From IMG/VR virus record IMGVR_UViG_3300025674_000188, positions 1 through 33,461 of that record: a stretch of 33,461 bases of DNA. The stretch is one strand, 5' to 3'. The position numbers and the translations under genes were made by a program. The stretch is from a virus. Below are positions 1 to 33,461 of the stretch, one piece after another. The notes under the pieces are model-generated. The model did no database searches, was not told the DNA's origin, and saw only the letters and a program-made list of their open reading frames with translations. The first letter of the stretch is position 1; every line of letters starts with the position of its first letter.

Positions 1-58
1 CTGTACGGGCAACGGGGTGGATTTGCTCGGTCATTTGCAACTGACTTTTACCTATCAT
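1..58 (-). CDS. 5' end of a leftward gene cut by the window edge
   Basis: A minus-strand frame starts with ATG at 58 and stays open for 19 codons to the edge (begins MIGKSQLQ, then MTEQIHPVART). A second in-frame ATG at codon 9 could be the true start. It continues the leftward arm, and a weak copy of the repeated early promoter lies about 28 bases upstream. Too little is visible to suggest a function. Nineteen open codons alone are weak evidence; the promoter and orientation raise it. Confidence 0.45.
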   Translation of the reverse strand, partial: MIGKSQLQMTEQIHPVART

Positions 59-85
59 ACCAACAAGTTTTTACTTATTTGTAAC

Positions 86-119
86 ATATCTATCTCATAG
101 TTGTATCTACTTGCTTGTC
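86..119 (-). promoter_or_regulatory. Weak copy of the leftward early promoter
   Basis: On the minus strand: GACAAG (119-114), 18 bases, AGATAGATAT (95-86). Both boxes deviate from the family consensus CACAAA / AGATAATATA, but the 18-base spacing is exact and AGATA is kept. It faces the partial gene starting at 58. It would be hard to claim without the eight strong copies. Confidence 0.4.
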
Positions 120-277
120 GCAAATTGTGACATCAAGCTAAGATTGATATGTAATTTATTGTAAAACGAGGTGGCCAAGTGAGTAAGATACTGCCGGTTT
201 TTTTGAAAACCAAAATAATTTTATAATTCTCTGGACTTACGTTACACGTCTCACGCGCCACACTCGTATATTATTGT

Positions 278-430
278 GCCCAAGGGTGGAATCGAACCAC
301 CAATTATGTCTTATCCTATTTACTACCTTCCTAGCACGCCAGATCAGTAGCGACAAGGCTCTATTTCTGTTCTGTTCCCGCAAGAACTTCCCACATTACC
401 ATAGATTTACTGTTCACCTTGTACTTGGGC
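278..430 (-). ncRNA. tRNA-like structured RNA, about 153 nt, type unknown
   Basis: Read on the minus strand, GCCCAAG (430-424) pairs perfectly with CTTGGGC (284-278). Directly before the latter is a perfect T-arm: GGTGG, loop TTCGATT, CCACC (301-285), with no gap between T-arm and acceptor strand, as in tRNA. The next base would be an A discriminator; CCA is not encoded. The interior is not a normal tRNA: ACAAGGU pairs with GCCUUGU (7 bp, one G-U), enclosing UCUAU/AUAGA and a GUUCU-UGCG-GGAAC hairpin; then GCUACU/GGUAGU forms a second arm. No D-arm or anticodon loop is recognisable, and no tmRNA tag frame. A promoter-like element ends at 433, so transcription could begin at or within a few bases of base 1. 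Alternatives: a tRNA carrying an insertion, or a phage att core derived from a host tRNA 3' end. Confidence 0.6.
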
Positions 431-432
431 TA

Positions 433-466
433 TATTTTATCTAAGACATGTACCGTAACCTTTACG
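433..466 (-). promoter_or_regulatory. Leftward early-type promoter for the tRNA-like RNA
   Basis: Minus strand CGTAAA (466-461), exactly 18 bases, AGATAAAATA (442-433). Four of six bases match the CACAAA box and nine of ten match the downstream box. It overlaps the 3' end of the zinc-finger gene. If GATAAA acts as the -10 box, the start site falls at about 430, the first base of the acceptor-like stem. Confidence 0.55.
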
Positions 467-652
467 ACGACTTGCCTTTGCTATTGCCGCAGAAACTGAC
501 TGCGACACTATTTGTATTGTATTACCTGTTTTATGGTTAGTTATTGGTGCTGAAGCTACGCGTTCGACGCTACTGCAACTAACACAAGTTTTGTACCCAT
601 ATTTTTGTCTGACTGGATGTACGGGTTCACCACATCTACAATAATTTACCAT
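437..652 (-). CDS. Small zinc-finger protein (DksA/TraR-like cysteine pattern)
   Basis: This 71-residue protein starts with a cysteine cluster: CRCGEPVHPVR, then about ten residues on, KTCVSC. The pattern C-x-C-G ... R ... C-x2-C resembles the zinc finger of DksA/TraR proteins, which act on RNA polymerase; whether this one does is inference. A KTGNT segment and a basic C-terminal stretch (ASRRKGYG) follow. The frame extends upstream to a TTG at 685, but those codons overlap the -10 box of the promoter at 674-707, so the ATG at 652, preceded by AAAACT, is chosen. It appears to be the only gene of its transcript before the RNA promoter at 433-466. I recall similar short proteins in marine phage genomes, all unnamed. 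Confidence 0.8.
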   Translation of the reverse strand: MVNYCRCGEPVHPVRQKYGYKTCVSCSSVERVASAPITNHKTGNTIQIVSQSVSAAIAKASRRKGYGTCLR

Positions 653-673
653 AGTTTTTATTTTATATTCAGT

Positions 674-707
674 TATATTATCCAAAGGTAATCGTTTTCG
701 ATTTGTG
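674..707 (-). promoter_or_regulatory. Leftward early promoter, copy upstream of the zinc-finger gene
   Basis: Minus strand CACAAA (707-702), 18 bases containing ACGATTAC, GGATAATATA (683-674). It begins directly after the stop codon of the DnaA-like gene and lies about 21 bases before the ATG at 652. It rules out the TTG start at 685. Confidence 0.75.
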
Positions 708-1139
708 TTAAGTGAATAATATCTCTCTTAACTGTCTTGACTTTGCATCTAACTCAGCTTCTAAGCGAGAGATCTTGTCAGTGAGCTTAGCGATAATATC
801 ATCTTTGTTCTTCATATTAAAGCCACCGTTTTCTTCTATCGCTGCTTTGCAAATATCAAATAGCATCTTATAGCTTCTATCATACTTGTAAAGATCATAG
901 TGCGTTTTAACAGCATGGATAACAGTTGCATGGTCACGGTTAAATGACGCACCTATTTCTGTTGTGCTCCATCTACCAATATCGTGTAACAGAAACATAG
1001 CTATTCTACGCGCAGAGACGATTTCTCTGAGCCTTTTGCGACCTGTTATGACATCTACTGGTATTTCAGAGATATGAGATACTATATTCATTATTTTTAA
1101 TACTTCAGGGTCAATCCTGTGTAAGGTTATTTTTGCCAT
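708..1139 (-). CDS. DnaA domain IV-like DNA-binding protein
   Basis: This 143-residue protein has the helix-turn-helix of bacterial DnaA domain IV at about residues 42-80: an RR-x-AMFLLHD helix, then TTEIGASFNRDHATVIHA, where DHATVIHA (69-76) corresponds to the DnaA signature that contacts the DnaA box. The AAA+ ATPase domain of DnaA is absent. Residues 110-143 are charged and probably helical or coiled-coil, so the protein may dimerise. It could direct replication initiation on the phage, sequester host DnaA sites, or act as a regulator; the sequence does not decide. It starts at an ATG that immediately follows the stop of a 28-residue ORF (TAAATG), and ends directly at the next promoter. 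Fold assignment is strong, role is inference. Confidence 0.88.
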   Translation of the reverse strand: MAKITLHRIDPEVLKIMNIVSHISEIPVDVITGRKRLREIVSARRIAMFLLHDIGRWSTTEIGASFNRDHATVIHAVKTHYDLYKYDRSYKMLFDICKAAIEENGGFNMKNKDDIIAKLTDKISRLEAELDAKSRQLREILFT

Positions 1140-1226
1140 TTATTTTTGTTTAGTGTTACTTATGATATATGCTTCGATGAAAATGTACACGTGTATAGCA
1201 ACAAACACCGCTACTTTGATTAGCAT
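1140..1226 (-). CDS. 28-residue membrane micro-protein
   Basis: ATG at 1226 opens a 28-codon frame (starts MLIKVAVFVAIHV, ends SNTKQK) with one hydrophobic segment of about 20 residues and a basic tail, consistent with a single membrane helix. Its start overlaps the stop of the upstream gene by 7 bases and its stop directly abuts the ATG of the DnaA-like gene, so it exactly fills the gap between two real genes. That fit is the main evidence. Function unknown; it could also serve translational coupling of the DnaA-like gene. Confidence 0.55.
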   Translation of the reverse strand: MLIKVAVFVAIHVYIFIEAYIISNTKQK

Positions 1227-1756
1227 ATATTGTAGCGATGACCGTTGATAATTACTTGAATGTCGTGTCTATCTGTCTCGTGTATTTCATCACCAAATGG
1301 TAATTTATCATTTTGGTTACGTAGTTCAAGAGCTTGCTTGTACTGTGATTTAATAGTATTCATAGTCCAATCACTAATCAAATACATAGGTTTTTGGTAA
1401 TAGTTTTTAATGATGTACTTAGCTAAGTAGATTAACTGTTCTTCCCAACTGTGAATAAGTATACGCTCAACTGTATCGTAAGCATAACCACTTGTTCGTG
1501 TTGATACTTTTTTAGTTTTGTTAATTTGATAAGGACTTGACATACTTTCTGTCACATTACGGATATAACCTGTTGTGTAAGTAGCAAAGCGCAGTGGGTG
1601 TTTGCTGTAAGGTCCCCACATTTGCTGTATAGGTAGTTCATATACTGTTGTACCGTTTTTACGTTGACGGTCTGTGGTGACATCTTTAATACCTAGTATT
1701 TTAAAGATAGTTATTGCTTCGCGAGCACTTTTTATTTCTGTTGATAAGTAATCCAT
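1220..1756 (-). CDS. Hypothetical early protein, 178 aa
   Basis: A long leftward frame without a family I recognise. It has no membrane segment or cysteine cluster; it is rich in Tyr, Thr and Ile, with a central aromatic stretch (WGPYSKHPLRFATY near residue 50) and a C-terminal acidic to polar region ending in NGHRYNIC. The frame reaches a TTG at 1783, but the ATG at 1756 is more credible: it has an A/T-rich leader and lies about 40 bases downstream of the promoter at 1798-1831. It is the first gene of a three-gene unit with the 28-residue membrane protein and the DnaA-like gene, so a replication or takeover role is possible but not shown. Confidence 0.75.
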   Translation of the reverse strand: MDYLSTEIKSAREAITIFKILGIKDVTTDRQRKNGTTVYELPIQQMWGPYSKHPLRFATYTTGYIRNVTESMSSPYQINKTKKVSTRTSGYAYDTVERILIHSWEEQLIYLAKYIIKNYYQKPMYLISDWTMNTIKSQYKQALELRNQNDKLPFGDEIHETDRHDIQVIINGHRYNIC

Positions 1757-1797
1757 ATTATTTAATTTTAGTTTAGTTAACAAGCTTTTGTCATATA

Positions 1798-1831
1798 TAT
1801 ATTATCTGACGGTAAGCGTTTTTTATTTGTG
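1798..1831 (-). promoter_or_regulatory. Leftward early promoter for the 1756-708 operon
   Basis: Minus strand CACAAA (1831-1826), 18 bases containing ACGCTTAC, AGATAATATA (1807-1798). It overlaps the last codons of the micro-ORF ending at 1823. Confidence 0.75.
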
Positions 1832-1897
1832 ATAGTAAAGCCATTCGGCGAACATGTATAGCACAACGGCTATAAGAAATATCACTGATAACATCAT
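1823..1897 (-). CDS. 24-residue membrane micro-protein
   Basis: Begins MMLSVIFLIAVV and is almost entirely one hydrophobic helix ending in a short polar tail (YYHK). Its ATG overlaps the stop of the preceding 23-residue ORF in an ATGA arrangement, typical of translational coupling. The last in a chain of three overlapping micro-ORFs. No family recognised. A very short ORF; the coupled arrangement and single clean membrane helix are the evidence. Confidence 0.5.
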   Translation of the reverse strand: MMLSVIFLIAVVLYMFAEWLYYHK

Positions 1898-1965
1898 GCG
1901 TCTTGTTCTTTAATAGCGTTAAACAAGTACCACACGCTAGCTAATACCCACGCCCACTCAAACAT
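1894..1965 (-). CDS. 23-residue micro-ORF between two membrane ORFs
   Basis: Encodes MFEWAWVLASVWYLFN followed by a charged tail (AIKEQDA): an aromatic, amphipathic or membrane-associated peptide. It overlaps the upstream 37-residue ORF by 8 bases and the downstream 24-residue ORF by 4 bases. Alone it would be dismissed; it is listed because all three ORFs chain through overlaps and fill the gap exactly. Confidence 0.4.
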   Translation of the reverse strand: MFEWAWVLASVWYLFNAIKEQDA

Positions 1966-2071
1966 TGAATAAGTTTATAGCGATTAGTATTATGATTGAA
2001 AGAAAACCAGCCCACATAGCTATATTTTCTACAATTTCAAAAAAGTCCGGTGTTTGTTTATTAGTGTTCAT
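1958..2071 (-). CDS. 37-residue single-pass membrane protein
   Basis: Starts MNTNKQTPDFFEIVENIAMW, followed by a hydrophobic helix (AGFLSIIILIAINLF) reaching almost to the C-terminus. Its ATG has the ACTATG context shared by most genes of this arm and lies 10 bases after the stop of the acidic 64-residue gene, so it belongs to the same operon. A small phage membrane protein, for example acting on host envelope processes, is possible; no function can be read from sequence. Confidence 0.6.
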   Translation of the reverse strand: MNTNKQTPDFFEIVENIAMWAGFLSIIILIAINLFNV

Positions 2072-2081
2072 AGTATTTTTT

Positions 2082-2276
2082 TTAATGTAGGTTATCCCAT
2101 ACTAGTTCGTGTACTAACTCGTAATCTTCATTAAGTTCATCGAGTTGTTCATCAGTCATTTCTTTACCATCATAGTCTGCACTGTCAATAAAGGCATCGC
2201 AGTAATCAGGGTAATCCCAGTGGTGAATACCGTCTACTACTACATTGTCGAGTAGTTTAATGTCAAATTTAGTCAT
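2082..2276 (-). CDS. Very acidic 64-residue protein
   Basis: Over a quarter of residues are Asp or Glu and there are very few basic residues, with runs such as DYPDYCDAF and DEQLDELNEDYE. Small, strongly acidic early phage proteins often mimic DNA or bind host DNA-binding proteins; that is only a general analogy. The start ATG has the ACTATG context, two bases beyond the stop of the upstream 77-residue gene. No family recognised. Confidence 0.7.
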   Translation of the reverse strand: MTKFDIKLLDNVVVDGIHHWDYPDYCDAFIDSADYDGKEMTDEQLDELNEDYELVHELVWDNLH

Positions 2277-2278
2277 AG

Positions 2279-2512
2279 TTAATCTCCTAGTTCTATTAAT
2301 TGGTTAATATAGTTTTGGTTGTATTGCGCGGCATTTGGCGCATTGTTATTCCAGAATATACATCTGTCACTTGTTTTAACGAACATTACTTTTAGTTTGT
2401 CTTGTATAAACTGATAGTGAGTTCTACCCTGAGTCCACACTCTGTGATCATCACTCATATTATGGAAGTGGTCGTGCACTTGTATTTCCTGTGCTAATTC
2501 TTGCTTAGTCAT
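2279..2512 (-). CDS. Hypothetical early protein, 77 aa
   Basis: A soluble-looking protein with many His, Gln and Asn residues (VHDHFHNMSDDHRVW near the N-terminus, WNNNAPNAAQYNQNY near the C-terminus). No known motif. The ATG at 2512 follows the upstream stop by three bases; the downstream ATG follows its own stop by two. This tight packing supports it as a real operon member. Confidence 0.68.
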   Translation of the reverse strand: MTKQELAQEIQVHDHFHNMSDDHRVWTQGRTHYQFIQDKLKVMFVKTSDRCIFWNNNAPNAAQYNQNYINQLIELGD

Positions 2513-2515
2513 ATC

Positions 2516-2719
2516 TTACTTTTTTATTCTGTTATATAATTCTGTTATTACTTGGTCACAAATTCTTTCGTGGTCTTTTACAAACCTCTCAGTTGACTCG
2601 TCGTATTCACCTATTTCATACATGTAATCAGTTGTTAACTCTTCCATGTTATCTACTAGCGTATCAATTACTTCGTCTACTATTTTATTTATTATTTTTT
2701 GTTCTGTTACTTTTGACAT
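2516..2719 (-). CDS. Hypothetical early protein, 67 aa, acidic and helical
   Basis: Begins MSKVTEQKIINKIVDEVI and reads as mostly alpha-helical and acidic, ending in a basic RIKK. The frame extends to a GTG at 2743, but the ATG at 2719 has the ACTATG context seen at neighbouring genes and lies four bases after the upstream stop. No family recognised. Confidence 0.7.
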   Translation of the reverse strand: MSKVTEQKIINKIVDEVIDTLVDNMEELTTDYMYEIGEYDESTERFVKDHERICDQVITELYNRIKK

Positions 2720-2723
2720 AGTA

Positions 2724-2954
2724 TTATCTTGATTGTAAGCCACCTATGGCTTTGTTAGATGTTAGTCGTGCTTCTTTATCTGAATTCCAATTAAGTTCAT
2801 TAGAATTAATATAACAAAAACCTTTGTGAGAGAACTGTTGAGACTTAGATATTTCTTCGTAGTTCTTTGGAAGTTGGTGTAGTTTATGAGGTATAAACTT
2901 TTGGTTTTTGATAGTAATAATTTTAGTGAAATGGTTGAATTTTAGTTTAAGCAT
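2724..2954 (-). CDS. Hypothetical early protein, 76 aa, basic
   Basis: A Lys/Asn-rich protein (MLKLKFNHFTKIITIKNQKF at the start) without a recognised motif. It is the first gene after the promoter at 2976-3009, with a leader of roughly 20 bases and the ACTATG start context. It heads an operon of about seven genes running to 1823. Confidence 0.68.
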   Translation of the reverse strand: MLKLKFNHFTKIITIKNQKFIPHKLHQLPKNYEEISKSQQFSHKGFCYINSNELNWNSDKEARLTSNKAIGGLQSR

Positions 2955-2975
2955 AGTATATATATTTTATTCAAT

Positions 2976-3009
2976 TATATTATCTGTAAGTGATTTAATT
3001 TAGTTTGTG
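2976..3009 (-). promoter_or_regulatory. Leftward early promoter for the 2954-1823 operon
   Basis: Minus strand CACAAA (3009-3004), 18 bases, AGATAATATA (2985-2976). The spacer lacks the ACGACTAC block of other copies but keeps a TCAC at its place. Confidence 0.72.
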
Positions 3010-3020
3010 AAAGTACAGAA

Positions 3021-3037
3021 GTGACTTATTTAGTCAC
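3021..3037 (-). other. Hairpin spanning the stop codon of the 79-aa paralog
   Basis: GTGACT, five bases, AGTCAC: a perfect 6-bp inverted repeat whose loop region carries the TAA stop of the gene ending at 3026. The paralogous gene ending at 4113 has an equivalent structure. It could attenuate transcription or protect the 3' end; there is no T-run. Confidence 0.5.
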
Positions 3038-3265
3038 CTCTGATAGTTCACGAGCGAAGGCAGGTACTGCATTACTGTTAGTATAATTGCCATATTGTTG
3101 GAAGCATGGCATTGACTCGAAACGCTCTTGAAACTTAGAGTAAATAGCATCGTGGTCATACTTATAAGTTATACCTTTTTTGTTAGTGAAACTAACTACA
3201 GTGTTAGTACCGATTAGAGTTTTTCTAATAACAAATCTTTTAGTAGTGATAGTGTTTGTTGACAT
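3026..3265 (-). CDS. Conserved early protein, paralog A, 79 aa
   Basis: Clearly homologous over its whole length to the 77-residue protein at 4113-4346. Shared blocks are KRFV-RK-LIG-NT, FTNKK, YDHDA-YS, KYGNYTNSN (QYGNYTNSN here) and AREL/AREH near the end. The likely fold is a short beta-sheet plus helix; no function known to me. The start ATG has the ACTATG context, about 43 bases downstream of its own promoter at 3309-3342. Each paralog having its own promoter copy suggests duplication of a promoter-gene unit. Confidence 0.8.
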   Translation of the reverse strand: MSTNTITTKRFVIRKTLIGTNTVVSFTNKKGITYKYDHDAIYSKFQERFESMPCFQQYGNYTNSNAVPAFARELSEVTK

Positions 3266-3308
3266 AGTATTAAATTTAAGTTATTTATTTATTTAGTTTA
3301 TTTACAGT

Positions 3309-3342
3309 TATATTATCTATTAGTAGTCGTGTCTAATTTGTG
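3309..3342 (-). promoter_or_regulatory. Leftward early promoter for paralog A
   Basis: Minus strand CACAAA (3342-3337), 18 bases with ACGACTAC in the middle, AGATAATATA (3318-3309). It lies inside the 3' end of the 49-residue ORF, whose TAA stop is part of the -10 box. Confidence 0.78.
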
Positions 3343-3462
3343 TAACAGTTCTTCTAATTTGTGGGCCAATTCTTTTACTGCTTGTACTAGCGCTTCGTCT
3401 GTTACGTTGCCTTGTAAGTACTGGTTTAATTCGTCGATAGTTGCTATAATTTCTGATCGCAT
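3313..3462 (-). CDS. 49-residue acidic helical protein
   Basis: Starts MRSEIIATIDELNQYL and continues with heptad-like leucines (AVKELAHKLEELLHKLD), consistent with one or two amphipathic helices and possibly a coiled coil. ATG in the AAACT context, about 25 bases downstream of the promoter at 3488-3521. Its stop codon is shared with the -10 box of the next promoter, a compact arrangement. No family recognised. Confidence 0.65.
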   Translation of the reverse strand: MRSEIIATIDELNQYLQGNVTDEALVQAVKELAHKLEELLHKLDTTTNR

Positions 3463-3487
3463 AGTTTTAATATTTATTAGTTACGTT

Positions 3488-3521
3488 TATATTATCCGAA
3501 AGTAGTCGTATCTAGTTTGTG
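3488..3521 (-). promoter_or_regulatory. Leftward early promoter for the 49-aa gene
   Basis: Minus strand CACAAA (3521-3516), 18 bases with ACGACTAC, GGATAATATA (3497-3488). Confidence 0.78.
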
Positions 3522-3566
3522 CAAAAGTAGATAGTTCGTTTAGTGAATAATTTTAGTTGTGAGGTA

Positions 3567-3671
3567 TTACTCCACTTCTCTCCACTTCTTACTACTTTTA
3601 TACTTTATGTCAAAGTGTGACACAAGGTAGTTAATTAAATAATAGTAAGAGGCAATTGTCACTGTTTTCAT
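3567..3671 (-). CDS. 34-residue ORF downstream of an early promoter
   Basis: Begins MKTVTIASYYYLINYLV and ends with a basic stretch (KYKSSKKWRE). It lies about 17 bases downstream of the promoter at 3689-3722, the only ORF placed to use it. A half-copy of its N-terminal coding sequence (VTIA-x-Y) recurs at 4519-4563. No function known. The promoter supports it; the length does not. Confidence 0.5.
   Translation of the reverse strand: MKTVTIASYYYLINYLVSHFDIKYKSSKKWREVE
3617..3662 (-). repeat. Duplicated 46-bp element, copy A
   Basis: On the minus strand it starts GTGACAAT-x-GCCT-x-TTACT and ends CTTGTGTCAC. Those flanks match copy B at 4519-4563 with two differences, while the 17 central bases differ. 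The outer ends are inverted (GTGACA / TGTCAC). Here it overlaps the start of the 34-residue ORF. Confidence 0.6.
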
Positions 3672-3688
3672 ATCATTTTATTTACATT

Positions 3689-3722
3689 ATTATTATCTTG
3701 AAGTGGACTGATTAAGTTTGTG
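3689..3722 (-). promoter_or_regulatory. Leftward early promoter for the 34-aa ORF
   Basis: Minus strand CACAAA (3722-3717), 18 bases, AGATAATAAT (3698-3689). Upstream, five bases from CACAAA, is TGTATAGC, the same arrangement as at the promoter at 4022-4055. Confidence 0.72.
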
Positions 3723-3725
3723 CAG

Positions 3726-3761
3726 GTGCTATACACTTCGTGCTATACACCCGAAGGTGTA
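3726..3761. repeat. Tandem GTGCTATACAC repeat with adjoining hairpin
   Basis: The 11-mer GTGCTATACAC occurs at 3726-3736 and 3740-3750 (14-base period). The second copy runs into a 6-bp hairpin whose minus-strand form is TACACC-TTCG-GGTGTA (3746-3761). It lies between the gene ending at 3777 and the next promoter, so it may be an operator, a weak terminator, or both. Confidence 0.55.
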
Positions 3762-3776
3762 GTGTTGTTATTAATT

Positions 3777-4010
3777 TTATGGTAGATTAATTTGATATGT
3801 TATTTGAGAAGGATTATTTAGTGAAGATAGTTGATAGAAGTTTGGATTGTAATTTAAGTATTCGAATTGAGGTGAAGTTTGAAGATAAATAGTTATGATA
3901 TGTTTTTTGTTAATTGTAGAGTAATAATTAGTAGTGTATTTTAATTTGTTTATTTGTAGATATTTAAATAAAGAAATTATTTGTTTGTGAGTGTTTGGTT
4001 TGTTTTGCAT
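3777..4010 (-). CDS. Hypothetical early protein, 77 aa, very A+T-rich
   Basis: Asn-, Tyr- and Ile-rich (NKLKYTTNYYSTINKKH in the first half), reflecting an extremely A+T-rich coding sequence unlike its neighbours. No motif recognised. The ATG at 4010 is only 11 bases from the end of the -10 box at 4022, so the mRNA would be nearly leaderless. A bare A+T-rich ORF could be chance, but the promoter position supports it. Confidence 0.55.
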   Translation of the reverse strand: MQNKPNTHKQIISLFKYLQINKLKYTTNYYSTINKKHIITIYLQTSPQFEYLNYNPNFYQLSSLNNPSQITYQINLP

Positions 4011-4021
4011 AATCTTTTTAT

Positions 4022-4055
4022 TTTATTATCTAGTTGAGGTCGTAATAAGTTTGTG
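4022..4055 (-). promoter_or_regulatory. Leftward early promoter for the 77-aa A+T-rich gene
   Basis: Minus strand CACAAA (4055-4050), 18 bases with ACGACCTC, AGATAATAAA (4031-4022). TGTATAGC sits five bases upstream. Confidence 0.73.
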
Positions 4056-4072
4056 AGTATGCTATACATAAA

Positions 4073-4086
4073 GCGCCTTGCGGCGC
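4073..4086 (-). terminator. Possible terminator after paralog B
   Basis: On the minus strand GCGCC-GCAA-GGCGC is a G+C-rich 5-bp hairpin in A+T-rich surroundings, about 27 bases beyond the stop of the gene ending at 4113, followed by only TTTAT. The short T-run makes it a weak candidate. Confidence 0.4.
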
Positions 4087-4108
4087 CATATTGCAAGAGA
4101 AGTAAGCA

Positions 4109-4124
4109 GAGACTATTTAGTCTC
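4109..4124 (-). other. Hairpin spanning the stop codon of paralog B
   Basis: GAGACTA-TT-TAGTCTC is a perfect 7-bp inverted repeat including the TAG stop at 4113-4115. The equivalent structure at paralog A (3021-3037) has a different stem sequence but the same position. Confidence 0.5.
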
Positions 4125-4346
4125 CACTTGATGCTCACGTGCCCACGTAGGTAAGCTGTTTGAGTTAGTATAGTTACCGTACTTATGCCAGCACTCCATG
4201 TTGTTAAGCTTTTCTTGATTAGCAGAGTACACAGCGTCGTGGTCGTAAGTATACGTTTCATTCTTCTTGTTAGTGAAGGTGATAATAGTGTTGCTACCGA
4301 TTAGTGACTTACGCATTACGAATCTTTTAGAAATTAATTTAGACAT
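4113..4346 (-). CDS. Conserved early protein, paralog B, 77 aa
   Basis: Full-length homolog of the protein at 3026-3265: KRFVMRKSLIGSNT, FTNKK, YDHDAVYS and KYGNYTNSN are shared, as is the terminal Thr-Lys. ATG in the ACTATG context about 36 bases downstream of the promoter at 4383-4416. It is the first leftward gene next to the divergent control region, so probably among the earliest expressed. Function unknown. Confidence 0.8.
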   Translation of the reverse strand: MSKLISKRFVMRKSLIGSNTIITFTNKKNETYTYDHDAVYSANQEKLNNMECWHKYGNYTNSNSLPTWAREHQVETK

Positions 4347-4382
4347 AGTTTAGAAATTTAGTTATTATTTATTTGTTACATA

Positions 4383-4416
4383 TATATTATCTAAAAAACT
4401 TCTAAACTAATTTGTG
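4383..4416 (-). promoter_or_regulatory. Leftward early promoter for paralog B
   Basis: Minus strand CACAAA (4416-4411), 18 bases, AGATAATATA (4392-4383). The rightmost copy of the family; its spacer lacks the ACGACTAC block. Confidence 0.74.
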
Positions 4417-4601
4417 TAACTTAGGGGGCCCATAAAATAAAAACGACTTTTGTAACCAGCTGAGTATCAGGTAGTTAGGGGGCTATACAATACCCCTATA
4501 TATCTAATACCTAAAATAGTGACACAAGCCTTATAAGTAGTATGAGTAACAGGCTATTGTCACCCTTTTTATGTTTACTAACTATGTGTAATAATCTTAC
4601 T
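4417..4601. promoter_or_regulatory. Divergent control region between early and late arms
   Basis: This gap separates the leftward and rightward arms. It holds a direct repeat TTAGGGGGC (4421-4429 and 4475-4483), a hairpin TAGGGG/CCCCTA (4476-4498), one GCTATACA octamer (4482-4489) and copy B of the 45-bp element. TTGTCA at 4557 with A+T-rich sequence downstream could be part of a rightward promoter, but I see no convincing match to the flavobacterial -7 consensus. An origin of replication is also possible here. Confidence 0.45.
4519..4563 (-). repeat. Duplicated 45-bp element, copy B
   Basis: Minus strand GTGACAAT-x-GCCT-x-TTACT ... CTTGTGTCAC, matching copy A (3617-3662) at both flanks but not in the middle. 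Read as protein it gives VTIACYSYYL then a stop, so it is either a decayed copy of the 34-residue ORF or, more likely given the conserved ends, a protein-binding dyad. Confidence 0.6.
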
Positions 4602-4853
4602 ATGGCATACAAGATGAATTCACCGTTTAATAAACAAAAGCTTTCAAAGAAAGCCGCGGCAGATAAAGCAGCTCGTGATAAAGCTTATATGATGGGTCCT
4701 TATAAAGCAAAGAAAGCAGAGAACCAACGTAAGCGTCGTGCTGCGCTTAAAAAGGGCGTTGATCTTACTGGTAAAGACTATGATCATACCAAAGGTAAGT
4801 TTGTATCTGTTAAAGCCAACCGAGGCAATTACGGTAAAGGCACAAGGAAATAA
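4602..4853 (+). CDS. Small, highly basic protein, 83 aa
   Basis: Starts MAYKMNSPFNKQKLSKK; 25 of 83 residues are Lys or Arg against 6 acidic, with a central KAKKAENQRKRRAALKK stretch and a Gly/Lys tail. Such proteins are common in marine phages; DNA condensation or a head-associated role is inference. An in-frame ATG at 4542 would add 20 hydrophobic residues (SPFLCLLTMC), but that segment overlaps the 45-bp repeat, and the ATG at 4602 has the ACTATG context and matches the MAYKM start I recall for this family. First gene of the rightward arm. Confidence 0.72.
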   Translation: MAYKMNSPFNKQKLSKKAAADKAARDKAYMMGPYKAKKAENQRKRRAALKKGVDLTGKDYDHTKGKFVSVKANRGNYGKGTRK

Positions 4854-4891
4854 GTGATTATAAACACATCGATAACTTAACAATATAAGAC

Positions 4892-5083
4892 ATGCCTTAC
4901 GGAAAGAAAACAGGTTTCAAAATGTACGGAAAATCTCCGATGATGAAGCAAATGAAAAAACAAGGTCTAAAAGCTCTAGCTGCAGCAACCCCTGAATTAG
5001 AGTATGTAGGACCAATGAAAAAGAAAATGTGCAAGAAATGCGGATCACCAATGTGTATGTGTGGACCAAAACATAAAAAATAA
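4892..5083 (+). CDS. Small Lys/Met-rich protein with Cys cluster, 63 aa
   Basis: Begins MPYGKKTGFKMYGKS and ends with CKKCGSPMCMCGPKHKK: a C-x2-C-x4-C-x-C pattern likely to bind zinc. Strongly basic. Adjacent to and similar in style to the preceding basic protein; both may be packaged with DNA or bind nucleic acid. No named family recognised. Confidence 0.72.
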   Translation: MPYGKKTGFKMYGKSPMMKQMKKQGLKALAAATPELEYVGPMKKKMCKKCGSPMCMCGPKHKK

Positions 5084-5127
5084 CGGAAAGACCGTTAACC
5101 ACGTTATTAACCTAAAACCAAATTATT

Positions 5128-5433
5128 ATGACGTACCTATATTACCAGACCTCAACTAGAACAGTGGGAGGTCAACAACCAAAAGTTAGTGAGCAAACCA
5201 AGAAAGAGTGGGAGCATTTAGCTAACAAAGAAAACTGGAGAATAACCCAATTACCAAACGGTTACTACCAAACCGAAGTTTCTAATCCAGATGGTGAAAC
5301 ATGGCACGATGTTACACGTAGAGAAACGCTAGAAGGCGCAGAATCTGCAATTGACGGAAGCATTGAACATTTTACCAAAAAGTTAGAAGCTACCAAAGGA
5401 CCGAAAGTCGTTAAGACCTTCAAGAATGAGTAA
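5128..5433 (+). CDS. Hypothetical protein, 101 aa
   Basis: Begins MTYLYYQTSTRTVGGQQ and contains NKENWRITQLPNGYYQTEVSNPDGETW, suggesting a small beta-rich domain, followed by a helical Lys-rich tail. ATG preceded by AAATTATT. Its stop overlaps the start of the next membrane micro-ORF (ATGAGTAA), indicating coupling. Function unknown. Confidence 0.72.
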   Translation: MTYLYYQTSTRTVGGQQPKVSEQTKKEWEHLANKENWRITQLPNGYYQTEVSNPDGETWHDVTRRETLEGAESAIDGSIEHFTKKLEATKGPKVVKTFKNE

Positions 5434-5533
5434 ATTAAAGCTGTGTTTAATAGCTCTAACAGGATGGTTAGGGCTATTATTTACGGCTTTTGTTTATTAT
5501 GTAGCAATAGCTGGAATTATAAAATTATTTTAA
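5426..5533 (+). CDS. 35-residue membrane protein
   Basis: Begins MSKLKLCLIALTGWLG and continues hydrophobic to IIKLF: one membrane helix with a basic N-terminus. It overlaps the preceding gene by 8 bases and ends 10 bases before the GroEL start, so it fills the gap. Function unknown. Confidence 0.6.
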   Translation: MSKLKLCLIALTGWLGLLFTAFVYYVAIAGIIKLF

Positions 5534-5543
5534 ATTAAATTAA

Positions 5544-7115
5544 ATGGAATATAATAACCCTAGTCTTCTTATCAAAGACTTAAACTTTGGTGAAGACGCA
5601 AAATCTAAAATTGGTGCAGGAGTTGAGAAACTAGCGAAGGCTGTCAAGTCAACCCTTGGAGCATCAGGCCAATGCGTGATCTATGAAGATGCGCGTGGCG
5701 TACCGGTAATCACAAAAGACGGTGTAACAGTAGCTGAATCTGTAGTCTTATATGATCCGGTAGAAAACATGGGAGCAACTTTAATCAAAGAAGCTGCCAA
5801 AAATACAGTGAGAGAAGCCGGTGACGGCACTACAACAGCAACTGTATTAGCCGAATCATTACTTAATGAAATAAATAAAGTCTTAGATAGCAACACAAGT
5901 ATTAGAGACATTAAATTAGGCGTAGATTCTGGCTTAAAAAAAATTAATGACTATTTAGATAAGGTAAAGATTGAAGTTACAGACGAAATGTTGTCTCATG
6001 TAGCCGCTATATCTTGTAATAATGATCAAGAACTTGGCGATATTATAGCCGAAGCTTATAAGAAGGTTGGTAAAGACGGCGTAGTGTTAATGGAAGAGTC
6101 TGAAACAGAAGAAACTTACGTAGATATTGTTGACGGTGTTCAATTAGCCGACTGTGGTTTAACATCACCACACTTCATTACTAATACTGACAAGCAGAAA
6201 TGTGAGCTAGAAAATCCTTTTGTATTAATATCTATGTCTGAAATACCAAACGTTCGTAAAATACAGACAATACTAGAGCATGTTATTAAGAAAAACCGAT
6301 CTTTACTAATTGTAGCGCCAGTTGCTCAGCAAGTAAAATCGGCGCTGCTAATGAATAAAGTAAAAGGTAACATTAAAATAAATATTATTAGTCTCCCTGG
6401 TTTTGGTAACACTAAAAAAGACACTTGTGAAGACTTAGCGATATTAACTGGCGCTAAAGTAATGAACGAAGAACTAGGTGATGACTTAGATCTTATAGAT
6501 ATTAATTGTTTAGGCGAGGTTGAATTTGCTGTTACAGATGACAAGACGACAGTTTTAACAACGCTAGAAGAATTAAATGAAGATATAGGTGATAGAATTA
6601 ATCAAGTTGTAAAAGCAATTAAAGATGAAAAGAATCCTTTTATTAAAACAAAACTGGAACAAAGATTGTCTATGTTATCAGGTAGTGTTGGAATTATTAA
6701 CGTTGGGGCAAACTCTAAGGTGGAGCTTAAAGAAAAGAAAGACAGGATCGAGGATGCTATTTACGCTACAAAAGCTGCGCTCAAAGAAGGGATAGTGCCA
6801 GGAGGTGGTATAGCCCTCCTTAACGCGTCTCAAAAAATTTCGACCGACTCCGTCGGCGAGGAGCTATTGCTAAGAGCTATAGAAGCACCATTCACAACTA
6901 TCATGCATAATGCTGGTCTAGATTTACAGACATCAGTTGATGAAGGTATGGGTATAGATGTAACAACAGGCAAATCAGTTAACATGATAGAAGAAGGTAT
7001 TATTGACCCGGTTCTAGTAACTAAGTCAGCACTTAAAAATGCAGTAAGTGTTGTTAAGACTATTGTTTCTGCAGATTGTGTAATATCAAATGCTAGAGCA
7101 GATGAAAGCAATTAA
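5544..7115 (+). CDS. groEL: GroEL-like chaperonin, 60 kDa class (Cpn60)
   Basis: 523 residues against about 548 in E. coli. ATP-site motifs are present: KDGVTVA (58-64), GDGTTTATVLA (93-103, holding the catalytic Asp equivalent) and, in the second equatorial part, RIEDAIYATKAALKEG with a GGG (420-422); Asp404 matches the hydrolysis Asp. The apical domain is more divergent: the segment that is GYLSPYF in E. coli reads GLTSPHF (205-211), so tyrosines of the substrate and cochaperonin groove are changed. The C-terminal Gly-Gly-Met tail is missing. Overall it looks intact and active. It lies directly before a GroES-like gene, overlapping it by 14 bases, at the head of the virion genes, so it probably folds phage structural proteins with its own cochaperonin. 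Confidence 0.96.
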   Translation: MEYNNPSLLIKDLNFGEDAKSKIGAGVEKLAKAVKSTLGASGQCVIYEDARGVPVITKDGVTVAESVVLYDPVENMGATLIKEAAKNTVREAGDGTTTATVLAESLLNEINKVLDSNTSIRDIKLGVDSGLKKINDYLDKVKIEVTDEMLSHVAAISCNNDQELGDIIAEAYKKVGKDGVVLMEESETEETYVDIVDGVQLADCGLTSPHFITNTDKQKCELENPFVLISMSEIPNVRKIQTILEHVIKKNRSLLIVAPVAQQVKSALLMNKVKGNIKINIISLPGFGNTKKDTCEDLAILTGAKVMNEELGDDLDLIDINCLGEVEFAVTDDKTTVLTTLEELNEDIGDRINQVVKAIKDEKNPFIKTKLEQRLSMLSGSVGIINVGANSKVELKEKKDRIEDAIYATKAALKEGIVPGGGIALLNASQKISTDSVGEELLLRAIEAPFTTIMHNAGLDLQTSVDEGMGIDVTTGKSVNMIEEGIIDPVLVTKSALKNAVSVVKTIVSADCVISNARADESN

Positions 7116-7359
7116 TCACTACGTTATTGTAGAAAAGATAAAAGAAGAGCAGAAAAAAATAGGGGGATTAGTATTTACAGAAAAAACTGATACTGATAAT
7201 CGATATATAAAAGCAAAAATTATATCTGCTTCAGAACTATTAGAAGGTATAAAGAAAAATCAAATTATATACTACGACAAGCATGCTGGGCATGGTATAG
7301 ACATAGACGACAAGCATTACTTTGTTATAAAAGTAGGTGATATAGTATTAGTACAATAA
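7102..7359 (+). CDS. groES: GroES-like co-chaperonin (Cpn10)
   Basis: 85 residues from the ATG at 7102 (MKAINHYVIVEK, like the GroES N-terminus). An ATG at 7090 would add four residues with no counterpart in GroES. A mobile-loop equivalent is visible at about 18-28 (KKIGGLVFTEK, compared with GGIVLT in E. coli). The C-terminal half has the typical cochaperonin pattern: YYDKHAGHGIDIDDKHYFVIKVGDIVLV. Slightly shorter than cellular GroES (97 aa). The start lies inside the GroEL 3' end, so the pair is translationally coupled. The short length recalls T4 gp31-type phage cochaperonins, but the matched GroEL suggests a self-contained pair. Confidence 0.88.
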   Translation: MKAINHYVIVEKIKEEQKKIGGLVFTEKTDTDNRYIKAKIISASELLEGIKKNQIIYYDKHAGHGIDIDDKHYFVIKVGDIVLVQ

Positions 7360-7414
7360 ATATTAATTCTTAGTCAAACTTGAAAGATTTTGGCTAACAC
7401 TTAAAACAAAAAAA

Positions 7415-8134
7415 ATGGAGAAATTATTAGTTTTTATTAAAGGAGCAAACAACTCGTATTCTAATACGGCTTCTAATTTGCTTGGAGTACATTCTGTAGC
7501 TTCAGCAAAAGTTGTTGTTAAGTTTAAATCGCAAGATGGAAACGGTTTGCTAGACGTTATTACACTAGCTGTTACTGCTGGTAAAGAAAACCAAATGGTA
7601 GAAAAAATATCTACAAATATTGCTGGTTCTAGATCAGGCAAACTTGTTGTTGCTGACGCTCTTAATCAGACAGGTCTTGAGCCAGCATTTATAACTGGCA
7701 TAACAAGTATTTCACTTGGCGAAGGAACAAACAAAATTGTAGAAGAACTTACTGGAGCTAAATCTTTAACTGCAGCTGATAGTGGCAAAGTATTCATGCT
7801 TAACGCACCTTCTTCTGGTGTTGCTGCGACACTACCTGCTTCAACTGCTATTAGCGCTGGATGGAACTGTAGATTTATTGTTAAAGCAGCTTCTGCCGCT
7901 CCTTATCGTATTTCTGAAGATGCGACTGTTGACACAGACGTTTTAGTTACTAGCGTTGTTGAAAGGACTTTAAGTGGTAACGCTCAAGTAATGCCTTATT
8001 CTGCTGGTCACACTAATATTGACCTTAGAGCTGGCACCTCTGTTAAAGGCGATTCTGTCACTATAGTTTTTGATGGAGTTAACTTCTATGCAGACGCTAT
8101 TTCAGCTAATGGCGGCGGTATAGTTCTTCAGTAA
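7415..8134 (+). CDS. Probable virion decoration or head-fibre protein, 239 aa
   Basis: Ala-, Ser- and Thr-rich beta protein. The N-terminal third (MEKLLVFIKGANNSY) looks like a small separate domain; residues about 113-239 contain SLTAADSGKVFMLNAPSSG-ATLPA, a pattern I recall at the C-terminus of phage fibre and decoration proteins. No signal peptide or membrane helix. Gly-rich end (SANGGGIVLQ). It lies between the chaperonin pair and lysis and packaging genes. Virion role is inference. Confidence 0.6.
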   Translation: MEKLLVFIKGANNSYSNTASNLLGVHSVASAKVVVKFKSQDGNGLLDVITLAVTAGKENQMVEKISTNIAGSRSGKLVVADALNQTGLEPAFITGITSISLGEGTNKIVEELTGAKSLTAADSGKVFMLNAPSSGVAATLPASTAISAGWNCRFIVKAASAAPYRISEDATVDTDVLVTSVVERTLSGNAQVMPYSAGHTNIDLRAGTSVKGDSVTIVFDGVNFYADAISANGGGIVLQ

Positions 8135-8139
8135 TAAGC

Positions 8140-8580
8140 ATGAGGATTAGTTCAAGCGATATTCGCGAATTACAACTGTTTAAGTATTACAGGCTCACTA
8201 GAAAGTGGGCTTGTAAAACTTACGGTTTGACGGACGCGGAGCTTGAACTTTTAATTTACTTAGATTGCAAAGGTAGATTTACAAGGCAAGAGTTTATCGA
8301 CGGCACGTATACCATGAGTTGGGACAAAGGCCGCTGGGACAAACTTAGAAAGTTAGGTTGGATAGAAGTGTGGAGACATAGAAATAGAACTACAATAAAG
8401 TATTCTATATTTAAAACATCGATGAAGTGCAGCCAGCTTATAAGTAGAATCTACAGAATACTGTTAGGTGAAGAAGATTTACCTACATCAGAAAGAAGTG
8501 TATTTTATAATAACAAATCATATACTGACAAGGTTTTTAATAAATCTATAGATGATATGATTAAAGATCCAGAGAGATAA
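8140..8580 (+). CDS. Winged-helix DNA-binding protein (MarR-like fold)
   Basis: 146 residues. Residues about 25-105 follow a winged-helix layout: LTDAELELLIYLDCKGRFTRQEF (helices 1-2), WDKGRWDKLRKLGWIEVWRHR (recognition helix and first wing strand), TTIKYSIFKTSMKCSQLISRIYRILLGEE (wing and dimerisation helix). This resembles MarR-type regulators, and I recall similar proteins beside late genes in marine phages. It could control late transcription. The ATG follows the preceding stop by a few bases and its stop (TAATG) overlaps the next start. Confidence 0.68.
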   Translation: MRISSSDIRELQLFKYYRLTRKWACKTYGLTDAELELLIYLDCKGRFTRQEFIDGTYTMSWDKGRWDKLRKLGWIEVWRHRNRTTIKYSIFKTSMKCSQLISRIYRILLGEEDLPTSERSVFYNNKSYTDKVFNKSIDDMIKDPER

Positions 8581-8921
8581 TGGCTTTTAAATTAGGTAAA
8601 GAAAAAAGAGGTTTTAAAAACTTTAAAAACACAAAAATATTTCGCAAAAAACTTGGGGAAGGAGTTTTAGGCGAAGCTAATGACGACGGGTCTATATACA
8701 TTGATAAAAGTGTACCAAATGATATGGTTAACTATGTAGCTAATCATGAGGCACAACATAGAACGGCTATGCAGCTAGGAACAGAAACATACGATGATAA
8801 CGCGGTATATTACAAAGGTCAAGTTTGGCCAAGAGGAAATGGTTATATAATGGACCCTAATACTGGAAAAAAGTATAAAGAAGGAGACACAAACCTGCCG
8901 TGGGAAGCAAATAAAATTTAA
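8580..8921 (+). CDS. Small HExxH metallopeptidase-like protein, 113 aa
   Basis: Contains HEAQH (residues 56-60), the zinc-binding HExxH motif, preceded by a beta-strand region (EANDDGSIYIDKSVP) as in zinc peptidases. The conserved end LPWEANK supplies Glu109 as a possible third ligand. Below the usual length of a full peptidase, so it may be a minimal domain. I recall a conserved family of this shape in marine and Bacteroidetes phages. It precedes the holin by one base, so a role in lysis or virion maturation is plausible; not proven. Confidence 0.65.
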   Translation: MAFKLGKEKRGFKNFKNTKIFRKKLGEGVLGEANDDGSIYIDKSVPNDMVNYVANHEAQHRTAMQLGTETYDDNAVYYKGQVWPRGNGYIMDPNTGKKYKEGDTNLPWEANKI

Positions 8922-8922
8922 T

Positions 8923-9309
8923 ATGATACAAAATTTATTAGGTGGTTTATTCGGTAAAGTTGTTGAAAACGCCGAAGGTATATTAGATGAAATTATCACC
9001 ACAGACGAAGAGAGAGAAGCCGCTAAAGCGAAGATAAAGCAAATGCTTTTAGATAGCGAAGCTAAAATACAAGAACAAGTTACAGCTCGTTGGCAGGCAG
9101 ATATGCAGTCAGACTCATGGCTTAGTAAATCAATACGCCCGTTAGTGCTGGCTTGGCTAGTAATATCAACCACACTGCTAATTTTCATTGACGCAGGTGT
9201 GATTATGTTTAATGTAGAAGACAAATGGGTTGATCTTTTACAATTAGTTTTAATAACCGTAATTGGGGCCTACTTTGGTGGACGCTCAATTGAAAAAGTA
9301 AAAAAATAA
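8923..9309 (+). CDS. Holin-like membrane protein (3-TM type)
   Basis: 128 residues. An amphipathic charged N-terminal half (GILDEIITTDEEREAAKAKIKQ, helical) is followed by the signature SDSWLSKSIRPLVLAWLVIST and two hydrophobic segments (about 68-90 and 104-122), ending FGGRSIEKVKK. This is the pattern of the 3TM holin family described for gene-transfer agents. It would perforate the inner membrane at lysis. No endolysin is recognisable nearby except possibly the HExxH protein. Confidence 0.8.
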   Translation: MIQNLLGGLFGKVVENAEGILDEIITTDEEREAAKAKIKQMLLDSEAKIQEQVTARWQADMQSDSWLSKSIRPLVLAWLVISTTLLIFIDAGVIMFNVEDKWVDLLQLVLITVIGAYFGGRSIEKVKK

Positions 9310-9331
9310 TAACAAATTCAATTAAATAAAA

Positions 9332-9619
9332 ATGACAAAAACAAAAACAACAAAAACTGTAGATTTAAAACCTAAAGCAGAAAAAATCACAGAACAACAA
9401 TTAAAAGAAGTTCAACAAATAATATCTACAGCTAATCAAATAAAGCTAGAAGTAGGTAGCATTGAGGCTAGGAAACACATGCTTCTTCACGAGTTAGACG
9501 CTATTAATAGAAAAATGGGCGAAATTAATAAAGTGCTAGAAGAAGAGTACGGAAAAATGGATATTGATATTCAAACCGGAGAAATTAAATATCCAGAAAA
9601 TGGAGAAGTTAATTCGTAA
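9332..9619 (+). CDS. Coiled-coil protein, 95 aa
   Basis: Lys/Thr-rich N-terminus (MTKTKTTKTVDLKPKAEK), then a continuous heptad-like helix (KEVQQIISTANQIKLEVGSIEARKH-LLHELDAINRKMGEINKVLEEEYG), then a beta-like acidic end (DIDIQTGEIKYPENGE). Proteins of this plan occur near terminase genes in Bacteroidetes phages I recall; function not established. ATG preceded by AATAAAA. Confidence 0.72.
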   Translation: MTKTKTTKTVDLKPKAEKITEQQLKEVQQIISTANQIKLEVGSIEARKHMLLHELDAINRKMGEINKVLEEEYGKMDIDIQTGEIKYPENGEVNS

Positions 9620-9821
9620 AATCACAATAGGTAAAGATTATAAAATTGACGCCATGCACTATTCTGTTGGACAGGAAGTGTATGGTGGTCATGTTATATC
9701 TGATATAATAGAAGAAAAAGATAAGTACTCTATATATATATGTAAAGATAATCAAGTTATACCTTGGAAAGACTTTAATAAGAATATGGCTATATCTATT
9801 GAGTACAATTTAGAATATTAA
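9600..9821 (+). CDS. Hypothetical protein, 73 aa
   Basis: Begins MEKLIRKITIGKDYKID and contains AMHYSVGQEVYGGHVISDIIEE and CKDNQVIPWKDF: a small beta-barrel-like protein. The frame reaches a TTG at 9564, but the ATG at 9600, overlapping the upstream gene by 20 bases, is preferred. The stop overlaps the next ATG (TAATG). No family recognised. Confidence 0.66.
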   Translation: MEKLIRKITIGKDYKIDAMHYSVGQEVYGGHVISDIIEEKDKYSIYICKDNQVIPWKDFNKNMAISIEYNLEY

Positions 9822-10426
9822 TGAAGCCTTATATTGATTTTTTAATAACACCTATTGGTGGAAGATATAATAATATAAAAGCTGTAGGAGAAAAACAGCT
9901 TATTATAAACACTGAAATATCTAATTTTAAAACTATAAATAGAAAAGGTTTAGTATTGCAACATCCATCAAATAGAAATACTGAAATAAAAAAAGGTGAC
10001 GAAGTAATAGTACATCACAATGTGTTTAGAAGATGGCATAATATGCATGGCGAAGAAAAAAACTCCAGAAGTTATCTTTCAGAAAACCAATATTTAGTTA
10101 GTGAAGATCAAATATTCTTGTATAAAAGAAACGGGAATTGGAAAGCTTTAAATGGCTATTGCTTTGTTCAACCTATAAAAAGCAAAAACGAATTGAGTTT
10201 AGACAAAGAAAAACCTCTTGTTGGTATTATAAAGTTTGTTGATGAAAAACTCGCTAAACAAGATATAAAGGTTGGAGACTTAGTTGGCTTTAGTCCAAAT
10301 GATGAATATGAGTTTTTGCTTGAGGGTAAAAAAATGTATAGGATTATGTCTAAATTTATTACTATAAAATATGAATATCAAGGAGACGAAGAAGAATATA
10401 ATCCGAGCTGGGCGCAAAGCAGTTGA
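9821..10426 (+). CDS. Tandem GroES-like fold protein, 201 aa
   Basis: Two repeats each read like the core of a Cpn10 barrel. Repeat 1 (about 1-105): LITPI, GLVLQHPSNRNTEIKKGDEV-IVHHN, then YLVSEDQIFLYK. Repeat 2 (about 112-190): FVQPI, GIIKF, IKVGDLVGFSPNDEYEFLLEG, then a closing strand (MYRIMSKFITIKYE). The KxGDxV and final-strand pattern match GroES, but the mobile loop that binds GroEL is not obvious. Such proteins sit just upstream of terminase in phages I recall. It could act with the phage GroEL or be structural. Starts directly at the preceding stop. Confidence 0.6.
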   Translation: MKPYIDFLITPIGGRYNNIKAVGEKQLIINTEISNFKTINRKGLVLQHPSNRNTEIKKGDEVIVHHNVFRRWHNMHGEEKNSRSYLSENQYLVSEDQIFLYKRNGNWKALNGYCFVQPIKSKNELSLDKEKPLVGIIKFVDEKLAKQDIKVGDLVGFSPNDEYEFLLEGKKMYRIMSKFITIKYEYQGDEEEYNPSWAQSS

Positions 10427-10649
10427 AGAATTAATTAAAGTTGCTGAAGAAAAAATTATTACCAACACAGAAGATGATGTTTCAGCAGATAGACTTAAAA
10501 ACGCGGCGGCTACAAAAAAACTAGCGATATTTGACGCTTTTGAAATACTTAATCGTATACAAGAAGAAGAAAGCTTGCTAGAAGGCAAAGAGCCAGAAGA
10601 GAAAAAAGAAAGAGTGTTTAAAGGATTCGCTGAAGGTAGATCTAAATAA
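10371..10649 (+). CDS. Putative terminase small subunit, 92 aa
   Basis: Helical and charged: RAGRKAVEELIKVAEEK at the N-terminus, DVSADRLKNAAATKKLAIFDAFEILNRI in the middle, and a Lys/Glu-rich tail. Length and position directly before the large terminase (its stop overlaps the next ATG, TAATG) suggest the small subunit. No helix-turn-helix is obvious, and the start overlaps the preceding gene by 56 bases. The assignment is mainly contextual. Confidence 0.55.
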   Translation: MNIKETKKNIIRAGRKAVEELIKVAEEKIITNTEDDVSADRLKNAAATKKLAIFDAFEILNRIQEEESLLEGKEPEEKKERVFKGFAEGRSK

Positions 10650-12862
10650 TGTACGAACAAACGTTATATAAAATAATTGAGCCAATAAAAATAAACACTT
10701 TAAAAAGGTTAAATAAATCTAAAAAGTGGAAATATGGCTATAACAAAGAAACTGATGTTGTTGTTATTTCTAAGACAGGGCAAATTGGTGAGATATATGA
10801 AATTCAAGGACTAAAAATTGCTCTACCTAAAGTCCCCAAAGAAATTTACTCTAACGAAGATAACAAATGGAAAAGATTTGAATATCCAAAAGAGTTATCT
10901 AGACTTAAAAGCATATTTGATTGGAGAGATTATCCAGAGGAGTCTAAAGATAAGTGGTTTGACTATATAGACGGCGAGTTTAATAGACGAGAGCAAGGCT
11001 TTTGGTTTAACAACGGCGGTAAGCCAACTTACATTACTGGTAGTCATTATATGTATCTTCAATGGAGTAAGATAGACGTTGGAGCTCCAGACTTTCGCGA
11101 AGCCAACAGATTATTCTTTATATTTTGGGAAGCCTGCAAAGCAGACAACCGATGCTACGGTATGTGTTATCTTAAAAATAGACGTAGTGGTTTTTCTTTT
11201 ATGTCTTCTGCAGAAACAGTGAATCAAGCAACGCTTTCAAGCGACGCTAGGTTTGGAATATTATCAAAATCAGGAGCCGATGCAAAAAAAATGTTTACCG
11301 ATAAGGTTGTACCTATATCGATTAACTATCCTTTCTTTTTCAAACCTATCCAAGATGGTATGGATAGACCCAAGTCAGAGTTGGCTTATAGGGTTCCAGC
11401 TAGCAAACTTACTCGTAGAAAAATTACATCTAAAGAAAAGCTTGAAGAACTTGTTGGTCTTGATACGACAATAGACTGGAAGAACACTGGAGACAATAGT
11501 TATGATGGTGAAAAGTTAGATCTACTAGTTCATGATGAAAGTGGTAAATGGGAAAGGCCTGATAATATACTTAATAACTGGCGAGTTACAAAAACTTGCT
11601 TAAGACTAGGTAGTAGAATTATTGGAAAGTGCTTAATGGGATCAACCTCAAACGCGCTAGATAAAGGTGGAGATAATTATAAAAAAATATACAACGACAG
11701 TGATGTCACAAAACGAAATAGAAATGGTCAAACAAAATCTGGTTTATATGCTTTGTTTATTCCAATGGAATGGAACTTTGAAGGATTTATTGATGAGTAT
11801 GGAAGACCTGTCTTCACTACTCCGGCATCCGATGTTTATGGACCAGACGGTGAACTAATTGACATTGGGGTTATAGATCATTGGGAAAACGAAGTTGATG
11901 GCTTAAAAGATGATCAAGACGCGCTAAATGAATTTTACCGTCAATTTCCGCGAACAGAAGAGCATGCTTTTAGAGATGAGACGAAAAATAGTTTATTTAA
12001 CCTAACAAAAATATACGAGCAAATAGATTATAATGAAGCAATAAAAAACGATTCAACAACAGTAAGAGGTAGCTTTCAATGGACAAATGGAATAAAAGAT
12101 ACTAATGTAATATTTAATCCAGATCCACAAGGAAGATTTAATATTAGTTGGGTTCCACCTATAAATTTACAAAATAGAGTGATACTTAAAAATGGAATTA
12201 AATACCCAGGCAATGAACATGTTGGTGCTTTTGGCTGCGATAGTTATGATATTAGCGGTACTGTTGATGGTAGAGGATCCAACGGATCTCTTCATGGACT
12301 AACTAAGTTTAGTATGGAAGACGCTCCGCCAAACCACTTCTTTTTAGAATATATTGCTAGACCACAAACCGCTGAAATATTTTTTGAAGATGTTTTAATG
12401 GCCTGCGTATTTTATGGTATGCCATTATTAGCAGAGAATAACAAACCAAGATTATTGTATCATTTTAAGCGTAGAGGATATAGAGGATTTAGTATGAATA
12501 GACCAGATAAGTTGTGGAATAAACTTTCTATTACTGAAAAAGAAATAGGTGGGATTCCAAACTCTAGTGAAGATATTAAACAAGCTCATGCTGCTGCTAT
12601 TGAAATGTATATAAACGATCATGTTGGACACGTTGGTGATGGTATGTATGGTAATATATATTTTAACGAAACGCTAAATGATTGGTCAAAGTTTGATATA
12701 AACAAAAGAACTAAACACGATGCTTCTATAAGTAGTGGTTTAGCAATAATGGCGTGTAATAAAAATTTATATGCTCCATCAACAGCTAAAACAAGAAAAG
12801 CATTAAATTTAAACATAGCTAAGTATACTAATACAGGCACAATATCTAAAATAATAAAATAA
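10649..12862 (+). CDS. terL: Terminase large subunit
   Basis: 737 residues, long for a large terminase but usual in crAss-like phages. The ATPase domain has an atypical Walker A, LKNRRSGFS (about 174-182), and a Walker B, LDLLVHDESGKW (about 290-301), with the catalytic Glu after Asp. The region NILNNWRVTKTCLRLGSRII and GKCLMGSTSNALDKGG follow as the coupling motif region. The nuclease domain starts at GCDSYDIS (about 528-535), giving the first metal-binding Asp, and ends around KHDASISSGLA (about 688-698), giving a late Asp. It cuts and packages DNA at the portal. Starts at ATG overlapping the small-subunit stop; two bases of spacer precede the AAAT-ATG of the portal. Confidence 0.94.
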   Translation: MYEQTLYKIIEPIKINTLKRLNKSKKWKYGYNKETDVVVISKTGQIGEIYEIQGLKIALPKVPKEIYSNEDNKWKRFEYPKELSRLKSIFDWRDYPEESKDKWFDYIDGEFNRREQGFWFNNGGKPTYITGSHYMYLQWSKIDVGAPDFREANRLFFIFWEACKADNRCYGMCYLKNRRSGFSFMSSAETVNQATLSSDARFGILSKSGADAKKMFTDKVVPISINYPFFFKPIQDGMDRPKSELAYRVPASKLTRRKITSKEKLEELVGLDTTIDWKNTGDNSYDGEKLDLLVHDESGKWERPDNILNNWRVTKTCLRLGSRIIGKCLMGSTSNALDKGGDNYKKIYNDSDVTKRNRNGQTKSGLYALFIPMEWNFEGFIDEYGRPVFTTPASDVYGPDGELIDIGVIDHWENEVDGLKDDQDALNEFYRQFPRTEEHAFRDETKNSLFNLTKIYEQIDYNEAIKNDSTTVRGSFQWTNGIKDTNVIFNPDPQGRFNISWVPPINLQNRVILKNGIKYPGNEHVGAFGCDSYDISGTVDGRGSNGSLHGLTKFSMEDAPPNHFFLEYIARPQTAEIFFEDVLMACVFYGMPLLAENNKPRLLYHFKRRGYRGFSMNRPDKLWNKLSITEKEIGGIPNSSEDIKQAHAAAIEMYINDHVGHVGDGMYGNIYFNETLNDWSKFDINKRTKHDASISSGLAIMACNKNLYAPSTAKTRKALNLNIAKYTNTGTISKIIK

Positions 12863-12866
12863 AAAT

Positions 12867-15275
12867 ATGGCTGAGTCAGTTGTAAATTCTTATTTTCCAA
12901 GTCAAGTCGTTAGTGATTTAGAAAAAATCAGTTACGATTATGGTTTAAAAGTTGCAAAAGCAATAGAGTCTGAGTGGTTTTCAGATTCGCACAATAGAAG
13001 ATATTTGAGTAATCAAGAGAGCTTCCACAGATTAAGATTGTATGCTAGAGGCGAGCAATCAGTTCAAAAGTATAAAGACGAATTGTCTATCAATGGAGAT
13101 CTTTCGTATTTAAACTTAGATTGGAAGCCAGTACCTATTATTCCAAAATTTGTGGATATAGTAGTAAACGGTATTGCCGAAAGAACGTATGATGTAAAAG
13201 CTTATTCACAAGATTCTTACGGCGTTGCTGAAAGAACAGAATACATGGAGGCTATTATTGCTGACATGAACACTAAAGATGTAGATGACTTTATAGAAGG
13301 AGCGTTTGGTATAAACACCAGAAACTTTGAACCTTCAACGCTACCTCAATCAGAGGAAGAGTTAGAGCTTCACATGCAACTAGAATACAAACAACCTATT
13401 GAGGTTGCGGAAGAGCAAGCCATAAACGTCTTAATGGAGGGTAATAAGTATGAGCTTATTAAGAAAAGATATTATCAAGATTTAGTAACTATTGGTATTG
13501 GCGCAGTAAAAACTGACTTTAACACATCAGAAGGTGTCACTATTAAATATGTGGATCCAGCAAATCTAATATATTCTTATACTGACTCTCCTTATTTTGA
13601 AGATATATACTATGTTGGTGAAGTAAAAAGTTTGCCAATAAACGAAGTGGTAAAAGAATTTCCTCATTTAACGCAAGAAGATTTAGAAGAAATTAAAAAC
13701 GAAGCTTCTCAGCAAGGCACTAATAACCATAGATACACTAGATCAAAAGATCAAAATGTAGTTTCTGTTTTATATTTTAATTATAAAACATATATGAATG
13801 AGGTTTATAAGGTGAAAGAAACTGGAACTGGCGCTGAAAAGGCTATCACAAAAGATGATACCTTTAATCCACCTGAAGATTTAGAAGGTAATTTTAGCAA
13901 AATTCAAAGATCTGTAGAAGTTCTTTATGAAGGAGCTATTGTTGTTGGCACTAACAAGATGTTGAAATGGGAGTTGTCTAAAAACATGATGCGACCTAAA
14001 AGCGATTTTACTAAAGTTAAAATGAACTATAGTATTGTCGCTCCAAGAATGTATGATGGTAGAATAGAGTCTTTAGTTAGTAGAACAACAAGCTTTGCAG
14101 ATATGATACAGTTGACTCATTTAAAGATACAACAAGTCATGTCGCGAATGGTGCCTGACGGCGTATATCTTGATGCCGACGGTCTAGCTGAAATTGATTT
14201 AGGCAACGGAACGAACTACAATCCGCAAGAAGCTTTAAATATGTTCTTCCAAACTGGTTCTGTTATTGGTAGATCTTTCACAGGTGACGGTGATATGAAT
14301 CCAGGTAAAGTTCCTATACAAGAAATAACTAGCGGATCTGGTGGCAATAAATTACAAGCTTTAATAAGTAATTACAACTATTACTTGCAAATGATACGGG
14401 ACGTAACCGGTCTAAATGAGGCTCGTGATGGTAGTATGCCAGATAAAAATGCTTTAGTTGGTGTTCAAAAACTTGCGGCAGCAAATTCAAACACAGCAAC
14501 AAGACATATATTGCAAGCTGGTCTATTTTTAACAGCTGAAGTTGCTGAAGCTTTATCTTTACGTATATCAGATATTATAGAGTTTTCACCAACAAAAGAC
14601 GCTTTTATTCAAGCTATAGGAGCGCATAATGTTGGAACTTTAGAACAGATGCAAGATTTGCACTTATATGACTTTGGTATATTTATTGAGCTTACTCCAG
14701 ACGAAGAGGAAAAAGCAATGCTTGAAAACAACATACAACAAGCACTGGCTCAACAAAATATTGATCTTGAAGACGCTATTGATATTAGAGAGATTAGAAA
14801 TATTAAACTTGCAAATCAAATGCTCAAACTAAGACGCAAGAAAAAGTTAGAGCAAGATCAGCAAAGGATGCAACAGCAGGCTCAAGTTCAAGCTCAAGCG
14901 AACGCTCAAGGCGTACAGGCCGCAGCGCAAGCGGAAGTGCAAAAGCAACAAGCCTTAACGCAAATGCAAGCTCAATTAGAGCAAACAAAATCGCAGCTTA
15001 GAATGCAAGAAACTCAAGCTGACGCTCAACTTAAAAAAGAGCTTATGCAATTAGAGTTTCAAATGAACATGCAAATTAAGAGCATAGATGCTCAAGCTAT
15101 GACTAATAAAGATTCTATGAAAGAAGATCGTAAAGATGAAAGAACTAGAATTCAAGCTAGCCAACAAAGTCAGCTTATAGAGCAAAGAAGAACAGGCGCA
15201 CCACCTAAAAAGTTTGAATCAGCAGGTAATGATGTACTTGGTGGCTTTGACCTAGGGGCGTTTGAACCAAAGTAA
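12867..15275 (+). CDS. Portal protein
   Basis: 802 residues. The N-terminal part (RRLYARGEQSVQKYKDELSINGD in residues about 55-75, then YLNLDWKPVPIIPKFVDIVVNG) is the conserved portal start I recall from crAss-like and Cellulophaga podoviruses. The middle carries a wing/stem region with MIQLTHLKIQQVMSRMVPDGV and DVTGLNEARDGSMPDKNALVG. The C-terminal about 140 residues are a long Gln/Ala-rich helix (AQVQAQANAQGVQAAAQ), the barrel that points into the head in P22-type portals. It forms the dodecameric DNA channel and docks the terminase. Position between terminase and scaffold agrees. Confidence 0.93.
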   Translation: MAESVVNSYFPSQVVSDLEKISYDYGLKVAKAIESEWFSDSHNRRYLSNQESFHRLRLYARGEQSVQKYKDELSINGDLSYLNLDWKPVPIIPKFVDIVVNGIAERTYDVKAYSQDSYGVAERTEYMEAIIADMNTKDVDDFIEGAFGINTRNFEPSTLPQSEEELELHMQLEYKQPIEVAEEQAINVLMEGNKYELIKKRYYQDLVTIGIGAVKTDFNTSEGVTIKYVDPANLIYSYTDSPYFEDIYYVGEVKSLPINEVVKEFPHLTQEDLEEIKNEASQQGTNNHRYTRSKDQNVVSVLYFNYKTYMNEVYKVKETGTGAEKAITKDDTFNPPEDLEGNFSKIQRSVEVLYEGAIVVGTNKMLKWELSKNMMRPKSDFTKVKMNYSIVAPRMYDGRIESLVSRTTSFADMIQLTHLKIQQVMSRMVPDGVYLDADGLAEIDLGNGTNYNPQEALNMFFQTGSVIGRSFTGDGDMNPGKVPIQEITSGSGGNKLQALISNYNYYLQMIRDVTGLNEARDGSMPDKNALVGVQKLAAANSNTATRHILQAGLFLTAEVAEALSLRISDIIEFSPTKDAFIQAIGAHNVGTLEQMQDLHLYDFGIFIELTPDEEEKAMLENNIQQALAQQNIDLEDAIDIREIRNIKLANQMLKLRRKKKLEQDQQRMQQQAQVQAQANAQGVQAAAQAEVQKQQALTQMQAQLEQTKSQLRMQETQADAQLKKELMQLEFQMNMQIKSIDAQAMTNKDSMKEDRKDERTRIQASQQSQLIEQRRTGAPPKKFESAGNDVLGGFDLGAFEPK

Positions 15276-15300
15276 TTATTAATTTTTATATTATTATATC

Positions 15301-16443
15301 ATGGATGAGAATTTGAAAAACGATGACAATATCGTTAGAATTGATTTAACTAAACCTCCTAAAACCGAGGAAACAGTAGAACAACAAAAAGAAGTAGTAG
15401 ATGCCAATACAGAGCAAAAAACAACAAACGTGGTTGCAGATCAACAATCCGAAGTTGTACAAGAAGTGGTTGAAGAAGTATCATCAGGGGAAGAGACCGT
15501 TCAAGATGAACAACCCGCTCTTGAAGAAGTAACAGACCAAGAACTTTCTGACGAACCCAACGAAGCTTTAAAAGAGTTAGTTGAAGAAGTTCAAAACGCA
15601 GAAGCTACTGGGCGGCCATTACCAGAAAATATCCAAAAGTTAGTTGACTTTATGGAAGAGACTGGAGGAACGTTAGAGGATTATGTTAGTCTTAATAAAG
15701 ATTATTCACAATTAGACAACATGACAGCTTTAACAGAGTATTATAAAAAAACAAAGCCGCATTTAACGGCTGAAGAAATAGATTTTTTAATTGAAGATTC
15801 GTTTAGCTATGATGAAGAAATGGATGACGAAAAAGATATTAGAAGAAAAAAGCTAGCGCTAAAAGAGCAAGTTGCCAGCGCGAAAGCCTACTTAGACGGG
15901 CAAAAGTCTAAATATTACAATGAGATTAAAGCTGGATCACGTTTGACGCCTGAACAGCAGAAAGCATGGGACTTCTTTAATCGTTACACCAAAGAATCAG
16001 AAGAAGTTAATAAAACCGCAATGAAAACACAATCTATATTTATAGATAAAACTAACCAAGTTTTTAACGACACTTTCAAAGGTTTTGAATACAGCGTCGG
16101 TGATAAAAAATATAGATTTAACGTAAAAAATGCCACACAAGTGAAAGAAACCCAAAGCGACATAACCAACTTCGTTAAAAAGTTTTTAAATGAAGACGGT
16201 ACTATGAAAGATGCTAAAGGTTATCATAAGTCACTTTACACGGCAATGAACGCGGATGCAATTGCTCAACACTTCTATGAACAAGGTAAAACTGATGCTT
16301 TAAAACAAAGCGTTGCTAAAAGTAAAAATATTAGCATGGAACCTCGTCAAGGACTAGGTGAAGTAAAAGTCGGTGGAACTAAGTTTAAAGTGCTAAGCGG
16401 TAAAAACTCTAATGATTTTAAGGTGAGATTTAAAAAAAAGTAA
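15301..16443 (+). CDS. Scaffolding protein, 380 aa
   Basis: The N-terminal about 115 residues are disordered and acidic (runs of Glu, Val, Asp and Gln such as EVVQEVVEEVSSGEE). The middle is helical and charged, and the C-terminus is basic (FKVRFKKK) with helix-turn-helix-like ends, typical of scaffolding proteins that bind coat protein through a basic tail. Position between portal and major capsid is the classical scaffold slot. No protease motif is seen. Confidence 0.82.
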   Translation: MDENLKNDDNIVRIDLTKPPKTEETVEQQKEVVDANTEQKTTNVVADQQSEVVQEVVEEVSSGEETVQDEQPALEEVTDQELSDEPNEALKELVEEVQNAEATGRPLPENIQKLVDFMEETGGTLEDYVSLNKDYSQLDNMTALTEYYKKTKPHLTAEEIDFLIEDSFSYDEEMDDEKDIRRKKLALKEQVASAKAYLDGQKSKYYNEIKAGSRLTPEQQKAWDFFNRYTKESEEVNKTAMKTQSIFIDKTNQVFNDTFKGFEYSVGDKKYRFNVKNATQVKETQSDITNFVKKFLNEDGTMKDAKGYHKSLYTAMNADAIAQHFYEQGKTDALKQSVAKSKNISMEPRQGLGEVKVGGTKFKVLSGKNSNDFKVRFKKK

Positions 16444-16465
16444 ATAACATTTAAAACATTAAACT

Positions 16466-17968
16466 ATGAGTATAGTACAATCGGGGTTTGATTTAGGCGG
16501 TACATATAATGGTACTCCCGCCCCAGTAATGCAAACTTTGGCAAGCAACTACGTGGATTTTACTACTGGTGCTAACCAAGGTTGGGCACAACAATATTTA
16601 CCAGAGCTTATCGAAGCTGAAGCTGAAGTTTTTGGTAATAGAACTTTATCGGGATTTTTATCTCAAGTAGGTGCTGAAGAAGGATGCGCTTCTGACTACG
16701 TTGTTTGGTCTGAGCAAGGTCGTTTACACTTAAAGTATTCAGGTGCTTTAAAAGGTAACCAAGCTGACGCTTCTGCTGACTATTCTGCAGCGAACTCAAT
16801 CGTAGACGGTTTAGGAACAAATGCTCTTAGAGTTGGAGATACTGTTTTAGTTTCTTCTGCTGCTAAAAACGTAACTATTGCAGCTTATGTAGCTTCTACT
16901 TTTAACGATCAAGACGCTAATAACGTTGGTGGAGCAATAACTTTAATTGCTGGTGAAGTAGCACTTATTCCTTTTGGATCTGACAGCTCTATTAAAGCTG
17001 CTTTAGGATGGGCTGACGGCGCTGGTGATAATGATCCAATTGTAATCACTGTTTATGGTTCTGAGTATAAAAAAGGCGTAACAGGTAGAACTGACTCTGT
17101 TGAGCCATCTTTCTTGTCTAGAAAAAACAAAATGATGATCTTAAAAGATTTGTATGAAGTGTCAGGTTCTGACGCATCTCAAATTGGTTGGGTTGAAGTT
17201 TCTGGAGAGAACGGACAAACAGGTTACATGTGGTATTTGAAAGCTGAAGGTGAGACTAGATCTCGTTTTGCTGATTACACTGAAATGGCTATGATTGAAA
17301 CTGTTGACGCTACTAACACAACGTTAACTGGTGGAGATATTCAAGGTTCTGAAGGTTACTTTGCGGCTCTTGACAATAGAGGTATTATCGCTAGCGGTTT
17401 AGACGCTGCTGACGATGCTGCTACTGCTCTAACTGAGTTTGACAATATTCTTAAAGAATTTGATAAGCAAGGAGCTATTGAAGAGTACATGATGTTTGTA
17501 AACAGAGATGTTGCTTTGACAATTGACGACATGCTTGCTGGTGTTAACCACTATGGTGCTACTGGTACTTCTTTTGGTGTATTTAACAACTCTGAAGACA
17601 TGGCATTAAACTTAGGTTTTTCTGGATTTAGAAGAGGTTCTTATGACTTCTACAAAACTGACTGGAAATACTTAAACGATCAAACTGCAAGAGGTGCTTT
17701 TTCTGGTGACACTAACAATGTTAGAGGTACATTTGTTCCTGCTGGCGTATCAACAGTTTATGACCAAAGTTTAGGCAGAAACCTTAAGCGTCCATTCTTA
17801 CATGTGCGTTTCCGTGCTTCTCAAACTGAGAATCGTAAAATGAAGACTTGGATTACTGGCTCTGTTGGAGCTGCTACATCTGATCTTGATGCAATGCAAG
17901 TAAACTTCTTGTCAGAAAGATGTTTAATTGTACAGGGTGCTAACAACTTTGTATTACTAAAAGGATAA
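16466..17968 (+). CDS. Major capsid protein
   Basis: 500 residues beginning MSIVQSGFDLGGTYNGTPAP. Gly/Ala/Ser-rich, beta-dominated, with conserved blocks AEAEVFGNRTLSGFLSQVGAEE (near 50-70) and a C-terminal GRNLKRPFLHVRF and FLSERCLIVQGANNFVLLKG. The size and these blocks agree with HK97-fold coat proteins of crAss-like phages as I recall them. Codon use is the most biased in the window (repeated GCT, GAA, ACT), as expected for the most abundant protein. ATG in the ACTATG context. A strong hairpin terminator follows directly, so its transcript is probably made in excess. Confidence 0.92.
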   Translation: MSIVQSGFDLGGTYNGTPAPVMQTLASNYVDFTTGANQGWAQQYLPELIEAEAEVFGNRTLSGFLSQVGAEEGCASDYVVWSEQGRLHLKYSGALKGNQADASADYSAANSIVDGLGTNALRVGDTVLVSSAAKNVTIAAYVASTFNDQDANNVGGAITLIAGEVALIPFGSDSSIKAALGWADGAGDNDPIVITVYGSEYKKGVTGRTDSVEPSFLSRKNKMMILKDLYEVSGSDASQIGWVEVSGENGQTGYMWYLKAEGETRSRFADYTEMAMIETVDATNTTLTGGDIQGSEGYFAALDNRGIIASGLDAADDAATALTEFDNILKEFDKQGAIEEYMMFVNRDVALTIDDMLAGVNHYGATGTSFGVFNNSEDMALNLGFSGFRRGSYDFYKTDWKYLNDQTARGAFSGDTNNVRGTFVPAGVSTVYDQSLGRNLKRPFLHVRFRASQTENRKMKTWITGSVGAATSDLDAMQVNFLSERCLIVQGANNFVLLKG

Positions 17969-17986
17969 TAATATCCTTATTATTAA

Positions 17987-18020
17987 GGTCGGGAGCTTCG
18001 GCTCTCGATCTTTTTTTTTA
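17987..18020 (+). terminator. Rho-independent terminator after the major capsid gene
   Basis: GGTCGGGAGC, loop TTCG, GCTCTCGATC: 10 paired bases (G-T pairs allowed) closed by a stabilising C(UUCG)G tetraloop, then nine T. A smaller hairpin AAGGAT/ATCCTT (17961-17978) lies at the stop codon. Readthrough to the following genes must occur, or a promoter lies before 18045. Confidence 0.92.
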
Positions 18021-18044
18021 TTAATTTTTATTATATATTATATT

Positions 18045-18875
18045 ATGGCAAAAAAACAAACAACAAAGGCTGAAGTAGAACAATCAAAAGAAAACACTAC
18101 AGTCGAACTAGATAACCTAATGCGTTATGAAAAACCAGGAAAGGATAAAGTTAAACCAACTTGGGAAATTAAAGATAGAGTTTATTACTTAAAAGGAGAA
18201 GGAGCGCCTGTCGCAAGAATTTTAAAATCTAGTTGCCTTTGGTTTGACGAAGACAAAGGTTACGAAAGAGAAGTAATGTATTGCGAAAATCAAAAAACTT
18301 GTTTTGTTGATGAAATGAAAGGCGTTAAAAGAACAGGTAGAGTAATATTTAGAGATGGCGTTTTAATTGTGCCAAAAAATAAAACCGTATTACAAAAGTT
18401 TTTATCTATATACCATAAAGATTTAGACACAATTTATTACGAACATAAACCAGAGGTTATCGCGGTTGATGAAGTTGCTAAATTAGAAAATGAAGTAGAC
18501 GCTTTAATAGCAGCTAGAGATTTGGATATAGATATGGCTGAAGCCGTAATGCGTGCAGAGTTAGGATCTGAAGTATCTAAGATGAGTTCTAAGGAGCTTA
18601 AAAGAGATTTGCTACTATTTGCTAAAAGAAATCCTAGTTTGTTCTTAGATTTGATTAATGATGATAATTTGTTTTTAAGAAACATGGCGATTAAGTCTGT
18701 TGAAAACAATTTAATAAGTCTTTCAGCGGATCAAAGAACTTTTTCTTGGAGTTCAAATGGCAAAACCTTATGCTCTGTGCCTTTTGATCAACACCCATAT
18801 TCTGCTTTAGCCGCTTGGTTTAAAACAGATGAAGGTATGGACGTGTATAACACGATTGAAAAGCGCTTGAAATAA
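18045..18875 (+). CDS. Probable virion structural or connector protein, 276 aa
   Basis: Disordered Lys/Thr-rich N-terminus, then a beta-rich domain: RVYYLKGEGAPVARILKSSCLWFDEDKGYEREVMYCENQKTCFVDE, IFRDGVLIVPKN and LQKFLSIYH. The C-terminal part is helical. I recall this family in marine and crAss-like phages just after the capsid gene, where auxiliary capsid or head-completion proteins lie; its role is not established here. It follows the capsid terminator and precedes another hairpin. Confidence 0.65.
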   Translation: MAKKQTTKAEVEQSKENTTVELDNLMRYEKPGKDKVKPTWEIKDRVYYLKGEGAPVARILKSSCLWFDEDKGYEREVMYCENQKTCFVDEMKGVKRTGRVIFRDGVLIVPKNKTVLQKFLSIYHKDLDTIYYEHKPEVIAVDEVAKLENEVDALIAARDLDIDMAEAVMRAELGSEVSKMSSKELKRDLLLFAKRNPSLFLDLINDDNLFLRNMAIKSVENNLISLSADQRTFSWSSNGKTLCSVPFDQHPYSALAAWFKTDEGMDVYNTIEKRLK

Positions 18876-18884
18876 GTGATTATC

Positions 18885-18923
18885 TATGATAGCTAGGTTG
18901 CTTGTTGTGGCCTAGTTATCATA
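18885..18923 (+). other. Long imperfect hairpin before the next structural gene
   Basis: TATGATAGCTAGG pairs with CCTAGTTATCATA (13 bp, one G-T) around a 13-base loop. No T-run follows, so termination is uncertain; RNA processing or mRNA stabilisation is equally possible. It lies between two virion genes and before the ATG at 18938, and overlaps an upstream TTG start (18902) that is therefore rejected. Confidence 0.65.
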
Positions 18924-18937
18924 ATAAAAATATAAAC

Positions 18938-20152
18938 ATGGCAATAAACATAGATAAAATATATCAAAGAGTATTGGCTATTGCCAACAAAGAACAAAGA
19001 GGGTACATAACGCCACAAAAATTTAATTTGTTTGCGAATCAAGCTCAAATGAACATTTTTGAGCAGTACTTTTACGACATAAGCCAATTTGATAAAACTA
19101 GAGGTAACTCAACAGAATATGCTGATATTTCAAGTATATTAGAAGAAAAAATCGCACCATTTAAAATTAATAATGCGGCAGCGTCTATTGTAACATCAGC
19201 GCCAAATTTAGTTACTAAACCTGATTTTTTAGATGGCACATATACTGGTTGGACAGCAACTAACGCCGATGATATAAGCGTTGTCTCAAATGCTAATAAT
19301 GATTTTGTTAGTAGTGTTAAAATGACTAACGACACAGCTGACACAACTAAACTTGAAGAATCTGGTATAACTTTAGACGTGTCTAAAAGATATGTTTTTT
19401 CAGTTAAAGTTTCTTATGCAGACGATAGTGTAGCAATAAATCCTCCAATGATTTTTCTTGAAGCTTATCCAAACCCTTATTCTAGCAATAAAGAGGCTCA
19501 GTTTTTATTAACCGCCAAAGCTATTAAAGGAAGAACTTACGAGTTAGAGTTTGATCCATCTGCTATAACTGAAACAGGTGATAATCCATTCATTAATTAT
19601 AGAGTTAGATTTGGAATACATGAAAGCGGAGCTGGTGGTAATGTTAATATTCATTTTTCTGAAGTATCTTTAAGACAATTAGAGCAAACTACAACCGGCA
19701 ATATATCAATATCACAATCTGTATATAAATTAGGCCAAGTATTTTACAATAAAAATAGCGTAGCAACACCGGTTCAAGAGGTTACAAGTGAAAACTTAAC
19801 AACAATGCGATTAACAACGCTAACTAAACCAACCTATAAAAATCCAGCTTACGCTAGAGTAGGCGCTACAAAAATTGATCTTGAACCATCTACAATTGAA
19901 GCTGGGGCAACGGTCACTTATAATTATATTAAAAAACCTAACAACGTTAAATGGACGTACAATGTAGTTTTAGGTAAAGCTCTTTATAATCCAGTTGCTA
20001 GCGATGCGCAAAACTTTGAGCTTCATGCTTCTGAAGAAACATCTCTTGTTAACGAAATACTATATTTAGCTGGAATATCAATGAATAAAGACAATTTAGT
20101 TGTTACATCTAGCTCTAACGAAGACAAAAAAACACAACAACAAAAACTATAA
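18938..20152 (+). CDS. Virion structural protein with lectin-like beta domain, 404 aa
   Basis: Begins MAINIDKIYQRVLAIANKEQRGYITPQKFNLFANQAQMNIF: a conserved N-terminal module (about 1-45) common in marine podovirus head-tail genes. Residues about 90-245 look like a beta-sandwich, carbohydrate-binding-like domain (FLDGTYTGWTATNAD and VSYADDSVAINPPMIFLEAYPNPYS). The end is conserved (NEILYLAGISMNKDNLV). The ATG at 18938 is used; an upstream TTG frame overlaps the hairpin. Probably a head-tail connector or a ring component. Confidence 0.66.
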   Translation: MAINIDKIYQRVLAIANKEQRGYITPQKFNLFANQAQMNIFEQYFYDISQFDKTRGNSTEYADISSILEEKIAPFKINNAAASIVTSAPNLVTKPDFLDGTYTGWTATNADDISVVSNANNDFVSSVKMTNDTADTTKLEESGITLDVSKRYVFSVKVSYADDSVAINPPMIFLEAYPNPYSSNKEAQFLLTAKAIKGRTYELEFDPSAITETGDNPFINYRVRFGIHESGAGGNVNIHFSEVSLRQLEQTTTGNISISQSVYKLGQVFYNKNSVATPVQEVTSENLTTMRLTTLTKPTYKNPAYARVGATKIDLEPSTIEAGATVTYNYIKKPNNVKWTYNVVLGKALYNPVASDAQNFELHASEETSLVNEILYLAGISMNKDNLVVTSSSNEDKKTQQQKL

Positions 20153-20155
20153 TAA

Positions 20156-21031
20156 ATGGGGTTAATAAGTCAAACAGAACAGCAGTATTACTCTGGTAAT
20201 GACTATGGTAGTTATCAGTTTGTTACTTTGCAAAACATTATAGATCAATTTATGGTTGTTTATGTTGGAGAAGATAAGATAATTAGCAAGGCTAGTAAAA
20301 TAGACGTAGCTTTTCATGCTCAACGAGCTTTAGCGGAAATGAGTTTTGATACATTTAAGTCTACTAAGTCTATAGAACAAATAGTACCTCCTTCTCTTAC
20401 AATGCCGCTACCAATAGACTTTGTTAACTATGTTAAAGTGAGTTATATTGATAGTGTTGGTGTAAAACACAATATATATCCTAATAGAAAAACTTCAAAT
20501 CCAAAGTCTTTAAATCAAGATGGAACAAACTACCAGTATAATGCTGATGGAAGTTTAATGACAAATTCTGATTCTACGGCTTGGACAAACTATAAATCAG
20601 CAACCCCTACTGAACTTAGTAATAACGACTTTGATTACGATGACGATGTTTACAATTACAATATTGGCCAAAGATACGGTTTAGAACCCGAACACTCTCA
20701 AGTAAACGGATTTTTCTATATAGATGAACTAAAAGGGAACATACACTTTAGTTCTAATATAAACGGCAAGAGTATAATATTAGATTATATTAGCGATAGT
20801 TTAGGAACCGATAGCGAAATGCAGGTCCATAAGTTCGCCGAAGAAGCAATGTATAAACAAATATCATATGCTATAATTTCTACAAAAATAAATATACCAG
20901 AGTATATTGTTCAAAGATATAAGAAAGAAGCAAGAGCTTCAAAAAGGCAAGCTAAACTTAGATTATCAAACATTAAATTTGAAGAAATAGTACAAATATT
21001 AAGAGGCAAATCTAAACACATAAAACATTAA
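20156..21031 (+). CDS. Probable head-tail connector / tail tube protein, 291 aa
   Basis: N-terminal ITDQF-type helical region (VYVGEDKIISKASKIDVAFHAQRALAEMSFDTF), then PPSLTMPLPIDFVNYVKVSYID, and a C-terminal helix EAMYKQISYAIISTKINIPEYIVQRYKKEARASKRQAKLRL. This matches the general plan of adaptor proteins of the P22 gp4 and T7 gp11 type that join portal to nozzle. Homology is inferred from pattern and position, directly before the nozzle gene. It may form a dodecameric adaptor ring. Confidence 0.6.
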   Translation: MGLISQTEQQYYSGNDYGSYQFVTLQNIIDQFMVVYVGEDKIISKASKIDVAFHAQRALAEMSFDTFKSTKSIEQIVPPSLTMPLPIDFVNYVKVSYIDSVGVKHNIYPNRKTSNPKSLNQDGTNYQYNADGSLMTNSDSTAWTNYKSATPTELSNNDFDYDDDVYNYNIGQRYGLEPEHSQVNGFFYIDELKGNIHFSSNINGKSIILDYISDSLGTDSEMQVHKFAEEAMYKQISYAIISTKINIPEYIVQRYKKEARASKRQAKLRLSNIKFEEIVQILRGKSKHIKH

Positions 21032-21034
21032 TCA

Positions 21035-24000
21035 ATGCCGGAATTAAAAAGAAATTTTCTAAAAGGTAAAATGAACAAGGACCTTGATGAAAGGTTAGTT
21101 CCTAGTGGTTCTTATAGAGATGCTGTTAATATAGAAGTTGAAACATCTGAAGATTCTAATTCTGGATCAGTTCAAACTTTAAAAGGAAATGTAATATCAA
21201 ACAATGTAACGTCTCCAGGATCTTATAAATCTATAACCGTAGGTTCTTTTGTTGATAATGCAAACAATAAGATTTATAACTTTATACATAAAGCGTCTGA
21301 TTTTTCAAACGATTCTTCTAACAGTTATAATGGTTACGCTAGAAGTAGAGGTGTTAGATCAGATGTCATACAGGAATTATCGCCAAACTCTAGTTTAAAC
21401 GCCTCTACATCATCATTGGTTTTTGTAGACGTGTACGAAGCAAGAGCTTCATTAAGTTCTCAAATACTAGAAGATCAAACAGTAATCACTTTAAACAACG
21501 ATCCTACTAGTCCTAATTATTGTGGATTTCAAAATGTTGAAGATTCTACAGGTTCTTACAGATCACCTTTAAAGGTAGGTATGCGAATACAAGCCGTCAG
21601 AACAGATGGTTTTGATAATTGGTCGGGTAATTTTGTTGTTGTAAAAGCTTTAGGTGTTTTTCAAAACACAACAACAGTAACTTTTAGTAAAATAGAAAAC
21701 GTGTCTAATCCTTTAGATACTGACGCTATAAATAGCGGCGTTATTTTAAAATTTACCAGCGATAGAGTACTTAATTTTTACGCAGGAAAATATCAAGAAA
21801 AAGAAATAAATACTTCTCAAGGTCAAACTACATATACACCTGAGTATAGTATGATTACATCAATCAATAAGATTGATGATTTACTATTATTTACTGATGG
21901 TAGAACTGAACCTAAAAAAATAAATGTACCTAGATTTAAAAGAGGTACAATAAATAATATTACAATACCAACCAAACTTTACGTTTATATTGACCAAAAA
22001 TACATTGGAGCTACAGCGACGCCTAATTCAACATTTTTCCAAGGAATAGCAAACGCTGATGAATCTCATATAACTGTTATTAAGAAAAACCCCGAAACAC
22101 CAATAAAAGTAAAGTGTAATGTTAACGAAACTGATTTTGCCAATTTATTGGTTCCAGTTCTTGGTAAAGGAGATTTAACAGAAGATAGTTTTCAGCCTTT
22201 TGCATTGTCAAATAACGCTAATGTAAAATATAATATTGGGCAATATTTTTATATAAAGCCCGTTACTAGTTCTATAGTTTACGAAGTAGACGATATACTA
22301 AAACTAGTTGGTCAAGATAGCGCTACTGTAGTCTTTGTTAGAATAGACAGCATTACTGAAGATCCTGCTAGCGGTGGGAATTATTATGCCGTCGCGCTAC
22401 AAACAGACGATGAAGATTACGTGGGTACTGAAGAAGATGAAGTTTGGGTGGCTAGTATTGCTGTAAAACAAAACATATATAAAGATGTTTTTGTTAATTT
22501 TGCTTACAGATACACTTACTCTGATGGACAAAAATCTTGTATTTCACCATATTCAAAAACAGCGTTTTTACCTGGTTTGTATTCTTACAACTCTAAAAAC
22601 GGATTTAATTTAGGTATGGAAAATCAATCTTCTAGTATTGATTTAAGTGAATTTATACCTTTTAATATTCCGCTAGATGTTACTGAAGTAGAAATATTGT
22701 TCAAGACCAGTAAATCTGAAAACGTATATGTTGCTAAATCTATAAAAAGAAGAAGTTCTGATTTTAATTTTAATGAAACATCAGTATTATCACCTAACGG
22801 TAAAATAACCCTGCAAGACGAATTATTTGGGTCTGCATTACCATCTAATCAATTAACCAGAAATTTTGATGCTGTCCCTAAAAAAGCTATAACTCAAGAG
22901 ATTATGGCCAACAGACTTATGTTTGGAAACTATTATGAAGATTATGATTTAAAAGATACTTCAGACGAAAACATAAACGTTTCGCTAGACGTAGAGCATG
23001 AAAGTAATAACTATGCTTTTTTCAACTCTTTTAACTCTACGAACAATATAATGTTGTTTCCCAACTTTGGGGTGTCTCAAGCTGGGTGGGCTGTCAATTA
23101 TACTTATGGAGCAACAATATTCCCAAGTAGCATATCAGCTGGTACTGTTAGTTCTCCACTAGCGTTTGAGATAGAATATGATCCTGGGAACAACTATAAT
23201 GGCGGAACTGCCGCTGGTATTGCAAATCACACTTTTCATTACACTCTACCTTATGTAACTAACGCCACAGACGTACACACATATAGTTTTGATATTGAAT
23301 TAATAGTCAAAAACACGGGAGGTGTTACTCAACCAAGATATAAAATTGGAATTTATTATAGCGATGGCTCAGCTACACCTGGGGCGCTTATAACAGAAAG
23401 CGAGGAATTTGGTGGAGGAGATGGGAGTGATTTCGATTTTTTTGAAAGACCAGGAGACGGTCTTTCAGTTCAAGGTATTCAAATGAATTACTCTGGCACT
23501 TTTTCTTTACCATCTGGACCGGAAGGTAGCCAAAATAAAATATGTTTTGCTTTAAAATCTTTAGACGCTGTTTCGGATCTTGTTGTTGTTAGACCGCTTT
23601 TAATAGGTGGTAAAATTGAAATAAATGAATCTCCAGATTCTGTCAATGCAATTCAAGCAACGCAAGGTATTGAGTCTGTGAAGACAGATCGTTTTTATCA
23701 AGTTGGAGTTGTATATAGAGATAAATATGGTAGAGAATCTTCAGTATTATTAGACGAAAGTTTTAATTTTCAAGTCCCTATATCAAAAAGTGGAAAGCAA
23801 AATTTAATAACAGCTAAAATAAATAATCAAGCTCCAAGCTGGGCTGAAACTTATAAGTTTTTTATTAAAGAAACCACACAAAGATATAATAACTTAGTAT
23901 TAGAAGCTGCTTTTGAAAACAATGATGGAGAGTTTGCTTGGTTAGTTTTCAATTCTGTAGATAGAAATAAAGTAAAAGTTGGGGACACTTTAATACTTAA

Positions 24001-26041
24001 GAAAAAACAAGCTTTAAACGAAGCTGTAACAAGTCCTGATGCAAACTGGAAAATTATTGACATACAAGATAATGGAACTGTAAACGAAGAAGCTGGCACC
24101 TTACTTGTGCAAGGTACGCAAATATCAGAAGCGGTAATAGCTAGTGCTTCAGAGTTAATAGGCAAGTTTTTTGTTAAAGTTAATTTAGATAGTTTCTTTA
24201 CAACTTATATTGGTGATATAACTACAACACCAATAGTTTCAGCTGGAAACTACAACGGCGCGGTTTTTGAAACTAAACCAAGTCAATTAGTTGATCTTGA
24301 TTTATATTATGAAGCTAGTCAAGCTTATCCAATAAAGTTAAATAGAGAAAACTTAGGCACTTATATAAAGCCAAACGCGCGTGTGGAAATAGATCCATCT
24401 GGATCAAATATCGCTCAACAGATAGTAGACGCTTTTAACTCAATAATACATAGGGTTAATAAGTTTCCACAAACAATGGTTGGAGCTAGTTCGTTTGGAT
24501 CTTTTCAAGTAAATGAAAATATTGCTACTGGCAATGATGGATTTGCTAAAATATCAGTGCTTCAAGAGAATTTACTACCTCCAAATGTAATTATTCCAGC
24601 TGGCACGGTTTTAAGATTTGTTGAAGAAGATAATAGTTATGTTACAGCTAAACTAGCTAAAGATACTAATGGGAGTAATTTTTATTTAATACCTTTTACT
24701 CATAACACTAATCAAAACTCAACATATTCTACTAAAATAAGATTACCTTGGTTTAATTGTTATGCTTTTGGCAATGGCGTAGAGTCAGACACTATTAGAG
24801 ATGATTTTAACGAGGGCACTATATATCCATACGCGGCTTCTGGTAAACAAAGTGGCTTTAAAGCTAATATACCTTTGGATGTGTATAAAGAACGCCATAG
24901 AAAGCACGATATAATATTTTCAAGCATATATAATGATAAATCTGATTTGAATAAATTAAATGAGTTTATTTTAGCTGAGAACATTGTAAAATCAATAAAC
25001 CCAGAATATGGTAGTATACAAAAGCTATATTCAAGAAACAATGATTTGGTAACTATATGCGAAGATAAATGCTTGAAGGTTTTATCTAAAAAAGATGCGC
25101 TATATAATGCTGATGGAAACTCTCAATTATTATCATCTACAAATGTGTTAGGTGAAGCGATTCCATTTACCGGGGATTATGGTATATCTAAAAACCCAGA
25201 AAGCTTTGCTGTTGATGAATACAGGATATATTTTGTAGACAAAGCACGAGGTTCAGTGCTTAGACTATCAAACGATGGTTTAACGCCAATATCTGATTAT
25301 GGAATGGAAGATTGGTTTAATGATAACTTAAAAAATGCTTCAGCTATAATAGGTGGGTTTGATGGAAAGAAAGAAGAATACAACGTAACAATACATGAAA
25401 CAATTGTTAAAGGTAGCACTAAAAATGTATATACTTTAAGTTTTAATGAATCTTCTAATGGTTGGGTAAGTTTTAAATCTTTTATTCCAGAATCTTGTTT
25501 AACTATAAACAACGGTTTTTATACGTTTAAAAATGGAATATTATACAAACATCATATATCTAAACAAGACAATAACTTGCCTGTAGGCGCAAATAATTTT
25601 TATGGCAATAGTTATACCTCTAGTGTCACTGCAATTTTTAACGAAGCGCCAGATATTGTAAAATCTTTTAGCACCATAAGCTATGAGGGTAGTCAATCAA
25701 AAGTAAATCAATTTACAAATGTACTATTTGAAGGTAATAATGTAAATGACAATGAATATTACAATGCCGAATCAATAAAGGGTTGGTATTTAGAAAGTAT
25801 AAACACAGATCTACAAGAAGGTGAAATTACTGAGTTTATAAAAAAAGAAAACAAATGGCATAATTATATTAAAGGTATACCAACAAGCTACACAAACAAT
25901 TTCGAAGGTAGTCAATTAAATAACAATTTAGATTTATCTGAGTTTAGTGTGCAAGGTATCGGTGAAATATTAAATGTGCAATTAGAGGCAGGGGCACAGA
26001 CTCCTAGTCAAGGTATTAGTATAACAATAGAAGTAGAATAA
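21035..26041 (+). CDS. Tail nozzle / stabilisation protein, very large (1668 aa)
   Basis: The N-terminus, GKMNKDLDERLVPSGSYRDAVNIEV then SGSVQTLKGN, is the hallmark of podovirus nozzle proteins (P22 gp10, T7 gp12 and related), where it starts a beta-propeller. A second conserved part near 610-650 (KAITQEIMANRLMFGNYYEDYDL) and near 890-955 (YRDKYGRESSVLLDESFNF) precede the C-terminal region: NPEYGSIQKLYSRNNDLVTICED, KDALYNADGN and DYGISKNPESFAVDEYRIYFVDKARGSVLRLSNDGL, a propeller blade pattern. It is far longer than P22 gp10 (about 470 aa), with inserted beta domains between blades. It would form the tail tube tip or nozzle ring. The gene follows the connector by three bases. Confidence 0.82.
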   Translation: MPELKRNFLKGKMNKDLDERLVPSGSYRDAVNIEVETSEDSNSGSVQTLKGNVISNNVTSPGSYKSITVGSFVDNANNKIYNFIHKASDFSNDSSNSYNGYARSRGVRSDVIQELSPNSSLNASTSSLVFVDVYEARASLSSQILEDQTVITLNNDPTSPNYCGFQNVEDSTGSYRSPLKVGMRIQAVRTDGFDNWSGNFVVVKALGVFQNTTTVTFSKIENVSNPLDTDAINSGVILKFTSDRVLNFYAGKYQEKEINTSQGQTTYTPEYSMITSINKIDDLLLFTDGRTEPKKINVPRFKRGTINNITIPTKLYVYIDQKYIGATATPNSTFFQGIANADESHITVIKKNPETPIKVKCNVNETDFANLLVPVLGKGDLTEDSFQPFALSNNANVKYNIGQYFYIKPVTSSIVYEVDDILKLVGQDSATVVFVRIDSITEDPASGGNYYAVALQTDDEDYVGTEEDEVWVASIAVKQNIYKDVFVNFAYRYTYSDGQKSCISPYSKTAFLPGLYSYNSKNGFNLGMENQSSSIDLSEFIPFNIPLDVTEVEILFKTSKSENVYVAKSIKRRSSDFNFNETSVLSPNGKITLQDELFGSALPSNQLTRNFDAVPKKAITQEIMANRLMFGNYYEDYDLKDTSDENINVSLDVEHESNNYAFFNSFNSTNNIMLFPNFGVSQAGWAVNYTYGATIFPSSISAGTVSSPLAFEIEYDPGNNYNGGTAAGIANHTFHYTLPYVTNATDVHTYSFDIELIVKNTGGVTQPRYKIGIYYSDGSATPGALITESEEFGGGDGSDFDFFERPGDGLSVQGIQMNYSGTFSLPSGPEGSQNKICFALKSLDAVSDLVVVRPLLIGGKIEINESPDSVNAIQATQGIESVKTDRFYQVGVVYRDKYGRESSVLLDESFNFQVPISKSGKQNLITAKINNQAPSWAETYKFFIKETTQRYNNLVLEAAFENNDGEFAWLVFNSVDRNKVKVGDTLILKKKQALNEAVTSPDANWKIIDIQDNGTVNEEAGTLLVQGTQISEAVIASASELIGKFFVKVNLDSFFTTYIGDITTTPIVSAGNYNGAVFETKPSQLVDLDLYYEASQAYPIKLNRENLGTYIKPNARVEIDPSGSNIAQQIVDAFNSIIHRVNKFPQTMVGASSFGSFQVNENIATGNDGFAKISVLQENLLPPNVIIPAGTVLRFVEEDNSYVTAKLAKDTNGSNFYLIPFTHNTNQNSTYSTKIRLPWFNCYAFGNGVESDTIRDDFNEGTIYPYAASGKQSGFKANIPLDVYKERHRKHDIIFSSIYNDKSDLNKLNEFILAENIVKSINPEYGSIQKLYSRNNDLVTICEDKCLKVLSKKDALYNADGNSQLLSSTNVLGEAIPFTGDYGISKNPESFAVDEYRIYFVDKARGSVLRLSNDGLTPISDYGMEDWFNDNLKNASAIIGGFDGKKEEYNVTIHETIVKGSTKNVYTLSFNESSNGWVSFKSFIPESCLTINNGFYTFKNGILYKHHISKQDNNLPVGANNFYGNSYTSSVTAIFNEAPDIVKSFSTISYEGSQSKVNQFTNVLFEGNNVNDNEYYNAESIKGWYLESINTDLQEGEITEFIKKENKWHNYIKGIPTSYTNNFEGSQLNNNLDLSEFSVQGIGEILNVQLEAGAQTPSQGISITIEVE

Positions 26042-26042
26042 A

Positions 26043-29000
26043 ATGAATGAAGCTTGGTATTCAGATGGTTTAATAATATACAACGTTGCGGAAATTTATG
26101 ATGAATCAAGTATTCTTCAAGTTCCAAACACGTTTCTAATACAACCAAATCCGGGATATACTATTTCAGCAGATATGTTTACTGTTGAAGCACCAACTGC
26201 TACATCTATATATTCTAGCGTTTCATTTTCTAACCAAGGAAACGTAGGATCACCATCAAACACCGTGTTAGGCACAATAACTTATAATGAAACTTATTCA
26301 CTACCAAACTCAAATGTAACTGAAACAATTAACGTAATTCAAAGTGAAGTTGTAGACAACTTAATATTTTTTAATGAAACGTTAATTTTTTACATCACAA
26401 ATCCAATAACGCCTGTAGGATTTACTATTGCTCTTGAATCAAATTTACCTCAAGTAACTATCACTGAAGTAGATGGCGCAGCGAATCAAACTTGGAAGGT
26501 GAGCTTGTCGGCTAATGCTGATGATATAGAAGATATATTCTTAAACGAAAATATATTTAGCGTTACGTACACAGCTACTGCTAATTATGTTTTACAAAAA
26601 GTTCAAGGTTTTAATGGAGGAGGATTTGATCCGCTACCTAATTTTGAGTTAGCTTTTAGCGTTGAGAATAATTATCCAAACGTTAATATACCTTCTTCGA
26701 TAATTAATCTAGGTACTAATGTAAAACAAATAAAAAGAAAATATTTTTTAAATAATTTTACTGTACCAGAAGGACAGTCGAATATGGGCGTTTATATATT
26801 ACCTAGCCCAACTGTCTATGGGTTGAGTTGTTCTATTGATCATGAAAATGCTACAACAAGTGTTGCGGGATCAGGTGTAGACGAACTAGCAATACCTTTA
26901 ATTCAAGGAACGCCTGGGGGTACTATAATAGTGCCTTATGTTTCTTTGGAAGGAGACATGTTAGATCCTGGTGAAACGAGTAATGATTCTCAAAATATAT
27001 ATGTAGATGCGTCAGCTAATCCAGGAGCTACAAATAGAACTGGAATTGTTACAATACAATCTCCAGAATCTCCATACACACCGCTATTAGATGCGATTGT
27101 TATTAGTCAAAACCCAGTAGAATATACGCAATTAAGTTTTAGTTCTACTTCAGATGATTACACGCCGCCTAATTCTACTGTTGACTCAATAACAGTACCT
27201 AGCGCTAGTCAATCAGCAAGTGGACTTAATTCTATTGGATTTTATGGATTTACAAATGATAGTAATGTTTATAATCCAGCTGGCGACACGTTTGTTGGTA
27301 GTTCGTTAATAACACTTTTACAAAGTGATGGCGTTACACCTTTTACAGATACTTGGTTTGTATTAGATACTGTAACAGTTTATTCTGCGCAGGCTGATTT
27401 ATGGAAAACTTTTCATGCTTTCTATTTACAAGAAAACACTACTTCTAGCGATAGAATAGTAAAAATAAAATACGAACATACTGACGATGCTGCGACTTAT
27501 GATATTTTAACAATAACGCAAAAAGCCGCTTATGACGTAACTGTTGACACAGTAGATTACGCTTTATCTATTGACGGCGGCAATACTGTAACAGCTTTGG
27601 TTGGGGTGCAAGGACAAACTTTTGCCCCAAGTGGAGAAAGTTGGTTTGAGATTTCAGATAGCGCTCAAACAGTGAAACTTTACATGAATATTAATGATCA
27701 GGATTACGCTGGACTAAATGTTTTTGCGTTTGATAATGTTAATAGCGTTACTGGTGGCTGGTCTTCAATAACTCCTTCTGGAGACTATGGAGAGTTTGTA
27801 ATTACAAGAGATTTCTTTGGCCCAGATGTTATAAATCAATACGATCACCCAACGTGGTATGAAACCGTCTCTAATGACTTTTTACCAACACCGTTAAACG
27901 ATCCTCAAAACGCGAGCTACGATTATTATATTAATATAGATATTAACGCTAGAAGTTTTGATGAACCTGGCTTTGGTGGTTTTTATTTTCAATCTTGGGA
28001 TAGAAAAATTAGATTCAGACATAAACATCCTGAAAATAGTTCCGCAAACTCTAACACTTGGAATAAAATTAAAATTAAACAAGATTCGTTAACAGAATTA
28101 AACTTGTTTGGCTTACAGGGCTCAGAGTTACAGGTTTCTATACCCTATACTGCTGGAGCTTCAAACTTTGTTTACATGGACGTTTTTCCAGATCAACAAC
28201 CAGTGTTTAGATACATCGACAGTAATAACGAAGTACAAGCAGACGGCGTTTGGCCTAGTTGGGTTTCTTCTGTTGGCAGCTATCAGGCTACTAACGAACT
28301 AGAGTCTGGTAATAGAAAAATTCAAATAACATCTACGGCTCAAGCAAACGATATAGTGGCTGATACTTTTACTTTTGGAGCTTGGCCTAATGCAACTGCT
28401 ACGCCAACAATAAATAATGTTAGTGATACTATAACTATCTCAAGAAATGCAGCCCCTATTGATGACGCTATATACGAAGTCACGATAGAGAATGTTTATG
28501 CTATGACTGATATTAACACAGAGTATCAAGAAATATCTTCTACAGTTGGAAATAGTACTGCATTTGACATAACATCATTAGGTAATTTTTCAAATCAATT
28601 ATTTAGAATTGGAATTACAGTTTATGGTTGGACGCTCGCTGAGTATAATGATAACTTAATTCCCGGAATGTCGGCTAGTTTTGGCGCGGCTACATCTACC
28701 GATGGCGTAAACGCAACTACTTTGAGTCCAATAAATAATTATATAAATACATTAAGCGTAGTAAAAAACACAGATTGGCCTGGAGATAATAATCTACCAA
28801 CACATTATGTTTATTTTAATATCGCTCAAGTATTTGAGTTACAATCGTGCGAATACATTATAGGTTTTACGCATGGAGACTACATAGTTCCTAATGGAAC
28901 TAACGCTGTTATATCGTTGATTGCTAGCCCATACGGTGCAGCTCAATTTAATGTTGCTCCATCTCCACTAATAATGAAAGATCAAATAACGCAATTTCCT

Positions 29001-30797
29001 CAAAATAGAATTCAAGGTTTTGATATGTTGTTTGGAGATCAGCCATTGGTTTATTATTCTTCTTTTCCAACGCTAATAAATTACGGTAACGCTACTTACG
29101 ATACTACAAAAAATCTGCTTTTTAGAACAGAATTAATTTCTGGATCAACATATCAAGTTGGCGCGACTGATGGCTATAATTATTTAAGCGTCGACATACC
29201 AAGTTATAACAAGTTTTTTAAATTCACTAACAATCCTCAAGACGCAAGCAATTACGATTATGTGTTTGGGCAATATCTAGGTTTAAGCGCAGACTTAAGC
29301 GCTAATAATACTTCAATTAGACAAATCCCAGACGGTCCTGGTACTAGTGTTTTAAAACTATCTTTATTAAGCAATGCAAATGGCACGCCAACACCAAGCA
29401 GTTTTACAGATTTATCAACATTAGCAACAGATTTTAAAAACGTTTATAGTAGATCAAAAAGATATGCTAGAGTTTTCGAAATAAATAGAACTACTTTGGC
29501 AAACGCAGACTCTGTAATCCCAACTAATTATGGAGATAGTTATACTATAGATTACAATATAGATAGCGAATTAAGCGAAATAGCTTTGCAGTGGAGATTG
29601 TATCACGCTGGCATAAATAATTATGAAGCTGTAAATTCAAACTTACTATGGACGGCAAGCTCTAATTCTAGTGCGCTTCAAAGCGATAGCTATTGGTTAA
29701 GTTACGGTCAATATAATATAACTGACGAAGCTGGCGGCGCTGTTCAGAAATATCCTATAGGCGTAAATTATTTAACCAAAAATTTAAGAATTTACAACGA
29801 GTCTAACAATACGTCTACTAGATTGTTATCAACAAAAACACAGTACGGTGGAACAGATACGTTTACAACGTCTAATGACTACGTTTTAAACGGTATAGAT
29901 TGGGTTGAGTTAGCAAGTACTGGAGGTAACAATACTAACATTAATTCAGCTTGGAGTTTTGCCGATGGATTTGCTAATAATATTACTAACGCTTGGCAAT
30001 ATGCGCCTATATTTAAAGTATCTGCAAATACTACTGGACAAAGTAGAAGCGTTAAATTAGGATTATATTATGACTACGATTATCAAGTAAAAAACATTAG
30101 ACTTGATAACTTCTGGACGCTATTTACTAGTGGAACACAAGAAAGTGATTACGATATAGCTGCTACTGCTGGTAGTTATGGCGCTGGATCAGGATATGTG
30201 CAGAGCGGTGCAGACGATATAATAAGTCTTCAGCCGTGGTATAATTATGACAACGAAACCGTTTACAACACTGGTGACATTAACTTAGGTTCTTTTGGAG
30301 AAATACCAGGTAATACTCTTTGGACTAGTGGCACCGACACGATACTGCTTCAATATAGTGGTAATCAAGCTTGGGACGGTAACAGCTTTGTTAAAGTAGA
30401 AGCAGATGCCTTAAAAGCTGGTCAATGCTATTCTATACAGTTTAGTTATATTCAAGAAAACGGATCGGGTAGAGGTGTTAATGTTTACGCGCTATCTTCA
30501 AGTGAAACTTCATTATCAAGCTTAGAGTATGATGATATTGCTGCTACCAATGGATATATACACAAAGATTTAAACACTCTTGTAAGCCAAAATTATCCAT
30601 ACATAACTACTGTTGAATTTACTTATCACAATCAAACAGATCAAGATAGAACTTTAGCTTTTTCAATTAGCAACAATTTAATATCTGATTCATCAACTAA
30701 AAAAGTACATATAACTTTAAAAAGTATTAAAATTATTAGAAGAAAAATAGAAGAAGTTGCACCTGATCAAATAATAAATATAACGCAAGAATCATAA
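26043..30797 (+). CDS. Tail fibre or spike with repeated Ig/BACON-like domains (1584 aa)
   Basis: Long Asn/Ser/Thr-rich beta protein. Several domains end in a strand with the form of BACON or Ig repeats: LDAIVISQNP (about 350), YDILTITQKAA (about 487-497), NKIKIKQD (about 678-685) and DTITISRNAA (about 796-805). A W-x-S-x pattern precedes some, for example WPSWVSSVGS near 737. BACON is known from crAssphage tail proteins and Bacteroidetes glycan-binding proteins. Residues about 1420-1570 form a carbohydrate-binding-like sandwich ending KIIRRK. It likely recognises host surface glycans. It starts one base after the preceding stop. Repeat family is my reading of the pattern and needs profile confirmation. 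Confidence 0.62.
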   Translation: MNEAWYSDGLIIYNVAEIYDESSILQVPNTFLIQPNPGYTISADMFTVEAPTATSIYSSVSFSNQGNVGSPSNTVLGTITYNETYSLPNSNVTETINVIQSEVVDNLIFFNETLIFYITNPITPVGFTIALESNLPQVTITEVDGAANQTWKVSLSANADDIEDIFLNENIFSVTYTATANYVLQKVQGFNGGGFDPLPNFELAFSVENNYPNVNIPSSIINLGTNVKQIKRKYFLNNFTVPEGQSNMGVYILPSPTVYGLSCSIDHENATTSVAGSGVDELAIPLIQGTPGGTIIVPYVSLEGDMLDPGETSNDSQNIYVDASANPGATNRTGIVTIQSPESPYTPLLDAIVISQNPVEYTQLSFSSTSDDYTPPNSTVDSITVPSASQSASGLNSIGFYGFTNDSNVYNPAGDTFVGSSLITLLQSDGVTPFTDTWFVLDTVTVYSAQADLWKTFHAFYLQENTTSSDRIVKIKYEHTDDAATYDILTITQKAAYDVTVDTVDYALSIDGGNTVTALVGVQGQTFAPSGESWFEISDSAQTVKLYMNINDQDYAGLNVFAFDNVNSVTGGWSSITPSGDYGEFVITRDFFGPDVINQYDHPTWYETVSNDFLPTPLNDPQNASYDYYINIDINARSFDEPGFGGFYFQSWDRKIRFRHKHPENSSANSNTWNKIKIKQDSLTELNLFGLQGSELQVSIPYTAGASNFVYMDVFPDQQPVFRYIDSNNEVQADGVWPSWVSSVGSYQATNELESGNRKIQITSTAQANDIVADTFTFGAWPNATATPTINNVSDTITISRNAAPIDDAIYEVTIENVYAMTDINTEYQEISSTVGNSTAFDITSLGNFSNQLFRIGITVYGWTLAEYNDNLIPGMSASFGAATSTDGVNATTLSPINNYINTLSVVKNTDWPGDNNLPTHYVYFNIAQVFELQSCEYIIGFTHGDYIVPNGTNAVISLIASPYGAAQFNVAPSPLIMKDQITQFPQNRIQGFDMLFGDQPLVYYSSFPTLINYGNATYDTTKNLLFRTELISGSTYQVGATDGYNYLSVDIPSYNKFFKFTNNPQDASNYDYVFGQYLGLSADLSANNTSIRQIPDGPGTSVLKLSLLSNANGTPTPSSFTDLSTLATDFKNVYSRSKRYARVFEINRTTLANADSVIPTNYGDSYTIDYNIDSELSEIALQWRLYHAGINNYEAVNSNLLWTASSNSSALQSDSYWLSYGQYNITDEAGGAVQKYPIGVNYLTKNLRIYNESNNTSTRLLSTKTQYGGTDTFTTSNDYVLNGIDWVELASTGGNNTNINSAWSFADGFANNITNAWQYAPIFKVSANTTGQSRSVKLGLYYDYDYQVKNIRLDNFWTLFTSGTQESDYDIAATAGSYGAGSGYVQSGADDIISLQPWYNYDNETVYNTGDINLGSFGEIPGNTLWTSGTDTILLQYSGNQAWDGNSFVKVEADALKAGQCYSIQFSYIQENGSGRGVNVYALSSSETSLSSLEYDDIAATNGYIHKDLNTLVSQNYPYITTVEFTYHNQTDQDRTLAFSISNNLISDSSTKKVHITLKSIKIIRRKIEEVAPDQIINITQES

Positions 30798-30798
30798 C

Positions 30799-31149
30799 AT
30801 GCCAGACGTAACTATTACATTATCAAATATTAATGACTCTTTGTCAGTTGGAGACGTTTTATATTATACGTCTTTCAGTAATTTAGGTGGATTCAACACA
30901 ACAGTAGATCCAACTTCTATTATAAAAATTGGAACTTGTAAAACTATAGGTGAAAATTTTATAGTAGTAGATCACTCAAGCGTTGTTAACATGCCGTCCG
31001 CTGGAGACTTTTTGTTTTTTAGCAAAGACAACTCTGTAAACTTAAGCTCTATTATAGGTTACTATGCTGAAGCTAAGTTTGTAAACGATTCTACAGTGCA
31101 AGGAGAGCTTTTTAGTATTAATGCTGGTATTGAGCAAAGCAGTAAATAA
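30799..31149 (+). CDS. Conserved virion-associated protein, 116 aa
   Basis: Begins MPDVTITLSNINDSLSVGDVLYYTSF; then GTCKTIGENFIVVDHSS and SAGDFLFFSKDNSVNLSSIIGYYAEAKFVNDSTVQGELFS. The GDFLFFSKD and GYYAE-KFVN-S blocks are a pattern I recall in marine phages next to fibre genes. Predominantly beta. Possibly a fibre-attachment or tail-tip protein. The ATG follows the preceding stop by one base. Confidence 0.72.
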   Translation: MPDVTITLSNINDSLSVGDVLYYTSFSNLGGFNTTVDPTSIIKIGTCKTIGENFIVVDHSSVVNMPSAGDFLFFSKDNSVNLSSIIGYYAEAKFVNDSTVQGELFSINAGIEQSSK

Positions 31150-31186
31150 GTGCTCTAGAGTGTAATTATTTAAAGATAATAAAGAT

Positions 31187-32104
31187 ATGACTAAAATAAA
31201 AAATAAACACGTTGGTTCTTCGCCTATGAAGGTTCTTCAGTTTGTGCCGCTGGCCCTACAATTAGGCTCTGGTATATATAACGCAATACAAGGCGGCAGG
31301 CAAAGAAGAGACGCTAGAGAAAGAGCAGCTGGATATGAGCAGGATTTTAATAGAAGACTAAGTGAGTACGAAAGAGAAAAGTTCGTTAATCCTTATGCTA
31401 ATATGCAGAATGTGTATGAAGATATGACGATTAACCAACAGGCCGCAGAGTTTGAAAGAGAACAAGTTGCTCAACAACAAGCTGACGTGCTGCAGGGTTT
31501 AAGAGCAGGCGTTACTTCTGGAGCTGGCGCAGCAGCATTAGCGACCGCAATGTCAAGACAAGGCGCTCAACAAGCTAGAGCTGCAGCTGTAGATATAGGT
31601 CAGCAAGAACAAGCAATCCAAAAAATACAAACAGCAGAAGAAGCTAGAATACAAGGTCTTCAAATTCAAGGTGATGAAATGGTTCGTCAACAAGAAAGAC
31701 AAAGAAATATGATACTAGCTCAAATAGCTTCTGGTAGAGCTCAAGTAGCGAATCAAGAGGCTATGGCTGGTCAACAACAAATGATGAGTGGCATAACAAG
31801 TGGACTAGGAGCTTTGGCTCAAGGGTTTTTACCTGGCGGAGCTATTAGCGGCGCTATAGAGCAAAGACAGCAATCAATAATGGACGCTGGAAAAGCTGCT
31901 GCGGAAAGTTTACAAGCTATTGAGCCTAAGCAGGTGCGTTCTATACCCACTGGATTTGCTGGAGTACCTCAAACTTTAGGCGGCGTAACTCCTTACGGTC
32001 AAATTCCGCAAATTCCAATGAAGGGCGTGCCAATGCCTCAAATGCAACAATATGGAAATTATATAAGCGCTGACGAATTTTATAACAATAATCCTAATGG
32101 CTAA
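31187..32104 (+). CDS. Ejection / internal virion protein, Ala/Gln-rich, 305 aa
   Basis: Long helical protein with repeated Gln and Ala: KFVNPYANMQNVYEDMTINQQAAEFEREQVAQQQADVLQGLR (near 55-110), then GVTSGAGAAALATAMSRQGAQQARAAAVDIGQQEQAIQK. A Gly-rich segment (SGLGALAQGFLPGGAISGAI) follows, then a Pro/Gly/Met-rich tail. This plan matches internal proteins ejected ahead of DNA in podoviruses (T7 gp14 or P22 gp7 type). The MTKIKNKHVGSSPMKV start carries a short hydrophobic region. Its stop overlaps the next gene by 8 bases. Confidence 0.75.
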   Translation: MTKIKNKHVGSSPMKVLQFVPLALQLGSGIYNAIQGGRQRRDARERAAGYEQDFNRRLSEYEREKFVNPYANMQNVYEDMTINQQAAEFEREQVAQQQADVLQGLRAGVTSGAGAAALATAMSRQGAQQARAAAVDIGQQEQAIQKIQTAEEARIQGLQIQGDEMVRQQERQRNMILAQIASGRAQVANQEAMAGQQQMMSGITSGLGALAQGFLPGGAISGAIEQRQQSIMDAGKAAAESLQAIEPKQVRSIPTGFAGVPQTLGGVTPYGQIPQIPMKGVPMPQMQQYGNYISADEFYNNNPNG

Positions 32105-33461
32105 AAAACAAACAACACAACCAACAAGATTAGACGCTGGTGTAGGCGCTGGTTTTGCGTCTGCTGCTCAAGGCTTAGCCGTATCTAAATCACTGTTTGA
32201 GCAAGAAAAAGCTAAACAAGGACAGCAGATGTTTCAAGCTGTACTAGATCCTATATCGCAGTATAATAAAACAGCTCAAGAAACTACAGCTAAGTTTTTA
32301 AACGAAATGCCAGCTGACTATCAAATTGAGTTGCTACCTGATCAAATGAAAGATAGGTTTACTGAATTTGCTACAGAAACAAAGCAGTTTATTAACGATA
32401 ATATAAAAGAAGCCTCAAAGTACTCTAGTAACCCTAGTAGCAAACAATACATTGAAGCAGTTAAGAACATTGAAAAAGGCAAAAATGCTTTAAAGTATAA
32501 TTTTGAAGATTTAAAGTCTTACGCTAATTATAGAGCAAACTTAATACAAAGACAAAAAAACGGTGATGTATTAATACCTGATGGTGGATTTGGTTTTGGT
32601 AGAATAAACGACGTTACTAGCGAAGTTGGTTATGGTAATTTAAAATTGACGATGGACGGAACCGTTTATGATGACGGTAAAGGCGAGTCTGTTAGAGCTA
32701 GCAAAATGGCTCAAGCAAACTTTTCAGATCCAAACTTAGGCGCTAATTTAACAAAAACTTTTATATTAAACCCTTTAGAGTTAGCTAATACTAAAGACAT
32801 GACAGAAGCTACGGCTAAAAATTTATTAACTCAAAATGCTAATAATATATTTAAAACTAAAAACGCTCAAAGACAAATAGCGTTCTTAGGTATAGATGGT
32901 GATCCTGACACAAGGTATATTGATTACTATATTATGGAGCAGGCTGCCGCAGGTAACCCTGAGTTTTCCGATGTACAGTACGTTGATAGAGATGGTGTTG
33001 ACGGGGTATCAAAAAATGATAAAATAGCTGGTGGTTGGGGTTTAGATGAAAAAAGTCAACAAGCGTTTGACGCTCACGTTGAAAGACTTAAAAGCGATCC
33101 AAACTTAGATCTTGGAGAAGGTATAAAAAACTTTTTTGTAAACATGGGTATGGATCAATATGCTGGAGCTACACAAGACACTGCTGAGTCATTATTTAGT
33201 GATCCAAACGCCTACCTACCACTTACTACTGGTGGTAATCAATCTGCTAGAAATATACAGTACATAATTGATCAGTATAAAAAAGGTTTCGCTACAGTTG
33301 ATGGACGAAATTACGCACAAGCTGACGATGGTATTTTTTATCCTAAAGGAGCTGACGGGAAGCCTATAAAAGAAACAGAAGAAGCTGTATACGATGCTGA
33401 AGGTATGCTTGGTAAACTTGGCGTTGGTTCATATATGAATGAGTTTGCCGCGCCGACGCAG
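32097..33461 (+). CDS. Second internal virion protein, truncated by the window edge
   Basis: ATG at 32097 opens a frame of 455 codons running off the right edge without a stop. It begins MAKKQTTQPTRLDAGVGAGF, followed by ASAAQGLAVSKSLFEQEKAKQG and then a mostly helical, charged sequence (NIEKGKNALKYNFEDLKSY, FLGIDGDPDTRYIDYYIM). The N-terminal Ala/Gln-rich helix and position after the first ejection protein suggest an internal virion or ejection component, maybe with a later lytic domain outside the window. Overlaps the preceding gene by 8 bases. Confidence 0.8.
   Translation, partial: MAKKQTTQPTRLDAGVGAGFASAAQGLAVSKSLFEQEKAKQGQQMFQAVLDPISQYNKTAQETTAKFLNEMPADYQIELLPDQMKDRFTEFATETKQFINDNIKEASKYSSNPSSKQYIEAVKNIEKGKNALKYNFEDLKSYANYRANLIQRQKNGDVLIPDGGFGFGRINDVTSEVGYGNLKLTMDGTVYDDGKGESVRASKMAQANFSDPNLGANLTKTFILNPLELANTKDMTEATAKNLLTQNANNIFKTKNAQRQIAFLGIDGDPDTRYIDYYIMEQAAAGNPEFSDVQYVDRDGVDGVSKNDKIAGGWGLDEKSQQAFDAHVERLKSDPNLDLGEGIKNFFVNMGMDQYAGATQDTAESLFSDPNAYLPLTTGGNQSARNIQYIIDQYKKGFATVDGRNYAQADDGIFYPKGADGKPIKETEEAVYDAEGMLGKLGVGSYMNEFAAPTQ

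Follow-up and report, generated by a model that had tools for sequence, protein, structure and literature searches.

Genomic context of the RNA

The window analysed here, a 33.5-kb linear virus record (33,461 nt), comes from a podovirus with GroEL and GroES genes of its own. The terminase of this phage shares 66% identity with that of MW202828, approximately 46% with those of the Flavobacterium "elemo" phages, and 32–41% with those of Cellulophaga, Maribacter and Tenacibaculum phages. From these relatives of the phage, we infer that the host belongs to the Bacteroidetes. The minus strand carries a 153-nt tRNA-ended RNA, here termed element A (278–430), which is co-oriented with the adjoining genes. 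Directly upstream is a gene for a small CxC...CxxC protein (437–685, minus strand; a possible zinc ribbon) that is kept in approximately 30 loci, and the site directly after its stop codon constitutes a slot for non-coding RNAs. An ORF with a DnaA C-terminal domain (708–1139; Pfam Bac_DnaA_C) also lies upstream of element A. To the left of the RNA, approximately 220 nt of further non-coding sequence are followed by an ORF truncated by the end of the record.

The preliminary description had placed a member of a repeated promoter family immediately beside the RNA, and this claim did not survive. The only candidate near the RNA is a −10-like GATAAAATATA, which overlaps the last codons and the stop of the ORF at 437–685 and is missing in three of the five other contigs that carry element A (L191, L194 and L190). 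A sigma-70-type scan, which does not cover Bacteroidetes promoters, found no site at this position. In L191, element A comes directly after another RNA with a T-arm, which suggests that it is processed out of a longer transcript. Elsewhere in the window, early genes are preceded by a repeated motif that resembles a promoter (CACAAA...GATAATATA on the minus strand), with copies at 663–714, 1798–1831, 2965–3016, 3298–3349, 3477–3528, 3678–3729 and 4372–4423.

Architecture of element A

The ends of element A are those of a tRNA. Its acceptor stem is a perfect 7-bp helix between GCCCAAG (424–430) and CTTGGGC (278–284), and the sequence GCCCAAG has no further site in the whole window. Contiguous with the acceptor is a T-arm (GGTGG-TTCGATT-CCACC, 285–301) with five base pairs and a T-loop consensus, so that element A shares with the tRNA family (RF00005) a 7-bp acceptor joined to a 5-bp T-arm with a TTCRA loop. 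This combination had been pointed out before, and it is present as described; 1,500 shuffles of the window yielded 19 perfect acceptors with a T-arm, a chance expectation of 0.013 per window. The tail, read from the sequence as A73-C74-A-A (274–277), supplies a discriminator and C74, and CCA is not encoded.

Between these ends, the position of the D-arm is taken by a long arm. It starts with the 5′ strand of helix P2 (ACAAGGU, 416–422), of which CAAGG/CCTTG is invariant in all copies; the outermost pair changes from A-U to G-C in L190 and is unpaired in L191. This strand is followed by a 10-nt bulge, GAACAGUAAA (406–415), which is identical across all six phage contigs, and by the 5′ strand of P3 with an internal loop, UCUAUGGUAAUGU (393–405), the same in all copies except for one U/A difference. 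The tip of the arm is a hairpin (366–392), with a UGCG loop in the window, and the returning strands of P3 and P2 form AUAGAGCCUUGU (353–364), in which AUAGAGCCUUG is invariant in all copies and the last base varies. A second arm is predicted in the anticodon-arm position (322–351), and a linker that differs in length and sequence between copies takes the variable-loop position (302–321). The minimum-free-energy fold (−44.2 kcal/mol; z-score −1.8, a modest value) contains the long arm as well as the second arm of 6 bp, in agreement with the preliminary description. Within these arms, only P2 and P3, which form the foot of the long arm, are invariant among the orthologs; the UGCG hairpin and the second arm vary, each ortholog having a different hairpin in these places.

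Neither a D-arm nor an anticodon arm with a 7-nt anticodon loop was detected in element A by ARAGORN or Rfam or in its orthologs, which confirms the earlier reading, and no anticodon loop was recognised in the second arm of any ortholog. At normal stringency, ARAGORN made no call on element A with or without introns, and its calls at lowered thresholds were noise only. No match to a tRNA-like family was found in Rfam, even at an E-value of 5 for positions 1–1000 of the window. Gathering-level scans returned nothing for L110, L167, L191, L111, L141 and L096, and three ordinary tRNAs only for L190. The earlier suggestion of a reduced tmRNA is not supported, there being neither a tag reading frame nor an Rfam match.

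Distant relatives share an invariant core

With the RNA as a query, blastn found nothing real in the phage collection or in the first terminase-selected relatives, and relatives were then sought by proteins and short patterns. A pattern with fixed acceptor and T-loop had no match, and the DnaA-domain protein as a query gained no relatives. Orthologs in the same slot as the window copy were found among GroEL-selected IMG/VR contigs (L110 and L167/L170), and a pattern built on the core added L191, L190 and L194. Element A is thus known from six phage contigs, the window and five others. Only three acceptor types among these copies are independent, and four of the contigs are near relatives. Its length is 158 nt in L110, 211 nt in L167, 196 nt in L191, 152 nt in L194/L204 and 224 nt in L190/L202. 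Scanning a collection of 84,980 genomes with the core pattern yielded no homolog; two core matches, in unrelated sequence of Acinetobacter and Sulfuricurvum that lacks the rest of the RNA, were chance hits, and part of the matches to a looser pattern in viruses were spurious.

Outside the acceptor, a 38-nt 5′ block and a 12-nt 3′ block are nearly invariant, with CAAGGTGAACAGTAAATCTATGG(T/A)AATGT and AATAGAGCCTTG common to all copies. The full core, CAAGG-UGAACAGUAAAUCUAUGGWAAUGU ... AAUAGAGCCUUG inside a paired 7-bp terminal stem, is present in all six contigs. The phages of L190 and L194 have the same TerL and portal PHROG families, and the TerL of the window aligns to theirs in short patches only (approximately 20–32% identity; E = 1.6e-5 and 0.05). 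Despite these barely alignable terminases, the 5′ core is 97–100% identical to theirs over 29–31 nt. Comparison of the aligned copies shows that the approximately 50-nt core predicted in the D-arm position (P2, the 10-nt bulge, P3 and the internal loop) changes hardly at all across very distant phages. Such a core, in phages whose proteins are barely recognisable as related, suggests that a conserved partner exists.

Of the approximately 30 loci with the CxxC gene, the window, L110 and L167/L170 have element A in the slot, and the rest have other elements there. The copy of L191 lies in tandem behind its T-arm RNA and those of L194 and L190 lie in other neighbourhoods, and this difference in surroundings argues for action in trans. 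C74 is kept in every copy of element A, in the other tRNA-ended RNAs described below (element F and the minihelices), and in each of the 30 ordinary tRNAs of the phage lineage that were examined. This retention fits a tRNA-type 3′ maturation.

Covariation of the tRNA-like ends

Covariation was scored on a trimmed core alignment (A3), which was made by hand around the proposed structure. The terminal stem occurs in three unrelated sequences, GCCCAAG/CTTGGGC, GGAAAGT/ACTTTCC (L194) and CTTCACT/AGTGAAG (L190), with pairing kept in each, and six of the seven acceptor pairs are changed on both sides. Across the alignment 99.2% of cells are paired, and the score of 0.404 compares with 0.103 for shuffled alignments and at most 0.154 for slid structures; none of 500 shuffles reached the observed value. 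In the T-arm, two pairs are changed on both sides, with compensation seen in L194. L190 retains a hairpin of 5 bp with a 7-nt loop on the acceptor and has lost the T-loop sequence, which indicates that the T-loop is not strictly required. Within this alignment, the data show selection for the acceptor stem and the T-arm position to stay base-paired as one unit. Because P2 and P3 show almost no variation, covariation is nearly uninformative about them; the support for these predicted helices comes from their conservation and pairing. A covariance model, R1, was built from five copies with L190 left out, and it found L190 at 50.2 bits (E = 1e-9); the window copy, a training sequence of R1, scores 161 bits. 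Matches below 23 bits, which have mainly a T-arm in common, were left uncounted.

The preliminary description had proposed that the phage RNA resembles a tRNA at its ends and lacks a decoding arm, a proposal now backed by homologs and covariation, and it had named a lack of conservation and covariation in relatives as grounds for rejection, a lack that the six contigs rule out. The same data bear on the view that the locus is a decayed tRNA, an attachment core, an intron-bearing tRNA or a product of chance. A T-arm with the 3′ end of an acceptor is what an integration site would leave, and relatives have ordinary tRNAs. However, the 5′ strand of the acceptor, 122 nt upstream, covaries with the 3′ strand, which an attachment core would not explain, and the group as a whole is at odds with the long-distance conservation and covariation, the invariant inner sequence and the chance expectation of 0.013 per shuffled window. 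No anticodon-stem halves are seen, and ARAGORN with introns at normal stringency finds no tRNA. We consider this group of explanations very improbable; the intron, tmRNA and attachment-site readings were set aside given the covarying 5′ strand, the missing tag frame and the silence of ARAGORN and Rfam.

Covariation would also be produced by DNA cruciforms, and the DnaA-domain gene nearby could suggest hairpins of a replication origin or a packaging site. Against such a DNA-level element, the T-loop sequence, C74, the invariant U-G pair of P2 and the U-G pair in the T-arm of L194 are RNA-like features, and the copies of the window, L110 and L167 agree in their strand and in their order with respect to the upstream gene. 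This explanation, too, is given very little weight.

Exchange of hairpin cassettes

Each ortholog has its own long-arm tip and second arm, and BLAST showed several of the tips to be hairpin cassettes that are found in other RNA scaffolds as well. One of these scaffolds is a structured RNA that adjoins element A in the window, element B (166–267, minus strand), which has a closing stem of ACGAGUGUGG...CCACCUCGU and is without tRNA features. The cassette GGGGGATAGAGCGATTTAGTGGACCTC occurs in element A of L110 and element B of L111; ACCGCAACCCGGCYCACCGGAAATCGGT occurs in element A of L167 and in another element of L128 and L184; and GTATGAGGTTYTTAGCCCTCC occurs in element A of L191 and in element B of L128, L141 and L145. 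Element B itself has blocks of 22–28 bp that are 100% identical in many relatives, together with interchangeable tip cassettes common to element A. Different structured elements occupy the slot after the CxxC ORF in different relatives. Further elements, C, D and E, were seen in the element B region of relatives. Comparison of the predicted folds shows that the tips and the second arm of element A are exchangeable hairpins.

Other tRNA-ended RNAs in the lineage

A second RNA in relatives, element F, combines an acceptor of AGCTAG/CTAGCT or AACTAG/CTAGTT with a T-arm. Relatives also contain minihelices of 39–40 nt, in which a 6-bp acceptor, a 10-nt linker of AA(U/C/A)GGUUnnn and a T-arm form the whole RNA, with no anticodon arm. 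Nine distinct minihelices were found (L093 665–704, L111 3206–3244, L118 434–473, L140 739–777, L141 3096–3135, L169 1606–1645, L173 2379–2417 and 1280–1318, and L182 3702–3741, minus strand), compared with none in 2.4 Mb of shuffled sequence. In their alignment, from which one unpaired base was trimmed in five rows, all cells are paired and 9 of 11 pairs are changed on both sides. The GGUU of the linker may stand for the D-loop G18-G19 that docks the T-loop. By eye, a possible H-type pseudoknot lies upstream of several minihelices (for example L140, L157 and L118).

Position relative to genes raises the possibility that element A acts in cis, its tRNA-like ends cutting or protecting the flanking early mRNAs as in tRNA punctuation. 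Element A begins 6 nt past the upstream stop codon, and the minihelices of relatives lie at or just after stop codons. Such a role would have no need of an invariant core of approximately 50 nt or of swapped cassettes, and the neighbours differ between phages; we regard it as improbable.

The main rival to a function of the core is a decoy or competitor, in which the activity would reside in the acceptor/T-arm minihelix. The minihelix would titrate an enzyme that handles tRNA, an elongation factor or a defence toxin directed at tRNA, and the inner arms of element A would serve to fill space. That the same lineage has minimal RNAs of acceptor and T-arm with only the 10-nt linker speaks for this possibility, as does the 62-nt version with an encoded CCA in N4-like coliphages. 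On the other hand, the inner core and not the ends is the best-conserved part of element A, the T-loop is lost in L190, and no toxin or factor is linked to the RNA. We therefore rate the decoy as unlikely, though less so than a role in cis.

Closer to ordinary tRNAs are two adjacent tRNA-like RNAs of MW202828 (MW202828.1), which match the Rfam tRNA model at 47 and 37 bits. The first (523–630; 107 nt) has an expanded anticodon arm and is called tRNA-Leu by ARAGORN with introns; the second (637–697; 60 nt) has a D-arm and is missing the anticodon arm. By their predicted structures, these RNAs are intermediates that link element A to tRNA. They resemble element A in that the acceptor and T-arm are kept and the anticodon arm is expanded or missing, and differ from it in that the D-arm is kept and the Rfam tRNA model recognises them.

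Several other unusual RNAs were observed. Contig L203 (G036) contains a 390-nt RNA (4997–5386) that ARAGORN calls a tmRNA and whose tag is odd, a tRNA in which a 4-nt loop replaces the anticodon loop (5782–5852), and a tRNA-Ile with an insertion of approximately 70 nt in the variable region (6175–6318). In Tenacibaculum phage Gundel_1, an annotated tRNA-Tyr of 110 nt (40857–40966) holds two T-arms, the first of which occupies the place of the variable arm.

Proposed function

The homologs, the covariation, the retention of C74 and the conservation of the core together indicate a real, selected family of tRNA-ended, non-decoding RNAs that is not in Rfam. Viruses of Bacteroidetes appear to encode a small RNA with tRNA ends, an unchanging 50-nt core and interchangeable hairpins. 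Element A is probably a phage-encoded non-decoding RNA that is matured in the manner of a tRNA and whose core works in trans. In the mechanism that we propose, element A would be transcribed along with the early genes and excised at the acceptor stem by host RNase P and 3′ tRNA-processing enzymes. The addition of CCA, for which C74 is indirect support, and the tRNA-like fold would protect it. The invariant arm would be the working site and bind one conserved partner in trans, a host or phage protein or an RNA; a translation- or tRNA-handling factor is our first guess. The variable hairpins would act as peripheral stabilisers. The putative conserved partner of the core is worth fishing for, and the escape of this RNA from both tRNA finders and Rfam is a warning about material of this kind.

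Comparison with known systems

Two bacterial RNAs combine tRNA-like parts with other functions. In tmRNA (ssrA), an acceptor and a T-arm close a larger RNA without an anticodon arm; element A is much shorter, has no tag reading frame and is matched by neither ARAGORN nor Rfam as such. YrlA, a bacterial Y RNA, contains a tRNA-like module within a non-decoding RNA, is permuted and has its ends in the Y stem, and it had no Rfam match at positions 1–1000 of the window. Literature searches on phage RNAs with an acceptor and T-arm turned up no account of the class of element A, and one on Cellulophaga phage RNAs returned nothing.

The closest structural counterpart is the species 1 RNA (rnaC) of T4, a tailed myovirus of enterobacteria, unlike the podovirus of the window. 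This RNA was described without a known function (PMC3014915), and it is transcribed, as a late RNA, according to northern analysis (PMC9697503). It is 139 nt long and lies in the tRNA region of T4. Like element A, it consists of an acceptor, a long arm, a second hairpin and a T-arm directly on the acceptor, with no D-arm or anticodon arm; its long arm begins with AGG/CCU and its T-arm loop is UUCGAAU. It differs in its core and in its imperfect acceptor-like stem, seven positions of CGAUUCG/CGUUUCG with two U-U oppositions. A search of the T4 sequence (L199) with R1 gave no match at rnaC, which thus has no detectable sequence homology to element A, and rnaC is also not in Rfam. The statement in the preliminary description that no described class has this plan is therefore wrong in this one respect, the layout. 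Homologs of rnaC (L220, L221 and L222) keep the layout, and in the homologs of Enterobacter and Citrobacter phages the T-arm and second hairpin covary.

A third group is found in N4-like phages, namely coliphages U1G, IME11 and Jura and Klebsiella phage KP8 (U1G, MZ394712.1, 56–121, L223; also L224, L225, L226 and L227). Their RNA shares with element A a 7-bp acceptor and a T-arm without a D-arm or anticodon arm, and has a short hairpin instead; unlike element A, it is 62–64 nt long, encodes CCA and has another sequence. It is unannotated in most records and labelled "tRNA-OTHER" or "tRNA-Undet" in two. In U1G, a second candidate of approximately 120 nt with an encoded CCA end follows the first RNA.

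It is an evenly balanced proposition that Bacteroidetes podoviruses, T4-like phages and N4-like phages independently build non-decoding RNAs with payload arms on a tRNA chassis, as a class that has been overlooked because tRNA finders reject such RNAs. On this proposal, the acceptor/T-arm ends would provide maturation and stability and the payload arms would be exchangeable; in the lineage of the window, cassettes would be swapped between scaffolds and one invariant arm kept. Phage RNAs with tRNA ends and no anticodon would then pass from anecdote to a searchable class. The T4 species 1 RNA, an orphan for decades, gains a set of structural counterparts, and since the T4 and N4-like counterparts infect laboratory E. 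coli, the idea is testable now.
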